Source: Microbispora hainanensis (GTDB lineage: Bacteria > Actinomycetota > Actinomycetes > Streptosporangiales > Streptosporangiaceae). From it: a stretch of DNA of 64,000 bases. Shown one piece after another: positions 1-64,000 of this stretch. The DNA lies in NCBI RefSeq assembly GCF_006874475.1, contig NZ_VIRM01000034.1:1-64000 (forward strand). The letters run 5' to 3'. The notes under the pieces were generated by a model that was given only the letters and a program-made list of their open reading frames with translations, was not told the origin of the DNA and searched no databases. The translations under genes and the position numbers were made by a program. The number at the start of each line of letters is the position of its first letter. Within the stretch, counting starts at the first letter, position 1.

Positions 1-357
1 GCAGGTCCCACGCTCCGGGGCGTTTCACCGTTCGTTTTTCTTTTGTCTTGCTGGTCTTAATTCTTCCCGACCGGCTCCTTCGTGTCAAATCCGCCCCACC
101 GGGACTTATTTGACCCGAAACCCGCCGACCGACAGGAATTCCGACCCCCCGTTTCCGGGGCAACCCCTCTAACTTACCCGAACTCCCAGCCCGGCGCAAA
201 ACCACCAGACCCGAAAGATCAATTAAGCAGAGGAGAGCACCGGCAACAACCCGCACGCACAACACAACCACCGAAGTGATCGAAGAGGAGTGCGCCGAAC
301 CGCGCCGACACCACAAGATTACCAGGGTCCGGCACCGCCATGACCCAACTTGAATCT

Positions 358-492
358 AACGCCTGGGACCCGGGACCTATTCCGGCCGTCCGACGGCCGG
401 TGCGGGGACCGGTGCGGGGACCCGGGACGCGTTGATACGAACGCCTGGGTCCCCGGACCTATTCCGGCCGTCCGACGCCCGGTGCGGGGACC
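358..492. repeat. 53-bp direct repeat, two copies, with inner palindrome
   Basis: Copy A (358-410) and copy B (440-492) are offset by 82 bp and differ at three positions by my alignment. Each contains ACCTATTCCGG followed by a G+C-rich inverted repeat. In copy A, CCGGCCGTC-C-GACGGCCGG is a perfect hairpin; one base change weakens it in copy B. Each copy ends with the 12-mer GGTGCGGGGACC, which is duplicated in tandem after copy A (399-410 and 411-422). The function is unknown; a structured leader, a regulator array or a small dispersed repeat are all possible. Confidence 0.8.
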
Positions 493-581
493 GCGACGTG
501 CCGGCCCCGGCCCCCGTGTTCCCCTGCGACGGGTTATCCACAGGCCGCAGCGAGGAGGCATGGCCGGGACCACGCCGAACA

Positions 582-594
582 TAGACTTTGGCGG
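582..594 (+). promoter_or_regulatory. Leaderless -10 element of the oligopeptidase gene
   Basis: TAGACT (582-587) is followed by exactly seven bases and then the GTG start codon at 595. A transcript initiated from it would start at the start codon. No Shine-Dalgarno sequence precedes the GTG at a usable distance. The same TAGACT-N7-GTG arrangement is seen at purF. A -35 hexamer is not obvious. Confidence 0.5.
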
Positions 595-2648
595 GTGAGC
601 GACAAGCCGCCTGTAGCGAAGAAGGTTCCCCTTGAGCGCACGCATCACGCTGACACCGTGGTCGACGAGTATGCGTGGCTGCTCAAGAAGGACGACCCCG
701 ACACCATCGCATACCTGGAGGCGGAGAACGCCTACACCCAGGAGATGACGGGCCACCTGCAGGACCTCCAGGAGAGCATCTTCAAGGAGATCAAGGGCAG
801 GACGCTGGAGACCGACCTGTCGGTCCCCACGCGCAAGGGCGCCTGGTGGTACTACTCCCGCACCGAAGAGGGCAAGCAGTACGGCATCCAGTGCCGCGTG
901 GCCGCCGACGGGGACAGCCCGCCCAAGCTGGAGCCGGGCACGTCGCTCCCCGGCGAACAAGTGATCCTGGATGGCAACGAACTCGCGGGCGACAGCCCCT
1001 TCTTCTCCATGGGCACGAGCGCGGTCAGCCCCGACGGCACGAAGCTCGCCTACTCGACCGACTTCTCCGGAGACGAGCGCTTCACCCTCCGGTTCAAGGA
1101 CCTGGAGACGGGCGAACTGCTCCCGGACGAGATCCCGGGTGTCTTCTACGGCGGCGCCTGGTCGGCCGACGGCTCCACGTTCTTCTATACGACTGTTGAC
1201 GAGGCGTGGCGTCCGTACCGGATCCACCGGCACACGCTCGGCTCGACCGATGACGTCGTCGTCTACCAGGAGGACGACGAGCGCTTCTGGGTGAGCATCG
1301 GCCTGACCCGCAGCCAGCGCTATCTGGTGCTGGCCTCGGGCAGCAAGATCACCAGTGAGGTCCGGGTGCTCGACGCGGCCACGCCGGAAGGCGAGTTCGC
1401 GGTGGTCCGGCCCCGGCAGACCGGCGTGGAGTACGCGCTGGAGCATGCGGGCGACCGCTTCCTCGTGCTGCACAACGCCGGCGGCGCCGTGAACTTCGAG
1501 CTCGCCACCGCTCCCCTCGACGATCCGGGGAGCTGGACTCCGCTGATCGAGCACAGGGACGACACGCGGCTGCTCGATGTCGACGCGTTCAAGGACTTCG
1601 TCAGCGTCCACTTCCGCCGTGACGGCCTCACGGGCGTCCGGATCCTGCCGGGCGACGGCGGCGAGCCGTACGAGATCTCCTTCCCTGAGCCGCTGTACGA
1701 CGTCGCGCCGACCGGCAACGCGGAGTTCGAGACCAGCCGGCTGCGCCTCAGCTACACGTCCATGGTCACCCCGCCGTCGGTGTACGACTACGACCTGCGC
1801 TCCCGCGAGCTGATCCTGCTGAAGCAGAGGGCGGTGCTCGGCGGCTACGACCCGGCCGACTACGAGCAGTTCCGCGAATGGGCCACCGCTCCCGACGGCA
1901 CCAGGGTGCCGATCTCGATCGTGGTCCGCAAGGACACGAGCCGGCCCGCCCCCACCCTGCTCTACGGCTACGGCAGCTACGAGTCGTCCATCGATCCCTA
2001 CTTCTCGGTGGCCCGGCTCTCGCTGCTCGACCGCGGGTTCGTGTTCGCGATCGCCCACGTGCGCGGGGGCGGCGAGATGGGCCGCCGGTGGTACGAGGAC
2101 GGCAAGCTCACCAGGAAGAAGAACACCTTCACCGACTTCGTGGCGTGCGCACGGCATCTGAAGGCCGAGGGATGGTCCGACAGGATCATCGCCAGGGGCG
2201 GTTCGGCCGGTGGTCTGCTCGTGGGCGCGGTCGCCAACCTGGCGCCCGAGGAGTTCGCGGGGATCGTCGCCGAGGTCCCGTTCGTGGACGCGCTGAACAC
2301 GATCCTCGACCCGTCGCTGCCGCTCACGGTGACCGAGTGGGACGAGTGGGGCGACCCGCTGCACGACCCCGAGGTCTACGCCTACATGAAGACCTACTCG
2401 CCCTACGAGAACGTCGACGGCAGGACCTACCCGCCGATCCTGGCGACCACCAGCCTGAACGACACACGGGTGCTCTATCACGAGCCGGCCAAGTGGGTCG
2501 CCCGGCTCCGCGCCACCGCGCAGGGCGGCCCGTTCCTGTTGAAGACCGAGATGGGCGCCGGCCACGGAGGCCGCAGCGGCCGTTATGACGCCTGGCGTGA
2601 GGAGGCGTTCGCGCTCTCCTGGATCCTCGACCGAGTTGGAGTGACCGA

Positions 2649-2652
<4 letters not shown>
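595..2652 (+). CDS. ptrB: S9A serine oligopeptidase (oligopeptidase B-like)
   Basis: Cytoplasmic serine peptidase (685 aa, the usual size) that trims short peptides, typically after basic residues. The N-terminal signature DEYAWLLKKDDPDTIAYLEAEN is split here as DEYAWL then AYLEAEN and is characteristic of oligopeptidase B and prolyl oligopeptidase. Residues about 80-420 form the beta-propeller and about 430-685 the alpha/beta hydrolase domain. The catalytic triad is visible: Ser537 in GGSAGG, Asp623 in NDTRV and His657 in AGHGG. The GTG start at 595 fits a leaderless transcript. Its stop overlaps the start of the next gene (GTGA), so the two are probably translationally coupled. Oligopeptidase B is preferred over prolyl oligopeptidase on the N-terminal motif; the specificity is inferred. 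Confidence 0.93.
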
Positions 2653-3674
<1,022 letters not shown>

Positions 3675-3682
3675 GGCTCCGT

Positions 3683-3718
3683 CCACAAGCCGCGGCGCGA
3701 TCACGCCGCGGCTTGTGG
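3683..3718. terminator. Bidirectional terminator hairpin
   Basis: Perfect 15-bp inverted repeat (3683-3697 and 3704-3718) around a 6-base loop, lying between two convergent genes. It ends in a short pyrimidine stretch rather than a long T-run, as is usual in high-G+C actinobacteria. Confidence 0.85.
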
Positions 3719-3741
3719 CTTTCCTGCCGAAGACGGACGGG

Positions 3742-6198
3742 TCAGAGTGCGTTGTGACGCTGGAGGTAGGCGAAGGAGGCCCAGCCGGGGAGGACGGGGA
3801 GCCAGAACGTCATCAGCCGGAACAGCAGCACGGCCGAGGTGGCGACCGTGTAGGGCAGTCCCGCGACCGTGAGGCCGAGCGACAGCGACGCCTCCACCGC
3901 CCCGAGGCCACCGGGGGTGGGGGCGGCCGAGCCGATGGCGTTGCCCGCCAGGAACACCACGGCGACGGCCGTGAAGCTGGCCGAGCCGCCGAAGGCCCGT
4001 ACGCACGCCTCCAGGCAGACCACGAAGCTGAGGGTGAGCAGCACGGTCCCGCCCACCGCCTCGAGGACCTTCTTGGGTGACTGCACCACGTCGAGCAGCC
4101 GGGGGATCACCCCCGAGAACATCGCGCGCGCCCGCGAGGTGACCAGCCGCCGCAGCGGCCGTACGGCGAGGATGATCAGGAACAGCACGGCCACGCCCAG
4201 CAGCACCATCAGCAGCCCGCGCGACGGGGTGAGGGACGGCGCGGCCTGCGTGCCCGTGAGGTAGCCGAACAGCAGCAGCATCATGATGTGCATGGCCAGG
4301 CCGATGAGCTGCGACGCGCCGACGCTCGCGACGGCGGCGCCGGGCGGCAGGCCGCGCTTCTGCAGGTAGCGGGTGTTGATCGCCACGCCGCCGACCGCGG
4401 CGGGCGCGACCAGCTTCACGAACGACCCGGCGAGCTGGGCCAGGATGGTGCGGCCGAGCGGCAGCGGCTCGGGGACGAACCCGCGCAGCAGGATCGCCGC
4501 CGCGACGTAGCTCAGCGCGGCCGCGGCCAGCGCCACCCCGCTCCACGCCCAGTTGGCGGTGGTCACGACGGAGACCAGGTTGACCTTGCTGAGCTGGGGA
4601 AGCAGCAGGTATGCCGCGATCACGCTGAGGATGATCGTCACAAGGGTCTGGGGGCGGAACCGCTCGAGCCGCACCTCCTCGACCTCGACCTGCGGCTTCA
4701 GCGCCGTGATCTGCTCCCGGATGGCGGGCAGGAGCTTCCGGTCGCGGCGGGCGGCCGTGCGGGTGTCCCGGCTCAGCGCGACCCGCTGGAGCAGCGGCAT
4801 CGCCCCGGCCAGGGTGTTCTCCCCCAGCACCTTCGCCGCCGACCCGACGGAGCGCTCGGCTCCCACGCGGGTGCCGAGGTAGGCGAGGAGCTGGGCGATG
4901 TCGAGCCGCAGCAGCAGGTCGCCGGCCGCGATCTCGCCGTTGCGCGCGTCCACGAGATAGACGTTGCGCTGGGCGTCGACGTGGATGCTCTCGCCGGTGA
5001 GGTGGCGGTGGGCCAGGCGGTGGGCGTGCAGCAGCCGGACCTGCTCCCACATCCGCTCCAGCAGCTCGTCGTCGAAGTCCTCGTCGCGCAGGTCGCTCAC
5101 CGGCCGGGTGTCCACGTGCTCGTAGGCGAGCAGCGCGGCCTCGGTGCCGACCTCGCTCGTGCCGAGCAGCCGCGGCAGCCGCACCCCGGCGGCCTGCGCG
5201 GCGTATGCCATGAGCGCTTCGCGTTCCAGCTCGGCGCGCAGCGAGCGGATGGCCCTGCGCCGGGTCTCGTTGTTGAGCAGGAAACGCCGCCACAGCCGAT
5301 AGATGACGCCCGCCACCTGCCGGTCCCGGTCGAGCACGGTCACGTCGATCCGCCGGTCGTCGACGAGGCCGACCAGATAGCGGCGGCTGCCCGAGCTGTC
5401 GTCCTCCACCCGCCTGGCGCTGATCGGCGCGAAGCCGAGCTTGCGCAGCGCGGCCAGCACGGCGCTGCCGGGCGGCCTGGTGTTCGCGCTGCCGATGCCG
5501 TAGAGCGTGCCGAACCCGACGGCGAGGCCGACGACGTACGTCATGATCACGCCGAGGGCGGTGACCTTGGTGGCGGTGAAGAGCGCGAACACGTCGAGGG
5601 CCAGCGCGATCCACATCAGCGCCCGCCAGTTCGGGCGCCGCCCCATCCGCACCGCGGTGGCGTACGCGATGGCGGGGGTGAGCACGGTGTTGAGCGGCTC
5701 GACGTCCCTGCCGCCGGTGAGGAGCTGCTTGAGATCGGCCGGGCCGGAGTGGATCAGCGACTCGCCGAGCAGGTAGGAGACCAGCAGGGCGAGGATCGCG
5801 GCGATCAGCCCCTGGGTGACGCGCATGCCGTCGCGGTGGAAGACCCGCTCGACGGCGAACGCGACCGGCACGATCAGCACGGCGACGCCGCCGAGCAGCC
5901 CGGCGGCGGCCGACAGCACCTCGGGAGCCCGGCCGGTGCCCGCCTGTACGTCGGTCTCCAGGCCGTTGAGCGTGCGTTGCAGGGCCAGCGCCATGAGGAT
6001 GACGGCGGCGAGGGCCAGCAGCGTGAGCAGAAACCGGAGTGCGTCGGAAGGCCGGCGGATCCGCTGCGGCAGCAGAGGCTCGACGACGAGGACAGCTCCT
6101 TGGCCAGGAGTGTCCAGCGTTATGTCCTGCTCCTTGATGCCTCTCACCACCAGCGATTCTGTGCGATCTTCGCACTCGGTGTCCACAATTGACGGCAT
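3742..6198 (-). CDS. Pseudokinase-like / lysyl-PG-synthase-type flippase membrane protein
   Basis: A large integral membrane protein (818 aa from the ATG at 6198). The N-terminal third has about five membrane segments (near 54-75, 98-118, 130-150, 168-185, 195-240). A cytoplasmic kinase-like region follows (about 250-470), then a second multi-span block (about 530-815) of the lysylphosphatidylglycerol-synthase/AglD-type flippase fold. The kinase-like region looks degenerate: the catalytic loop reads HRHLTGES near residue 396, where active kinases have HRD...N, and the DFG position reads DAR. The start is chosen because AGGGA sits about eight bases upstream; it shares bases with the divergent isomerase start. 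Related flippase-like proteins move lipid-linked sugars or lipids; the substrate here is unknown. Confidence 0.85.
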   Translation of the reverse strand: MPSIVDTECEDRTESLVVRGIKEQDITLDTPGQGAVLVVEPLLPQRIRRPSDALRFLLTLLALAAVILMALALQRTLNGLETDVQAGTGRAPEVLSAAAGLLGGVAVLIVPVAFAVERVFHRDGMRVTQGLIAAILALLVSYLLGESLIHSGPADLKQLLTGGRDVEPLNTVLTPAIAYATAVRMGRRPNWRALMWIALALDVFALFTATKVTALGVIMTYVVGLAVGFGTLYGIGSANTRPPGSAVLAALRKLGFAPISARRVEDDSSGSRRYLVGLVDDRRIDVTVLDRDRQVAGVIYRLWRRFLLNNETRRRAIRSLRAELEREALMAYAAQAAGVRLPRLLGTSEVGTEAALLAYEHVDTRPVSDLRDEDFDDELLERMWEQVRLLHAHRLAHRHLTGESIHVDAQRNVYLVDARNGEIAAGDLLLRLDIAQLLAYLGTRVGAERSVGSAAKVLGENTLAGAMPLLQRVALSRDTRTAARRDRKLLPAIREQITALKPQVEVEEVRLERFRPQTLVTIILSVIAAYLLLPQLSKVNLVSVVTTANWAWSGVALAAAALSYVAAAILLRGFVPEPLPLGRTILAQLAGSFVKLVAPAAVGGVAINTRYLQKRGLPPGAAVASVGASQLIGLAMHIMMLLLFGYLTGTQAAPSLTPSRGLLMVLLGVAVLFLIILAVRPLRRLVTSRARAMFSGVIPRLLDVVQSPKKVLEAVGGTVLLTLSFVVCLEACVRAFGGSASFTAVAVVFLAGNAIGSAAPTPGGLGAVEASLSLGLTVAGLPYTVATSAVLLFRLMTFWLPVLPGWASFAYLQRHNAL

Positions 6199-6634
6199 GC
6201 GTATATCCCTGGCCTCGGACAGCCTCGACGGAATCGCGTCGGAGCTTGCGGCCGAGGTGGAACGGCGCGGCCATTCAGTCACACTCTATGGAGCACTGGC
6301 CCCCGGCGACCGGGCCGATTGGGCATGGTGCTGTTCCGCCGCGGCGCGGGACGTCGCGGAGGGCCGCGCGGACCAGGCCGTGGTCTGTTGCTGGACCGGC
6401 ACCGGCGCGTCCATAGCGGCAAACAAGGTAGCGGGCGTGCGTGCGGCGCTGTGCACCGACGCCGTCACTGCCGCGGGCGCCCGCACCTGGAACGACGCCA
6501 ACGTGCTCGCGCTCAGTCTCCGGCTCACCTCCCGGCAGGTTCTGACGGAGATCCTGGACGCCTGGTTCTCCGGGTCGCCGAGCACCGATCCCGAGGACGC
6601 CGCGAACATCGCCCATGTGGGGGAAATCCGGTAG
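6197..6634 (+). CDS. RpiB/LacA/LacB family sugar-phosphate isomerase
   Basis: Small aldose-ketose phosphate isomerase-type protein (145 aa). The N-terminus MRISLASD and the later CWTGTGASIAANKVAGVRAA region are hallmarks of the RpiB/LacAB fold, in which the CxTGxG loop binds the sugar phosphate. It carries the Cys seen in RpiB-type active sites (VVCCWTG). The start ATG overlaps the divergent membrane gene's start by two bases (shared GCATGC). There is no Shine-Dalgarno, and CACAAT lies seven bases upstream, so a leaderless mRNA is likely. The true substrate (ribose-5-phosphate or another) cannot be read from sequence; short actinobacterial relatives are often uncharacterised. Confidence 0.85.
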   Translation: MRISLASDSLDGIASELAAEVERRGHSVTLYGALAPGDRADWAWCCSAAARDVAEGRADQAVVCCWTGTGASIAANKVAGVRAALCTDAVTAAGARTWNDANVLALSLRLTSRQVLTEILDAWFSGSPSTDPEDAANIAHVGEIR

Positions 6635-6669
6635 AGACCGATTGTGGGCCGCACGCTAACGTCGATGCC

Positions 6670-8721
6670 ATGAGCACGTCGCTACCCGTCCTCGGCGCCT
6701 GTCCGCTCGACTGCCCCGACACCTGTTCCTGGGTCGTCACCGTGCGCGACGGCGAGGCCGTCGGGTTGCGCGGCAACCGCGACCACCCCTACACGCGGGG
6801 GGCGTTGTGCGTGAAGGTCAACCGCTATCTGGAGCAGGTGCGGTCGGCCGACCGCATCCTGCACCCGTTGAAGAGGGTGGGGCCGAAGGGATCCGGGCAG
6901 TTCGAGCGGATCAGCCTCGACCAGGCGCTGTCGGAGATCGCCGCCAAGCTGGCGTCGATCGTCGAGGAGCACGGCGGCGAGGCGATCTGGCCCTACCTGG
7001 GCACCGGGACGCTCGGCTATGTCCAGGGCGAGTCGGGCCAGGCCGGGCGGCGGTTCTGGAACGCCCTCGGCGCGTCGCGGCATGACCTCAACATCTGCGC
7101 GCGGGCCGGCAACGACGGGCTGCGCTACGTCAACGGGACTCCCGGTGGCATGGACCCGGAGACGTTCGCCTTGTCGCGGCTCATCCTGCTGTGGGGCACC
7201 AACACGCTGACGAGCGGACACCACATGTGGAAGTTCGTCCAGGACGCCCGCGCCGCCGGGGCGTACGTCGTGGCGATCGACCCCATCCGCACGCGTACGG
7301 CCGACCAGGCGGACGAGCACCTGCCGATCCGGCCGGGCACGGACGCCGCGCTCGCGCTCGGCCTGCTGCACGTCGTGCTGGAGGAGGGCGCCGAGGACCG
7401 CGCGTACATCGAGGAGCACACGACCGGCTGGGACGAGTTCGAGGCCGAGATCCGCAGGCATCCCCCGGCGCTGGTGGCGGAGATCACCGGCCTGCCCGAG
7501 GAGCGGATCCGCGCCCTCGGCGTGAGGCTCGCGCACACCCGGCCGACCGGCATCCGGGCCACGATGGGCATCCAGCGGCACGAGGGCGGCGGGGCCGCGA
7601 TGCGGGTGATCGCCTGCATTCCCGGCGTCACCGGCGACTGGCGTTACCCGGGCGGCGGCGTGGCCTACTCCACCTCGGGATACGCCCCCAAGGGCCCCGA
7701 CCCGCGCGACGACCTGCTCCCCCACCCCGTGCGTACGCTCACGATGACCCGGCTGGCCGACGGGCTGGACGAGTCGGTCAAGTGCCTGTGGGTCTACGCG
7801 GCCAACCCGATGGGGTCGACCTCCGACCAGAACCGGATCAGGGCGGCGCTGGAGCGGGAGGACCTGTTCACGGTGGTGATGGAGCAGTTCCCGACCGACA
7901 CCGTCGACTACGCCGACTACGTGCTGCCCGCGACCATGCAGATCGAGCACCTCGATGTGCACCACGGCTACGGGCACATGTACATGGTGTGGAACGAGCC
8001 CGCCGTCGAGCCGCCGGGCGAGTGCCTCTCCACGACCGAGACCTTCCGGCGGCTCGCCCGGCTGATGGGCCTGACCGAGCCGTCCCTCTATGACAGCGAC
8101 CTCGAACTGGCCGAGCAGACGCTCGCCCAGGTGGGGATCTCGGTGGAGGAGTGCCGCAAGCAGGGGTGGGCGCGGCTGCGGGTGGCCGAGCCGTTCGTGC
8201 CGTTCACGGAGGGTTTCCCGACGCCGAGCGGACGACTGGAGTTCGCCTCCGCGAAGGCCGAGGCCGCCGGGCTGCCACGGGTGGCGGGATACGTCCCCTC
8301 GTTCACCGCCCGTACGGCTCCCGCCGAGCGGCCGCACCCGCTCGTCATGATCACCCCGGCCGCGCACACGTTCCTCAACACGCAGTTCGCCAACAACCCG
8401 GAGCTGCGCAAGCGCTCGAAGGGCCCGCGGGTGATGGTCAACCCGGCCGACGCCGCGGCGCGGGGCCTCGTGGACGGGCAGGCCGCCCGGGTCTTCAACG
8501 GCAACGGCGAGTTCCGGGCGTACGTGGAGGTCAGCGACCGGGTGGCGCAGGGGGTGGTGGCGGCGCCGAAGGGCCACTGGCCGAAGCTGGCGGGCGGCGC
8601 CAACCCCAACGCGCTGGTGGAGGAGCGGGACGCCGACATGGGCCGGGGCCCGGTCTACCACGACAACTTCGTCGACGTCGCCGCGCTCTCATCCGAGGAG
8701 GAGTTTGAACCCCTCGTGTGA
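6670..8721 (+). CDS. Molybdopterin-dependent oxidoreductase (formate dehydrogenase/DMSO reductase family)
   Basis: A 683-aa catalytic subunit of the DMSO-reductase superfamily. The N-terminal CPLDCPDTC motif and a later Cys (GALCVK) would hold a [4Fe-4S] cluster. LLWGTNTLTSGHHMWKF and the C-terminal AARVFNGNGEF region are typical bis-MGD-binding segments. No Tat signal is visible, so it is probably cytoplasmic. No beta/gamma subunit, FdhD or Mo-cofactor gene lies beside it; it stands alone after the RpiB-like gene (35-bp gap). The ATG at 6670 is the first in-frame start before the cysteine cluster. Its 3' end overlaps the convergent acetyltransferase by 33 bp. The electron acceptor and substrate are unknown; formate or an oxyanion/sulfur compound are possible. 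Confidence 0.9.
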   Translation: MSTSLPVLGACPLDCPDTCSWVVTVRDGEAVGLRGNRDHPYTRGALCVKVNRYLEQVRSADRILHPLKRVGPKGSGQFERISLDQALSEIAAKLASIVEEHGGEAIWPYLGTGTLGYVQGESGQAGRRFWNALGASRHDLNICARAGNDGLRYVNGTPGGMDPETFALSRLILLWGTNTLTSGHHMWKFVQDARAAGAYVVAIDPIRTRTADQADEHLPIRPGTDAALALGLLHVVLEEGAEDRAYIEEHTTGWDEFEAEIRRHPPALVAEITGLPEERIRALGVRLAHTRPTGIRATMGIQRHEGGGAAMRVIACIPGVTGDWRYPGGGVAYSTSGYAPKGPDPRDDLLPHPVRTLTMTRLADGLDESVKCLWVYAANPMGSTSDQNRIRAALEREDLFTVVMEQFPTDTVDYADYVLPATMQIEHLDVHHGYGHMYMVWNEPAVEPPGECLSTTETFRRLARLMGLTEPSLYDSDLELAEQTLAQVGISVEECRKQGWARLRVAEPFVPFTEGFPTPSGRLEFASAKAEAAGLPRVAGYVPSFTARTAPAERPHPLVMITPAAHTFLNTQFANNPELRKRSKGPRVMVNPADAAARGLVDGQAARVFNGNGEFRAYVEVSDRVAQGVVAAPKGHWPKLAGGANPNALVEERDADMGRGPVYHDNFVDVAALSSEEEFEPLV

Positions 8722-9138
8722 GGCGGCGAAGCCGAGCGAGCCGTAGAAGCGGTGGGCCTCGGTGCGGGCCTTGTCGGAGGTGAGCTGCACCAGCGCGCAG
8801 CCGCGCTCCCGGGCCCGCTCGATCGCCCACCGCATCATCGCGCGACCGATTCCCCGGTTGCGGTGGGGCACGGCGACCCTGACCGCCTCGACCAGCGCGC
8901 GCTCGCCGCCCCGCCGCGACAGCCCGGGGATGTAGGTGAGCTGCATGGTCCCGACCACCTCGCCGTCCGACTCCACGACGATCAGCTCGTTGCGCGGGTC
9001 GGTGTCCACCGCCTCGAAGGCGGCGTAGTAGTCGAGCTCCCCGGAAGACGGGCGGGCGGCGGTGATGGGGTCGTCGTTGATCATGGCCACGATGACGGGG
9101 ACGTCCTCACGCCGGGCCGTACGAAACTGCAGATCCAT
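8689..9138 (-). CDS. GNAT family N-acetyltransferase
   Basis: A 149-aa acetyl-CoA-dependent acetyltransferase covering the whole GNAT fold. The acetyl-CoA pyrophosphate-binding motif RNRGIGRAMM is clear, with the conserved C-terminal HRFYGSLGF segment. The acceptor substrate is not predictable. The gene is convergent with, and overlaps by 33 bp, the molybdopterin oxidoreductase gene. It is divergent from the small membrane-protein gene, sharing an 86-bp promoter region. Confidence 0.92.
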   Translation of the reverse strand: MDLQFRTARREDVPVIVAMINDDPITAARPSSGELDYYAAFEAVDTDPRNELIVVESDGEVVGTMQLTYIPGLSRRGGERALVEAVRVAVPHRNRGIGRAMMRWAIERARERGCALVQLTSDKARTEAHRFYGSLGFAASHEGFKLLLG

Positions 9139-9224
9139 GCCGGGGAGCCTAACCGGGGGGTGTCAGGGGCGGCTCAGGGACTTCCCCGATGCCGCGGAAA
9201 CGCCCGAAAAGGCACGCTGTAGTC

Positions 9225-9674
9225 ATGAACGAACTGACCCGCATGGACGAGATGTCCTTGGCCGGCGCGGCCCTGCGCGGCGCGCCCTGGCGAGCCGCGG
9301 CGACGTCCGGTGGGGCGGTCGCGGCCACGAGCTTCATCCTGGGCGTCATCCTGCCCGGCCCGGCCGACCTGACATGGGCCCTGTGCGCGGGGATCACCGT
9401 GTTCGCCCTCGTCGCGGCGATCGGCGCGATCTCCAAGCCGGACGTCGGCGACCGGGTGACCCGGCAGGCCCGCCTGTGGGCGCTGCGCCACCCCTGGCGC
9501 TTCTCGCTCTACCCGGGCCTCGGCGCGGCGGCCCTCATGTACCCGGTGCAGCTGATCGTCGACCGCGAGGGCATCTTCGGCGCGGCCTTCGACGCGCTGT
9601 GGGGCGGCGCGCTCGTGCTGCTGATCACCGCCGTCCTCACGTTCTCGATGCGCGGCCGGGCCAAGGGCGCCTGA
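9225..9674 (+). CDS. Small membrane protein of unknown function
   Basis: A 149-aa protein with four likely membrane segments (roughly residues 28-50, 53-75, 95-112 and 123-143) and a short basic tail ending RGRAKGA. I do not recognise a named family. The start is uncertain: an ATG at 9189 would add 12 basic residues and ATGs at 9243 and 9252 would shorten it. 9225 is chosen because the cytosolic N-terminus MNELTRMDEM is typical. It is convergent with the VOC gene three bases beyond its stop. Confidence 0.75.
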   Translation: MNELTRMDEMSLAGAALRGAPWRAAATSGGAVAATSFILGVILPGPADLTWALCAGITVFALVAAIGAISKPDVGDRVTRQARLWALRHPWRFSLYPGLGAAALMYPVQLIVDREGIFGAAFDALWGGALVLLITAVLTFSMRGRAKGA

Positions 9675-9677
9675 GCC

Positions 9678-10055
9678 TCAGGCCTGCCGCTCCGCCGCGC
9701 TGCGGCAGACGCAGAACTCGTTGCCCTCGGGGTCGAGCAGCGTGACCCATCCGGCGCCGTCCGGCGTCCGATGGTCCTCGTACGGCTTGGCCCCGAGCGC
9801 GAGCAGCCGCTCCACCTCCTGATCCCGGGTGCCGTCTCCGGTGGGCCTCAGGTCGAGGTGCAGGCGGTTCTTGACGGTCTTGCCGTCGGGCACCCGGATG
9901 AAAAGCAGGTGCGGAGGGCCGCCCGGACGGTCGAGCACGACCTCGTCGTCCTCCGGCTCGGAGTCGACGAGCGGCCGGCCCAGGGCCTCGCTCCACCACT
10001 GGGCCAGCTCGTACGGCCGGGCGCAGTCGATCGTCATCGTCTGGATCTCAATCAT
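9678..10055 (-). CDS. VOC (glyoxalase/bleomycin-resistance) family protein
   Basis: A 125-aa vicinal-oxygen-chelate fold protein. The opening MIEIQTMTIDCARPYELAQWW and the closing WVTLLDPEGNEFCVC are split hallmarks of this actinobacterial subgroup; the HLDL and DPEGNEF segments carry the usual metal-position residues. The ATG at 10055 is preferred over an upstream start because it begins directly with the first VOC beta strand. Function is unknown: such proteins range from dioxygenases to drug-binding proteins. Confidence 0.9.
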   Translation of the reverse strand: MIEIQTMTIDCARPYELAQWWSEALGRPLVDSEPEDDEVVLDRPGGPPHLLFIRVPDGKTVKNRLHLDLRPTGDGTRDQEVERLLALGAKPYEDHRTPDGAGWVTLLDPEGNEFCVCRSAAERQA

Positions 10056-10096
10056 GCGCCCAGCCAAGCGCGACACCATCAACAGTGTCAAGCAGG

Positions 10097-10366
10097 TTAC
10101 GTGGCCGCGCGCCCGGCCGTCCGCTGAACCGTCCGCCGTGGCCGCAGCTCGCGGACGAGGCTCACCGCCGACACCAGGGCCCAGACGCCCTCAAGCAGCA
10201 GGAACCCCCAGTCGTCGCCCGCGTACGCGAGCCACGCGAGCACCGCGGAGCCGACGAGATTGAGCACCAGGTAGATCTTCGAACGGTTGTCGAGAACGTT
10301 CATCTGGGAGAGCAGGAACGCGCCGAGGATGAGAACGGCGCCGGCGATCTGCAGAACTTGGTCCAT
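10097..10366 (-). CDS. CBU_0592-type small membrane protein
   Basis: An 89-aa protein with three predicted membrane helices and a basic C-terminus (RELRPRRT). The opening MDQVLQIAGAVLILGAF and the motif NLVGSAVLAWLAY resemble the CBU_0592 family of small membrane proteins of unknown function. The ATG at 10366 has a good Shine-Dalgarno (GGAAGG) a few bases upstream, so longer upstream reading is rejected. It is divergent from the acyl-CoA dehydrogenase gene. Confidence 0.85.
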   Translation of the reverse strand: MDQVLQIAGAVLILGAFLLSQMNVLDNRSKIYLVLNLVGSAVLAWLAYAGDDWGFLLLEGVWALVSAVSLVRELRPRRTVQRTAGRAAT

Positions 10367-10590
10367 GTCCTTCCGCCCACCGTCTTCGCTGGGCCGGGTA
10401 CGGCGGGCACCTCGTCCGGGACGACCGCGGATCGCGGTCTTCTCACAACGGGACCATACCTGTTGTGCGTCACCAAACCGTGCGATGTATGGCACAGACC
10501 ATGGATATCGCCGGTTACTCGCGGGTAGCATTCGTTTAGAGTTACCGACCAGTACGTTACCCCCGGGTTCGGTTCGAGGAGCGCACACAG

Positions 10591-12414
10591 ATGGGTCACT
10601 ACAAGAGCAACGTCCGCGACCTGGAGTTCAACCTCTTCGAGGTGTTCGGCCGCAGGGAGATCCTCGGCACCGGCCCGTTCGCCGAGGTCGACGAGGACAC
10701 CGCGCGAAGCGTGCTGGACGAGGTCAACCGGCTGGCCACCGGCCCCCTGGCCGCCTCGTTCGAGGACTCCGACCGCCACCCGCCCGTCTTCGACCCCGCC
10801 ACCCACAGCGTGACCATGCCGGAGAGCTTCAAGCGCTCCTACCAGGCCTGGGTGGACGCCGAGTGGTGGCGCCTGGAGCTGCAGCCGGAGCTCGGCGGCA
10901 CGCCCGCCCCGCGCAGCCTGGTGTGGGCCATGGCCGAGATGGTGCTCGGCGCCAACCCCGCCGTGTGGATGTTCGCCTGCGGCCCGGCCTTCGCCCGCCT
11001 GCTCTTCGAACTCGGCACCCCCGAGCAGAAGCGGTTCGCCCAGATGGCCGTCGACCGGCACTGGGGCGCCACCATGGTGCTCACCGAGCCCGACGCCGGC
11101 TCCGACGTGGGCGCGGGCCGTACGAAGGCGATCCAGCAGCCCGACGGCACCTGGCACATCGAGGGCGTCAAGCGCTTCATCACCAGCGCCGAGCACGACA
11201 TGACCGAGAACATCTTCCACCTCGTGCTGGCCCGGCCCGAGGGCGCCAAGCCCGGCACCAAGGGGCTGTCGATGTTCCTCGTGCCGAAATATCTGGTGGA
11301 CCTGGAGACCGGCGAGCTGGGCGAGCGCAACGGCGTCTACGTCACCAACGTCGAGAAGAAGATGGGCCTGAAGGTCTCCACGACCTGCGAGCTCACGCTC
11401 GGCGAGAAGCACCCGGCCATCGGCTATCTGGTCGGCGACGTGCACGACGGCATCCGGCAGATGTTCATGGTGATCGAGAACGCCCGGATGATGGTGGGCG
11501 CCAAGGCCATCGCCACGCTGTCCACCGGCTATCTCAACGCGCTCGACTTCGCCAGGAACCGCGTGCAGGGCGCCGACCTCACCCGCTCGGGCGACAAGAC
11601 CGCCCCGCGTGTCACGATCACCCACCACCCCGACGTACGCCGTGAGCTCATGCTGCAGAAGTCGTACGCCGAGGCCATGCGGGCGCTGGTCCTCTACACG
11701 GCGACGATCCAGGACCAGATCCAGATCGCGGAGTTCGAGGGCCGCCGCGACGAGGCCGCCGAGGCGCTCAACGACCTGCTGCTCCCGCTGGTCAAGGGCG
11801 TCGGCTCCGAGCGGTCGTACGAGCTGCTGGCCCGCTCGCTGCAGACGCTCGGCGGCTCGGGCTTCCTGCAGGACTACCCGATCGAGCAGTACATCCGCGA
11901 CTCGAAGATCGACTCGCTGTACGAGGGCACGACCGCGATCCAGGGCCAGGACCTGTTCTTCCGCAAGGTCCTGAAGAACCAGGGCGCGGCGCTGGGGTCG
12001 CTGCTCGGCGAGATCAAGGCGTTCGCCGCCTCGCAGGCGGGCAACGGACGGCTGAAGGTCGAGCGCGGCCTGCTCGACGAGGCGGCCGACGAGGTGAAGG
12101 CGATGGCCGACACGATGGCCGGCTGGGCGATCGCCTCCCTGGAGACGCCGCAGGAGGTCTACAAGGTCGGACTCAACACCACCCGGTTCCTCATGTCGCT
12201 GGGCGACCTGGTGCTGGGCTGGCTGCTGCTGCGCCAGGCCGAGGTCGCGCTGAACGCCCTGTCCGCCTCGGAGGAGGACAAGGCGTTCTACACGGGCAAG
12301 GTCGCGGCGGCCTCGTTCTTCGCGCAGACCGTGCTCCCGCGCCTGGCCGCCGAGCGTCGCGTGCTCGCCGCCACCGGCCAGGACCTCATGGAACTGCCGG
12401 AAGAGTCCTTCTGA
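10591..12414 (+). CDS. Acyl-CoA dehydrogenase (long form with C-terminal domain)
   Basis: An FAD enzyme that oxidises acyl-CoA to trans-2-enoyl-CoA in beta-oxidation. At 607 aa it belongs to the long actinobacterial class with an extra C-terminal domain. [11 protein letters not shown] is the FAD/substrate loop, and the catalytic Glu is expected in the [12 protein letters not shown] segment, which is intact. The conserved N-terminal lead [18 protein letters not shown] is typical of this subgroup. The ATG has a GAGGAG Shine-Dalgarno about nine bases upstream. Substrate chain length cannot be read. No other fad genes are adjacent. Confidence 0.95.
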
Positions 12415-12419
12415 TCCGC

Positions 12420-12462
12420 CGGTGCGGCCGCCGCCTGTGTGCCGGGGCCGGCGGCCGCACCG
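12420..12462. terminator. Terminator hairpin after acyl-CoA dehydrogenase
   Basis: A 14-bp perfect inverted repeat (12420-12433 and 12449-12462; core GGTGCGGCCGCCG) with a 15-base loop, between the convergent acyl-CoA dehydrogenase and symporter genes. It probably serves both. Confidence 0.85.
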
Positions 12463-12495
12463 CGTTCGGGGCCGCGACTCACGTGGACGCCTGTG

Positions 12496-14007
12496 TCAGG
12501 CAGAAGCGGGGAGCGGCCGGGCGGCACTGTCCTCGTCGGTGTTGACGGTCTGGAGCAGTTCCTCGCGCTCGGGGGTGTTCTCCGGGCGGATGAAGCCGAT
12601 GATCGTGAAGAGCACCAGCGAGGTGGCCACCGGCGCCGCCGTCGCCACGGCGGTCGAGACGCCGCTCATGCCATAGTTCGTGAGCCAGAAGACGAACAGG
12701 CCCGCCGCCCACGAGACGAGCGCGGCCGTCGGGCCCGACCTGCGGAACAACGGCAGCATGCCGAGCAGCAGCGGGATCGAGATCGGGCCCATGAGCCCGG
12801 CCACCCACTTGATGACGACCGTGATGATGTCCTTCAGCACCGGGCTGTTCACCTGGGTGGCCACCGCCATCGACAGCGCGATGAAGGCCACCGTGGTGAC
12901 CCGGGCCGCCACCAGTGCGGCCCTGGTGTTCCAGGCCCGCGCCGCACGGGACAGCACCGGGATCACGTCGCGGGTGAAGACCGACGCGATCGCGTTGGCG
13001 TCGGAGGAGGCCATCGCCATCGTGTGCGAGAAGAAGCCCGCGATCACCAGGCCGAGCAGGCCGTGCGGGATGAGCTGGGTGGTCAGCAGCGCGTACGAGT
13101 CGCTCGCGTCGGGCTTGGCCGCCTGGACCAGCAGCGGCGCGGCCCACATCGGGAAGAACAGCAGCAGCGGCCAGATCGCCCACAACACGGCCGACAGCCG
13201 GGCGCCGCGCGCCGCCTCCGCCGCGCTCGGCGCGGCCATGTAGCGCTGGGCCTGGTTCCACATGCCGCCGTTGTATTCGAACGTCTTGATGAACAGGAAC
13301 GCGAGCAGGAACGTCACGGTGAAGGGCCCGTTGAGCGGCTGGGCGTGCCCCTCCGGCAGGCGATCCCACATCCCGCCGATGGCGCCGATGCCGCCGAGCT
13401 TGGCGAGGACGGCAATCAGCATGACGACGCCGGCGAGGAGCTGGATGACGAACTGCCCGAAGTCGGTGAGCGCGTCGGCCCACAGGCCGCCGACCGTGCA
13501 GTAGATCGCGGTGACGACGCCGGTGATCAGGATGCCCTGGTTGAGCGACAGGCCGGTGAACGTCGACAGCAGCGTGGCGATCGCGGCCCACTTCGCACCG
13601 ACGTCCACGATCTTCAGCAGGCCGCCCGACCAGGCGAGCGCCTGCTGGGTCGGCACGTTGTAGCGCTTGGCGAGGAACTCCAGCGGCGAGCTGACCCTGA
13701 GCTTCGACCGGATCCGGTTCAGCCGCGGGGCGAACAGCACCGAGCCGATCGCGATGCCGATCGCGATGGGGAAGGCCCAGGTGACATACGAGGTGGCGCC
13801 GTAGAGGTAAGCGATTCCGGCATACCCGGTGAACATGACCGCGCTGTAGCCGGACATGTGGTGCGAGATGCCGGCCAGCCACCAGGGCATCTTGCCCCCG
13901 GCGGTGAAGAAGTCACTGATGTTGCCGATACGCCGGTGGGAGTAGACGCCGATCGCGACCATGACGATGAAATAGGCGCCCAGAACGTACCAGTCCAAAG
14001 GGTTCAC
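12496..14007 (-). CDS. Sodium:solute symporter family protein
   Basis: A 503-aa SSS-family (LeuT-fold) membrane protein with about 13 helices. The N-terminal run (MNPLDWYVLGAYFIVMVAIG, then ISDFFTAGG) and the SYVTWAFP region are typical. These proteins couple Na+ entry to uptake of sugars, amino acids or carboxylates; the cargo is not readable. The GTG start at 14007 follows GGAGG by ten bases. A CRP-like site lies about 130 bp upstream, which would fit carbon-responsive control. Confidence 0.93.
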   Translation of the reverse strand: MNPLDWYVLGAYFIVMVAIGVYSHRRIGNISDFFTAGGKMPWWLAGISHHMSGYSAVMFTGYAGIAYLYGATSYVTWAFPIAIGIAIGSVLFAPRLNRIRSKLRVSSPLEFLAKRYNVPTQQALAWSGGLLKIVDVGAKWAAIATLLSTFTGLSLNQGILITGVVTAIYCTVGGLWADALTDFGQFVIQLLAGVVMLIAVLAKLGGIGAIGGMWDRLPEGHAQPLNGPFTVTFLLAFLFIKTFEYNGGMWNQAQRYMAAPSAAEAARGARLSAVLWAIWPLLLFFPMWAAPLLVQAAKPDASDSYALLTTQLIPHGLLGLVIAGFFSHTMAMASSDANAIASVFTRDVIPVLSRAARAWNTRAALVAARVTTVAFIALSMAVATQVNSPVLKDIITVVIKWVAGLMGPISIPLLLGMLPLFRRSGPTAALVSWAAGLFVFWLTNYGMSGVSTAVATAAPVATSLVLFTIIGFIRPENTPEREELLQTVNTDEDSAARPLPASA

Positions 14008-14140
14008 GCGCGTCGTACCTCCGGGTGAACGGCGGCACCCGGACCGACAACCGCCTGGCCTCGTTACGATGCGCCCGCCTCCCGCCCGCCGTCAATGGCG
14101 GGTTCGCAGGTCACGGGCGTACGGGAGAACGGATCGCCAT

Positions 14141-14176
14141 CGTGACGCAGGTCACAGGATGTTCACAATTCTGAAC
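14141..14176. promoter_or_regulatory. CRP-like site plus adjacent inverted repeat
   Basis: CGTGA-CGCAGG-TCACA (14141-14156) differs from the actinobacterial CRP consensus TGTGA-N6-TCACA by one base. Five bases on, GTTCA-CAATTC-TGAAC (14161-14176) is a perfect inverted repeat with the same spacing. They lie 134-170 bp upstream of the symporter start. Control of that gene by a cAMP receptor protein is inferred. Confidence 0.55.
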
Positions 14177-14324
14177 CAGCTTCGCGTATCTGAATCGTTA
14201 TCTGGAACGGCCTTGATCTCGCACAGGCTGGCGGGTGAAAGTGTGCGGCGAAATGAGATTCCAGCAAGCGGCACAGAACGGACCCGTCACCGCCTGGCAC
14301 CGGTGATCGTCCGGCAGGGCACGT

Positions 14325-14360
14325 GCATGAGCGTGCCCGGGCGCATGAGCAGGCCCGGGC
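14325..14360. repeat. 18-bp tandem repeat downstream of MFS gene
   Basis: Two units, GCATGAGC-gt-GCCCGGGC (14325-14342) and GCATGAGC-ag-GCCCGGGC (14343-14360). The self-complementary GCCCGGGC halves can pair with each other. The array lies 16-51 bp beyond the MFS stop, so a terminator role is plausible. Confidence 0.65.
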
Positions 14361-14375
14361 GCGCGAAAGAGCAGG

Positions 14376-15539
14376 TCAGGCGGCCACGACCACGGCGGAG
14401 CGGCGTTCGAGGGCGGCCGAGAGGACGGCGAGCACGAGCGCGGAGGCGGTGAGGAGGGCGCCAACCCAGTTGGGCGCGGTGTAGCCCAGGCCCGCCGCGA
14501 TGACGAGGCCGCCGAGCCAGGCGCTCAGGGCGTTGCCGAGGTTGAAGGCGCCGATGTTGACCGCCGAGGCCAGCGTGGGCGCGCCGTGGGCCAGATCGAG
14601 CACGCGCTTCTGCAGCGGCGGCACGGTGGCGAAGCCGAGCGCTCCGACGAGGGCGACGGTCACCGCGGCGAGGATCTTGCTGTGCGCGGTCAGCGTGAAG
14701 GCGGCGAGGACGATCGCGAGGCCCCCCAGCGAGACGTACAGCATGGGCATCAGGGCCCGGTCGGCGAACCGTCCCCCGACGAGATTGCCCGCGACCATGC
14801 CGAGACCGAACAGCACCAGCAGCCAGGTCACCGCCCCTTCGGGGTAACCCGTGACCCGGATCATCATCGGCGCGATGTAGGTGATGGCCGCGAAGACGCC
14901 GCCGAACCCGAGCACGGTCATGCCCATCGCGAGCAGCACCTGGACGTCGCGGAGCGCGGCCACCTCGTGACGCAGGCGCACGCCCTCGGGCCGCGGCATC
15001 TCGGGCACGAGCGCGGCGACACCGAGCAGGCCGACGACGCCGAGCCCGGCGACGATGGCGAAGGTCGTCCGCCAGCCGGCGACCTGGCCGACCAGGGTGC
15101 CCAGGGGTACGCCGACAACGTTGGCCACGGTCAGGCCGGTGAACATCAAAGCGATCGCGCCGGCCTTCCGGTGCGGGGCGACCAGCTCCGCCGCGACGAC
15201 GGAGCCGATGCCGAAGAACGCGCCGTGCGCGAGCGAGGCGATCACGCGGCCGGCCAGCATCACCCCGAAGCCCGGCGCGAGGGCCGAGAGCAGGTTTCCG
15301 GCGATGAACAACGCCATGAGCAGCATCAGCATGCGTTTGCGGGACATCGTGGTGCCCAGCACGGTCATCAGCGGAGCGCCGGCGACGACACCCAGGGCGT
15401 ACCCCGTGACGAGCAGGCCGGCGGTCGGGATCGAGACCGCGAGCTCGGACGCCACCTGCGGAAGCAATCCCGTGATCACGAACTCGGTGGTCCCGATCCC
15501 GAAGGCCCCGATGGCGAGGGCCAGGAGTGCGAGAGGCAT
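14376..15539 (-). CDS. MFS transporter, arabinose-efflux/DHA1-like
   Basis: A 387-aa, 12-helix major facilitator. The opening MPLALLALAIGAFGIGTTEFV with the TTEFVI motif and the loop RVIASLAHGAFFGIGSVVA place it in the AraJ/YdhP-like DHA1 group that exports drugs or sugars. The ATG at 15539 follows a G-rich Shine-Dalgarno (GGGGGA). It is divergent from a MarR regulator with operator-like TTGC...GCAA elements between them, so MarR-controlled efflux is the likely arrangement. Confidence 0.92.
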   Translation of the reverse strand: MPLALLALAIGAFGIGTTEFVITGLLPQVASELAVSIPTAGLLVTGYALGVVAGAPLMTVLGTTMSRKRMLMLLMALFIAGNLLSALAPGFGVMLAGRVIASLAHGAFFGIGSVVAAELVAPHRKAGAIALMFTGLTVANVVGVPLGTLVGQVAGWRTTFAIVAGLGVVGLLGVAALVPEMPRPEGVRLRHEVAALRDVQVLLAMGMTVLGFGGVFAAITYIAPMMIRVTGYPEGAVTWLLVLFGLGMVAGNLVGGRFADRALMPMLYVSLGGLAIVLAAFTLTAHSKILAAVTVALVGALGFATVPPLQKRVLDLAHGAPTLASAVNIGAFNLGNALSAWLGGLVIAAGLGYTAPNWVGALLTASALVLAVLSAALERRSAVVVAA

Positions 15540-15554
15540 GAAGTCCCCCAACGA

Positions 15555-15622
15555 TTGCGTGAGCAAGTAACAGGCGCAGACAATAGTTGCAAGCGCTGGA
15601 TAATTGCAAGCGCGGGCTATTG
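15555..15622. promoter_or_regulatory. MarR-type operator cluster
   Basis: The 132-bp gap between divergent MFS and MarR genes has TTGC-gtga-GCAA (15555-15566) and two TTGCAA palindromes (15587-15592, 15604-15609). The latter sit inside two copies of TTGCAAGCGC 17 bp apart. CAATAG (15581-15586) and CTATTG (15617-15622) flank the pair as an inverted repeat. Binding by the adjacent MarR protein is inferred. Confidence 0.65.
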
Positions 15623-15671
15623 CGGGAGTGGAGTATCCTCGACTGAGTCACATGCGAACGGAGGAGAGCCG

Positions 15672-16130
15672 ATGACGGCCACGGATCCCGCCCTCACCGC
15701 TCTCGCGCAGGGCTGGCGCGCCCTCTCCCTGTTGCACGAGAAGATCGAGGCGCACATCGAGCGCGCCCTGCAGAGCAAGCACGGCCTGAGCGTGCGGGAG
15801 TACTCCCTGCTTGAGACGCTCAGCCGGCAGCACGACGGCCCCGGCGGCCACCTGCAGATGAAGCAGGTCGCCGACGCCGTGGTGCTCAGCCAGAGCGCGA
15901 CGACGCGCCTGGTGACCCGGCTCGAAGAGCGGGGACTGCTCACCCGCTATCTGTGCCCCACCGACCGCCGTGGGATCTACACCGACGTCAGCCCCGCGGG
16001 CCTGGCGCTGCTCGCCGAGGCCCGGCCCACGAACGACGCCGCCCTGCGGGAAGCCCTCGACCAGGCGGCCCGGGACCCCCAGCTCGCCCCTCTGGTCGAA
16101 GCGGTCGAATCACTGCACGCGCGGGCGTGA
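15672..16130 (+). CDS. MarR family transcriptional regulator
   Basis: A 152-aa winged-helix repressor. The recognition region MKQVADAVVLSQSATTRLVTRLEERGLL and the wing containing CPTDRRGIYTDVSPAG are clear. The ATG at 15672 is preceded by GAGGAG. The protein probably represses its own gene and the divergent MFS efflux gene and is released by a ligand such as an antibiotic or phenolic; the ligand is unknown. Confidence 0.93.
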   Translation: MTATDPALTALAQGWRALSLLHEKIEAHIERALQSKHGLSVREYSLLETLSRQHDGPGGHLQMKQVADAVVLSQSATTRLVTRLEERGLLTRYLCPTDRRGIYTDVSPAGLALLAEARPTNDAALREALDQAARDPQLAPLVEAVESLHARA

Positions 16131-16186
16131 CCCCGGCCGCCCGCCGAGGGCGGACCGGAGACGCGCCCGCACGACACTGGAGACCT

Positions 16187-16480
16187 CTAGAGCACGTACT
16201 GCACGGCCGCACGGTCGGCGAGGATCGGCGCGATGCACTCGTCGATCACCGCCAGGTGGGCCGGGTGGTCGCGATAGACGATGTAGTCCTCGGCGGAGTC
16301 GAAGTCGGCGACCACGCCGAACGAGAAGTTGCCCTGGTTGACGCCCGCGTCGTGGCCGATCTGGTAGGAGCGCAACTCGGGGATGGCATCCGGCAGCGTG
16401 CTCAGCCGCCTGGCCACCTCGGCCCACTGCTCCTCGGTGGCGTCCTCGGTCCACTTCAGCAGCACGACGTGGCGGAACAT
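16187..16480 (-). CDS. Dabb (stress-responsive A/B barrel) family protein
   Basis: A 97-aa dimeric alpha/beta-barrel protein. The opening MFRHVVLLKW and the central FSFGVVADFDSAEDYIVY, with HPAHLAVI, are family hallmarks. Some members are polyketide cyclases or stress proteins, and most have no known activity. The gene stands alone, convergent with marR. Confidence 0.92.
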   Translation of the reverse strand: MFRHVVLLKWTEDATEEQWAEVARRLSTLPDAIPELRSYQIGHDAGVNQGNFSFGVVADFDSAEDYIVYRDHPAHLAVIDECIAPILADRAAVQYVL

Positions 16481-16635
16481 GCACTCCCCCTGGGATGAGA
16501 CGCACGCGGCCGGGCGGCCACGCTTTTCACGGCGCTCATCCTCTCATCACCGGCGGCGCGGGTAGCAGGCGCGGTGGGTGCCGGGGGCCGGCCGGGCGCG
16601 CTCGCGCCCGGCCGGCTACTCGGCGGGAGTCGGTG

Positions 16636-17367
16636 TCACTCGACGGGCGGGTGGGCCGGATGAGGAGTGCTCCCGCTCTGCCACTGCTCGATGACCTGCC
16701 GGAACGCCTCGCTCACGAGGGACAGGAGCTCGGCGGAGGACTCGAAGCGGGCACCCGCCGGGGTCGCGGCCCCGAGGACCTCGGCTCCGCGCTGCGACGC
16801 CGCCACCAGGGCGTCGTTCATCTGCAGGGACGCGAGCATGGACCGGAGCCAGATCTCGTCGTCGATGACGTAGCGTTCGCGCCGCGCGCCGGGGACCCGC
16901 TCCCGCTTGAGCATTCCCTGCTGTTCGAGGAAGGCGACGGCGTGCGAGATCGAGGCGGGGCTGACGTGGAGCCGCTGGACCAGGTCGGCGGCGGTGAGAG
17001 CGCCGGAATCCGTGACGTACAGGCAGGCCAGCACCCTGGCCTCCATCCGGGGCAATCCCTGCTGGACGAGGAGGGCGACGAAGGACTCGGTGAAGTCCTG
17101 CACCGCCCGGGGGTCACGCCCATGGCCGCCGTCGGGGATCGGCGGCGCCGGAGGCCGGGCCTGCTTGTGCCGGCGCGCACGCTGCCGGGTGGCATCCTCT
17201 GCCCGGTCGGCCCGGTAATCGCCGGGTCCGCCGTTGCGGGTGACCTCCCGCATGATCGTCGAGGCGGGCCGCCCCAGACGCCGGCCGATCTCCGCGTATC
17301 CGAGGCCCTCGGCCAGCCCTGCGGCGATCTGCCGGCGGTCTTCGTTCGTGAGTCTGCCTCCGGGCAT
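16636..17367 (-). CDS. Transcriptional regulator with IS30-type HTH plus MarR/GbsR-like domain
   Basis: A 243-aa putative DNA-binding protein with two helix-turn-helix modules. Residues about 5-45 (LTNEDRRQIAAGLAEGLG, then GRPASTIMREV) resemble the N-terminal HTH of IS30-type transposases. Residues about 95-175 (ARVLACLYVTDSGALTAADL, then VSPASISHAVAFLEQQGML) are a GbsR/MarR-type winged helix. No transposase catalytic domain follows. It is divergent from the serine hydrolase gene, and the 309-bp gap is packed with ATTGC/GCAAT elements that are likely its operators. An arginine-rich linker (about 55-75) joins the modules. Start chosen at the ATG at 17367 (MPGGRLT). Confidence 0.85.
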   Translation of the reverse strand: MPGGRLTNEDRRQIAAGLAEGLGYAEIGRRLGRPASTIMREVTRNGGPGDYRADRAEDATRQRARRHKQARPPAPPIPDGGHGRDPRAVQDFTESFVALLVQQGLPRMEARVLACLYVTDSGALTAADLVQRLHVSPASISHAVAFLEQQGMLKRERVPGARRERYVIDDEIWLRSMLASLQMNDALVAASQRGAEVLGAATPAGARFESSAELLSLVSEAFRQVIEQWQSGSTPHPAHPPVE

Positions 17368-17676
17368 CGGTGCTCGTCCCCTGTCTCCCGACACGCGTGG
17401 AGCTCGGCGCTCGCACGCTGCACAGTATGCATTCACTCGGACCCCATTGCAATGCACGCCCGACCGCCCATTGCGTTCAGTGTCAATCTCATTGCAACAA
17501 CCCTCCCTGTCTCCGTTGCTTACATGGCACTTGTGCTCGCTTTGCTTGTTGACCGTTTTATGAATGCAATGTAGTGTCGCAGTCGTTCAGAGATTCCCGA
17601 ACACATTGCGGGCGCCGGTGGCGCCGCGGCGGGAGTCCGATAAAGCAGATCGACCATGTGTGTGAGGAGATTCATG
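17368..17676. promoter_or_regulatory. ATTGCA-rich shared regulatory region with a promoter
   Basis: The divergent region contains the perfect palindrome CATTGCAATG (17445-17454) and further ATTGC or GCAAT elements near 17472, 17491, 17563 and 17602. A plausible promoter for the serine hydrolase is TTGACC (17549-17554), 17 bp, TAGTGT (17572-17577). A GCAATG element lies inside its spacer, which suits repression. The local A+T content is well above the neighbouring genes. Confidence 0.65.
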
Positions 17677-18903
17677 ATGGAAACCAGCGGCAGCGGCTTC
17701 TCCGCGACCGGGCTGCGCAGGATGCGCGAGGTGCTGACGCGTTATGTCGACTCGGGGCGGATTCCCGGGCTTGTCGCCCTGGTCAGCCGGGGCGGGCAGA
17801 CGCACGTGGAGGCGATCGGGACGATGCGTCATGACGGCGGCGCTCCGATGGGCCGGGACACGATCTTCCGGATGGCCTCGACGTCCAAGCCGGTCTCGGT
17901 CGCGGCGGCGATGGTCCTGCTGGACGAGTGCAGGCTGCGGCTGGACGACCGAGTCGACCCGTGGCTGCCGGAGCTGGCCGACCGTCAGGTGCTGAGACGA
18001 GTGGACGGCCCGCTGGACGACACGGTGCCGGCGCGGCGGCCGATCACCGTGCGCGACGTGCTGGCCTCCACGTTCGGGCTCGGCATGGATATGACGTCGC
18101 TGGGCACCCCGATCATGAACGCGGTCTTCGAGCAGGGGCTCACGCCCAACCTGCCGGTGCCGATGCCCGAGCAGGACGAGTGGATGCGCCGCCTCGGCGC
18201 GCTCCCGCTGATGTATCAGCCGGGGGAGCGCTGGCAGTACCACATCGGCAGCGACCTGCTCGGCGTGCTGGTGTCCCGGGTCACGGGGCAGCCGTTCGAG
18301 GAGTTCCTGCGCGAGCGCGTCTTCGAACCGCTGGGGATGACCGACACCGGTTTCCACGTGCCCGCCGGCAAGATCGACCGGCTGCCGGCCCTCTACGCCC
18401 CCGACCCCCAGACCGGCGAGTTCCTCGTGTGGGACGAGGCCAAGGGAGGACGGTGGAGCGAGCCTCCGGCGTTCCAGGGCGGCGGTGGCGGGCTGGTCTC
18501 CACCGTCGACGACTACCACGCCTACTTCCGGATGCTGCTCAATGGCGGGACCCACAAGGGCAGGCGCATCCTGTCCCGGCCGGCCGTCGAACTGATGACC
18601 ACCAACCGCCTCACGCCCGAGCAGAACGCCGCCCGCAACGCGATGGCCGTCGACAACGTGCACATCTCGCACGGCCAGGGACAGCACGGCGGCTGGGGCT
18701 TCGGGATGGCGGTGCGCACCTACCGCGGCGACTACGCCTCCGTCGGCCAGTTCGGCTGGGACGGCGGAAGCGGCACCGCGGCGTACGCCGACCCGTCCGA
18801 GCAGCTCGTCGGACTCCTGCTCACCCAGGTCGGCGCGTCCACCCCGGACTCGATGCAGCTCATCCACGACTTCTGGACCACGCTCTACCAGGCGATCGAC
18901 TGA
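17677..18903 (+). CDS. Serine hydrolase, class-C beta-lactamase/esterase family
   Basis: A 408-aa beta-lactamase-fold hydrolase. The catalytic Ser-x-x-Lys is Ser68-Thr-Ser-Lys71 (MASTSKP), and the Tyr motif is WQYHIGSDLLG. Residues 120-200 contain the ITVRDVLAST segment common to EstB-type esterases. No signal peptide is visible, so it is probably cytoplasmic. GAGGAG lies seven bases upstream of the ATG at 17677; the adjacent ATG at 17674 is an alternative. It is likely controlled by the divergent two-HTH regulator. Esterase or D-aminopeptidase activity is more likely than beta-lactam resistance. Confidence 0.9.
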   Translation: METSGSGFSATGLRRMREVLTRYVDSGRIPGLVALVSRGGQTHVEAIGTMRHDGGAPMGRDTIFRMASTSKPVSVAAAMVLLDECRLRLDDRVDPWLPELADRQVLRRVDGPLDDTVPARRPITVRDVLASTFGLGMDMTSLGTPIMNAVFEQGLTPNLPVPMPEQDEWMRRLGALPLMYQPGERWQYHIGSDLLGVLVSRVTGQPFEEFLRERVFEPLGMTDTGFHVPAGKIDRLPALYAPDPQTGEFLVWDEAKGGRWSEPPAFQGGGGGLVSTVDDYHAYFRMLLNGGTHKGRRILSRPAVELMTTNRLTPEQNAARNAMAVDNVHISHGQGQHGGWGFGMAVRTYRGDYASVGQFGWDGGSGTAAYADPSEQLVGLLLTQVGASTPDSMQLIHDFWTTLYQAID

Positions 18904-19000
18904 CCCGAGCCCGCGTCCCGGCCTTCCCTCCGTCGGCCCCCTTGGGCCCGGCGGAACCCCTCTCCCCATTCGTGCACCGAGATGTAAAGGACCCCACGAC

Positions 19001-19408
19001 ATGTCCGTCACCCTCACCGACCAGGACAAGATCACCCTGCGGACCGCCGCGTACGGCGCCGTCTCGCTGCTGGCCGCCGCCGGCGTCACCGGCTCGCCCC
19101 ACAAGGTCGCCACCGAGGGCTCCATCGCCCTGGCCTCCGCTACCGGCCTCGTCGGGCACGTGCTCGCCGAGAAGTCGACGGGCATGGACTTGAGCGGCAG
19201 GTCTGTGGCCGAGCTCGCCGACCGCGTGCTGCCGGCCCTGGCGGCATCGGTGAACCTGCTCAGGCGGCAGGCACCGGCCGAGGCCGACAACTTCCGCAGC
19301 ACCGTCCTCGTCGCGGTCGAAGCGGCCGCCCGGGCGCAGAAGGGCGAGCCCGGCCCCATCATGGCCGACATGACCCGCAAGATCACCGAAGCGCTCGACG
19401 CCGCCTGA
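19001..19408 (+). CDS. Conserved protein of unknown function
   Basis: A 135-aa, probably all-helical, soluble protein (LRTAAYGAVSLLAAAGV, then ALASATGLVGHVL). I do not recognise a functional family, although the composition and lack of low-complexity sequence suggest a genuine conserved protein. The ATG at 19001 follows AAAGGA at a reasonable distance. It lies 97 bp after the serine hydrolase on the same strand and may be co-transcribed with it. Confidence 0.8.
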   Translation: MSVTLTDQDKITLRTAAYGAVSLLAAAGVTGSPHKVATEGSIALASATGLVGHVLAEKSTGMDLSGRSVAELADRVLPALAASVNLLRRQAPAEADNFRSTVLVAVEAAARAQKGEPGPIMADMTRKITEALDAA

Positions 19409-19410
19409 CG

Positions 19411-19492
19411 GCAGGCCCCGGGTCCCGTCCGGACCCCGGGACGCGGCGACGACCAGCCCGGCCGGACCGCGAAGGCCGGCGCCCGGTCGTCG
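19411..19492. terminator. G+C-rich hairpins between convergent genes
   Basis: A hairpin formed by CCCGGGTCC (19417-19425) and GGACCCCGGG (19431-19440) is followed by nested inverted repeats CGACGACC (19447-19454)/GGTCGTCG (19485-19492) and CCGGCC (19458-19463)/GGCCGG (19474-19479). This probably ends both the 135-aa gene and the peptide-maturation-like gene. Confidence 0.65.
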
Positions 19493-19520
19493 GCCGCGTG
19501 CTGTCAGGTCCTCGCGTCGT

Positions 19521-20564
19521 TCAGCCGGGGCCGCACAGCCAGTGCCACTCGATGGAGGCGCGCCTGCGCCGGCCGGCGAGCCACTCGCCGAAGGCGGTCT
19601 CCCCCGCCGCGGTCAGCGTCTCCGGGTCGTCCCGCCCCACCCGGCGCTCCAGCACGATCCCGGTCAGATAGCCGTCGCCGTACGCCACCGGGCCGACCGG
19701 CGTGCCGGTCGGGACGTGCCGCAGGGGCGCGGGCAGGTCCCTGGCCCACCGCTCGCCGACGGTCACCACGGCCTCCCGGTAGTTCGACAGGCCGCTGGGC
19801 AGACCGCCCGTGCCGCGCAGCAGATCCCCGTTCATCGGCTGCGAGCCGGTCACCCACAGCGCGCGCACCCGGTCGAAGTCACCGCGGTGGGCGGCGAGGT
19901 GGCCCGGCGCGAGCTCGGCCTCCTTGCGCCGCCGGAAGCGCCGCCGCCGTGCGATCCCGGCGATGAACGCCTCGAACTGCTCGCCGGACAGCGACATCTC
20001 CGCCAGCCAGGCCAGCGTGGAGGCGCGGTCACGCAGGCCGTGGCCCGCACGGAACTCCTCGGTGGCGGCCCGGATGTCGGCGTCGCCGAGGGGCTCGCCG
20101 TCCTCCAGCGTCTCGTTCATCAGCAGGCACTGCTCGACGATCTCGTCATGGACGTCGCGATCGCCGTACGGCCGGCCGGGCAGCAGCATGAGCGCCTCGG
20201 CGACGGGCAGGCGCACGCGGTCGACCGTGACCAGATATCCGGCAACACAACATCCGGCGGCGCAGTGGGCCGAGTGCCCGGCCGGCCAGGGCACGCCGCC
20301 TTCCAGCGAGGTGAAAAGAGCCGAGGTGGAGAGGGCGACGGTGCCGCCCTCCGGATGGTCGACGAGCAGGTCGTAGCCGACCAGCGGGCTGCCCGGACGC
20401 AGGCCGACGACAAGCCGGGCCCGCACCTCCGGGTGGATGGCCGCCCACGCCGTGACCAGGGTCCTGGCCTCGGGAACGGCCGCACGGCGGCGGCCCAGGC
20501 CGCGCAGCAGTGCGACGGCTTCGGCGAGGACCGCGGCGAACGCCGTCGCCGGCACGGCGGTCAT
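19521..20564 (-). CDS. PpiC-related putative peptide-maturation protein
   Basis: A 347-aa protein that I match, from memory, to an actinobacterial family described as putative peptide-maturation proteins related to PpiC/SurA peptidyl-prolyl isomerases. The N-terminal domain (about 25-130) has HPEVRARLVVG and YDLLVDHPEGGTVAL; the middle has a SurA-like helical segment; the C-terminus has FGEWLAGRRRRASIEWHWL. Whether the isomerase residues are intact cannot be judged by eye. Its ATG overlaps the TGA of the 75-codon small gene (ATGA), so the two are translationally coupled. No radical-SAM, lanthipeptide or ATP-grasp enzyme lies nearby. The family name is a recollection, not a search result. Confidence 0.75.
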   Translation of the reverse strand: MTAVPATAFAAVLAEAVALLRGLGRRRAAVPEARTLVTAWAAIHPEVRARLVVGLRPGSPLVGYDLLVDHPEGGTVALSTSALFTSLEGGVPWPAGHSAHCAAGCCVAGYLVTVDRVRLPVAEALMLLPGRPYGDRDVHDEIVEQCLLMNETLEDGEPLGDADIRAATEEFRAGHGLRDRASTLAWLAEMSLSGEQFEAFIAGIARRRRFRRRKEAELAPGHLAAHRGDFDRVRALWVTGSQPMNGDLLRGTGGLPSGLSNYREAVVTVGERWARDLPAPLRHVPTGTPVGPVAYGDGYLTGIVLERRVGRDDPETLTAAGETAFGEWLAGRRRRASIEWHWLCGPG

Positions 20565-20788
20565 GCCGCCGGCCACGCGGCGATCGCGTCACCGGCCGGC
20601 GGCCCGGCGCTCTCCTCCACCGGCGCCCGCGCGCCGTCCGGATCCGCGACGACGCGCTCGCCCTCCGCGACCGCGGTCGCCCGTGACCCGGCGGCGGACT
20701 CACCACCGTCCCACCAGGCCACGGGGACGATCTCCGGGAGGACACGGCGCACGGCGCTGTCCTGCCGGTCACTCAGTATGAGGATCAC
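20561..20788 (-). CDS. Small coupled protein or precursor-like peptide (75 codons)
   Basis: A 75-aa reading frame starting at GTG 20788 whose stop overlaps the next start as ATGA, strong evidence that it is translated. The N-terminal MILILSDRQDS faintly resembles the first strand of ATP-grasp enzymes. The C-terminal half is Ala/Gly/Glu/Pro-rich with no Cys and ends DAIAAWPAA. An internal GTG start (about 52 codons, beginning AWWDGG) has a better-placed GGAG. It could be a precursor peptide for its coupled partner, a small partner protein, or the stub of a deleted gene. No homology is claimed. Confidence 0.6.
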   Translation of the reverse strand: MILILSDRQDSAVRRVLPEIVPVAWWDGGESAAGSRATAVAEGERVVADPDGARAPVEESAGPPAGDAIAAWPAA

Positions 20789-20859
20789 ACGCGAACGGTA
20801 GGAATCCGAGCTTGCGCCTCACTGGTTCGGATCTTGCATCCGACTTGAGTGGTCTCCGC

Positions 20860-22299
20860 TCAGCTCCACGCGAGCATGCGGAGGGGGTCCTCCAGCATGG
20901 CGCCGACGTCGCGCAGGACGTACGAACCGAGCTCGCCGTCGACAACGCGGTGGTCGAACGACAGCGCCAGCGTGGTGACCTTGCGGACCGCGAGCTGCCC
21001 GTCGACCACCCAGGGCATGTCCCTGATCTGACCGATGGCGAGGATCGCCACCTCTCCCGGGTTGAGGATCGGCGTGCCGGCGTCGACGCCGAAGACGCCG
21101 ACATTCGTGATCGTGATCGTGCCGCCGCTCAGCTCGGCCGGCTGGCACTTGCCGGCCCGCGCCCGCTCGGTGAGCTCGCCCAGCGCCCAGGCGAGTTCGG
21201 GCAGCGACATCGCGTCGGCGTCCTTGACGTTCGGCACGATCAGCCCGCGATCGGTGGCGGCGGCGATGCCGAGGTTCACGTAGTGCTTGACCACGATCTC
21301 CTCGCCCGTCCACGTGGCGTTGACCATCGGGTGCCGCTTCACCGCGGTGATCAGGGCCTTCGCCACGAGGAGCAGCGGCGAGACCTTGACCTCGGCGAAC
21401 TCGGGCAGCGTACGCAGCCGCCGGACCGCCTCCATCGTCTCGGTCACGTCGACCTGCAGCCACTCGGTCACATGCGGGGCCGAGAACGCGCTGGCCACCA
21501 TCGCCTGCGCGGTCGCCTTCCTGACCCCCCGGACCGGGATGCGCTCCTCCCGCGCCCCAGCCTCCCGCCGTACGGCGGACGCGACGGGGGCGGGGGCCGC
21601 CGCGGCGGCCTCCACGTCCGCCCGGGTGATCGACCCCTGGGGGCCGGTGCCCGTGAGGGTCGTCAGGTCGACGCCCAGGTCCTTGGCGAGCTTGCGGACC
21701 GGCGGCTTGGCCAGGACGCGCGCCCGCGCGGGCGTCGCGGAGCCGTTGCCCTGCGGTGCACCAACGCCCCCTGCCACCGGAATCGCCGGAGCGGCAGGAA
21801 CGGCCGGAGCGGCGACGACGGGGGCGACCGGCGGAGCGGACACGGCCGCCCGCGGAACGGATACGGCGGACGGCGGCACGGACACGGCGGACGGAGCGGG
21901 CGCGGCCGGCTTCCGGGGGCGGCGGCGGGTGGCGCTCGTCTTGACGCCATACCCGACCAGCACCGGCTGGCGCTCCTCCTTCGCCGGTGCGGCGTTCCGC
22001 ACGTCCGGCACCATGTCGTCCGCCAGTGCCTGACGGCCCGCGGCGGCGCCGTCACCACCCACGCCGTCCTCGACCGAGATGATCGGGCTGCCGACGTCCA
22101 CGGTCTGGCCCTCGCCGGCCAGCAGGGCGGAAACGGTGCCCTCGTACGGACACGGCAGCTCGACGACGGCCTTCGCCGTCTCGATCTCGACGATCGTCTG
22201 GTTGATCTTCACCGAGTCGCCCGGGGCGACGTGCCACTTGACGATTTCGGCCTCGGTCAGCCCCTCGCCCACGTCGGGGAGCCTGAACTCACGGAGCAT
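20860..22299 (-). CDS. bkdC: 2-oxoacid dehydrogenase E2, dihydrolipoyl acyltransferase
   Basis: The core of the branched-chain 2-oxoacid (or related) dehydrogenase complex (479 aa), transferring acyl groups from lipoate to CoA. It has an N-terminal lipoyl domain with Lys43 in EIETAKAVVEL, a long Pro/Ala/Val linker (about 95-190), a peripheral-subunit-binding domain (KPPVRKLAKDLGVDL) and a C-terminal catalytic domain with DHRVVDGE near the end. The ATG at 22299 has AGGGA upstream. It lies 17 bp after E1beta in the same operon. No E3 is adjacent, so a shared E3 elsewhere is expected. The branched-chain assignment rests on E1 similarity and is inferred. Confidence 0.93.
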   Translation of the reverse strand: MLREFRLPDVGEGLTEAEIVKWHVAPGDSVKINQTIVEIETAKAVVELPCPYEGTVSALLAGEGQTVDVGSPIISVEDGVGGDGAAAGRQALADDMVPDVRNAAPAKEERQPVLVGYGVKTSATRRRPRKPAAPAPSAVSVPPSAVSVPRAAVSAPPVAPVVAAPAVPAAPAIPVAGGVGAPQGNGSATPARARVLAKPPVRKLAKDLGVDLTTLTGTGPQGSITRADVEAAAAAPAPVASAVRREAGAREERIPVRGVRKATAQAMVASAFSAPHVTEWLQVDVTETMEAVRRLRTLPEFAEVKVSPLLLVAKALITAVKRHPMVNATWTGEEIVVKHYVNLGIAAATDRGLIVPNVKDADAMSLPELAWALGELTERARAGKCQPAELSGGTITITNVGVFGVDAGTPILNPGEVAILAIGQIRDMPWVVDGQLAVRKVTTLALSFDHRVVDGELGSYVLRDVGAMLEDPLRMLAWS

Positions 22300-22316
22300 G
22301 AGAAGTCCCTCCCCCC

Positions 22317-23291
22317 TCAGTAGGCGAACGTGCGGTCGACGGCGTCGAGCACGCGGTCCAGGTCGGGCAGGTAGTGGTCCTCCAGCCGTGACGGCGGATA
22401 GGGCGTGGAGAACCCGCCGACCCGCAGCACCGGCGCCTCCAGGCTGTAGAAGCAGCGCTCGGTGATGCGCGCCGCCAGCTCGGCCCCGTAGCCGGTGAAG
22501 ACGGGGGCCTCGTGGGCGACGACGCATCGTCCGGTGCGCGTGACGGACTCGGTCAGGACGTCCACGTCGAGGGGGTTGAGCGAGCGCAGGTCGATGACCT
22601 CGATGTCCCGCCCGTCCTCCTCCGCCGCGGCGGCGGCCTCCAGGCAGGTCTTCACCATCGGCCCGTACGCGATCAGCGTGACGTCGCTGCCCTGCCGTAC
22701 GGTGCGGGCGCGGTCGAGCGGCAGGCCGGGGGCGGCGAGGTCGACGTCGGCCTTGTCCCAATAACGGCGCTTGGGCTCGAAGAAGATGATCGGGTCGTCG
22801 CAGCGGACGGCGTCCTGGATCATCGTGTACGCGTCCACCGGGTTGGAGCACGCGACCACCCGCAGGCCCGCGGTGTGGGTGAAGTACGCCTCGGGCGACT
22901 CCGAGTGGTGCTCGACGGCACCGATGCCGCCGCCGCAGGGGATGCGTACGACGACCGGCAGCTTGAGCGTGCCGAGCGACCGCAGCGGCATCTTGGCGAG
23001 CTGCGTGATGATCTGGTCGGCGGCCGGGAACACGAACCCGTCGAACTGGATCTCGCAGACCGGCCGGTAGCCGCGCAGGGCCAGGCCGATCGCCGTCCCG
23101 ATGATGCCCGACTCGGCGAGCGGCGTGTCGATCACGCGGTCCTCGCCGAAGTCCTTCTGCAGGCCGTCGGTGACGCGGAAGACGCCGCCGAGCTTGCCGA
23201 CGTCCTCTCCCATCACGAGCACCTTGGGGTCGTCCTCCATCGAGCGGCGGAGGCCCTCGTTCAACGCCTTGGCGAGAGTCAGAGTGGTCAT
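22317..23291 (-). CDS. bkdB: 2-oxoacid dehydrogenase E1 beta subunit
   Basis: The beta subunit (324 aa) of the thiamine-diphosphate-dependent E1 component, which decarboxylates branched-chain 2-oxoacids. The ThDP-activating Glu region is GIIGTAIGLALRGYRPVCEIQF, and VEHHSESPEAYFTHTAGL is the family's conserved loop. The ATG overlaps the upstream stop (ATGA at 23288-23291), giving tight coupling and equal amounts of alpha and beta subunits. Confidence 0.95.
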   Translation of the reverse strand: MTTLTLAKALNEGLRRSMEDDPKVLVMGEDVGKLGGVFRVTDGLQKDFGEDRVIDTPLAESGIIGTAIGLALRGYRPVCEIQFDGFVFPAADQIITQLAKMPLRSLGTLKLPVVVRIPCGGGIGAVEHHSESPEAYFTHTAGLRVVACSNPVDAYTMIQDAVRCDDPIIFFEPKRRYWDKADVDLAAPGLPLDRARTVRQGSDVTLIAYGPMVKTCLEAAAAAEEDGRDIEVIDLRSLNPLDVDVLTESVTRTGRCVVAHEAPVFTGYGAELAARITERCFYSLEAPVLRVGGFSTPYPPSRLEDHYLPDLDRVLDAVDRTFAY

Positions 23292-24379
23292 CGTTCGAAC
23301 CCCGCCAGGTAGGTCAGATACTGCTCGCGTTCCTCGTCGAGGAGTGAGTGGGCACCGGCGTACACGTGATCAAAGATAGCCCTGGGGGGTGGATCGGGCA
23401 GCGCGAGGCACCGGCTTCGCACGTCTTTGCCGAGCGCGTCGGCCTCGGCGTCGATCTTCTCGAAGAACTCCTGGTCGGCGAGCTGGTTCTTGAAGAGGTA
23501 CGCCTTGACCCGCTCGATGGGGTCCTTCAGCTTCCACGCCTCCAGCTCGTCTGCGAGGCGATAGCGGGTGGGGTCGTCGGAGGTGGTGTGCGCGCCCATC
23601 CGGTAGGTGAACGCCTCGATCATCGTCGGGCCCTGCCCCTCGCGAGCGTTCTGGAGCGCCCGGCGGGTCACGGCGAGGCAGGCGAACACGTCGTTGCCGT
23701 CGACCCGGATGCCGGGGAAGCCGAAGCCGGACGCCCTCTTGTAGAGCGGGATCTTCGTCTGCTTCTCCAGCGGCTCGGAGATGGCCCACTGGTTGTTCTG
23801 GCAGAAGAACACGATGGGGGCGTTGAACACCGAGGCCCAGATGAACGACTCGTTCACGTCGCCCTGGGAGGTCGCGCCGTCGCCGAAGTAGACGATCGTG
23901 GCCGCCTCGGCGCCGTCGCGCTGGATGCCCATGGCATAGCCGACCGCGTGCAGGGCCTGGGAGCCGATGACGATCGTGTAGAGGTGGAAGTTGTGCTCCA
24001 CCGGGTCCCACCCGCCGTTGCTCACGCCGCGGAAGAGGCCGAGCAGCTTGACCGGGTCGACGTCGCGGCACCAGGCCACACCGTGCTCCCGGTAGGTGGG
24101 GAAGGCCATGTCGGCGTCGGTGAGCGCCCGGCCCGAGCCGATCTGGGCCGCCTCCTGACCGAGCAGGGAGGCCCAGATGCCGAGCTCGCCCTGCCGCTGG
24201 AGCGCGACGGCCTCCAGGTCGATGCGGCGGACGAGGACCAGATCACGATAGAGGGAGCGGACCTCCTCCGCGGTCAGCTCGATGTCGTAGTCGGGATGCT
24301 CGACCCGCTCCCCTTCGGGGGTGAGCAGTTGGACGAGCTCCGGAGGTGCGTCTGCACCACGAGGGGCGTCGGCTGTCAC
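23288..24379 (-). CDS. bkdA: 2-oxoacid dehydrogenase E1 alpha subunit
   Basis: The alpha subunit (363 aa) of the branched-chain 2-oxoacid dehydrogenase E1. The ThDP-binding motif is GDGATSQGDVNESF...NNQW, and YRMGAHTTSDDPTRYR is the branched-chain-type phosphorylation-loop region, which favours Bkd over pyruvate dehydrogenase. The GTG at 24379 is chosen because GGAG lies about eight bases upstream; reading farther upstream gives basic, non-conserved sequence. It is the first gene of the E1alpha-E1beta-E2 operon. Products feed branched-chain fatty-acid synthesis and macrolide-type precursors. Confidence 0.93.
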   Translation of the reverse strand: MTADAPRGADAPPELVQLLTPEGERVEHPDYDIELTAEEVRSLYRDLVLVRRIDLEAVALQRQGELGIWASLLGQEAAQIGSGRALTDADMAFPTYREHGVAWCRDVDPVKLLGLFRGVSNGGWDPVEHNFHLYTIVIGSQALHAVGYAMGIQRDGAEAATIVYFGDGATSQGDVNESFIWASVFNAPIVFFCQNNQWAISEPLEKQTKIPLYKRASGFGFPGIRVDGNDVFACLAVTRRALQNAREGQGPTMIEAFTYRMGAHTTSDDPTRYRLADELEAWKLKDPIERVKAYLFKNQLADQEFFEKIDAEADALGKDVRSRCLALPDPPPRAIFDHVYAGAHSLLDEEREQYLTYLAGFER

Positions 24380-24587
24380 GTGCCACTCCTGTGCGTGTCG
24401 GGCCCCCGCGGGTGGGGTCACCCCCGCAGGACGGCCGGGTCGTCGGGCGTACGGCCGCTGGGGTGGGCGACCGGGCGCATATGTGGACATCGTGGCAGAA
24501 CTCACACCCCTGAGCGCAAGTCCCCGCCCGCCCGTCCACACTCCTCCGATTCCCGGATGGTGAGACGCCACACCCCGGGATCTCTTC

Positions 24588-26201
24588 CTAGGAGCGGTGA
24601 ACCACGCGTCCTCCCAGCATGGTCAGCCACGCGTTCACGCCCGCGAGGTCGTCCACGCCCACGCGGTCGAGATCGTGATCCAAGACGACGACGTCGGCCA
24701 GCTTCCCCGGCGTCAGGGAACCGATGCGGTCTTCCATCCGCAGCGCGTACGCCGCGTCGGCGGTGTGGGCGCGCAACGCCTCGTCCAGCGTGACGGCCTG
24801 GTCGGCGCCGATGGGGTCGCCCTCCCGGGTGCGCCGCCGTACGGCGTTGGCCACGGTCTCCATCGGCCGCAGCGAGGAGACGAACGAGTCGCTCGACAGC
24901 ACCGGGCGGAGCCCGCCGTCGATCTCCTCGCGCATCGGCTGGAGCCGGTGGGCGCGGCGCTCCCCCAGCCGCCGTACGAAGTCCCTCCCGCTGTCGTACA
25001 GGAAGTTCGGCTGGTTGACCGGGATGACGCCGAGCGCGGCGAATTCCCGCACCTGGCCGGGCGTCGGGTGGCCGCAGTGCTCGATGCGCGGCCGTGCGTC
25101 GTCTCCCGACACGGCCACCGCGGCCTTGATCGCGTCGAGCGTGTAGGCCATCGCGAGATCGCCCTGGGTGTGCACGCCGACTTGCCAGCCCGCGGCGGCT
25201 GCCCGGCGGACGAGGTCGGTGAGCCGCTCGGGCCGGTGATAGGTGAAGCCGGTAAACTGGCCGCTCTCGCCGTACGGCTCGCTGAACAGGGCGGTGCCGC
25301 CGAGCAGCGTGCCGTCGCAGTAGAACTTCATCGCGCCCAGGCGCAGCATGTCGTCGCCGAAGGGACCGGCCAGGCCGAGGGTGGTCAGGTCGTCCAGCAT
25401 GTGCGACAGCGGCATGCAGACCGTACGCACCGGCAGGGTGCCGGCGGCGTGCGCGGCTCGGTAGATCGTCAGCTCCCGGCGGGACACCTGGGGGTCGCAC
25501 ACCGTCGTGAGCCCCGCCGACAGGTACGCCTCGCCGGCGGCGGCGAGCCAGGACAGCAGCTGCTCCGCCGGGAGATCGGTGTGGAAGTTGGGGCCGTGGC
25601 AGCCGATGTCCACCGCGGTCGGCAGCAGCAGCTGCATCGCGGAGTCCAGCACCATCCCGGTGAGCCGGCCGCCCTCGTCGCGCAGGAAGGCGCCGCCGGC
25701 CGGGTCGGGCACATCCGCGGTGATCCCTCGCCATGCCAGCGCGGCGGAGTTGACCACGGCGTGGTGGCCGGAGACGTGGTAGACGATCACCGGGTGCTCG
25801 GTCGTCGCCTCGTCCAGGTCCCACCGCGACGGCCGGCCACCGGGAAACTTGGCGTCGTCCATGCCGAACGCCCTGATCCACTGGCCCTGTGGTGTACGTC
25901 GCGCCTGCTCGGCGATCACCGCCATCAGGTCGGCGGCGCTCGCCACGGCCGGGTAACGCGCGTCGACGGACGTCAGGGACTCGGCCGTGGACAGCAAGTG
26001 ATTGTGCGGATCGATGAACCCCGGCAGCACGGTGCGGCCCCCGGCGTCGATCACCTCCGCACCGGGTCCCGCCGCCCTCGTCACCTCGGCGTGCCGGCCG
26101 ACGGCGAGGACGCGGCCGTCGCGCACGGCGAGTGCCTCGCATCGGGGCATACCGGGGTCCATAGTGCGGACCTTGGCGTTGGTGATGACGATCGCGGACA
26201 A
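24588..26201 (-). CDS. Amidohydrolase family protein (YtcJ-like)
   Basis: A 537-aa metal-dependent amidohydrolase. DPHNH (first metal-binding HxH), VGVHTQGD (a later His) and the SSDSFVSSL Asp give the usual TIM-barrel ligands. C-terminal GSLTPGKLADVVVLD is the family signature. It resembles YtcJ/N-substituted formamide deformylase proteins. The start is uncertain: TTG at 26201 sits just after GGAGGAG and is preferred; a GTG at 26225 overlapping the upstream TGA is the alternative. It is the second gene after the MHS transporter, so it probably hydrolyses what that carrier imports. Confidence 0.88.
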   Translation of the reverse strand: MSAIVITNAKVRTMDPGMPRCEALAVRDGRVLAVGRHAEVTRAAGPGAEVIDAGGRTVLPGFIDPHNHLLSTAESLTSVDARYPAVASAADLMAVIAEQARRTPQGQWIRAFGMDDAKFPGGRPSRWDLDEATTEHPVIVYHVSGHHAVVNSAALAWRGITADVPDPAGGAFLRDEGGRLTGMVLDSAMQLLLPTAVDIGCHGPNFHTDLPAEQLLSWLAAAGEAYLSAGLTTVCDPQVSRRELTIYRAAHAAGTLPVRTVCMPLSHMLDDLTTLGLAGPFGDDMLRLGAMKFYCDGTLLGGTALFSEPYGESGQFTGFTYHRPERLTDLVRRAAAAGWQVGVHTQGDLAMAYTLDAIKAAVAVSGDDARPRIEHCGHPTPGQVREFAALGVIPVNQPNFLYDSGRDFVRRLGERRAHRLQPMREEIDGGLRPVLSSDSFVSSLRPMETVANAVRRRTREGDPIGADQAVTLDEALRAHTADAAYALRMEDRIGSLTPGKLADVVVLDHDLDRVGVDDLAGVNAWLTMLGGRVVHRS

Positions 26202-26221
26202 GAACTCCTCCAACCAATGGA

Positions 26222-27538
26222 TCACTGAGAGACGGCGGGCGTGCCGGAGACGGCCGGGGTGTCGCGGTGGCGCGGTGCGGCGGCCAGGCAGACCACGCTG
26301 AGCAGGCACATCCCGATCAGCAGCCCGATGGCGGGCGCGGGCCCGCCGCCGCCGGCCTTCACCAGGGCGGTCGCCGCCAGTGGCGAGAGCCCGCCGAAGA
26401 TCGCCCCGGCCACCTGGTAGGCCAGCGACATGCCCGTGTAGCGCACGTCCGGGGAGAACATCTCCGCGAGCAGCGTGGCCATCGGCCCGTATGTCGCGGA
26501 CATGGCCAGCCGCATGAGGCCCAGCATCAGGAAGATGAGGACAGTGTCGCGGGTCCCCATGACGGTGAACTGCGGGACCGCGAGCAGGGCCACGGCGACC
26601 AGCCCGGCGATGACGACCCGCCGCCCGCCGACCCGGTCTCCGAGCCACGAGATGGCGAGCGTGGCGACGAGTTCGACGAACGCGGCGAAGCTGAGCCCGT
26701 TGAGCACCACCTGCTCCTCGACTCCGACGTCCGCGCCGGTCGCGTAGGCGAGCAGGAAGGTCGTCGCGATGTAGTAGCCGCCGATGGCCACGGGGAGCGC
26801 CCCGATGCCGAGCAGCACTGGCCGCCACGACGACCTCAGCACGGCCCTGATCGGCAGCTCCGCGGCGTCCGCGGGGGCGCTCGCGCGCCGCTGCTTGACC
26901 TGTTCGAAGACCGGCGACTCCTCGACCCGCAGCCGGATGAACATGCCGACGAGCACCAGGATCGCCGAGACGAGGAACGGCACCCGCCAGGCCCAGCCGC
27001 GCAGGGCCGCGTCGCCGAACGAGGTCATCACGCTGAACGCCCCGGTCGCGAGCAGGGCGCCAGCGGAGTTGCCGAGCTGGGCGAACGAGCCGTAGAAGGT
27101 CTTCTTCCCCTCCGGGGCGTGCTCGACCGCCATCAGCGCGGCCCCGCCCCACTCACCCCCGACCGCGAGGCCCTGGACGAACCGCAGCAGCACCAGCAGC
27201 GCGGGCGCCACCGCTCCGGCAGAGGCGTAGGTGGGCAGCAGCCCGACGGCGAAGGTGGCCACGCCCATCATCAGCAGCGTGACGACCAGGGCCGACTTGC
27301 GGCCCAGCCGGTCGCCGAAGTGACCGAACACCACGCCGCCCAAGGGACGCGCGAAGAACCCGACGGCGTACGTCGCGAATGCCGCCATGACGCCGACCAG
27401 CGGATCGGTGGACGCCGGGAAGAAGACGTTCCCGAAGACGAGGGCCGCGGCCGTCGCGTAGACGTAGAAGTCGTACCACTCGATTGTGGTTCCGATGAAG
27501 GCCGCGTACGCGGCCCGGCGGGGGGTTCGTCGGTCCAT
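26222..27538 (-). CDS. MHS-family MFS transporter
   Basis: A 438-aa, 12-helix proton symporter of the metabolite:H+ symporter group (ProP/KgtP relatives), which takes up carboxylates, betaines or aromatic acids. The opening AAFIGTTIEWYDFYVYATAA and the loop RPLGGVVFGHFGDRLGRK are diagnostic. It is first in an operon with the amidohydrolase (20-bp gap) and divergent from a PucR-type activator with a 26-bp palindrome between them. The imported compound is probably the amidohydrolase substrate. Confidence 0.93.
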   Translation of the reverse strand: MDRRTPRRAAYAAFIGTTIEWYDFYVYATAAALVFGNVFFPASTDPLVGVMAAFATYAVGFFARPLGGVVFGHFGDRLGRKSALVVTLLMMGVATFAVGLLPTYASAGAVAPALLVLLRFVQGLAVGGEWGGAALMAVEHAPEGKKTFYGSFAQLGNSAGALLATGAFSVMTSFGDAALRGWAWRVPFLVSAILVLVGMFIRLRVEESPVFEQVKQRRASAPADAAELPIRAVLRSSWRPVLLGIGALPVAIGGYYIATTFLLAYATGADVGVEEQVVLNGLSFAAFVELVATLAISWLGDRVGGRRVVIAGLVAVALLAVPQFTVMGTRDTVLIFLMLGLMRLAMSATYGPMATLLAEMFSPDVRYTGMSLAYQVAGAIFGGLSPLAATALVKAGGGGPAPAIGLLIGMCLLSVVCLAAAPRHRDTPAVSGTPAVSQ

Positions 27539-27560
27539 GAGGTCCTCCGTGGGTTGGGGG

Positions 27561-27586
27561 TTGGACAGACCGTACGATCAGGCCAA
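27561..27586. promoter_or_regulatory. 26-bp palindrome in PucR/MHS divergent region
   Basis: The sequence has dyad symmetry around CGTACG (27571-27576), with TTGG (27561-27564) and CCAA (27583-27586) at the ends; ten of thirteen positions per half match. It lies midway between the divergent PucR regulator and transporter genes and is the best candidate for the PucR binding site. Confidence 0.6.
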
Positions 27587-27653
27587 ACAGGAGCAATGTG
27601 GGCGATCTGCACTATCGTCGGGGCTTTCTCGGGCGAAGTGCACAGGAGACGTC

Positions 27654-29228
27654 ATGCCGCTCACCGTCGCCGACGTGCTGACCATGCCAATGCTGGAGAT
27701 CCGCCTGATCGCGGGCCACAGCGGACAGGGCAACCACGTCAGGTGGGCCCATGCGACCGAGCTGGCCGATCCCGTGCCCTGGCTGCGCGGCGGCGAGCTG
27801 GTCATGACGGTCGGGCTCGGGCTGCCCGCGTCCGCGCGGGCACGCGGCGAGTACGTCGAGCGGCTGAGCCGGGCGGGCTGCGCCGCCCTTGCCTTCGCGC
27901 TGGACGAGCACCTGGCCGAGATTCCCCCCGAGATCGTCGAGGCGGCGGACCGGCTCGGGCTGCCCCTGCTGGAGATCACCGGCAAGACGCCGTTCATCGC
28001 GGTGGCGGAGGCCGTGGCCCGCTGGCACGCGGACGAGCGGGTCCGCGGCGAGCGGCGGGCTGCGGCGGCGCAGGAGGCGATGGCCCGGGCCGCGCTGCGG
28101 CACGGCTCGCTCGGCATCCTCCGCGCGCTCGCCGAGCACACCTGCTGCGAGACGCTCCTGCTCGATCCCCGGGGGCGGCCCCGCGTGTCCCATCCCGAGG
28201 GAGCCCGGCCGTGGCATGCGGAGGCGGCGGAGGCGGTCGGTCAGCTCACCGGCCCCCGCGGCTCGATGGTGATCGACCGGGGCGACCGGGTCCTCCAGGT
28301 GCAGAGCCTCGGCTTCACCGGGCCGCCCCGCGGCTGGCTCGCCCTCCACGGCGCGTCAACCGAGTGGCACACCAGGATCCTGGCCAACCAGGCGGCGAGC
28401 CTGCTGGCGATCGAGCTGGTGGGGCTGCACCGGGCTCGTGCCCGGGCGCACGCCCAGCGCGCCGCCGTGCTGAGCGCCGTCCTCGACGGCATGGCCGGCG
28501 CCACCGGGGATCGTGCCGCGAGCGGCCGGGGGGCACCGCCGTTCACGGCCGGCCGGCTCGCCGAGATCTGCCCCATGCCACCCCCGCCGTACGAGGTCAT
28601 CGTGGCCGTGGCCAGGGGCGAGGCGCCGCCGCTGGCCGATCCCGCGCTGGACGCGCTGAGCGACGTCATGGGAGACCCGGCCGCCGAGGAGACGGTGTTC
28701 GTCTGCCCGCGCGCCGGGGGGCTGCTCCTGGTGGTGCCGCAGACCGCGCCCCGGCTCGGCCCCGCCCTGGTCGAACGGCTGAGCGCGCTCACCGGCCTGG
28801 ACATCTGCGCGGGCGCGTGCGGCGCACGGGACATCGGCGAGATCGCCTCCGCCGTACGGCACGCGACGGCTCTCGCCGGCGGCCCGGGATACACGCACGT
28901 CGACGACCTCGAGCCGTGGGCGCTGCTGCGCGACGCCCTGGATCCCGAAGGAGCGGCCCGCTTCGCCGACGTGGTGCTCAAGCCGCTGCGGGAGCACGAC
29001 CGGCGGCACGGCGGCGCTCTGGCCTCCTCCGTCAGGACCTTCCTCGACTGTGGCGCCAGCGTCGAGGTCGCGGCACGACGCCTCGGCGTGCACCGCAACA
29101 CCATGCGGGCCCGCCTGCGGACGGCCGAGCGCGTCTGCGGGCGCGACCTCGGCAAGGCGCGCGACCGCCTGGAGTTGTGGCTCGCCCTGTCTCTGGACGA
29201 ATTCGTCCCGCCGGGCCGCAGGAGCTGA
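27654..29228 (+). CDS. PucR family transcriptional regulator
   Basis: A 524-aa activator with an N-terminal PucR domain (1-125; MPLTVADVLTMPML), a central ligand/GGDEF-like region and a C-terminal HTH_30 (about 465-510; FLDCGASVEVAARRLGVHRN). PucR proteins commonly regulate purine or amine catabolism. The ATG at 27654 follows GGAG by seven bases. It is divergent from the MHS transporter/amidohydrolase pair and probably activates it in response to the imported compound. Confidence 0.92.
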   Translation: MPLTVADVLTMPMLEIRLIAGHSGQGNHVRWAHATELADPVPWLRGGELVMTVGLGLPASARARGEYVERLSRAGCAALAFALDEHLAEIPPEIVEAADRLGLPLLEITGKTPFIAVAEAVARWHADERVRGERRAAAAQEAMARAALRHGSLGILRALAEHTCCETLLLDPRGRPRVSHPEGARPWHAEAAEAVGQLTGPRGSMVIDRGDRVLQVQSLGFTGPPRGWLALHGASTEWHTRILANQAASLLAIELVGLHRARARAHAQRAAVLSAVLDGMAGATGDRAASGRGAPPFTAGRLAEICPMPPPPYEVIVAVARGEAPPLADPALDALSDVMGDPAAEETVFVCPRAGGLLLVVPQTAPRLGPALVERLSALTGLDICAGACGARDIGEIASAVRHATALAGGPGYTHVDDLEPWALLRDALDPEGAARFADVVLKPLREHDRRHGGALASSVRTFLDCGASVEVAARRLGVHRNTMRARLRTAERVCGRDLGKARDRLELWLALSLDEFVPPGRRS

Positions 29229-29410
29229 GCCGGCCCCTTCGTCCCGCCGGAGCGCCGAGCCTGCCGCGGGAGCACGACCGGCGGCGAGGCGGGGCGTCCC
29301 GGCCCGTCGGGGGCGAGCCTGCGGGGCGGCACTAGGCTTGACCCCAAACGGACCCCCGAACGGGCGGATTTCCCCGAATCGGCGGGCCTCACTCGAATTG
29401 GAGGAACATC

Positions 29411-29656
29411 GTGGCGCGCGTCATCGTCGACGTCATGCTCAAGCCGGAGATCCTCGACCCGCAGGGCCAGGCGATCGCGCGGGCGCTGCCGCGACTCGGC
29501 TTCTCCGGCGTCTCCGGGGTGCGGCAGGGCAAGCGGTTCGAGCTGGAGCTGGACGGCCCGGCCGACGAGGCCGCGCTTTCGGATGTCCGGAAGATGGCCG
29601 AAACCCTGCTCGCCAACACGGTGATCGAGGACTTCACTATCCGCGTCGAAGGGTGA
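29411..29656 (+). CDS. purS: Phosphoribosylformylglycinamidine synthase subunit PurS
   Basis: The small bridging subunit (81 aa) of the PurSQL FGAM synthase, which converts FGAR to FGAM in purine biosynthesis. The sequence MARVIVDVMLKPEILDPQG and the central GFSGVSGVRQGKRFELEL are typical. GGAGGAACATC places a strong Shine-Dalgarno before the GTG. It stands 174 bp ahead of an RsbW-like gene rather than directly before purQ. Confidence 0.95.
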   Translation: MARVIVDVMLKPEILDPQGQAIARALPRLGFSGVSGVRQGKRFELELDGPADEAALSDVRKMAETLLANTVIEDFTIRVEG

Positions 29657-29830
29657 AGTGACACATTTCACATCACTATTCCGGCGGCGTGTCCACCCCT
29701 AATCAGGCATCGGTCCGTCTCGAAGCCACCTATCCGGTGCGCACTGAATAACGGGGACGTGATTTTGCGGTTAGCCCTGATTCATCGGGGAAGCCTACCT
29801 TGGTGACCTTCGACACCGGGGAGGGGTCCG

Positions 29831-30280
29831 GTGGACATTGAGTTCTCACTGGCGATGCCACGGGACGCGATCGGCATCCCGATGGTTCGCCGGGTAGTGG
29901 GAGACGCGCTGCGGTCTCTCGGAGTGACCGAGGAGTGCGTGTCCGACATACTCCTGGCCACGTCCGAGGCGTGCGCCAACGCGGTGCGGCACGGTGGTCC
30001 CGCCAACCGCTACGAGGTCATGGCCACCATCGGGAACGGCCGCTGCGAGTTGCGCGTCGCCGACGAAGGCGAGGGGCTGCACATGATCCCCCGCCAATAT
30101 CCGCCGGCGGAGACCGAGAACGGCCGGGGCATCCTGATCATGCGTGCCGTCGTGGACGATCTCTCGTTCGACATCACGCCCGGGCGCGGCACGATCGTGC
30201 GCCTGTGCAAGGAACTCGACTGGGACGAGGACGCCATCGCCCACCACCTCACTCTCGACTGCCACTTCGCCGGGGTCTGA
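29831..30280 (+). CDS. RsbW-like serine-kinase-type ATP-binding protein
   Basis: A 149-aa GHKL ATPase of the anti-sigma-factor kinase type. The N-box is visible in ATSEACANAVRHGG, the G1 box in VADEGEGL and the G2 box in ENGRGILIM. Such proteins phosphorylate an STAS anti-sigma-factor antagonist and sequester a sigma factor; neither partner gene is adjacent. The GTG start at 29831 follows a GGGGAGGGG Shine-Dalgarno. It sits between purS and purQ with long spacers on both sides (174 and 183 bp), so it may be an independent unit inserted in the pur cluster. Confidence 0.9.
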   Translation: MDIEFSLAMPRDAIGIPMVRRVVGDALRSLGVTEECVSDILLATSEACANAVRHGGPANRYEVMATIGNGRCELRVADEGEGLHMIPRQYPPAETENGRGILIMRAVVDDLSFDITPGRGTIVRLCKELDWDEDAIAHHLTLDCHFAGV

Positions 30281-30463
30281 GGACCCCGGCTCCGCCCACA
30301 CCGGGCCCCGGGGGACCCGGCGTGACGGGTGATCGGAAGTAGGCCTCCGCGAGCGGAGCCGATTTGGCGGCTCCGATACCCTGAGATGTACCGCCACAGA
30401 CCGCCGTCCGGCCCGATGACGGTGGCGTCCGCCCTGGCGGGAACCCTTGGAGGGAAAACTGTC

Positions 30464-31147
30464 ATGAGCGCTGCCCGGGTGGGCGTCGTCACCTTCCCCG
30501 GAACACTCGACGACCAGGACGCCGCGCGAGCCGTACGGCTGGCCGGAGCGGAGGCGGTGCCCCTGTGGCACGCCGACCACGACCTCAAGGGAGTCGACGC
30601 CGTCTTCCTGCCCGGAGGGTTCTCCTACGGCGACTATCTTCGCTGCGGGGCGATCTCCCGGTTCTCCCCTCTCATGACCGAGCTGATCCCGGCCGCCCAG
30701 GCCGGGCTGCCCGTGCTCGGCACCTGCAACGGCTTCCAGATCCTCTGCGAGGCGCACCTGCTGCCGGGCGCGCTGACCCGCAACGAGGGTCTCCACTACA
30801 TCTGCCGCGACCAGCGCATCCGCGTGGAGAACACGCGTACGGCGTGGACGGCGGACTTCGCGGAAGGCCAGGAGATCGTCCTGCCGATCAAGCACGGCGA
30901 GGGCCGTTATGTGGCCGACGCGGAGACGCTGGCGACGCTGGAGGGCGAGGGCCGGGTGGTCTTCCGCTACGCGGGCGGCAACCCGAACGGCTCGCTCAAC
31001 GACATCGCCGGGATCACCAACGAGGCGGGGAACATCGTCGGCCTCATGCCCCACCCCGAGCACGCGGTCGAGGAGCTGACGGGCGCGCCGAGCGTCGACG
31101 GCCGCGGCTTCTTCACCTCCATCCTGAAGAGACTGGTGAACGCGTGA
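30464..31147 (+). CDS. purQ: Phosphoribosylformylglycinamidine synthase subunit PurQ
   Basis: The glutaminase subunit (227 aa) of FGAM synthase, delivering ammonia to PurL. The class I amidotransferase nucleophile is Cys88 in GTCNGFQ, and the His-Glu pair is in MPHPEHAVE. The N-terminus [10 protein letters not shown] matches PurQ. The ATG at 30464 follows GGAGG. Its TGA overlaps the start of a 12-codon mini-frame that itself ends over the purL start. Confidence 0.96.
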
Positions 31148-31182
31148 TGGGGAGCGAACGAGGAGCGGTGAGCGACCGATGA
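31144..31182 (+). other. Mini-frame bridging purQ and purL
   Basis: GTG (31144) or ATG (31147) overlaps the purQ TGA. The frame ends with TGA at 31180-31182, overlapping the purL ATG (31179) as ATGA. It has 12 codons and an internal GAGGAG that can also serve purL. Such a frame would let terminating purQ ribosomes scan through to purL. A functional peptide is unlikely. Confidence 0.5.
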
Positions 31183-33434
31183 ACACCGACAGTGTGAGCC
31201 GTGCGCTGGAGACGCCGGACGAGCGCCAGCCGTACGCCGAGCTGGGCATGAAGGACGACGAGTACCAGCGCGTACGCGACATCCTCGGCCGCCGTCCGAC
31301 CAGCTCCGAGCTGGCGATCTACTCGGTCATGTGGAGCGAGCACTGCTCCTACAAGTCGTCCAAGGTGCACCTGCGGCAGTTCGGCACCAAGGCGCCCGAG
31401 TCGGAGGCCCTGCTCGTCGGCATGGGCGAGAACGCCGGCGTGGTCGACATCGGCGACGGCTGGGCCGCCACCTTCAAGATCGAGTCGCACAACCACCCCT
31501 CGTACGTCGAGCCGCACCAGGGCGCCGCGACCGGCGTCGGCGGCATCGTGCGCGACATCATGTCGATGGGCGCCCGGCCGATCGCGGTCATGGACTCGCT
31601 GCGCTTCGGCGGGGCCGACCAGCCCGACACGCGCCGCGTGCTGCCGGGCGTGGTGGAGGGCATCAGCCACTACGGCAACTGCCTCGGCCTGCCCAACATC
31701 GGCGGCGAGGTCGTCTTCGACCCCTGCTACATCGGCAACCCGCTGGTCAACGCCCTGTGCGTCGGCCTGCTGCGCAAGGACCAGATCAAGCTGGCCACCG
31801 CGCCGGGACCCGGCAACAAGGTCGTGCTGTTCGGCGCCAGGACCGGCGCGGACGGCATCGGCGGCGCGTCGGTGCTGGCGTCGGCCACCTTCGAGGACGA
31901 GTCGCAGGCCAAGCGGCCCGCCGTACAGGTCGGCGACCCGTTCATGGAGAAGCTGCTGATCGAGTGCTGCCTTGAGCTCTACCAGGCGGACGTGGTCGTC
32001 GGCATCCAGGACCTCGGCGCGGCCGGGGTGTCCTGCGCCACGACCGAGCTGGCCGCCAAGGGCACCGGCGGCATGGAGGTGAACCTCAACCTCGTCCCGC
32101 TGCGCGATCCCACGCTGCGGCCGGAGGAGATCCTCATGAGCGAGTCGCAGGAGCGCATGATGGCGGTCGTCACGCCCGACGACATCCCGGCCTTCATGGC
32201 GATCTGCGACAAGTGGGACGTGCCGGCGACCGTGATCGGCGAGGTCACCGACACCGGCAGGCTCGTCATGACGTGGGACGGCGAGGTCATCGTCGACATC
32301 CCGCCGGGCACGGCCGCCGACGAGGGACCGGTCTACGAGCGCCCGTTCCACGAGCCGGACGGGCAGGCGGCGCTCAACGCCGACGGCCCCGAGCGCCTGC
32401 CGAGGCCCGAGGACCTGCGGGAGGCTCTGCTCACGCTGCTCGGCTCGCCCAACGTCGGGTCCAAGGAGTGGGTGACCTCCCAGTACGACCGCTATGTCCG
32501 GGGCAACACGGTCCTCGCCCAGCCCGCCGACGCCGGGATGTTGCGCATCTCCGAGGTCATGCCGGGCGCGCAGGAGACCACGCGAGGCATCGCGCTCGCG
32601 ACCGATGGCAACGGCCGCTACGCCAAGCTCGATCCGTACACGGGGGCCCAGCTCGCGCTGGCGGAGGCGTACCGCAACGTGGCGGTGACCGGTGCGACGC
32701 CGCTCGCCGTCACCAACTGCCTCAACTTCGGCTCGCCGGAGGACCCCGAGGTCATGTGGCAGTTCTCCGAGGCCGTACGCGGGCTCGCGGACGCCTGCCG
32801 GACCCTGGGCGTGCCGGTGACCGGCGGCAACGTGTCGTTCTACAACCAGACGGGCTCCACCGCGATCAACCCCACGCCGGTGGTCGGCGTGCTCGGTGTG
32901 ATCGACGACGTGGCCCAGCGGGTCAGGCAGGGCTTCACCGCTCCGGGTCTGCGGGTGCTCCTGCTGGGCGAGACCCGCGAGGAGTTCGGCGGCTCTGAGT
33001 GGGCGCACGTCGTCCACGGGCACCTGGGCGGGCTGCCGCCGCAGGCGGACCTGGAGGCCGAGCGCGGCCTGGCCGCGGTGCTGACCGAGGCGGCGGCCCG
33101 CGGGCTGCTGGAGGGCTCGCACGACCTGTCCGACGGCGGCCTCGCCGTCGCCCTGGCGGAGTCGTGCCTGGCCCAGGGCGTCGGCTGCACGGTGACCCTG
33201 CCGGGCGAGGACGCCTTCGTCGAGCTGTTCAGCGAGTCGGCCGCGCGGGCGCTGGTGTGCGTGCGGCCCGAGGCGTTCGACGCCTTCGCCGACCTGTGCG
33301 CCCGCTACGAGGTTCCCTGCTCCGGGCTCGGCCTCACCGGCGGTTCCGCGCTCACGGTCGAGGGCGTCCTCGACGTCCCGGTCGAGGAGCTTCGCGAGGT
33401 GCACGCGTCCGCGCTCCCGCGCGTCTTCGGCTGA
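31179..33434 (+). CDS. purL: Phosphoribosylformylglycinamidine synthase subunit PurL
   Basis: The ATP-dependent synthetase subunit (751 aa; normal for the small-PurL type) that forms FGAM with PurS and Pur[31 protein letters not shown] and [16 protein letters not shown] mark the two-lobed PurM-like fold and its ATP/FGAR sites. The ATG at 31179 is preceded by GAGGAG and overlapped by a mini-frame from purQ. A strong terminator hairpin follows the gene. Confidence 0.97.
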
Positions 33435-33451
33435 CTCCGATCGAAGGAAAG

Positions 33452-33489
33452 GGCCCTTCCGGACGGATCATCCGTCGTCCGGAAGGGCC
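33452..33489. terminator. Terminator after purL
   Basis: A 13-bp perfect inverted repeat (GGCCCTTCCGGAC at 33452-33464; 33477-33489) with a nested GGAT-c-ATCC hairpin in the loop, 17 bp beyond the purL stop. Confidence 0.85.
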
Positions 33490-33663
33490 TTCGCCTGTCA
33501 CGGTCGCCGCCGACGCGTGCCGAGCGGCGCGGGCGAGCGGGCGGGCGGACGAGCGGGCGGACGGACGGACGGACGGACGGAGTACGGCAGGATCTCCAGT
33601 TCGCCGTCGGCCTTCGCCGGCGGCGAGCTCTGCACGAGTCAAGATCAGAGCTAGCCTTACCAG

Positions 33664-34689
33664 GTGAAACTTGACGAGGCGGTACGTCTGTGGGATCCGG
33701 AGCCTGGATGGCTGAACACCGCGAGCTACGGCATACCGCCCGAGCCGGCGTTCGAGGCGCTACAGGGCGCGCTGGCCGAGTGGCGTCGCGGGGCCAACGG
33801 CTGGGACAAGTGGGACCGGTCCACCAATCGCGCGCGCGCCGCGTTCGCTCGGCTGGTCGGCGTAGCGGCCGACGACGTGGCCGTGGGCGCCTCGGCGTCG
33901 CAGGTGCTGGCCCCGGTCGCGGCCTCGCTGCCGCCGGGTTCGCGTGTCGTCGTCCCCGACATCGAGCAGACGTCGAACCTGTTCCCCTGGCTCGCGCACG
34001 ATCTCGACGTACGTACGGTGCCGCCCGCGGACCTGCCCGGAGCGATCGACGAACGCACGGACGCGGTCGCCTTCAGCCTGGTCCAGTCCGCGACGGGTGA
34101 GGTCGCGGCCGCGGACGAGGTCGTCGCGGCGGCGCGGGCGCACGGCGCACTCGTCGTCGCCGACGCCACCCAGGCGGTCGGCTGGATCCCGGTGGAGGCG
34201 GCACCCTTCGACGTCCTCGCCGTCTCGGCGTACAAGTGGCTGATGTGCCCGCGCGGCACCGCCTTCTGCTACGTGAGCCCGGCCGTGCGCGACCGCATCC
34301 GGCCGATCGCCGCCAACTGGTACGCCGGCGAAGGCGACGCGTCGTACGGCCCGCCCCTGCGTCTGGCGAAGGACGCCCGGCGATTCGACATCGCCGCCCC
34401 CTGGTTCTCCTACGTCGCGGCCGCCCCCACGCTGGAGCTGCTCCTGGAGATCGGCATCGGTCCGATCAACGACCACGACGTACGGCTGGCCAACCGGTTC
34501 CGGGAAGGCCTCGGCATGCCGCCAGGCGACAGCGCGATCGTCAGCGTCAGCCGCCCGGGCGCGGCCCAGCGGCTCGCGGCGGCCGGCATCCGCGCATCCG
34601 TCCGCAACGGCGCGGCACGCCTCGCCTTCCACCTCTACACGACGGAAGCCGACGTGGACGCCGCCGTCGCGGCGCTGATCCGAGCCTGA
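33664..34689 (+). CDS. Class V aminotransferase family protein
   Basis: A 341-aa PLP-dependent enzyme of the aspartate-aminotransferase fold, class V. The Schiff-base lysine is Lys191 in AVSAYKWLMCPRG, and the cofactor Asp is in VVADATQAVGW. It could be a desulfurase-like or a selective transaminase; the substrate is not readable. The GTG start at 33664 follows TAGCCT by six bases and has no Shine-Dalgarno, so the mRNA is probably leaderless. Confidence 0.9.
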   Translation: MKLDEAVRLWDPEPGWLNTASYGIPPEPAFEALQGALAEWRRGANGWDKWDRSTNRARAAFARLVGVAADDVAVGASASQVLAPVAASLPPGSRVVVPDIEQTSNLFPWLAHDLDVRTVPPADLPGAIDERTDAVAFSLVQSATGEVAAADEVVAAARAHGALVVADATQAVGWIPVEAAPFDVLAVSAYKWLMCPRGTAFCYVSPAVRDRIRPIAANWYAGEGDASYGPPLRLAKDARRFDIAAPWFSYVAAAPTLELLLEIGIGPINDHDVRLANRFREGLGMPPGDSAIVSVSRPGAAQRLAAAGIRASVRNGAARLAFHLYTTEADVDAAVAALIRA

Positions 34690-34800
34690 CGCGCGGCGGC
34701 GCCGAGCCCTCCGGCGCACCCCGGCCCGGTGGTCACGGCGCCGGCACAGGGCGCCGCCGACACGGCGGGAGGGGTGGCCGGGAGGGCGGGCGCGGTCATC

Positions 34801-36909
34801 CTAGAGACCGTTGACGTGGCAGGTGGCGGTCATCGTCTTGGACGGGTCGCTCTCGGAGGTGGCCGTGAGCTTCACCGTGCCGTGACGGCTGCCGCCCGCG
34901 GACTGCTGGGCGAAGACGGTGACGGTCTGCTTGCCGCCGAAGTCGACGGCCGCGAGGGCGTTGGGCGTGATCGTGGTCCAGCCGTTCCCTTCGACCTCGG
35001 CCTTCAGCCGGTAGACGTCGCTGTTCAGGTACGCGCTGACGTCCTCGGGGTGCTGCCCCTGAGCGGAGGCGGCCTTGCCGGTGTTGAACAGCGGGAAGCT
35101 GCACATCGACACGCCCTTCTCGGCGCCGGGGACGCCGGCGCCCGGCAGCAGCTTCACGCCCCGCTTCTGCGGGCCCGAGCCGTCGAGGGACCTGATCGCC
35201 ACCGTGTACGACAGGATTCCCTTGGCGTCGCGCTGCATGTCCGTGATGTAGAAGTGCAGGCGGTTGGCCTCGTCCTCGTACTCGTACTGGCTGCCCGAGT
35301 CGGTGCCGGCGTGGAAGAGGGCGTCGGCGAGCTGGCGGTAGTCGCCGATCGTGATCGGGACCTCGGTGCCGTCGGGCAGCACGTAGTCGGTCATGTCGAT
35401 GTCCTGCGGGTTGGCGTCGATCACCCACTCGAACGGCGCCCGGTCCTGGTTCTTGGTCTTGGCCAGGAGCACGCCGGAGTCGGGGGTGAAGGAGTCGCTG
35501 CCCATCCGGTCGACGACCTCGACGGTGTAGTTGTCGTAACCGCCGCCGTCGCAGAGCGGGTTGGCCTGCTGGGTGCACGACCCACTGGACTTGTCGCCGG
35601 TGTCGAAGGAGATGTTGACGCCCGTCAGGCCCTTCTTGCCCGGCTGGACCTCGCGCGCGGTCACCGTGGCGACGACCATGCCGGAGTCGCGCAGCGCCTC
35701 ACGCGACAGGCGCAGGACGTTCTGCTCGTCCACCATGTTCAGCTTGATCTTGTTGCGCAGCATGTGCTGTGCGCCCATCGACGCGCCCGCCGTCGGCGGG
35801 ATCAGCCAGCGGCTGTGCGGGCCGCCGGGGCCGTTGAAGCTGCCGCGGCTGAGCATCTCCCAGATGCCGGTGTAGGACCGGACCGGCGGGTTGCCGTACG
35901 GGTTGTTGTAGTTGTCCAGGACGCCCAGGATGTGGCTGAACTCGTGGGCGAAGACGCCCTGGCCGGAGCTTTCGGCCTGGACGGAGTCGACGCCGATGTT
36001 CGCGTTGGGCCAGAACGTCGAGCCGGCGGCCCAGGACGTCCAGTCCACGTAGCGGGTCCTGGACCAGTTGGGCAGGTTCGGGTCCGGCGGGCCGAAGTCG
36101 TCGGTGACGTCCTCCTTGGTGGGGAACTTCATCATGCCGAACTCCTGCCAGGTCGACGACTCGTCCTGGCCGGCGCTCAGATAGAAGACGAAGTCGTACT
36201 GGGAGGCGACGTCCTGGCCGACGTCGGCGACCCAGGCGGCCTTGCCGTCCGTGCGCAGGTTCCTGTTGCAGTTGTCCCCAGCCGGGCACGCGTCGCGCTG
36301 GTATTCCATCGCGTACTCGTACGACTTGCCCGGCATGGTGTAGGGGCCGAACGCGGTGAGGTCGACGCCGTACCGGCCGCCCGAGTCCTCCATCCAGTAC
36401 TCGTGCAGGGTGTGGCCCCTGTTGAGCTCGTTGGGGGTGTTGAGGAAGTCCTGGTAGAACTTGGCGACCTGGTCACGGGGGATGTCGTGGGCCTGGGAGC
36501 TGGGGTTGCCGAACACGGTCGAGTTCTGCGGCTGGGTCACCACGAACGGCTGGTTGGGGTAGTCCAGCAGCACGAGCGCACCCTTGAAGGTGCGCGACGA
36601 GCCCTTGACGGCGGGGTTCGCCCAGTCGGTGCCCGGGATCTTCTTGTAGTCCGCCCACGTCATGTGGTCGGGGTTCTTCCAGTTCTGCGGGTCGATCGGC
36701 GCGACCACGCGCGACGCGCGGCCACGCAGGGCCTGCACCTCGTCCGGCTGGTCGCGCTGCCAGGGCTGGATCTGGGGCCAGTGGTCACGGCGCCAGGGGT
36801 GATCGGGGTCTCCGCCGGGGGCCGCGGAGGCGGGAGCCGCCGTCAGCGCGAGCGGGACGAGCGCGATGGCCGCCACTATGCCCGGGAACAGCGTTTTTGA
36901 GAGTTTCAC
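34801..36909 (-). CDS. Secreted M6-family (immune inhibitor A-like) metalloprotease
   Basis: A 702-aa exported zinc peptidase. A signal peptide (1-29; LTAAPASAAPG) precedes a propeptide-like stretch and the catalytic domain with the zinc motif HEFSH (His322-His326; VFAHEFSHILG). The C-terminal third (about 430-702) has Ig/beta-type modules with several Cys. Relatives degrade extracellular proteins, including host or insect antibacterial proteins in bacilli. The GTG start has no clear Shine-Dalgarno; TATAGC lies about ten bases upstream. It is divergent from a PucR-type regulator with a paired inverted repeat between them. Confidence 0.92.
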   Translation of the reverse strand: MKLSKTLFPGIVAAIALVPLALTAAPASAAPGGDPDHPWRRDHWPQIQPWQRDQPDEVQALRGRASRVVAPIDPQNWKNPDHMTWADYKKIPGTDWANPAVKGSSRTFKGALVLLDYPNQPFVVTQPQNSTVFGNPSSQAHDIPRDQVAKFYQDFLNTPNELNRGHTLHEYWMEDSGGRYGVDLTAFGPYTMPGKSYEYAMEYQRDACPAGDNCNRNLRTDGKAAWVADVGQDVASQYDFVFYLSAGQDESSTWQEFGMMKFPTKEDVTDDFGPPDPNLPNWSRTRYVDWTSWAAGSTFWPNANIGVDSVQAESSGQGVFAHEFSHILGVLDNYNNPYGNPPVRSYTGIWEMLSRGSFNGPGGPHSRWLIPPTAGASMGAQHMLRNKIKLNMVDEQNVLRLSREALRDSGMVVATVTAREVQPGKKGLTGVNISFDTGDKSSGSCTQQANPLCDGGGYDNYTVEVVDRMGSDSFTPDSGVLLAKTKNQDRAPFEWVIDANPQDIDMTDYVLPDGTEVPITIGDYRQLADALFHAGTDSGSQYEYEDEANRLHFYITDMQRDAKGILSYTVAIRSLDGSGPQKRGVKLLPGAGVPGAEKGVSMCSFPLFNTGKAASAQGQHPEDVSAYLNSDVYRLKAEVEGNGWTTITPNALAAVDFGGKQTVTVFAQQSAGGSRHGTVKLTATSESDPSKTMTATCHVNGL

Positions 36910-36950
36910 GAATTATGACGCTATAGAGACTATTGACGTAGATCATCGGT

Positions 36951-36990
36951 CACTTGTAGGGAAGACCATCAGGGCCTTCTCCTACAAATG
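36951..36990. promoter_or_regulatory. Inverted repeat and promoter of the PucR-type regulator
   Basis: CACTTGTAGG (36951-36960) and CCTACAAATG (36981-36990) are 10-bp inverted repeats with one mismatch, separated by 20 bp. A candidate promoter TTGACG (36933-36938), 18 bp, TAGGGA (36957-36962) overlaps the left arm. This suits feedback control of the regulator, perhaps with the divergent protease. Confidence 0.5.
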
Positions 36991-37017
36991 TCGAAGCGCC
37001 CAGGTGGAGGCCGAGTG

Positions 37018-38187
37018 GTGGATCTGCAGCGAATCGTGGACGACCTCGCGCTTCGCCTGGAAAGACCCCTGCTGCTTGAGGACGGCCGCCAGCGCGTCGT
37101 CGCGTACAGCGAGCAGGACGGGCCGATGGACGACGTCCGCCGCCATTCGATCCTCCGCCGCCACACCACCCCCGACGTGCGCGCCTTCCTCCGCGCCGCG
37201 GGCATTCACGAGGCGACCAGGCCGCTGCGCACGCCCGGCGCCCCGGAGCTGGGGCTGCTGCCCCGGGTCTGCGTCCCCGTACGGCACGACGGCCTGCCGC
37301 TCGGCTTCCTCTGGGTTATCGACGCGGCCCCGGCCATGACCGAGCCGGAGATCGCGATCGCGGCGGAGGCCGCGCCCACCCTCGCCCTCACCCTGTTCCA
37401 CGAGAGCCTGGTCACCGAGCTCGCCTCGCGCCGCGAGCTGGAGGCCGTCACCGGCCTGCTGCTCCGCGAGCCCGACGCCGACAGGCCCCTGATCGAGGCG
37501 GGCGCGTTCCCTCACAACGCGCCCGTGACCGTGGCGGTCGCCCGGCCCGCATGCGGCGGGACCGACGAGACCCTGCGGCTGACTCTGGAGCGCGGGCTGC
37601 TGGCCCTGCGGCGGCGCCTGGCCAGGCACCATCCCCTGCACCTGGTGCGCTTCGACCACGCCGTACTGCTCACCGCGGGCACCACCGCCTTTCCCGAGGA
37701 GATGCACGCGGCCCTCGGCACGCCGGTCCTGGTCGGGGTCGGCTCGCCACGCCCCTCGCTCTCCCTCGCGGCCGGCTCGTACGAGGAGGCGCTGCACGCC
37801 GTCGAGGTCGTCGCGAACGTGCCGGAGTTCGGCCGCTCCGCGGAGTGGGACCGCCTCGGCGTCTACCGCATGCTGTCCGGAGTGCCGCGCGGCAATCTCC
37901 ATCCGGGGCTGGCCCGGATGCTGGGCGAGGCCCAGCACCGGCCGCTGCTGGAGACCCTGGAGATCTACCTCGACCTCGCCGGCAACGCCCAGGCGGTCTC
38001 CCGCCGGCTCCGCCTGCACCGTACGTCGCTCTACTACCGCCTCCGACGGGTCGAGGAACTCGCGGAGACCGACCTCCGGGACGGCGAGGAGCGGCTGAGC
38101 CTGCATCTCAGCCTCAAGCTCGCCCGCCTCTCCGGCCGCTACCGCCCGTCCCCCCTCCCCCTCGAAACCGAAATCACCAGCCAGTGA
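37018..38187 (+). CDS. PucR/CdaR-type helix-turn-helix regulator
   Basis: A 389-aa regulator with an N-terminal ligand-binding region and a C-terminal HTH_30 (about 320-375; YLDLAGNAQAVSRRLRLHRTSLYYRLRRV). GTG 37018 is preferred because GGAGG lies seven bases upstream; GTG 37015 and ATG 36988 are alternatives. Divergent from the secreted M6 metalloprotease, which is the obvious candidate target. It is unlike the long PucR at 27654, lacking the full N-terminal PucR domain. Confidence 0.85.
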   Translation: MDLQRIVDDLALRLERPLLLEDGRQRVVAYSEQDGPMDDVRRHSILRRHTTPDVRAFLRAAGIHEATRPLRTPGAPELGLLPRVCVPVRHDGLPLGFLWVIDAAPAMTEPEIAIAAEAAPTLALTLFHESLVTELASRRELEAVTGLLLREPDADRPLIEAGAFPHNAPVTVAVARPACGGTDETLRLTLERGLLALRRRLARHHPLHLVRFDHAVLLTAGTTAFPEEMHAALGTPVLVGVGSPRPSLSLAAGSYEEALHAVEVVANVPEFGRSAEWDRLGVYRMLSGVPRGNLHPGLARMLGEAQHRPLLETLEIYLDLAGNAQAVSRRLRLHRTSLYYRLRRVEELAETDLRDGEERLSLHLSLKLARLSGRYRPSPLPLETEITSQ

Positions 38188-38207
38188 TATAAGGACGTAT
38201 TTATATT
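38187..38207 (+). promoter_or_regulatory. A+T-rich promoter/operator of the toxin-antitoxin remnant
   Basis: ATATAA (38187-38192) and TTATAT (38201-38206) are perfect inverted repeats around eight bases. TATATT (38202-38207) is a -10 candidate six bases before the ATG at 38214, so the transcript would be leaderless. Binding of the antitoxin to this dyad is the expected autoregulation. Confidence 0.55.
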
Positions 38208-38213
38208 GCCTGC

Positions 38214-38282
38214 ATGACCTGGGAAATTACCCTGCACGCCGAAGTGCATGCTTGGTTTCTCGATCCGGGAGATCGATCCTGA
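38214..38282 (+). pseudogene. Truncated HigB/RelE-type toxin remnant
   Basis: A 22-codon frame reading MTWEITLHAEVHAWFLD then PGDRS and a stop. The first 17 residues match the start of actinobacterial HigB-like (phage Gp49-type) toxins, which are normally about 110-120 aa. The rest of the toxin, including its catalytic residues, is missing and the frame runs directly into the antitoxin. The missing part was probably lost by a deletion. The family match is from memory. Confidence 0.7.
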
Positions 38283-38556
38283 GTGGGACTCGCCAGAACG
38301 GGTCGCCGCCCGGGAAACCAGCCGCGAGCAACTACAGGCAGAGCTGCGTGGGGCTCAGCTGGCGGATATGCGCAAGCGCCTGGGGCTGTCACAGAAGCTT
38401 GTGGCAGAACGGAGGGGCGTGAGCCAGGCACGAGTCTCCCAGATCGAGCACGGTCAGATCGGTGGACTTGACACGCTTCGTTCCTATGTAGTGGCTCTGG
38501 GTGGAAGGCTCGACGTGGTGGCCGACTTCGGAGATCACTCGGTGAAGGTCGCCTGA
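38248..38556 (+). CDS. XRE-family antitoxin (HigA-like)
   Basis: A 102-aa (or shorter) helix-turn-helix protein. The HTH (LADMRKRLGLSQKLVAERRG, then VSQARVSQIEHG) and the C-terminal YVVALGGRLDVVADFGDHSVKVA are typical of HigA antitoxins paired with HigB-like toxins. The true N-terminus is unclear: the first 15 or so residues come from sequence overlapping the toxin remnant, out of frame with it. With no intact toxin beside it, it may act as an orphan repressor or neutralise a related toxin elsewhere. Confidence 0.8.
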   Translation: MLGFSIREIDPEWDSPERVAARETSREQLQAELRGAQLADMRKRLGLSQKLVAERRGVSQARVSQIEHGQIGGLDTLRSYVVALGGRLDVVADFGDHSVKVA

Positions 38557-38591
38557 GACTCCCGCCTCGGTTGGCGGGCCCTCTGGTCTCG

Positions 38592-39248
38592 TCACTGGGG
38601 TGGTTTGCGGGCGATGAGGTAGGCCTGGGGGGTTCGCTCGAACTCGCGGCGTGCGCTCTCCAACTGTGCGACCACCGGCAGTCCCGCCTCGGCCAGCATG
38701 GTCGCCGCGCGGTCCGGCGACAGGCGGTGGAAGTCGAGCGCGACCTGGTGACCGTACACCTCCGCCGCATGGAAGGGCTCGTCGCCCACCTGGAAGGCGA
38801 GCAGCAGATGCCCGCCCGGGGCCAGCACCCGGTGAAACTCGGCCAGCGCCGCGGGCTGCCGCTCCGGTGGGGTGTGGATGATCGAATACCACGCGACGAC
38901 GCCGCCGAGAGCCTCGTCGGCGATGTCGAGTGCCGCCAGCGTCCCTTCCCGGAAACGCAGGCCCGGATGGTCGCGCCGGGCCACCGCGATCATTTCTGGC
39001 GACAGGTCGATACCGAAGACGTCCTCCAGGCCGAGCGCGTGCAGGTGCGCCGTGATCCGGCCGGGCCCGCAGCCGACGTCGGCCACCGGCCCGGGAACGC
39101 CCGACGCCCGCACGATATCGGCGTACGCGGCGAGCATCGCGCGCTCGAACGGTTCGTCGTCCAGCCGGTGGCGAAGGCGATCGGCGTAGTCGGCGGCGAC
39201 GGTGTCGTAGGCCGCTCGGGCGGCCCGCAGATAGGAGGGCTCGGTCAT
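38592..39248 (-). CDS. Class I SAM-dependent methyltransferase
   Basis: A 218-aa methyltransferase with motif I VADVGCGPGRI and the SAM-ribose acidic residue in VFGIDLSPEM. The acceptor is unknown. The ATG lies eight bases after TAGGGT on the minus strand with no Shine-Dalgarno, so the transcript is likely leaderless; a 14-bp palindrome covers that -10. Confidence 0.92.
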   Translation of the reverse strand: MTEPSYLRAARAAYDTVAADYADRLRHRLDDEPFERAMLAAYADIVRASGVPGPVADVGCGPGRITAHLHALGLEDVFGIDLSPEMIAVARRDHPGLRFREGTLAALDIADEALGGVVAWYSIIHTPPERQPAALAEFHRVLAPGGHLLLAFQVGDEPFHAAEVYGHQVALDFHRLSPDRAATMLAEAGLPVVAQLESARREFERTPQAYLIARKPPQ

Positions 39249-39254
39249 GACCGA

Positions 39255-39268
39255 GCACCCTAGGGTGC
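39255..39268. promoter_or_regulatory. Perfect 14-bp palindrome over methyltransferase -10
   Basis: GCACCC-TA-GGGTGC is a perfect palindrome ending seven bases before the methyltransferase start codon and covering the TAGGGT -10 candidate. A repressor bound here would block initiation. The binding protein is unknown. Confidence 0.5.
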
Positions 39269-39465
39269 CTATCGAGTTGTGATCAATCGGCGGTCCGGGT
39301 GAGGTCTACGCGCCATGGCCGAGGGGCTGCTTGAGCTTGGGAACCGCTGGGCTACCTTCTGCTCGGCCGCGAGGGAGCGCTACCGCATCGACCCGATGGC
39401 GTCTACCTCACCCGGCCCGGCAGCCTCACGTCCGTCCCTGCGTCCCCGGTCCCCCTGGGGAGCGG

Positions 39466-40416
39466 TCAGAAGACGAGGACGGGGCGCCCCCGTACGCCGC
39501 CGGCCTCCATGAGTGTGTGCGCCTGGGCAGCCTCTTCAGGGGCGAAGGTGGCCGCGACACGGAGCGTCAGGACGCCCGACTCGGCCTGGTCGCGCAGTTG
39601 GTCAAGGGCGCCGGTGTCACCCAAGTCCTTGCTGACGTCCACGGTGCGCCAGCGCACCCCACGGTCGACCGCCGCGTCGGTGGCAGGGCGCAGCGTGGCG
39701 ACCACCCCACCCTCCCGGACCGCGGCGCCCGCGGCCGCCGTGAACTGCGCCGTGTCGATCAGCCCGTCCACGCCGTCCGGACGCAGCCGCAGGACGGCGT
39801 CGGTGAATCCGTCCCCTCGTGGCACCAGGTGGTCGGCTCCCAGAGCGGCTACGAGGTCACGATCCCGTTCGCTCGCGTCCGCGATCACGGTCAGTCCTGC
39901 GGCCTTGGCCAGCTGTACCGCGAACCCTCCGACCGCACCGGCCGCGCCGATCACCGCGACGGTCGCGCCCGGGGGAACCTCCAACAACTCCAGAGCCTGC
40001 CGCGCGGTCACCCCGTTCATCAGCAGCGTCGACGCCGCTGTCGGCGCCACGCCTCGCGGCGCCCGCACCACCGACTCCGCCGGGGCGACCACGTACTCCG
40101 CCTGTGCCCCGCGCGTCAGCTGCGGAAGCACGAGAGCGAGCGCGTCGGTCCCCACGGTCAGCTCGGGGCGCACGTCGTCGCCGACCTCGTCGATCACGCC
40201 CGCGGCGTCCCACCCGACGACGTACGCGTCGGACTCCGGGAACGCGCCGGGGTTGAGCTCCTTCACGTAGCCGGACCGGTAGACGCCGTCGGACGGATTG
40301 ACGTCCGCCGCGGCCACCTTGATCCGTACTTGGCCGCGACCGGCGTGCGGCTCTGGCAACTCCAGGATCCGCATCACCTCCGGACCTCCGAACTCCGTGA
40401 ATCCGACTGCGCGCAC
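39466..40416 (-). CDS. NADPH:quinone reductase-like zinc-independent oxidoreductase (MDR family)
   Basis: A 316-aa medium-chain dehydrogenase/reductase of the quinone oxidoreductase type. The NADP-binding motif is AVIGAAGAVGGFAVQLAK, and the N-terminal MRAVGFTEFGGPEV is typical. The catalytic-zinc ligands of alcohol dehydrogenases are absent. The GTG start at 40416 follows GGAGG by seven bases. It is divergent from a TetR regulator with a palindrome between them, so electrophile-induced expression is likely. Confidence 0.93.
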   Translation of the reverse strand: MRAVGFTEFGGPEVMRILELPEPHAGRGQVRIKVAAADVNPSDGVYRSGYVKELNPGAFPESDAYVVGWDAAGVIDEVGDDVRPELTVGTDALALVLPQLTRGAQAEYVVAPAESVVRAPRGVAPTAASTLLMNGVTARQALELLEVPPGATVAVIGAAGAVGGFAVQLAKAAGLTVIADASERDRDLVAALGADHLVPRGDGFTDAVLRLRPDGVDGLIDTAQFTAAAGAAVREGGVVATLRPATDAAVDRGVRWRTVDVSKDLGDTGALDQLRDQAESGVLTLRVAATFAPEEAAQAHTLMEAGGVRGRPVLVF

Positions 40417-40446
40417 AGCTGTACCTCCGTGATCGACCCACGCATT

Positions 40447-40472
40447 AACCCGAGACAAACTTGTTCCGGGTT
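40447..40472. promoter_or_regulatory. TetR-type operator
   Basis: AACCCG (40447-40452) and CGGGTT (40467-40472) flank an inner ACAA-AC-TTGT dyad (40455-40464). Ten of thirteen half-site positions are symmetric. It lies between the divergent oxidoreductase and TetR genes and is the likely TetR binding site. Confidence 0.65.
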
Positions 40473-40547
40473 GGCTCACCCTAGCAGCCGCTAAACTCTC
40501 GTCACAGCGCAGTCCTCCTGGCAGGAGGCCTCGGGAAGGATGCCGCG

Positions 40548-41207
40548 ATGGTGAAGACCGACTCCTCGTGGCGGCGACCGCCCGGCGCATCGGGCCCAGC
40601 CCGGGACCCTGAGCTCGACGCCCGGATCATGCGATCCGCGATCGAACTTCTCGCCGAAGGCGGGTTCCCCGCGCTGAGCATGGACAAGGCGGCAGCACGG
40701 GCCGGCGTGGGAAAGGCGACCGTGTACCGCCGCTGGAGATCACGCGTCGAGCTCGCTGCGGACGCGTTGGATCACGCCGCGCTGGCCGCCGGGCACAGAG
40801 CGGTCAGGATCGGCCCGGGCCAGCTCCGTCAGGAACTCATCGAAACCCTGATGCAGGTCGAGCAGTGCACCAGCGCGCCGCACAACGAACTGGTCGCCAC
40901 ACTGCTCGCCACGGCCCGGCACCAGCCGGAGATCTTCACGCTTGTCCGTGAGCGTTACGTCGACTCGATGCATCGGTTGGTGGGAGAGGTACTCGCCCAC
41001 GCAGTCGAGCGCGGCGATCTTCCCCCTCCTTCGCCGTCCGAGGAGTCAGACGGGAAGTGCGCGATCGAGGTATCGGCCGCAGTCGCGCTGCTCATCCACT
41101 GGCAGATCGTCCGTGACGGCGAGGCACTCACCGAGGACCACATCGTCTCGGTCGTCGACAGGATTCTGCTCCCGCTCGTGTCCCGTTCGGGCCAGGATCG
41201 CAGGTGA
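40548..41207 (+). CDS. TetR/AcrR family transcriptional regulator
   Basis: A 219-aa repressor. The TetR_N HTH is at residues about 27-75 (IMRSAIELLAEGGFPALSMD, then VGKATVYRRWRSRVEL). The C-terminal ligand domain is all-helical. The ATG at 40548 is preceded by GGGAAGGA. It probably represses itself and the divergent quinone reductase through the 40447-40472 palindrome. Ligand unknown. Confidence 0.93.
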   Translation: MVKTDSSWRRPPGASGPARDPELDARIMRSAIELLAEGGFPALSMDKAAARAGVGKATVYRRWRSRVELAADALDHAALAAGHRAVRIGPGQLRQELIETLMQVEQCTSAPHNELVATLLATARHQPEIFTLVRERYVDSMHRLVGEVLAHAVERGDLPPPSPSEESDGKCAIEVSAAVALLIHWQIVRDGEALTEDHIVSVVDRILLPLVSRSGQDRR

Positions 41208-41332
41208 CTGTCGGCGCACAGACGCCCGCGATACGTTTTCTCGCTTCAGACGATCTACCGGACCATGCCTCCGCGGAGGACGTGTTCCGCAATTGATCAT
41301 GACTCGATACGCGCCCCGGCGCCGAAGACCGA

Positions 41333-41370
41333 CGAAGGCCCTTCCGGTAACCCCTCCGGAAGGGCCTTCG
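41333..41370. terminator. Bidirectional terminator hairpin
   Basis: Perfect 15-bp inverted repeat (CGAAGGCCCTTCCGG at 41333-41347; 41356-41370) with an 8-base loop. It lies between the convergent TetR and collagen-like genes. Its core resembles the purL terminator. Confidence 0.88.
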
Positions 41371-41464
41371 CAGTGCCGTACGCCAACGCCTCGTCGCGTA
41401 CGGCAAGCAGGGGTGGCGCGCCCGGTGCAGCCCCCACGGACTCCACCGGCGCGCTTCGGCGCAC

Positions 41465-42424
41465 TTACGAGATCTTCGTGCAGATGGCGTAGACGAGGCC
41501 GTTGCTGCCGTTCCCACCGCCGTTGCCGGTCAGCTCGACGGTCCAGCCGTTGCCGCTCATGTAGCTGCCCGTGACGGTCCTGCTGGAGCCGACCTTGAAG
41601 CCGCCTCCGGTGACCCTCTCGTCGTTCGCGCAGGAGGCGGTCCCGCTGTTTCCGGAGATGTTCTGGCTCGACATCCGGGTGCTCAGGGTGGGCGCGTCGC
41701 CGCCGCTGCCGCCCTGGCCCTTGAGCCACTTGAGGAAGTCGGCCTCGTCCTTGGAGGTGCAGGAGCGGCCCTTCCAGATGTCGCAGGCGCTCTTGCCGTC
41801 CTCACCGGCGTCGCCCTTGAGGCCCCGGTCGCCCTTCTCGCCGGGCAGGCCGCGCGGACCGGTGTCACCCTTGGCGCCCGCCGGGCCCGCGGGACCGCGC
41901 TCCCCCTGAGGACCGGTCAGACCGCGGTCACCCTTGTCCCCCTTCGGCCCCTGCACGCCGGCAGGACCACGCTCTCCCTGCGGGCCGGCGGGGCCGCGCT
42001 CGCCGTCCTTGCCGTCCTTGCCGTCCTTGCCGGGGGCGCCGTCCTTGCCCGGGGCGCCGGGGTCGCCCTTGAGGCCCTGCGGACCGGCAGGACCACGCTC
42101 GCCCTGCGGACCACGCAGGCCCTGCGGGCCGCGGAATCCACGCGGACCCTGCGCACCGGTGTCGCCCTTCGGACCCGTGCCGCCGATCCCCACCGGACCC
42201 TGCGGGCCGGTCCTGTTCCACGACACCTTCGTCTCCGTCGGCTTGCACGTCGTCGTGGCATTCACCAGCCGCATATACCGCGTGCTCTTGTTCACACACG
42301 CGTACAACGGCGCGTCACTCGCCGACGAAGCGGTGGCCGCGCCACCCAGAACCAGGACCGATCCAGCCAGAGCACCAGCCGTCATCAGGCCAATGGTGCG
42401 TCCGCCCGGCAACTTGATAGCCAC
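41465..42424 (-). CDS. Secreted collagen-like (G-x-y repeat) protein, copy 1
   Basis: A 319-aa exported protein. A signal-like hydrophobic segment (about 10-35; [19 protein letters not shown]) and a short head with two Cys (YACVNK, TTTCK) precede a Gly-x-y triplet region (about 73-210) rich in GPQGP, GPKGD and GERGPAG. A Cys-containing linker (SACDIWKGRSCTS) and a C-terminal beta-type domain (about 250-319) follow. The triplets should form a collagen triple helix, so the protein is probably a trimeric surface stalk. The GTG start is preceded by GGGAA. A paralogue lies directly upstream with an almost identical 5' end. Confidence 0.9.
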   Translation of the reverse strand: MAIKLPGGRTIGLMTAGALAGSVLVLGGAATASSASDAPLYACVNKSTRYMRLVNATTTCKPTETKVSWNRTGPQGPVGIGGTGPKGDTGAQGPRGFRGPQGLRGPQGERGPAGPQGLKGDPGAPGKDGAPGKDGKDGKDGERGPAGPQGERGPAGVQGPKGDKGDRGLTGPQGERGPAGPAGAKGDTGPRGLPGEKGDRGLKGDAGEDGKSACDIWKGRSCTSKDEADFLKWLKGQGGSGGDAPTLSTRMSSQNISGNSGTASCANDERVTGGGFKVGSSRTVTGSYMSGNGWTVELTGNGGGNGSNGLVYAICTKIS

Positions 42425-42435
42425 GAGACTTCCCT
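42161..42435 (-). repeat. Near-identical 275-bp segment shared with 43184-43458
   Basis: The segment encoding the signal and head of the collagen-like gene and its Shine-Dalgarno is repeated at 43184-43458, offset by 1023 bp. I find one difference (42285 c versus 43308 t), which changes Ser to Asn. The downstream collagen and C-terminal parts of the two genes differ clearly. This pattern fits a recent duplication or gene conversion limited to the 5' part. Confidence 0.88.
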
Positions 42436-42440
42436 CTCTG

Positions 42441-42540
42441 AGGCACGCGAAGTGCCTGGAACGCAGAAGTTATACATGTGAATCACGCGTCAGGTGATAT
42501 GCCGGTTGTCATCCCGAATATCACGTATGCGTATCTCCGC
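42441..42540 (-). promoter_or_regulatory. Promoter/leader of collagen-like copy 1
   Basis: An RNA hairpin AGGCAC-GCGAA-GTGCCT (42441-42457) sits in the leader. TATAAC (minus strand, 42474-42469) is a -10 candidate. GTGATAT (42494-42500) and ATATCAC (42518-42524) form an inverted repeat. The distal part (42518-42540) is almost the same as at the second copy (43540-43563), but the -10 and hairpin are not conserved there. Confidence 0.5.
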
Positions 42541-42661
42541 TGGCGGTGAGGCCGAGTGGTCAAGAGTGGTGGAGCCCCCCAGACTCCACCGCCTCGCCTC
42601 CACCGTGCGGAGCCTCGGACGGACGTTCCCGCCGGGGTCGGCGCGCCGTCCGCCCGTCGAG

Positions 42662-43447
42662 CTACTTGTCGCCACCCCTGCTGCCGCCGGCCTCGCTCAC
42701 GCCGGCGAACGAGCTGCCACCGCCGCCACCCCCACCGACGCTCGCGCAGATCACGTACGCGGTGCCCTTGGTGCCGATCGAGCCCTTGATCTCCCAGCCG
42801 GTCGGCATGCCGTTCCCGTCGAGGACCGGGCCGTTGGTGAGGACCTCGCCGATGATGCTCGTGCCCCGGTAGCCACCGCCCGTGGCGTAGCCGCCGCCAC
42901 AGCTCAGCGTCACACTCTTGCTGCTCAAGCCGAAGCTGAACTCCTTCTGCTTGACGGTGATGCCGGCGACGCCGTCCTTTCCGGGGTCGCCCTTGGGGCC
43001 CTGCGGACCGGCGGGACCACGCTCGCCATCCTTGCCGTCCTTGCCGGGGGCGCCGCCCTTGCCGGGGGCGCCGTCCTTGCCGGGAGCACCGGCCGCGCCC
43101 TTGGGACCCTGCGGGCCCTGCGGACCGGCGGGACCGCGCAGGCCCTGCGGACCACGGAAACCACGAGGCCCCTGAGCGCCGGCGTCGCCCTTCGGACCCG
43201 TGCCGCCGATCCCCACCGGACCCTGCGGGCCGGTCCTGTTCCACGACACCTTCGTCTCCGTCGGCTTGCACGTCGTCGTGGCATTCACCAGCCGCATATA
43301 CCGCGTGTTCTTGTTCACACACGCGTACAACGGCGCGTCACTCGCCGACGAAGCGGTGGCCGCGCCACCCAGAACCAGGACCGATCCAGCCAGAGCACCA
43401 GCCGTCATCAGGCCAATGGTGCGTCCGCCCGGCAACTTGATAGCCAC
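42662..43447 (-). CDS. Secreted collagen-like protein, copy 2
   Basis: A 261-aa paralogue of copy 1. The signal and head (about 1-95) are essentially identical, differing at one residue (CVNKNTRY versus CVNKSTRY). The triplet region is shorter (about 73-165). The C-terminal domain differs: [20 protein letters not shown] then [14 protein letters not shown], a Gly-rich stretch and the end [10 protein letters not shown]. This suggests the same export and stalk with a different tip. The GTG start has a GGGAA Shine-Dalgarno as in copy 1. Confidence 0.9.
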
Positions 43448-43489
43448 GAGACTTCCCTTTCCGAGGCTCAGGAGGGTGCGCGCAATACA

Positions 43490-43563
43490 GAAGTTGCGCA
43501 CGTTATTCACGCGCCGGGAGATATGGAGGTTGTCAGGCCAAACATCACGTATGCGCATCTCCG
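43490..43563 (-). promoter_or_regulatory. Promoter region of collagen-like copy 2
   Basis: Homologous to the copy 1 promoter, including the shared GCGGAGAT-rCGCATACGTGAT block read on the minus strand (43563-43540). The copy 1 TATAAC is replaced by GCGCAAC, and the GTGATAT/ATATCAC dyad is imperfect, so the copies may be expressed differently. Confidence 0.45.
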
Positions 43564-43667
43564 CTATCCGTAAGCCCGGGCGGTCAAGAACGTTCCAAAC
43601 CGGCTCGGCGCCGTGGTGATCACACCCAGGACAATCCAGACGTACGCCGCACGCCAGAATCGACGCC

Positions 43668-45119
43668 ATGGCCGACACCCCCCTGGAACCCGGCTCTCCC
43701 GAGCATGCGAAGGCCCTCCGGTACGCCTGGAGGGTCTGCTCCGTCACCGGGCTCGGCCTCGTCCTCATCGGGCTCAGCTCCAGCACGCTGAACGTCGCGC
43801 TCCCCGCGGTCGTACGGCACTTCGACGCCGGGCCGCTGGCGTCGAGCTGGATCCTGCTCGCGCACCTGCTGATCAGCACCGCGACGCTGGTGTTCTTCGG
43901 CCGCGTCGCCGACCTGCTCGGCAGGCGGGAGGTCTACCTCGTCGGGTTCGCCCTGTTCACGGCGACGTCGCTGCTGGCCGGGATCGCGCCGGACGTCGGG
44001 GTGCTCATCGCCCTGCGGGCGCTCCAAGGGCTCGGCGCGGCCATGATCCTCGCCAACGGCACGGTGATCGTCACCGCCGCCTTCCCGCCCGATCGGCTCA
44101 GTCAGGGGATGGGCGTCTACATGGCCACGCTCTCGGTGGCCCAGCTCGCCGGGCCGACCCTCGGCGGCCTGATCGCGGACACGCTCGGCTGGCGGTGGAT
44201 CTTCTGGATCAACGTCCCGGCGGGGGTGGTCGCGCTCGTCTGGGGCGCGATGGTGCTGCGGAAGGTCCCGGCCGGCCCCCGGCAGTCCGTGGACGCGCTG
44301 GGCAACCTTGTCGTGTTCGCCGCGCTGTCGGCCGTGCTGATCGCCATCGGTCAGCACGAGCCGCTGCCCGGCGTGGCCGCCGCCGCGCTCGTCCCCGCGC
44401 TGTTCGCCGTGGAGCGCCGGGCCCGCAACCCGGTGCTGAACCTCACGCTCTTCGGCGGGCGCATGCTGCTGTTCGCCAATCTGGCGTCGTTCGCCAACGC
44501 GCTCGCACGTTCGTCGCTGATCCTGCTCGCGGGGCTCTACTTCCAGGCCGCGCGCGGCTCCGACGCGCTGTCCGCCGGATTGGGCGTGCTGCCGGTGCCC
44601 GTGGGCATGACCCTCGCCTCTCCCCTCGCGGGCGCGCTGGGCCGCCGGGTGAGCCCGTACGCGCTGTCGGTGGGCGGGTGCGCGCTCACGGCCTCGGGGC
44701 TGCTCGTCCTCACGGTCTCGGCCGGCCCGGCCACGCCCTACTGGGTGATCGGGATCGGGCTCTTCGTGGGCGGATGCGGCAGCGGCGCCTTCCTGACCGG
44801 CAACACGACACAGGTCATGAGCGCGCTGCCGGAGGAGAGCCGCGGGGTGGTGAACGGCTTCCGCCTGATGATCATGAACGTCGGCGTCGTGCTCAGCGTG
44901 GCGACGACGCTGAGCGTGCTGACCGCGTCCGTCGCGCCGGCGCTGCGCGACCAGGTCTACGCGGGGACGCTCTCGGAGGTGTCCCCGGTCGCGCTGCGGC
45001 AGCTCATGACGGGGTTCCGCACCACCTATCTCGTGTTGTTCTGCGTCGCGCTGCTCGGCGTCCTCTTCGCGGCCATCGCCTCGACCCCGGACATCAGGAG
45101 GTCCACGCCGAAGGCGTAG
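43668..45119 (+). CDS. DHA2-family drug efflux MFS transporter
   Basis: A 483-aa, 14-helix proton antiporter of the EmrB/QacA type. The N-terminal [12 protein letters not shown] and [19 protein letters not shown] (motif C region) are diagnostic. The ATG at 43668 begins MADTPLEPG. Its 3' end overlaps the convergent TetR gene by 94 bp. Not obviously in an operon. Exported drug unknown. Confidence 0.93.
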
Positions 45120-45721
45120 TAGGCGTCGAGGTCGGGCTCGTCCTCCATCGCCCTGGCGTATTCGACGATCCGGGGGAACTCGTCGGCGGGGAGCCGTTCC
45201 AGGGTCAGCCGCTTCTGCCGGCGCAGCTCGGCCGCCTCCATCGCACTGGCCGCGCCGGGGCAGCCGGGCTCGTTGTCGACCAGGGCCATCGCGCCGTGCA
45301 GCAGGTAGGTGGAGACGGCGTAGCCCTCGCTCAGCGTGAAACCGGCCTGGGAGAGCAGGTCGAGCGCGGTGTCGGTCGCGCGGTTGAAGTTCGACAGATC
45401 CTGCTTCTCGACCATCGCGAACAGCCCCGGCATGTAGCGGTGCTGTCGCATCACCCCGATCAGCGCCTCGACCATCACCCGCAGCCGCGCGTTCCACGGC
45501 GCGTCGGCGTCGAACTCGGGAGTGACCTGGGCGAGCAGATGGTCGGCGAGGCAGACGAACAACTGGTCCTTGTTCTTGACGTGCCAGTAGAGCGCCATCG
45601 GCGTCACCCCGAGCTCCTGGGCGAGCCGCCGCACCGTGACCGACTCCAGGCTCTCGGCGTCGGCCAGCTCAAGGGCCTTCTCGATCAGACTCAGGCGGCT
45701 CAGCCGCTCCGCGTGCGCCAT
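45026..45721 (-). CDS. TetR/AcrR family transcriptional regulator
   Basis: A 231-aa repressor of the tetracycline-repressor class with a TetR_C-like domain. The HTH is LESVTVRRLAQELG, then VTPMALYWHVKNKDQL. The C-terminal [19 protein letters not shown] is typical, and it is encoded within the 94-bp overlap with the convergent MFS gene. The ATG at 45721 follows GGGAGG by nine bases. It is divergent from a second MFS efflux gene; the shared gap carries GTACATGTAC palindromes, so it probably represses that gene. Confidence 0.92.
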   Translation of the reverse strand: MAHAERLSRLSLIEKALELADAESLESVTVRRLAQELGVTPMALYWHVKNKDQLFVCLADHLLAQVTPEFDADAPWNARLRVMVEALIGVMRQHRYMPGLFAMVEKQDLSNFNRATDTALDLLSQAGFTLSEGYAVSTYLLHGAMALVDNEPGCPGAASAMEAAELRRQKRLTLERLPADEFPRIVEYARAMEDEPDLDAYYAFGVDLLMSGVEAMAAKRTPSSATQNNTR

Positions 45722-45766
45722 GGCCCGCAGCCTCCCTACCTCATCGGCACTTGACAACTATACGCC

Positions 45767-45817
45767 GTACAAGGTCTCCTATGCACCGTACATGTACGCC
45801 GTACATGTACCTCGTAC
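45767..45817. promoter_or_regulatory. GTACATGTAC operator array
   Basis: Two perfect palindromes GTACATGTAC (45788-45797, 45801-45810) are flanked by single GTAC half-sites at 45767 and 45814. They sit between divergent TetR and MFS genes, the right-hand site just upstream of the MFS Shine-Dalgarno. The GTAC spacing of 6 and 7 bp alternates, suggesting tandem dimer sites. TTGACA (45751-45756) is a -35 candidate without a well-spaced -10. Confidence 0.7.
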
Positions 45818-45830
45818 AAGAGGAGGACAC

Positions 45831-47255
45831 ATGTCCGGACGATGGTGGGCGCTGGTCGCGGTGTCGCTCGCGACGTTCATGACCTACCTGGACAACAACG
45901 TGGTCAACGTGGCTCTGCCGACGATCCAGCGGGACCTGGCGCTGACGATCTCCGGCCTGGAGTGGATCGTGAGCGCGTACATCCTGGTGTTCGCGGGCCT
46001 GCTGCTCGCCGGCGGACGCCTGGCGGACGTCTTCGGCCCCCGGACGGCGTTCTTCGGCGGCCTGGCGGTCTTCACGCTCGCGTCGGTGGCGGCGGGCCTC
46101 GCCGGGAGCCAGGAGACGCTGATCGCGGCGCGCGCGGTGCAGGGGCTCGGTGCGGCACTGGTGACCCCGTCGACGCTGGCCCTGCTGCCCCGGATCTTCC
46201 CCGATCAGCGCGAGCGGGCGACGGCCGTCGGCATCTGGAGCGCGGTCGGCGCCCTGGCCCTCGCGATCGGCCCGCTCACGGGCGGGTTCCTCAGCGAGAA
46301 CGCCGACTGGGGCTGGATCTTCCTGATCAACCTGCCAATCGGCGTGATCGCGGCCGTGATCGGCCTGCGTTCGATCAGGGTCGAGCGGGCCGCGGCCGGG
46401 CGCTCGGCTCTCGACCTGCCGGGCCTGGCCACCTCCGCCGTGGCGCTGTTCGCCCTCACCTACGCGCTCATCGAGGGCGAGTCGCGTGGGTGGACCTCGG
46501 CGCCGATCCTCGGCGCGTTCGCGGCCTTCGCGGTGGCCGCCGTCGCGTTCCTCGTCGTCGAGTCCCGTACGGCGCAGCCGATGATCGACCTCACGTTGTT
46601 CCGCGAGCGGGTCTTCAGCGGCGGCCTGTTGTCGATGGGCCTGTGGTCGTTCGGCGTCTTCGGCATCTACTTCTTCACCGCGCTCTATCTCCAGAGCGCC
46701 CTCGGGTTCTCCCCGACGGAGGCGGGCGCGGGCTTCGGGCCCATGGCCCTGCTCATGGCGGTGATCGCGAGCGTCTCACCGCGGATCGCCGAGCGCTTCG
46801 GCAGCGCGGGCACCGTCGCCGCCGGCCTCGGCCTGATGGCGGTGGCGATCGGCGGGCTGTCGAGCGCGGGCGAGGGCTCCCACTATGGCGACCTGCTCCC
46901 CTGGTTCCTCCTGTACGGCGCGGGCGCCGGCCTGCTCGTCCCGCTGACCAACGTCGTGCTGAACGCGATGCCCCCCGCGAGGGCGGGCGTGGCCTCGGGG
47001 GTGCTCAACGTCTCCCGCGAGGTCTTCGGCCTGCTCGGCATCACGATCCTGGGCGCGATCCTGAGCGCCAGGCAGAGCGCGGTAGGCGACGCTCCGCTGC
47101 ACGCCTTCCTTGAGGCCTACCGGTTCACGCTGGTGATCGCGGCCGCGATCGTGCTGGTCGGCGTTCCCGTCAGCGTCTACTCCCTGCGCCGCACCCGGGC
47201 CGCCGCCGCCTCCGCCGAGCCCAGCGAACCCGCCGTGGCCGAGCCGGTCGGCTGA
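45831..47255 (+). CDS. DHA2-family MFS efflux transporter
   Basis: A 474-aa, 14-helix drug:H+ antiporter. MSGRWWALVAVSLATFMTYLDNN, then VVNVALPTIQ and RAVQGLGAALVTPSTLALL (motif C), are hallmarks of the EmrB/QacA group. The ATG at 45831 follows AGGAGG by four bases. A GTACATGTAC operator array lies immediately upstream, so control by the divergent TetR protein is likely. Confidence 0.94.
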   Translation: MSGRWWALVAVSLATFMTYLDNNVVNVALPTIQRDLALTISGLEWIVSAYILVFAGLLLAGGRLADVFGPRTAFFGGLAVFTLASVAAGLAGSQETLIAARAVQGLGAALVTPSTLALLPRIFPDQRERATAVGIWSAVGALALAIGPLTGGFLSENADWGWIFLINLPIGVIAAVIGLRSIRVERAAAGRSALDLPGLATSAVALFALTYALIEGESRGWTSAPILGAFAAFAVAAVAFLVVESRTAQPMIDLTLFRERVFSGGLLSMGLWSFGVFGIYFFTALYLQSALGFSPTEAGAGFGPMALLMAVIASVSPRIAERFGSAGTVAAGLGLMAVAIGGLSSAGEGSHYGDLLPWFLLYGAGAGLLVPLTNVVLNAMPPARAGVASGVLNVSREVFGLLGITILGAILSARQSAVGDAPLHAFLEAYRFTLVIAAAIVLVGVPVSVYSLRRTRAAAASAEPSEPAVAEPVG

Positions 47256-47256
47256 G

Positions 47257-47288
47257 TCCCGTACGGCTCCGCGCCGAGCCGTACGGGA
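47257..47288. terminator. Terminator after MFS gene
   Basis: Perfect 13-bp inverted repeat (TCCCGTACGGCTC at 47257-47269; 47276-47288) with a 6-base loop, one base beyond the MFS stop codon. Confidence 0.88.
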
Positions 47289-47391
47289 AGGTCGCACTAC
47301 TCCTTGATCAGGTCGTCGTGGGCGCCACCGGGCAGGCCCGGCATTTCCCGCGACATCGAAAGGGGGGGGCGGAATCCGGGACAATGAGCTG

Positions 47392-47832
47392 GTGCCGGCA
47401 CGCAGAATCGACCCAGGGAAGATCAGGGAAGCGCTCGACGCCCAGCTCGCCGATCTCGGCAGACCGCCGTTCGACGGTCCCGAGGGCATGGCGGGCAACG
47501 CGTGCGTGCTGGCCGTGCTCGACGCCTACGAGGCCGGGCTCACGCCGCTGAGGGCCGCCGCCCGCGCCGCCGTACGGCACCTGCTCGAAGAGCTGGCCGC
47601 GCGGGCGCCGGGACGGTCGGTGGAGGTGCGGGTGCCCCCGCACGCGGCCGTGCAGTGTGTGGAGGGGCCCCGGCACACGCGGGGCACCCCGCCCAACGTC
47701 ATCGAGACCGACCCTCGCACCTGGCTCGAACTGGCCACGGGGCGGCTGTCATGGGCCGACGCCACCGCCGCGGGGAAGATCGCGGCCAGCGGCGCCCGGG
47801 CCGACCTGTCCGCGCTGCTCCCTCTCTGGTGA
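47392..47832 (+). CDS. Sterol-carrier (SCP2-like) family protein
   Basis: A 146-aa protein of the actinobacterial sterol-carrier family, which binds hydrophobic ligands in an SCP2-type fold. The head [15 protein letters not shown] and the SCP core [22 protein letters not shown] are the recognisable parts. The GTG start at 47392 has only weak Shine-Dalgarno support. The same gene neighbours purF in Streptomyces as I recall it, but its physiological role is unknown. Convergent with the DUF4190 gene. Confidence 0.9.
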
Positions 47833-47839
47833 CCACGGG

Positions 47840-48424
47840 TCACTGGAGCCCGGAGAGCCTGTCCTGCACGCAGCGCTGCGCGTCCTCCTGGGTGGGATAG
47901 AGCCGGCGGTCGAAGCACTCGCCGACGCGCTTGGTCGTGAACCAGTTGTAGAGCGCCACGCTCATGATCAGGGCGAGCAGCAGGGTCATGGTGCTCAGCA
48001 CCACCCCTCCGATCGCCCTGCCCCGGTTGGAGTTCTTGGCGATCGCCACGATGCCGATGACGAGCCCGGCGATCGCCACGAGCGTGCCGATTCCGCAGAC
48101 CAGCAGCAGGACGATCGAGCAGATCCCCAGCACCAGCGCGGCCGTCCCGAGCCCGCCACCCGGTTGCGGCCCCCAGGGCCCGCCGGGACGTCCGCCCGGC
48201 CCCGGAGGCGGCGGCAGCGGCCCCCCGTACGGCGGCTGACCGTACGGGGGCTGACCGTACGGCGGCTGGCCATACGGTCCTTCGTAAGGAGGCCAGCCGT
48301 AGGGCGGTCCCCCGTACGGCGGGCCCCCGGGCCCTTCGGGCACCCCGGCCGACGGCTCCCGCTCCTCCGGAGCCCCCGGGCCGTACGGCTCCCGCGGACC
48401 CCCGGCGTCGTCGGGTGTCGCCAC
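47840..48424 (-). CDS. DUF4190-type membrane protein with Pro/Tyr-rich N-terminus
   Basis: A 194-aa protein. The N-terminal half is low-complexity and disordered, with tandem PPYGQ/PPYGG repeats. The C-terminal half has two membrane helices (about 100-122, 138-162) of the DUF4190 type, then a short tail with two Cys. GTG 48424 is preferred because GGGGAGG is correctly spaced; an ATG at 48430 would abut it. Role unknown; many such proteins are division or envelope associated. Confidence 0.85.
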   Translation of the reverse strand: MATPDDAGGPREPYGPGAPEEREPSAGVPEGPGGPPYGGPPYGWPPYEGPYGQPPYGQPPYGQPPYGGPLPPPPGPGGRPGGPWGPQPGGGLGTAALVLGICSIVLLLVCGIGTLVAIAGLVIGIVAIAKNSNRGRAIGGVVLSTMTLLLALIMSVALYNWFTTKRVGECFDRRLYPTQEDAQRCVQDRLSGLQ

Positions 48425-48572
48425 GATCATCCCTCCCCTGCCGGTTCCGGGCCCCAAATCCGATTCTCAGGGCCTGCCCGGAAGCCCAGGCTGCCCCGAA
48501 ATCCGCGTGTGAGCAGGGGTGACACGGCAAAGGGCGGGTGATGGTTCCGGCGCCTGAAGGGCATGCCCGGGT

Positions 48573-48607
48573 TTGAGCAGCGCCAACGCCCAAATAGACT
48601 CAAGTAC
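48573..48607 (+). promoter_or_regulatory. purF promoter (leaderless)
   Basis: TTGAGC (48573-48578), 16 bp, TAGACT (48595-48600), then seven bases to the GTG at 48608. The spacing matches a sigma-70-type promoter with the transcript starting at the start codon. No Shine-Dalgarno precedes the GTG. Confidence 0.65.
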
Positions 48608-50044
48608 GTGTTGAAGGGCGACGGCCGGCTGGGCCATGACCTCGACCCCCAGGACCGCGCTCCGAAGGACGCCTGTGGCGTCTTCGGCGTATGGGCGCCC
48701 GGGGAGGACGTCTCCAAACTCACCTACTACGGCCTCTACGCATTGCAGCACCGCGGGCAGGAGTCTGCGGGCATTGCGGTAAGCGAGGGCAACCGCATTC
48801 TCGTCTACAAGGACATGGGCCTGGTGGCCCAGGTCTTCGACGAGTCGATCCTCGGCACCCTGCGGGGGCACCTGGCGATCGGCCACTGCCGTTATTCCAC
48901 CACCGGATCGAGTGTCTGGGAGAACGCGCAGCCGACGCTGAACTCCAGCGACGGCAAGGGGCTGGCGCTCGCCCACAACGGCAATCTGATCAACACCGCT
49001 CACCTCGCGGAAGGGCTCGCGCCCGGCTCCATCCGGGCGACGACCGACACCGAGGTGCTCACCGCCCTCCTGGCCCAGGACTCCTCGCGCCCGGTCGAGG
49101 ACGTGGCGGCCGAGCTGCTTCCGGAGGTCAAGGGCGCCTACTCGCTCGTCTGGATGAACGAGACGACGCTGTTCGCCGCCCGTGACCCGCAGGGCATCCG
49201 CCCGCTCGTGCTGGGCCGGCTGGAGCGCGGCTGGGTGGTCGCGTCCGAGACCGCCGCGCTCGACATCGTCGGCGCGTCGTTCATCCGCGAGATCGAGCCC
49301 GGCGAGCTGCTGACCATCGACGAGCGCGGGGTCCGCTCGCGGCGCTTCGCACCGGCCGAGCCCAAGGGCTGCCTGTTCGAGTACGTCTACCTCGCCCGTC
49401 CCGACACCACGATCGCCGGGCGTGGCGTGCAGTCCACCCGGGTCGAGGTCGGCCGTGTGCTGGCCCGCGAACACCCGGTGGACGCCGACCTCGTGATCCC
49501 GACGCCCGAGTCCGGGACGCCCGCCGCCATCGGCTACGCCGAGCAGAGCGGCATCCCGTACGGCCAGGGCCTGGTGAAGAACTCCTACGTCGGCCGGACG
49601 TTCATCCAGCCGTCGCAGACCATACGCCAGCTCGGCATCCGCCTCAAGCTCAACCCGCTGCGCGAGGTCATCGAGGGCAAGCGCCTGGTGGTCGTGGACG
49701 ACTCCATCGTCCGCGGCAACACGCAGCGGGCCATCGTGAAGATGCTGCGCGAGGCCGGGGCCACCGAGGTCCACGTGCGGATCTCCTCGCCCCCGGTCGC
49801 CTGGCCGTGCTTCTACGGCATCGACTTCGCCACCCGTGCGGAGCTGATCGCCGGGTCGCTGTCGGTCGAGGAGATCCGATCCTCGCTCGGCGCCGACTCC
49901 CTCGGGTACATCTCCCTGGAGGGGCTCACCCGGGCGACGACGCTGCCGGCCGACCGCCTGTGCCGCGCGTGCTTCACCGGCGAGTACCCCATTCCTATCG
50001 AGGACGACAGGGTGGGCAAGTTCGTGCTGGAGGCTCAGCGATGA
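48608..50044 (+). CDS. purF: Amidophosphoribosyltransferase PurF
   Basis: The first committed enzyme of purine synthesis: PRPP plus glutamine gives phosphoribosylamine (478 aa). A 22-residue propeptide precedes the nucleophile Cys23 (DACGVFG), as in B. subtilis-type PurF. The Fe-S ligands (Cys in KGCLFEYVY, WPCFYGIDF and LCRACF) and the PRPP loop VVVDDSIVRGNT are intact. The GTG at 48608 is favoured over upstream in-frame starts because of the TAGACT-N7 leaderless promoter. purM starts within its stop codon (ATGA). Confidence 0.97.
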   Translation: MLKGDGRLGHDLDPQDRAPKDACGVFGVWAPGEDVSKLTYYGLYALQHRGQESAGIAVSEGNRILVYKDMGLVAQVFDESILGTLRGHLAIGHCRYSTTGSSVWENAQPTLNSSDGKGLALAHNGNLINTAHLAEGLAPGSIRATTDTEVLTALLAQDSSRPVEDVAAELLPEVKGAYSLVWMNETTLFAARDPQGIRPLVLGRLERGWVVASETAALDIVGASFIREIEPGELLTIDERGVRSRRFAPAEPKGCLFEYVYLARPDTTIAGRGVQSTRVEVGRVLAREHPVDADLVIPTPESGTPAAIGYAEQSGIPYGQGLVKNSYVGRTFIQPSQTIRQLGIRLKLNPLREVIEGKRLVVVDDSIVRGNTQRAIVKMLREAGATEVHVRISSPPVAWPCFYGIDFATRAELIAGSLSVEEIRSSLGADSLGYISLEGLTRATTLPADRLCRACFTGEYPIPIEDDRVGKFVLEAQR

Positions 50045-51069
50045 CCAGCTACGCCGACGCCGGCGTCGACATCGAGGCCGGTGACCGCGCGGTCGAGCTG
50101 ATGAAGTCGCGGGTGGCGCGCTCCCGGCGCCCGGAGGTCGTGGACGACGCCAGCGGCTTCGCCGGGCTCTTCGACGCCTCGGCGTTCCTGCGCTACCGCA
50201 GGCCGCTGCTGGCCACGTCCACCGACGGCGTGGGCACCAAGGTCATGCTGGCCCAGCAGCTCGGCAAGCACGACACGATCGGGATCGACCTCGTCGGCAT
50301 GGTCGTGGACGACCTCGTGGTCTGCGGGGCCGAGCCGCTGTTCATGACCGACTACATCGCGTGCGGCAAGGTCGTGCCCGAGCGGATCGCCGACATCGTG
50401 GGCGGCGTGGCCGAGGGGTGCCGGCTCGCGGGCTGCGCGCTGGTCGGCGGGGAGACCGCCGAGCACCCCGGCGCGATGGGCCCCGACGAGTACGACCTCG
50501 CGGGCGCCGGCACCGGAGTCGTCGAGGCCGACGAGATGCTCGGCCCCGACCGGGTCGTGCCGGGCGACGTGGTGCTCGGGCTGGCCTCCAGCGGCGTCCA
50601 CTCCAACGGCTATTCGCTGGTCAGGCACGTGATCAAGACCGCCGGGCTGCGCCTGGAGCAGGAGCTGCCCGAGCTGGGCCGTACGCTCGGCGAGGAGCTG
50701 CTGGAGCCCACGCGCATCTATTCGCTCGACTGCCTGGCGCTCATCCGGGAGACCGAGGTCCACGCCCTGGCGCACATCACCGGCGGCGGGCTGGCGGCCA
50801 ACCTGGCCAGGTCACTGCCCGGCACGGTGGACGCCCTGCTCGACCGGGGCTCCTGGACCCCGCCCGCGATCTTCGAGGTGCTGGGCGGACACGGCGGCGT
50901 GCCCCAGGAGGAGATGGACAAGACGTTCAACCTCGGCGTGGGCATGTGCGCGATCATCCCGGCGGCGGAGGCCGACAAGGCACTCGCGCTGCTGACCGGT
51001 CGGGGCCTGCCCGCCTGGGTGCTGGGTGAGATCGTCGAGGGCGAGGGACGGGCCCGTTTCCGTCAGTGA
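50041..51069 (+). CDS. purM: Phosphoribosylformylglycinamidine cyclo-ligase PurM
   Basis: AIR synthetase (342 aa), which closes the imidazole ring of FGAM with ATP. The N-terminal SYADAGVDIEAGDRAV and DGVGTK segments and GGETAEHPGAM are PurM signatures. The ATG overlaps the purF stop by four bases, so translation is coupled. No clear terminator follows; a 489-bp gene-free stretch comes next. Confidence 0.97.
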   Translation: MTSYADAGVDIEAGDRAVELMKSRVARSRRPEVVDDASGFAGLFDASAFLRYRRPLLATSTDGVGTKVMLAQQLGKHDTIGIDLVGMVVDDLVVCGAEPLFMTDYIACGKVVPERIADIVGGVAEGCRLAGCALVGGETAEHPGAMGPDEYDLAGAGTGVVEADEMLGPDRVVPGDVVLGLASSGVHSNGYSLVRHVIKTAGLRLEQELPELGRTLGEELLEPTRIYSLDCLALIRETEVHALAHITGGGLAANLARSLPGTVDALLDRGSWTPPAIFEVLGGHGGVPQEEMDKTFNLGVGMCAIIPAAEADKALALLTGRGLPAWVLGEIVEGEGRARFRQ

Positions 51070-51558
51070 GACCTGGGCCGGACGAACGTTGACCGGGCGG
51101 GCCGCGTCGCGGCGGTCCCCCGGAGCCTCCTTACGGCCGGCGGGCATCCGTCATCGGCGTGAGATCCGTCACTCGCGGGAAAATGCACCCACGGCCAACC
51201 TCACAGGGCCGACTCCACAGGATCCGGGCATCACGACAGGGCGACGGCCACAACGGCTCGCCATCACAAGGATCAACCGGTTTCCAGGAGCCCGCAGCCC
51301 GCGATCCGGCCGGATCGGCGATGAGGGAACACGCCCATGACGCACCGACCGGCGGTGACCGGGTCCGGCCACATATATGGCCGTCCACAATGGTCCCCAT
51401 TTGCGGCCGTCCACAATGGTGCGGCCGACCGGCACCCTCCCCGCGCCCGTCCCCGCACCCCCGAGGCGAGGGGCGGACGGGAGAGCGACTCGCGGACATT
51501 GAGAGAACCCGGCGGGAACGTCCCCCGCCGGGTCACTCACCTGGCGATCAGAACCGGG
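51070..51558. other. 489-bp gene-free stretch after purM
   Basis: I see no gene here. A 16-bp repeat GGCCGTCCACAATGGT occurs at 51379-51394 and 51405-51420 (26 bp apart), preceded by the dyad GGCCA-N6-TGGCC (51367-51382). No clear rho-independent hairpin is visible directly after purM. The stretch ends at the DUF3073 stop codon. Confidence 0.6.
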
Positions 51559-51789
51559 TCAACGCCGACCACGGCGGTCGTCGTCGCCGTCGTCGTCGTC
51601 GACGGCCGCGTAATCGGCGTAGCGATCAGCCAACTCGTCGTAAGGGTCATGCTCGTCACTGTGGCCGGAATCGTCGGCGTCCACGACTCCGAGCTCCGCG
51701 CGCAGGCGCTCAAGATCCGTCCCGCCGCTGTTGTACTTCAGCTGACGGGCGACCTTGACCTGCTTGGCCTTGGCTCGGCCGCGCCCCAT
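51559..51789 (-). CDS. DUF3073 domain protein
   Basis: A 76-aa protein typical of actinobacteria: MGRGRAKAKQVKVARQLKYN then an Asp/Ser-rich acidic tail ending DDRRGRR. Its function is unknown. The same short gene lies beside purM and the valine dehydrogenase gene in Streptomyces as I remember it, which supports the region's synteny. Confidence 0.92.
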   Translation of the reverse strand: MGRGRAKAKQVKVARQLKYNSGGTDLERLRAELGVVDADDSGHSDEHDPYDELADRYADYAAVDDDDGDDDRRGRR

Positions 51790-51940
51790 TGGCTCGACCC
51801 CCTCATGCGGGGCCGTGCCCGACCCCTCGTCACTAACGCACCGCGCACCGACGCCACCTGACTTCAGGCGTCAGTCTCTCGTTCGCCTATTACCGTACCT
51901 GGTTTGTGCGCCGCTCGGTACGTCGTACGAGCGGCGGCGG

Positions 51941-53059
51941 TCAGCGCCGGAGCCAAATACCCCTTAGCCGACCGATTTCTGACATTCTCCGCTCTGCCAG
52001 CCTATCCGCTGCGACGGCGGGAGGGACGCCTTCCTCCTCGGCCGAGCTGAAGATCTTCAAGGTCGTGTCGAAGATCTTCGCCGCCCGGGCGCGGGCGCGG
52101 TCCATGTCGAAGCCCTCGATCTCGTCGGCCACCTGGATGACCCCGCCGGAGTTCACGACGTAGTCCGGGGCGTACAGGATGCCCCGCTCGGCGAGCTGCT
52201 TCTCGACGCCGGGATGGGCGAGCTGGTTGTTGGCCCCACCACAGACGATCTTCGCCTTGAGCCGGGGGACGGTCTCGTCGTCCAGCGCGCCGCCGAGGGC
52301 GCAGGGCGCGTACACGTCGATGTCGGACGCCACGAGGGTGGCGGCGTCGGGCACGACCTCGACCTCGGGGTGGCGCTGCCGCACCTGTTCGACGGCCCGC
52401 TCGTTCACGTCGCAGATCACGACCTCGGCGCCGTCCTGGAGCAGGTGCTCGACCAGGCGGTGGCCGACCTTGCCGACCCCCTCGATCCCGACTCGCCTGC
52501 CGCGCAGGGAGGAGGCGCCGTACACGTGGTCGGCGGCGGCCCGCATCCCCTGGAACACGCCGAAGGCGGTGAGGATGGAGGAGTCTCCGGCGCCGCCGTG
52601 TTCCTGCGTGCGGCCGGTGACGTAGGAGCACTCGCGCGCCACCACGTCCATGTCCTCGCTGTAGGTGCCCACGTCGCAGGCGGTGTAGTAGCGCCCGCCG
52701 AGCGACTGGACGAACCTGCCGTAGGCCCGCAGGAGAGCCTCGCTCTTGTCGGCCGAGGGATCGCCGATGATGACGGCCTTGGCGCCGCCGAGGTCGAGAC
52801 CGGCCAGCGCGTTCTTGTACGCCATGGCCCGGGAGAGGTTGAGCACGTCGGCGAGCGCGGCCTGCTCGCTCGGGTAGGGATAGAACCGGGTGCCGCCGAG
52901 CCCCGGTCCGAGGGCGGTGCTGTAGATCGCGATGATGGCATACAGGCCGCTACGCTCGTCGGAGCAGAAGACGACCTGTTCGTGTCGCACCGGCTGGGCG
53001 GGGTTCGTGTCGCCCCCGGAGCTGGAATCCTTGTGGGACAGCCCGAAAACGTCGGTCAC
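51941..53059 (-). CDS. vdh: Valine (Glu/Leu/Phe/Val family) dehydrogenase
   Basis: An NAD-dependent amino-acid dehydrogenase (372 aa) that deaminates valine and related branched-chain amino acids to 2-oxoacids. The catalytic Lys region is [19 protein letters not shown], and the Rossmann motif [13 protein letters not shown] binds NAD. The GTG at 53059 follows GGAG by eight bases; reading upstream gives non-conserved basic residues. The position beside bldC and purM matches Streptomyces vdh. It links to the Bkd operon at 20.9-24.4 kb, which uses its product. Confidence 0.95.
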
Positions 53060-53193
53060 GGTGGTGACTCCTGATCGTGTACGCCGCCTCGTTGCGGCGA
53101 TCGGCCTCCAGCTTATCGGACGACCCCACAAAACGATCATGGAAACCCGGGACGGTGCTGCACAGGCGTCCCGCGACGTGGCACGATTCTGGT

Positions 53194-54060
53194 GTGCTCC
53201 CCTACGCCGCCTATCTCCGTGTGTACGAGCCGCTGACCGCTTTCGCCCCGCACGATCAGGCTCGGTGGGCCCGGTACGCGGACTCGCGCGACCGGCCGCG
53301 CCGGGCGGGCGCGCTCGAGGTCGAACACGGCGAGGCGGTCCGCCGCCTGTTGCCGGTCCCGCCGCTGCCGGCGCCCGAGCGGGAGAGCCCCAACGCCTAC
53401 CTGCGCCGGGTGGAGGAGACGCTGTACGTCTGCCCCTGGCAGAGCAGGCTGCGGTCGTGGCTGGCGTTCGCGTCGTTCCGCGGGAGCGTCCCGGTCAAGC
53501 TGGCCTCCCGGTTCGTGCCGCAGGCCATCGCGGAGCAGACCGCCGACGACTTCGACCGGTTCAAGCGGGGAGAGCAGTCCCTGCGCACCCACATCCGTAC
53601 GAGCACCTGGCATGTGCCGATCGCGTGGTTCGTGCCGTTCGACTCGGCCGAGCGCTGGCTCGTGCTGGGCTCGGAGCAGCCGGCCGAGGCGGGCGCGCAG
53701 ACCACCGCCGCGCCGCCCAGGAACATGCTGTACGTCACCTCGATGGCGCAGGCCCGGCGCCGGGTGGCCCGGGCTCTGGTGGTGATCCGCAGGCACGTCG
53801 GGCAGGTGGCGGCCCTCACCGAGGTCGAGGAGGTGGGCCGCTGGCTGGAGGAGTTCCACCCCCACTCGCTGGTGGAGCTCGACTACGGCGGCCTCGTCCA
53901 CCTGATGGACGACCGCACCCTCCAGGGCGACCAGTCCGTCGCCGAGGTGGCGACCGCCCTCGCGGGCTTGGACAACGGTCAGGAAGAACTTGCCTTCGCG
54001 ATGTATCAGCGCGTGATTCTCCGCTGGAGGTCGATTCGCGCTCTAGAGTCGGCAAACTGA
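53194..54060 (+). CDS. Conserved actinobacterial protein of unknown function
   Basis: A 288-aa soluble protein ([16 protein letters not shown] near the start; later [19 protein letters not shown]). I recognise no domain; the position between vdh and bldC corresponds to the uncharacterised gene in Streptomyces. The GTG start at 53194 lacks a Shine-Dalgarno and a convincing -10; in-frame reading from 53077 is possible but adds basic low-complexity residues. Confidence 0.85.
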
Positions 54061-54481
54061 CGGTCATGAACATGCCCTGACCTGCCAATTCAGGTCATGG
54101 CAGCGTCGATCTCACATCTACGAACTGAGTAGTTTGCCGTTTTCACTGCGATACCACGAAACGTGTCGCTAGAATCACCGAGCGTGACATCAACCCGTGG
54201 TCGAGACGTTGTGCCCAGAGGGCTCGCCAATCGCACTACGTGGCTGTATGGTCACATCGGGTGATGCCGTAAATGGTCCTAGAAACCGCACGTTTTTGGA
54301 TCATTGACGGACATCCGTGACAGTGCCGCGACCGACAGGATTTCCCCGAACGCAGCGGCGTCGAGGCGGACAACGCCGCTCCGGCCGACGCGACGGGGGC
54401 AGGGCTTGACGGAAGGGGCACTTGCGCCAGACAAGTCGCAGGATCGCTGCCGGCGGTCCACACGGAGGAGAGGCCGCACAA
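54061..54481. other. 421-bp region ahead of bldC
   Basis: I see no gene. A weak hairpin TGACCTG (54078-54084)/CAGGTCA (54091-54097) lies close after the upstream stop. -10 candidates include TAGAAT (54170-54175). TTGACG (54406-54411) is a -35 candidate without a good partner. The region is more A+T-rich at 54100-54310 than neighbouring genes, as expected for a long regulated promoter region of a developmental gene. Confidence 0.6.
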
Positions 54482-54685
54482 ATGTCAGCTCGTACACCCG
54501 AGGCCGAGCCACTGCTCACCCCGGCGGAGGTCGCCACGATGTTCCGCGTCGACCCCAAGACCGTCACCCGGTGGGCGAAGGCGGGCAAGTTGACGTCCAT
54601 CCGCACCCTCGGCGGTCACCGGCGTTACCGGGAGACCGAGGTCCGGGCACTGCTCGCGGGGATTCCGCAGCAGCGGTCCGAGTAG
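54482..54685 (+). CDS. bldC: Developmental regulator BldC (MerR-like HTH)
   Basis: A 67-aa single-domain DNA-binding protein related to the MerR winged helix. LLTPAEVATMFRVDPKTVTR and GHRRYRETEVRALL are almost invariant among BldC proteins. In Streptomyces it binds direct repeats cooperatively and delays entry into development. The ATG at 54482 is preceded by GGAGGAG at a somewhat long distance. The long upstream region suggests complex control. Confidence 0.97.
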   Translation: MSARTPEAEPLLTPAEVATMFRVDPKTVTRWAKAGKLTSIRTLGGHRRYRETEVRALLAGIPQQRSE

Positions 54686-54910
54686 GACGTGGCCGTCACG
54701 CCACGGGGGGAACGACGGCGCGCTCGCGTCGGGGATGTGAGCGCGTCCACCACACTCCCGTGACCGCTGCCGGTCATGGGAGGGGATCTGGGGTCGGCGC
54801 CGCCCGCCCGGCGCCTCCCCGCGCGCACGATCCGTTCACCCCTGGAGGTTCCCCCGTTCTCCCCATGCGTACGCCCCGGCCTTCGTGCCTCGGGACGTCT
54901 CGCGAATGCG

Positions 54911-54946
54911 GTGAGTAACGCGGTGAGTAACGCGCTGAGTAACGCG
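54911..54946. repeat. 12-bp tandem repeat, three units
   Basis: GTGAGTAACGCG repeats in tandem at 54911-54922 and 54923-54934, and with one change (CTGAGTAACGCG) at 54935-54946. It lies just beyond the TetR stop codon on the minus-strand downstream side. Confidence 0.85.
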
Positions 54947-54953
54947 CGAGGGT

Positions 54954-55772
54954 TCAGGGAACGGCCTCACGGTTCACGGAAGCCGGGCTCCCAGGTGCCC
55001 GGCTCTCAGTCGCAGATGCCGAGCTCTCAGATGCCGGGGGCTCGGATGCGCGGTCATCGAATGCCGCGTTCTCAAGTGGCGCGTTCTCAAGTGGCGCGTT
55101 CTCGGAAGCCGTGTGCGTGGGCAGCAGGGTCTCCAGCAGCACCCGTACCCCCGGATCCTGCCCGCTCGCCGCCCCCAGGAGCGCGACCATCTGGTCCACC
55201 AGGAGGCGTTCCAGCTCGCCCCGCGCCATGTCGCGGTGCTCCAGCCAGTCGAGGCCGGCCGTCTCCACCGAGGCGACCCACGACCTCAGCGTGACGCGCA
55301 ACGCCGGACCGGGCGCGTCGACCCCCATCTGGTGGACGATCATGCGCAGCATGCGCTGCCGCACCCCGTCGACGATCTCGCCGATCTCCCCGGTGCGATT
55401 GGCCGGGCCTCCCCTGAGCAACGCGGCGAAGCCGGCCGCGTGCTCCTCGACGAAGTCGAAGTAACGCGTCAGGCCCGCACCGAGCTGTTCCAGCGGCCCG
55501 CCCTCACCCTGTGCCTGCAACCGCGCCTGCAGTTCCGCCGCCGCGCTCCGCAGGGCCGCCACGTAGAGCTCCTGCTTGCCGCCGAAGTAGTGGTAGACGA
55601 GCGCCCTCGACGCGCCCGCGGAGGCCGCCACGTCGTCGATCGAGACGTCCTCGGCATCGTGTCTGCTGAACAGCTCCAGCGCGGCGGCGATGAGCTCCTC
55701 ACGCCGCCGGTCCACACTCAGCCTGCGTCGCGCCGGCCGTGCCCCGTCTTCCGCTTGGCGTGTGGCACTCAC
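54954..55772 (-). CDS. TetR family transcriptional regulator with repeat-rich tail
   Basis: A 272-aa repressor: TetR_N HTH (AALELFSRHDAEDVSIDD, then AGASRALVYHYFGGKQEL) and an all-helical ligand domain to about residue 220. The last 50 residues are low complexity (ENAPLENAPLENAAF, then Ser/Ala/Pro/Glu-rich) and come from a 15-bp tandem DNA repeat (55066-55103). The GTG follows TAGGGT (55785-55780) by seven bases, so it is probably leaderless. The target is unknown. Confidence 0.88.
   Translation of the reverse strand: MSATRQAEDGARPARRRLSVDRRREELIAAALELFSRHDAEDVSIDDVAASAGASRALVYHYFGGKQELYVAALRSAAAELQARLQAQGEGGPLEQLGAGLTRYFDFVEEHAAGFAALLRGGPANRTGEIGEIVDGVRQRMLRMIVHQMGVDAPGPALRVTLRSWVASVETAGLDWLEHRDMARGELERLLVDQMVALLGAASGQDPGVRVLLETLLPTHTASENAPLENAPLENAAFDDRASEPPASESSASATESRAPGSPASVNREAVP
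55066..55103. repeat. 15-bp tandem repeat inside TetR gene
   Basis: GCGTTCTCAAGTGGC occurs at 55066-55080 and 55081-55095, then a partial third unit to about 55103. Read on the minus strand it encodes repeated ENAPL. Copy-number change would lengthen or shorten the tail in five-residue steps without a frameshift. Confidence 0.85.
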
Positions 55773-55990
55773 ACCCCGCACCCTAGCGAATCCCCACCTG
55801 AGAGGGGCGCGGCCGAATCCCGGGGCGCCCTCGAACCCCTCCCGGCTCGGCGCTGCCACGCGTGGTAACGCTAACCTTCCCAACGCCCGATTAGAGGAAG
55901 GTTCCTGTCTAACCGCGATCAACCCGTACCCTCAGGGCAACTCGATCGTTTGGTGTGTCAGGTGCACGTCCACGCATCGTGGGGAGAACC

Positions 55991-57094
55991 ATGTCAGGAC
56001 CGTCCATGCAGACCACTGCCCGGAAAGACGTCGGGGTCACGATCCCCACCGGCGGACTGTCCGATGGGTTCAGCCCTCGGCCCCGCCCGACGATCCGCAA
56101 CGTGGCCGAGCGGGCAGGAGTCTCCAAGTCGCTGGTGTCTCTCGTGCTGCGGGGATCCCCGCACGTGAGCGAGCACCGCAGGGAGGCGGTCCTCCAGGCC
56201 GCCCGGGAGCTCGGCTACCGCCCGAACGCGGTCGCCCGCAGCCTGGTCGAGGGGCGCACTCATCTGGTGGGCGCGCTCGTGGCCGACCTGCACAACCCCT
56301 TCTATGCGGAGTTCCTCGACGGCCTGCAGGAGAGCCTGCACGGCGACGGGCTGCGGCTGCTGATCGGCAGCGGCCGCTGGGACCCGGCGTTCGAGGACGA
56401 GGCCGTCGAGGCGTTCCTCGAACTGCGGGTGGACGGCCTGGTCCTGCTCGGGGTCGCGCCGTCCAGCGACACGCTGGCCGAGGCGTCGGCCTACACGCCC
56501 ACCGTGGTGGTCGGCGAGCGCGACGTCGAACTCGAGGGCGTGGACATCGTCGTCGACGACGACCAGCTCGGCGCCCGCTTCGCCGTGGACCACCTCGTGG
56601 AGCTGGGCCACCAGCGCATCGCCCACATCGAGGGCGCCCCGTCGTCGGCCGCCCGTTGCCGCTGCGAGGGCTACCTGGTGGCCATGCGCCGGCACGCGCT
56701 GGCGCCGTACATCATGGTCGAGCACGGTGACTTCAGCGAGGAGGGCGGCCGGCGCGCGGCGCTGGCGCTGCTGAAGCGCGACCCCCGGCCGACCGCGATC
56801 TTCGCGGCGAACGACATCGTGGCCATGGGCGTGCTGAGCGCGGCGAGCGAGCTGGGGTTACGGGTGCCCGAGGACGTGTCCGTCGTCGGCTACGACAACA
56901 CCCACCTCGCGGCCGTCACCCACATCTCGCTGACCAGCGTCGACCAGCCCCGGCGGGCTATGGGCCGCTCGGCGGCGGCGCTGCTGAGCGACCGCATCAC
57001 CGAGCCCGGCAAGACCGCCCGGCTGCGGCAGGTGACCCCGCAGCTCGTCGTACGGCGCAGCACCGGGCCCGCTCCAAGCGGTGGCCAAGGCTAG
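55991..57094 (+). CDS. LacI family transcriptional regulator
   Basis: A 367-aa repressor. The LacI HTH (TIRNVAERAGVSKSLVSLVL, then GYRPNAVARSLVEGR hinge) begins near residue 36, followed by the periplasmic-binding-like sensor domain (GALVADLHNPFYAEF...SVVGYDN). The 35-residue N-terminal extension before the HTH is unusual. The ATG at 55991 follows GGGGAGAA. No sugar gene sits in the same operon; the ligand is unknown. Confidence 0.92.
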   Translation: MSGPSMQTTARKDVGVTIPTGGLSDGFSPRPRPTIRNVAERAGVSKSLVSLVLRGSPHVSEHRREAVLQAARELGYRPNAVARSLVEGRTHLVGALVADLHNPFYAEFLDGLQESLHGDGLRLLIGSGRWDPAFEDEAVEAFLELRVDGLVLLGVAPSSDTLAEASAYTPTVVVGERDVELEGVDIVVDDDQLGARFAVDHLVELGHQRIAHIEGAPSSAARCRCEGYLVAMRRHALAPYIMVEHGDFSEEGGRRAALALLKRDPRPTAIFAANDIVAMGVLSAASELGLRVPEDVSVVGYDNTHLAAVTHISLTSVDQPRRAMGRSAAALLSDRITEPGKTARLRQVTPQLVVRRSTGPAPSGGQG

Positions 57095-57209
57095 GTCAAT
57101 CACCGACGTGTCCCCTCGCGGCCGGTGTTGACTTCAGCCGTGGCGCCGGCCCCCGGCGGGTCGCGGAAGGGCTGCCCGCAGGCCGGCGACCGGAAAATCG
57201 GGGGGATTC

Positions 57210-57476
57210 ATGCGTGATCCTGAGTTGGTCTCCTGCGCTCAACGGGCCGCCGGCGAACTGGAGCGGGCCTGGGCGCACTGGAGGGAGAGCCGGGGGCTCG
57301 GCAGCGAGGACGTGGCCGAGTCGGTGGCGAGCTATGTCGCCCACTCGATCGACCACCCCTGGGGACGGCCGCGCGTGGTGCTGGGCCTCGACGCCGAGGA
57401 CGCCCGTGAGCTGGCCGCTCTCCTGCATCGGCAGGAGATCCCCGAGCCGGCGTGGGTGGCCAGGTTTCCGGCATAA
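57210..57476 (+). CDS. Small protein of unknown function
   Basis: An 88-aa soluble acidic-helical protein (RAAGELERAWAHWRESRGLG, then PRVVLGLDAEDARELAALLHR). The ATG is preceded by GGGGGGA, and codon use is typical of the genome, so it is probably a real gene. It lies 66 bp before the amidase gene on the same strand and may be co-transcribed. No family recognised. Confidence 0.75.
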   Translation: MRDPELVSCAQRAAGELERAWAHWRESRGLGSEDVAESVASYVAHSIDHPWGRPRVVLGLDAEDARELAALLHRQEIPEPAWVARFPA

Positions 57477-57542
57477 CGGTCTGATCACGACTCCGTTCCG
57501 GTTAGGTTGGGGTGACCATACCTCCGGGAAGGGACTTCGACC

Positions 57543-58475
57543 GTGATCAGACGACCACTCGCCGCCGCAGCCCTGGCCCTGTGCGGGGTCGGAGCCGCCG
57601 CCTGCGGCGGCGCTGGGGTCTCCGGCGCCGACGTTTCCGGCAGTGGGGTTTCCGGCAGCGGGGTTTCCGGCAGCGGGGCCCCGGCCTCCGGCGCCTCGTC
57701 CCAGCTCGGCCGGCCGGCCGCGACCCAGGACCAGGCGGCGGACACGGCCTCCGCCGAGACGGCCGCTCCGACCACGCGTACGGCGGCCGCCTCCGAGGCG
57801 GAGGCACGGCCCCTGGCCGGCAAGGTCGTGGTGATCGACCCGGGCCACAACGGCGGCAACTTCCGCCACACCAGGGAGATCAACCAGCTGGTCGACATCG
57901 CCAACCAGAAGAAGGCCTGCGACACGACCGGCACGTCGACGAACGACGGCTACACCGAGGCGGCCTTCACCCTGGACGTGTCCACCAGGCTGGCCAAGCT
58001 GCTGCGGGCCCAGGGGGCCACGGTCAAGCTCACTCGTACGAGCAGCACCCCGTGGGGCCCCTGCATCAACCAGCGGGCCGCCATCGGCAACAAGGCCAAG
58101 GCGGACGCGGCCATCTCCATCCACGGCGACGGCGCGGGGGCGAACCTCCGCGGGTTCCACGTCATCATGCCGAAGAAGATCGGCGGCCCCGTCGATCCGG
58201 TCGTGAAGGACTCGGCACGGCTCGGCGCGGACGTGCGGGACGCCTTCCACCGCGGCACGGGCCTGCCGTACTCGAACTACATCGGCAGGCAGGCGCTGAA
58301 CTACCGCAGCGACCTCGGCGGCCTCAACCTGTCGACGGTGCCGAAGATCTTCATCGAGTGCGGCAACATGCGCAACGCCACGGACGCCGCCAAGTTCAAG
58401 AACCCCGCGTTCCGCGCGAAGATGGCGCGTGCGCTGGCGAAGGGCCTGGAGAACTACCTCACGTCCGCCCGCTGA
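57543..58475 (+). CDS. N-acetylmuramoyl-L-alanine amidase (Amidase_3), probable lipoprotein
   Basis: A 310-aa exported zinc amidase that cleaves the peptide side chain from peptidoglycan. A signal peptide ends near GAAAC-GG, a possible lipobox cysteine (residue 21). A Ser/Gly/Ala-rich stalk follows, built from VSGSG repeats. The Amidase_3 domain (about 92-310) has His in DPGHNGG, Glu in DGYTEAAF and His in SIHGDG as zinc ligands, and Glu in FIECGNMRN as the catalytic residue. GTG start at 57543. Confidence 0.93.
   Translation: MIRRPLAAAALALCGVGAAACGGAGVSGADVSGSGVSGSGVSGSGAPASGASSQLGRPAATQDQAADTASAETAAPTTRTAAASEAEARPLAGKVVVIDPGHNGGNFRHTREINQLVDIANQKKACDTTGTSTNDGYTEAAFTLDVSTRLAKLLRAQGATVKLTRTSSTPWGPCINQRAAIGNKAKADAAISIHGDGAGANLRGFHVIMPKKIGGPVDPVVKDSARLGADVRDAFHRGTGLPYSNYIGRQALNYRSDLGGLNLSTVPKIFIECGNMRNATDAAKFKNPAFRAKMARALAKGLENYLTSAR
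57633..57677 (+). repeat. 15-bp tandem repeat in amidase stalk
   Basis: GTTTCCGGCAGyGGG occurs three times in tandem (57633-57647, 57648-57662, 57663-57677) and encodes VSGSG. Copy-number changes would alter stalk length in frame. Confidence 0.9.
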
Positions 58476-58605
58476 CGCGCCTCGGCGGCTCTGAGCGGGT
58501 GCTGGACGGGTCCTGGGCCGCGCTCTGGGCCGGCTCCGGGCCGGGCTCTGAGCGGCTGTGGACCGGGTGGCGGGACTGTCGGCGGGGTTTGGCATCATCG
58601 GCGGA

Positions 58606-60246
58606 ATGAAGCATCTCCTCCCCCTGCCGAGGCTTGTCGAGACGGGCCCCGAGTCGGCCGGAATCGCGCCCGGCTCCGCCGTGTCGGGCCCGGCCCCGCT
58701 CACCGACGCCGTACGGCTCGCGCTCCCCGTGCTCGACCTCCGGCCCGGCGACGCCGCGACGGCGGCCGTGCGGGTGGAGGAGGACCCCCGGCTCGGTCCT
58801 GAGGCGTACGTGCTGACGATCACGGGCGACGGTGTGCGCATCGCGGCGGGAGACCGGGCGGGCGCCTTCTACGCCGCGCAGACGCTGCGCCAGCTCCTTC
58901 CGGCCGAGGCGTTCCGGTCGGCCGTCGTGCCCGGGACGTCCTGGACGGTCCCCTGCGGCCGGGTGGAGGACGCCCCGCGGTTCTCCTGGCGCGGCGCGCA
59001 CCTCGACGTGGCCCGCAACTTCCTGCCCAAGCGGGAGGTGCTGCGGATGATCGACCTGATGGCGCTGCACAAGCTCAACCGGCTGCATCTCCATCTGGCC
59101 GACGACCAGGGCTGGCGGGTGGAGAGCAGGGCGTTCCCGCTGCTGCACGAGGTGGGCTCGCACCGCCCGCGGACGATCACCAGCCACAAGGGGGAGGCGC
59201 TCGCCTTCGACGGCGTCCCCCACGGCGGGCACTACACGGTCGCCGACCTCGCGGAGATCGCGGCGTACGCCCGGGCTCGGGCGGTGACCGTCGTGCCGGA
59301 GATCGATGTGCCGGGGCACGCCTCCGCCGTGCTGGCCGCCTATCCCGCGCTGGCGTCCCGCCCGCAGGAGCGCTACGAGGTGCTGGACCGGTGGGGCATC
59401 TCGCCGGCGATCCTGTCCCCGCTTCCGGCGACCGTCGACTTCCTGACCACCGTGTTCGCCGAGATCACCGACGCCCTGGGCGACGTGCCCTACTTCCACA
59501 TCGGCGGCGACGAGTGCGTGCTCGACGACTGGGCGGCGTCGGCCGAGATCTCGGCCTACCAGGCGTCGCTGGGCCTGGAGAGCGCCGGTGACCTGCACGC
59601 GTGGTTCCTGCGGCGGCTCGCCGACGCGCTGGCCGAGCGCGGCAGCCGTACGGTGGTGTGGGACGAGGCGTTCGTCAGCGGCAGGCTGCGGCCCGACACG
59701 GTCGTGATGCCCTGGCGCGGCGAGCACGTCGCCCGCCGGGCCGCGGCGGCCGGACATGACGTGGTGGCGACGCCGGTCTTCCCCATGTACTTCGACTACG
59801 CCGAGGCGGCCTCGCCCGAGGAGCCGGTCGGGCTGGGAGACGCGATCACCGTGGCCGATGTGGCGGCCTTCGCGCCCGCGCCGTCCGAGTGGCCGGAGGA
59901 GGAGGGCACCCGGGTGATCGGCACCCAGTTCCAGCTCTGGAGCGAGCGCATCCCGGACGGCCGGACGCTCGACTACCGCGCCTGGCCCCGGGGCTGCGCG
60001 GCGGCCGAGGTCGCGTGGACCGGCGGCCCGGCCGGGCCCGAGGACTTCTTCCCCCGCCTGGAGGCCCATCTGGCCCGGCTCGACGCGTTCGGCGTGGAGT
60101 ATCGCCCGCTGTCCGGGCCCCGGCCCTGGCAGCGGGGCGGCACCGGATGGCGGCGCCATCGCCCCGGCGCCGTCGTCGTGCACGACGTGATGCGCCACCT
60201 GCACGAGCTCAGCCTGTCGGCCGACTCCACCCGGCCCAGCCTCTGA
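58606..60246 (+). CDS. Beta-N-acetylhexosaminidase, GH20
   Basis: A 546-aa glycoside hydrolase that removes terminal GlcNAc/GalNAc. The GH20b domain (about 45-140) precedes the TIM barrel with the catalytic pair Asp302-Glu303 in HIGGDECVLDDW and the conserved HLHLADDQGWR. No clear signal peptide is present, so it may act in the cytoplasm on imported chitobiose or cell-wall fragments; the ATG at 58606 (MKHLLPLP) is preferred over an upstream start. It follows an amidase and could take part in peptidoglycan recycling. Confidence 0.93.
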   Translation: MKHLLPLPRLVETGPESAGIAPGSAVSGPAPLTDAVRLALPVLDLRPGDAATAAVRVEEDPRLGPEAYVLTITGDGVRIAAGDRAGAFYAAQTLRQLLPAEAFRSAVVPGTSWTVPCGRVEDAPRFSWRGAHLDVARNFLPKREVLRMIDLMALHKLNRLHLHLADDQGWRVESRAFPLLHEVGSHRPRTITSHKGEALAFDGVPHGGHYTVADLAEIAAYARARAVTVVPEIDVPGHASAVLAAYPALASRPQERYEVLDRWGISPAILSPLPATVDFLTTVFAEITDALGDVPYFHIGGDECVLDDWAASAEISAYQASLGLESAGDLHAWFLRRLADALAERGSRTVVWDEAFVSGRLRPDTVVMPWRGEHVARRAAAAGHDVVATPVFPMYFDYAEAASPEEPVGLGDAITVADVAAFAPAPSEWPEEEGTRVIGTQFQLWSERIPDGRTLDYRAWPRGCAAAEVAWTGGPAGPEDFFPRLEAHLARLDAFGVEYRPLSGPRPWQRGGTGWRRHRPGAVVVHDVMRHLHELSLSADSTRPSL

Positions 60247-60282
60247 GGCCCCGGCCGGTCTTCGAAGGCCCGGGCCCGGTCT

Positions 60283-61371
60283 CTAGGGCCGCGCCGCGCC
60301 GGCGACGCGGCGCACCCGGGAGCGGTCGCCCAGCATGTCGGTGCTGTCGGCGTACTGGTCCACGGCACCCGTGAGGGGCAGGCGCCGCACCTCCGGATCG
60401 GCGATGGTCTGCAGCAGCGCCTCGGTGAAGCGCTCGGCGTGCAGCACCCGGAAGGGGCGGCTGTGATAGGGCCGGGTGCGCGGATCGACAGGCGGGGTGA
60501 GGCCGAGGTCGTTGTGCAGGGCCGCGAGGGCCTCGTAGGCGGTGGCGAGGTGGCGCTCGCGTTCCTGCCAGCCGGTGGCCGACACGGCCGCCCTGAGCAC
60601 GGGCGCCAGATCCGGGCCGCACGGCAGGGCGGCGAAGGCGCTGCCCAGCCACTTGCCGTACGGAGGGTAGCGGCGGTGCATGAGCAGGGCGAGCCGGATG
60701 AGGTCGCGCACCAGACGGGCACAGGTGACGGCCGAGCCCAGCTCGTCACCGACCTCGCCGGCACGGCCCACGAACGCCTCCTCCTGGCATATCCGCCGCC
60801 ACTGGCAGGCGAGGACGTAGCGCCAGACGTCGCCGGGATACCAGGCGAGGCGCCGCCGGACCGGCTGGAGCAGACCCAGGCCGTCATGGAAGACCTCCCC
60901 CGCCGTGATCTCCGCGAGCGTCTGTGTGGGCGTCGCCAGCCAGTCGGACAGGCCGACGCCCGCGATCGGATCGAATCCGAGATGCCCGGTGAGCCATGCG
61001 GTCGGATCGGCCACCACCACTCCGTGCCGGATCGGGCCGTCCGTCGTCTCCATGTGCCGGGTCCGGCCGGCCCCCGTCGCGCCGAAGTTCGTGGGATAGC
61101 CGAGAAACCGCGGCGGCAGGCTCCCGGCGAGCATGGCGTCCACGGCCTCGCCGTACGCGGCGGCGTCCTCGGGGCTCAGGAACAGCTGCAGCCGGGGGCC
61201 CCAGTCGTGGTCGGTGGATCGCTCGGTGTCGTACCCGAGCACCTCCGAGCCCGCACCGAGGAGCGCCGCCGTGTGCGTGAGGCCGCCGAAGTGCCGCGCC
61301 AGCAGCGGTGCCACCGCCTCCAAATAGAACCGCCGCGACAGCTCCAGCCCGCGCACGTGCCCGTCTCGCAT
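60283..61371 (-). CDS. DUF4037 family protein (nucleotidyltransferase-like)
   Basis: A 362-aa protein with the DUF4037 pattern: LLGAGSEVLGYDTERSTDHD (a nucleotidyltransferase-like loop) and RLAWYPGDVWRYVLACQW later. Function unknown. The ATG at 61371 is chosen because GGAGG lies nine bases upstream; an ATG nine bases earlier abuts the Shine-Dalgarno. Convergent with the hexosaminidase. Confidence 0.88.
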   Translation of the reverse strand: MRDGHVRGLELSRRFYLEAVAPLLARHFGGLTHTAALLGAGSEVLGYDTERSTDHDWGPRLQLFLSPEDAAAYGEAVDAMLAGSLPPRFLGYPTNFGATGAGRTRHMETTDGPIRHGVVVADPTAWLTGHLGFDPIAGVGLSDWLATPTQTLAEITAGEVFHDGLGLLQPVRRRLAWYPGDVWRYVLACQWRRICQEEAFVGRAGEVGDELGSAVTCARLVRDLIRLALLMHRRYPPYGKWLGSAFAALPCGPDLAPVLRAAVSATGWQERERHLATAYEALAALHNDLGLTPPVDPRTRPYHSRPFRVLHAERFTEALLQTIADPEVRRLPLTGAVDQYADSTDMLGDRSRVRRVAGAARP

Positions 61372-61612
61372 GACCGGCATCCTCCACAGGCTCCGTCGCG
61401 CGGGACAACCGGCTTTTTCCCGCGGCACCGGGCGGCCGAGCGGACCGCAAGCGCCGGTGAAGACGCGCGGCATCATCGGGCGTGCCGCGACGCGGTGGCG
61501 TGGCGGTGCGGACGCTCCCCGTCAGGCGTGTGGGACGCGGGGGCGCGGGGTCACCAGGCGTGCGGGGGACATGGCGGGCGCGTCGTGATGAGACGCGCCG
61601 GGCGCTTCCCGC

Positions 61613-62083
61613 TCAGGCTCCGTCGAGGACCTCGGCGACGATGGCGGCCGCGAGCTTCTCCGGGTCGAGGCCCTGGTAGGTGTCGATCACGTCGCGGATC
61701 CTCGCGGTCAGGCGCAGGTCTGCCTGTTCCGCGTCGCCGATGTGGCGCCCGGCCACCGCGACGGCGGCGGCGAGCTCGTAGGCCTCGGCCGGCCCAAGAC
61801 CCTGCGGATCGACCTCGACGAGGACGCGAGCGCCGTTCTTCGGTGAGACGCGGACCTTCCACCGCCCGGACGGGCCGGAGACCGACAGCGTGTCCTTCCG
61901 CAGGGCCGGCGGGAACAGGACGACGGCCATCCGGCCCGCCGCGGCGAGGACCCGCTCGGCGAGCCTGCGCACGTCCTTCTTCGCGACGACGATCCTCCCG
62001 GAGCGGTTGATGATGCTCACGGAATCACCGCTGTCGGCCACGGCGATCCGCTCGCCGTCGGCCTGGTCGTAGATGGCGCTCAT
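61613..62083 (-). CDS. Conserved protein of unknown function
   Basis: A 156-aa soluble protein (IYDQADGERIAVADSGDSVS near the start; DPQGLGPAEAYELAAAVAVA later). No family is recognised. Start uncertain: ATG 62083 lacks a good Shine-Dalgarno, and an ATG at 62134 would add 17 residues (beginning MSGVSQPAPTKL). Divergent from the pentapeptide-like gene. Confidence 0.7.
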   Translation of the reverse strand: MSAIYDQADGERIAVADSGDSVSIINRSGRIVVAKKDVRRLAERVLAAAGRMAVVLFPPALRKDTLSVSGPSGRWKVRVSPKNGARVLVEVDPQGLGPAEAYELAAAVAVAGRHIGDAEQADLRLTARIRDVIDTYQGLDPEKLAAAIVAEVLDGA

Positions 62084-62132
62084 GAGGGGTCGCTCGCTTA
62101 GCTTTGTCGGGGCGGGCTGCGAGACTCCGCTC

Positions 62133-62213
62133 ATGCATGATCTCGTACTTTCGGAGCGCATGATCGTGATTCGCCTCTCCCCGGGCCATGGCCTGGGCGG
62201 GCGGGCCGCGTGA
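62133..62213 (+). other. Possible 26-codon upstream frame
   Basis: An ATG at 62133 opens a 26-codon frame ending in TGA at 62211-62213, which overlaps the GTG start of the pentapeptide-like gene (GTGA). That gene lacks a strong Shine-Dalgarno, so coupled initiation is possible. The frame itself has only weak ribosome-binding evidence. Confidence 0.35.
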
Positions 62214-63073
62214 GCAGGTCCGAGCGGTTCAGCCTGCGGCCGAGCCGGGAGGAGTGGCGGCGAGACTGGGTCGCCCGCGGCGAGCTGCGCGACCAGCGGT
62301 TCGAGCTGCCGCCCGGAGTGCGGAGCGTGATCTTCGATCGGGCACGGCTGGTCAACGTGGACTTCTCCGGAACGGTGTTCGCCGACTTCAGCTCTCATGC
62401 GGGCGAGTTCGAGGGATGCGACTTCTCCGGCGCGGCCTTCGAGCATCTGTCGATGGGCGCCACCGCCGCCGGAGGGATGTGGAACCGCATCAGCTGGCCG
62501 CAGTCGGTCTTCCGCGACTGCGTGTTCCGGCGTACGCGCTTCGCGCCGCTCACCTCGTTCGGCAACGTGCGGTTCGAGAGGTGCGTGTTCGACCGGTCCC
62601 GGCTGAGGCAGCAGACGTTCACGACGGAGGCCGAGTTCGTCGGCTGCGTCTTCTCCGGGCGGCTCCGCGACGTCAACTTCTGGGGCCGTCCTCCCAAGGA
62701 GCAGGCCGCGCTGGGCAGGGAGCGCAACGTGTTCACCGGCAACGACTTCACCGCCGCCGAGCTGGAGGACGTCGCCTTCAGGCACATCGACCTGCACGCG
62801 CAGCGCTGGCCCGGCCCGCCCGGCTACGCGCTCCTCGACCGCGTGAGCGCGCGGGTGCGGGCGGTGCTGCCGCTCGTGGAGGCGTGGCCGGACCCGAAAC
62901 ACCGGGAGAAGGCCCGCTTCAGCCTGGAGTTCCTCGCCGGCAACGCCGTGGAGCACAACGACGACCACGCGGTGGTGAGCTCTCTGGACATGGGCCGCAG
63001 ACTGCCGCCCGCCCTCCGTCAGGAGCTGTTCGAGGCGCTCACAGGCTCATCCACGCGTACATCTCCTGGTTGA
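62210..63073 (+). CDS. Pentapeptide-repeat-like protein
   Basis: A 287-aa protein in which residues about 40-200 carry degenerate A(D/N)F/VDFSG-type five-residue repeats (VDFSGTVFADFS, CDFSGAAFEHLS, CVFDRSRL, NDFTAAEL). Such repeats form a right-handed quadrilateral beta-helix; family members can mimic DNA or bind gyrase, but most have no known role. GTG start at 62210. Its 3' end overlaps the convergent gene by 35 bp. Confidence 0.8.
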   Translation: MSRSERFSLRPSREEWRRDWVARGELRDQRFELPPGVRSVIFDRARLVNVDFSGTVFADFSSHAGEFEGCDFSGAAFEHLSMGATAAGGMWNRISWPQSVFRDCVFRRTRFAPLTSFGNVRFERCVFDRSRLRQQTFTTEAEFVGCVFSGRLRDVNFWGRPPKEQAALGRERNVFTGNDFTAAELEDVAFRHIDLHAQRWPGPPGYALLDRVSARVRAVLPLVEAWPDPKHREKARFSLEFLAGNAVEHNDDHAVVSSLDMGRRLPPALRQELFEALTGSSTRTSPG

Positions 63074-63431
63074 GCCGTACGGCGGTGCTGGCCAGGTCGC
63101 GCAGCTCCGTGACGCGCTCGACCTCGAACTCGTCGAGCAGTTCCTCCTCGGCGTACTCGCGCAGCCGCGCGTCGTCCACGGCGGCGAGCGCCTCGACGGT
63201 GTCGGACGCCATGCGCTCCAGGGCCGGCCCCTCGTCGTCCCCCGCGATCATCTGGGTGTCGCCGAACTCGCTGAGGTCGCGCCCGCTGAGCTCGGCGACC
63301 AGCGTGTCGAGCTCGTCGAGCCATCCCTTGCAGTCCACGTACGGCAGGCCGGCCGCCCCCGGTCCGGCGGACAGGGCACGCCGGGCGGATCGCTCGGAGT
63401 CGGCGGTGAAGTAGTCGACCAGAACGCCCAT
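63039..63431 (-). CDS. Conserved protein of unknown function
   Basis: A 130-aa acidic, mostly helical protein (MGVLVDYFTADSERSARR...; GLPYVDCKGWLDELDTLVAEL). No family is recognised. The ATG at 63431 is chosen because upstream residues are low-complexity and non-conserved. It is convergent with, and overlaps by 35 bp, the pentapeptide-like gene. Confidence 0.75.
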   Translation of the reverse strand: MGVLVDYFTADSERSARRALSAGPGAAGLPYVDCKGWLDELDTLVAELSGRDLSEFGDTQMIAGDDEGPALERMASDTVEALAAVDDARLREYAEEELLDEFEVERVTELRDLASTAVRLNQEMYAWMSL

Positions 63432-63474
63432 GCCGGTCACCTTATCGATCAGCGGCATGGGCGCGGCAGAGCGC

Positions 63475-63672
63475 TCACACGAGGGTGTAACCGGCTTCCT
63501 CGACGGCCTTGCGCACCGCGTCGTCGGCGACGTCGCCGGAGACGTCGAGCCGGCCGCTGTCGAGGTCGACCTCGACGCCGGTGACACCGGGGATCTCGCC
63601 GACCTCCTCCTTGACCGAGCTCACGCAGTGGCCGCAGGTCATGCCCTGGACGGTGTAGGTCTTGACGCTCAT
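63475..63672 (-). CDS. Heavy-metal-associated domain protein (CopZ-like)
   Basis: A 65-aa metallochaperone-type protein with the ferredoxin-like fold and the metal motif GMTCGHC (Cys13, Cys16). Such proteins bind Cu(I) and hand it to a P-type ATPase, which is not seen in the window. GGAG is about seven bases before the ATG. The role is inferred from family. Confidence 0.94.
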   Translation of the reverse strand: MSVKTYTVQGMTCGHCVSSVKEEVGEIPGVTGVEVDLDSGRLDVSGDVADDAVRKAVEEAGYTLV

Positions 63673-63701
63673 GGCGCTCTCCGTTTCCGGGGAAAGGGGA
63701 C

Positions 63702-64000
63702 TTATGCGGTGCGGCCGACGATCTCGCGGACCGAGCCGTAGCCGTGCCGCCGCAGCCGGCGGGCGAGCTGACGGTTGATCCGCGACGGCCACAGGGGACC
63801 TTCGTAGATCAGGCCGGTGTATCCCTGCACGAGGGTGGCGCCGGCCAGCAGCCGCTCCCAGACGTCGTCGACGTCCTCCACGCCGCCGACCGAGACGAGG
63901 GTGAGCCGGTCGCCGGCCTTCTGGCGCAGGCGGCGCAGCACCTCCAGTGAGCGGGCCTTGAGCGGCTGTCCGGACAGGCCGCCCGCCTCGGTGCTCGCGA
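63702..64000 (-). CDS. pyrD: Dihydroorotate dehydrogenase (class 2), C-terminal part
   Basis: The final ~99 residues of a quinone-dependent PyrD, which oxidises dihydroorotate in pyrimidine synthesis; the gene runs off the right edge. The visible region contains SVGGVEDVDDVWERL, then GATLVQGYTGLIYEGP and WPSRINRQLARRL, all FMN/substrate hallmarks of class 2 PyrD. The upstream TEAGGLSGQPLKARSLEVL is continuous to base 64000. Confidence 0.95.
   Translation of the reverse strand, partial: ASTEAGGLSGQPLKARSLEVLRRLRQKAGDRLTLVSVGGVEDVDDVWERLLAGATLVQGYTGLIYEGPLWPSRINRQLARRLRRHGYGSVREIVGRTA

Follow-up and report, generated by a model that had tools for sequence, protein, structure and literature searches.

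The stretch of DNA analysed here, 64,000 nucleotides of contig NZ_VIRM01000034.1 of Microbispora hainanensis (the window), carries on its minus strand a tightly packed pair of genes, a 75-codon frame followed by a frame for a 347-aa protein (Table 1). As the earlier note had seen directly in the sequence, the TGA of the small frame lies within the ATG of the next gene (GGCATGACC, ATGA), and the small frame indeed contains no Cys. Upstream of the pair lies an E1/E2 2-oxoacid dehydrogenase operon. The neighbours checked from 16 to 24.5 kb encode a Dabb protein, an HTH/MarR protein, a beta-lactamase-fold protein, E2, E1-beta and E1-alpha, in agreement with the initial observation that no RiPP enzyme adjoins the pair; among them, no C39-peptidase exporter and no intact graspetide synthetase were found beside the large gene, only the 75-codon remnant described below. 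The HTH/MarR gene is a single frame joining HTH_38 and MarR-type domains, which is an unusual combination. In M. siamensis, Planotetraspora and others the Dabb gene stands close behind the homologue of the large gene, and in the window the beta-lactamase-fold gene and the 135-aa frame look inserted. Elsewhere in the window there is a Guanidine-III riboswitch (Rfam RF01763, 39.8 bits, gathering threshold 36), which is also found in loci L061 and L051.

Table 1. Features of the window and of related loci. Positions are those of the window unless a locus is named.
Feature	Position	Strand	Basis and remarks
Small frame, 75 codons, GTG start	20561..20788	minus	tblastn and alignments; very probably a relic of a MirB-like ATP-grasp graspetide synthetase
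Approximate scar of in-frame internal deletion	20645..20674	minus	DNA alignment and indel list; exact breakpoint ambiguous
ATGA stop/start overlap	20561..20564	minus	Read directly; very probably inherited from an intact synthetase-partner pair
TIGR04500 (PpiC_rel_mature), 347 aa from ATG	19521..20564	minus	NCBIfam, 248.5 bits; very probably a MirC-like partner
-10-like TACCGT	20795..20800	minus	Sequence and conservation; six bases before the GTG of the small frame
Putative SARP-like operator: CAAG, CAAG, (CCAG), CAAG in 11-base steps	20811..20847	minus	One match in the window, 0.01 expected
aceF-like E2 acyltransferase	20860..22227	minus	Pfam 2-oxoacid_dh; upstream-side syntenic anchor in 20/29 named loci
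135-aa frame, no assigned family	19001-19408	plus	Between TIGR04500 and Dabb
Beta-lactamase-fold gene	17656-18903	plus	Between TIGR04500 and Dabb
HTH_38/MarR-type frame	16636-17457	minus
Dabb protein	16187..16480	minus	Pfam Dabb; downstream-side syntenic anchor in most loci
Guanidine-III riboswitch	10372-10443	minus	Rfam
Second TIGR04500 graspetide cluster, same genome	L035 (contig C24): 6095-7090, 7191-8177, 8541-8705, 8716-8868, 9003-11624	minus	Apparently complete
Second TIGR04500, Microbispora sp. H13382	L051:6848-7897		Directly after the exporter of the complete cluster
Precursor-like frame and TIGR04500, Streptosporangium amethystogenes	L083:5465-6810		TIGR04500 with internal in-frame gap
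Leader hairpin sites	L061:5807-5962, L062, L064, L076:5838-5977, L077, L079, L082		Upstream of orphan TIGR04500

The earlier note had likened the large product to a family of putative peptide-maturation proteins, and a search of NCBIfam bore this out: the protein aligns to TIGR04500 over model positions 2-339 of 340 with 248.5 bits (curated cut-off 180). Work on Micromonospora rosaria has shown that the graspetide synthetase MirB (TIGR04187) cannot do without MirC, a TIGR04500 protein: MirA stays unmodified unless both are there, and MirB and MirC copurify (PMC13097080). The N domain of MirC is RRE-like and its C domain SurA-like; a match to 3RGC was reported for the protein, and no similarity to the PPIase domain was reported (PMC13097080). 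The predicted structure of the window protein (pLDDT 80.9) likewise has 3RGC (Cj1289) as its top Foldseek match (E 2.4e-7), and its best fold matches, 3RGC and 2PV3, are those of MirC. By fold the C domain is SurA-like, and the N domain corresponds to the RRE-like one of MirC. The protein differs from the SurA, Cj1289 and PrsA chaperones in that its whole-chain TM-scores against them are low, owing to a different domain placement. The idea that the pair represents an undescribed system has been overtaken by the publication of MirB/MirC-dependent graspetide synthesis in 2026 (PMC13097080).

Searches of Pfam and NCBIfam, the precursor families of the latter included, gave no match to the small product, and no GRASP_targ precursor was found at the window locus. 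Its homology is to an ATP-grasp peptide maturase. The interval from the aceF-like gene to TIGR04500 in M. catharanthi (G003, L036/L056) encodes an ATP-grasp protein of 308 aa that bears an MvdD pre-ATP-grasp domain. The protein is TIGR04187-like, at 166.6 bits against a cut-off of 350, and its gene shares with the small frame of the window the GTG start, an almost identical upstream region and the ATGA overlap. Both ends of the window frame align to this protein by tblastn (N end E 2e-14, C end E 6e-7), the frame joining ~46 codons from its start to ~29 from its end, with the middle missing. The catalytic residues of graspetide synthetases (ATP-binding Lys, D(F/W)R motif, ExN) are all gone from the window frame. 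The deletion relative to M. catharanthi removes 681 bases, is in frame, and is common to M. rosea and a third species, G002; the window frame shows further losses of 12 and 6 bases, of which the 6-base loss is apparently common to genome G009. An assembly artefact was rejected because the same deletion occurs in the separately assembled genomes of M. rosea and G002, with a related relic in G009. Since both ends match a syntenic intact synthetase with the same ATGA overlap, the small frame is very probably the relic of a MirB-like synthetase and the large frame its MirC-like partner, with the coupling inherited from the enzyme-partner pair.

The recurrence of homologous pairs with a conserved overlap had been proposed as a check, and the frame upstream of the large gene does end in the same ATGA or GTGA in relatives. 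Shortened versions of the synthetase, all terminating in this (A/G)TGA overlap, are present in five Microbispora relatives; other, shorter remnants that end in (A/G)TGA at the TIGR04500 start are those of M. siamensis, G005 and Microbispora sp. H11081. The overlap reads GGCATGACC also in M. catharanthi, M. rosea, G002 and M. siamensis, GTGA in G005 and Microbispora sp. H13382, and CGATGAG in H11081. In M. corallina, M. amethystogenes and M. triticiradicis the synthetase is gone and no relic is left, and the TIGR04500 start is placed beside the promoter. Decay has gone further in other genomes: G009 has kept the relic but lost TIGR04500, and its CAAG repeats and -10 element have decayed, while G006 has lost the whole locus. 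In G002, two in-frame deletions, one taking out the N domain and the other the greater part of the SurA-like domain, have cut TIGR04500 to 108 codons, both ends of which are still in frame.

At the other end of the series stand complete clusters. In Microbispora sp. H13382 a TIGR04497 precursor (49.9 bits, cut-off 32), a synthetase, TIGR04500, a C39 exporter and a second TIGR04500 lie between aceF and Dabb; further complete clusters are found in Sphaerisporangium, Sphaerimonospora, Planobispora, Planomonospora and Streptosporangium saharense. True precursors are encoded in these clusters by a separate, recognisable TIGR04497 gene, which is absent at the window locus. The second TIGR04500 of H13382 belongs to the aceF-locus clade and directly follows the exporter gene, which suggests that the aceF-type TIGR04500 arose beside or within a complete cluster. 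The window genome itself has a second, apparently complete TIGR04500 graspetide cluster on contig C24, with two precursor-like frames that differ in their tails, a DWR-motif synthetase, a partner and a C39-exporter-like frame; its TIGR04500 is about 30% identical to that of the window, and most Microbispora genomes have one or more such clusters. In Streptosporangium amethystogenes a precursor-like frame is accompanied by a TIGR04500 with an internal in-frame gap, and no synthetase match was found in the 10.6 kb examined, possibly another separate synthetase loss, in a cluster-type lineage.

The TIGR04500 proteins encoded at aceF loci form a single clade (support 100/100), within which a synthetase is kept in M. 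catharanthi and Planotetraspora only, so at least five separate synthetase losses would have occurred if the ancestor had a synthetase. The two species could in principle have reacquired rather than retained it, but the relics in several other genomes argue against this. Both remaining aceF-type synthetases lack the DWR loop, which is invariant among the cluster synthetases compared, and carry N282D and D267H; that of M. catharanthi has K125R and K165N in addition. The DFR motif and ATP-binding residues are critical for graspetide synthetases (PMC13097080), and we infer that DWR is the equivalent of the DFR motif here. A precursor query at the aceF-type loci of M. catharanthi and Planotetraspora gave no match within about 6 kb of the synthetase. 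As precursor and exporter are missing from the neighbourhood and the remaining full-length synthetases are without the DWR loop, the aceF-locus cassette probably gave up peptide making ahead of the synthetase losses.

In Microtetraspora, Herbidospora and Acrocarpospora the orphaned partner has no relic in front of it and is preceded by a leader with its own purine-rich site. Absences of precursors and synthetases outside the window were determined by similarity searches of draft genomes, with the TIGR04187 family for the synthetase. The search of the Acrocarpospora corrugata draft at E 1e-10 gave no match, and that of the Herbidospora cretacea draft gave just a partial match to another ATP-grasp protein, so the orphan, whose C domain is kept in both, hardly serves a TIGR04187 synthetase there. 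A hairpin with the loop CCCCYTYGGA and the stem GCGCGGCGAGGC/GGCCTCGCCGCGCG is conserved in the leaders of the three genera, downstream of the SARP-like promoter and upstream of the orphan gene. A first pattern with fixed spacing gave no matches, and a pattern with a variable gap matched once and only once in each of seven genomes with the orphan; the hairpin shows a few compensatory changes and has no match in Rfam.

Selection was assessed by codon maximum likelihood under F3X4 and F1X4 and by counting changes by codon position on branches, with aceF as the control; pairwise NG86 dN/dS was dropped, as G+C-rich third positions distort its values. For the relic, omega was 0.61 under F3X4 and 0.93 under F1X4 (2dlnL against omega = 1, 2.2), and changes were flat over codon positions. 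The relic thus appears free of protein-level constraint, omega being inseparable from 1, although weak constraint is compatible with a comparison of only 74 codons. The earlier note had held that the pairing would be chance if homologues of the large gene had no upstream frame or if the small frame showed no coding conservation. The former is not the case and the latter is, and the pairing is still not chance, since the small frame consists of the synthetase ends. TIGR04500, for its part, has an omega of 0.11 over four Microbispora and, for the orphans of Microtetraspora, Herbidospora and Acrocarpospora, 0.063 (2dlnL 651; aceF of the same genera, 0.039), clearly indicating strong purifying selection in the latter three genera. 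On the window branch, changes in TIGR04500 at codon positions 1, 2 and 3 number 15, 21 and 19 (39 nonsynonymous, 16 synonymous), against 2, 4 and 11 on the M. catharanthi branch and 6, 8 and 28 on that of M. siamensis (Fisher p = 9e-5); the window-branch changes in aceF number 2, 0 and 11. The window copy is therefore likely to be under relaxed selection, a reading that rests on 55 changes. Indels present a different pattern. Across six genomes, the relic and TIGR04500 together show 16 distinct indels, tallied by eye in pairwise alignments and perhaps including some that genomes share. Every one is a multiple of three, for which the chance is about (1/3)^16, or about 2e-8, if indels are free. 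Because all are in frame, this suggests that the reading path through the relic is still kept.

A possible explanation of why the frame is kept while its sequence is not is offered by the promoter region. CAAG repeats at steps of 11 or 22 bases precede TACCGT at the corresponding position in Microbispora, Planotetraspora, Microtetraspora, Herbidospora and Acrocarpospora. SARP operators are made up of 11-base units, as in the GGCAAG-type heptamers of PimR (PMC5930380), and by layout the repeats form a putative SARP-like operator. The start of the small frame had been called debatable; this is now explained by the position of the GTG, which follows the -10-like TACCGT by six bases and is used in relatives too, and which looks like a leaderless start. 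Ribosomes would load at this SARP-driven GTG, cross the relic and pass to TIGR04500 at the ATGA, so that translation of the relic would feed ribosomes to the partner. That the relic acts in this way, as a leaderless cistron coupled into TIGR04500, seems to us almost an even call. In the scheme as a whole, the ATGA coupling would come down from an intact synthetase-partner pair whose products were needed together; the cassette would have given up peptide making, after which the synthetase was deleted several times. In the window lineage the catalytic middle would have gone by in-frame deletion and the partner would now be losing protein constraint, its sister G009 being already without a partner, whereas in other genera the strongly constrained orphan would probably have a task apart from graspetides, as a chaperone or adaptor.

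Several other readings of the locus were considered. The small frame was originally suspected to encode either the peptide on which a minimal, two-gene maturation system acts or else a dedicated partner. Its place directly upstream of a peptide-maturation family protein and a size within the range of RiPP precursors made the first of these attractive, but it was rejected and is now extremely improbable: the two halves align to both ends of a synthetase encoded at this site in a relative, the lack of a TIGR04497-type leader and of a GG motif sets the frame apart from the H13382 precursor and the precursor-like frames of C24, no coding constraint is seen, no adjoining synthetase could act on the product, and the orphan loci of three genera lack the small frame entirely. 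The second gives way to the same alignments, the frame being the remnant of a ~308-aa ATP-grasp partner enzyme. Domestication of the relic, as a functional small protein or as a sequence-specific leader peptide controlling TIGR04500, would account for the survival of the frame through many indels and for the first ~30 residues being still recognisable in several genomes. It is nonetheless quite improbable, given an omega inseparable from 1, flat changes over codon positions, indels that vary between species, and the persistence of TIGR04500 in species that have no relic.

Slightly less improbable, though still unlikely, is that the whole locus is neutral and dying everywhere, with in-frame indels a matter of luck and the orphan functionless in all genera. 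The TIGR04500 branches of the window and M. rosea do look neutral, G002 has accumulated more in-frame deletions, and G006 and G009 have lost the locus and the partner, respectively. Against this, the orphans of the three other genera are strongly constrained, the promoter is conserved, a single-copy structured leader is conserved at the orphans, and 16 of 16 in-frame indels are hardly luck. The orphaned partner might also act in trans, assisting a different graspetide synthetase encoded in its genome; this was judged about equally unlikely. The C24 cluster of the window genome and similar clusters in most Microbispora genomes would supply such an enzyme, but C24 has its own, only distantly similar TIGR04500, the window copy is relaxed, and the orphan persists in A. 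corrugata and H. cretacea, for which the search detected no TIGR04187 synthetase. A role of the orphaned partners outside graspetide synthesis is thus somewhat favoured by these sequence comparisons, the simplest guess being a chaperone or adaptor working on other clients. More tentatively than either this role or the coupling path, we propose that the aceF-locus clade was freed from peptide synthesis for a new cellular job while its synthetase first lost the catalytic motif and then vanished repeatedly; the partner would have stayed strongly selected, retaining its SARP-like promoter and, in three genera, the structured RNA leader, the window representing a late stage in which the synthetase survives as a translation path. 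A literature search on orphan graspetide partners, covering open-licence papers, returned nothing relevant.

Compared with the rosaritide system of Micromonospora rosaria (PMC13097080), the locus shares the combination of a TIGR04187-type synthetase and a TIGR04500 partner, to which the complete clusters of relatives add a precursor and a C39 exporter, whereas the window has a 75-codon synthetase remnant, no precursor or exporter, and a partner that is likely under relaxed selection. Within TIGR04500, annotated in NCBIfam as 'putative peptide maturation system protein', the window protein scores above the cut-off over its full length and has the SurA-like C domain by fold, but it belongs to the separate aceF-locus clade, which has usually lost its synthetase and, in several species, the N domain as well. 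A shortened, inactive ATP-grasp protein in a graspetide locus is already known from 'branch 8' (PMC8939145); two N-terminal domains are kept there, and the extreme ends alone here.

The window pair is left over from the decay of a known type of system and is not a minimal RiPP pathway, which settles the puzzle of the small gene; annotation would otherwise keep reporting a candidate RiPP system. It also illustrates that a stop-start overlap together with an in-frame deletion can yield a false 'coupled small gene'. The related genomes provide a natural series of complete cluster, pair without precursor, relic with partner, orphan partner and empty site, and the series concerns a partner protein whose role in graspetide synthesis, in the form of MirB/MirC, was shown only in 2026. 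Elsewhere in the clade the evidence is for an orphaned partner that has probably been repurposed, and with orphans in genomes where no TIGR04187 synthetase was detected, the function of this chaperone-like partner apart from graspetides becomes testable. The main interest lies in a helper that has repeatedly been kept in related bacteria after the loss of its enzyme.
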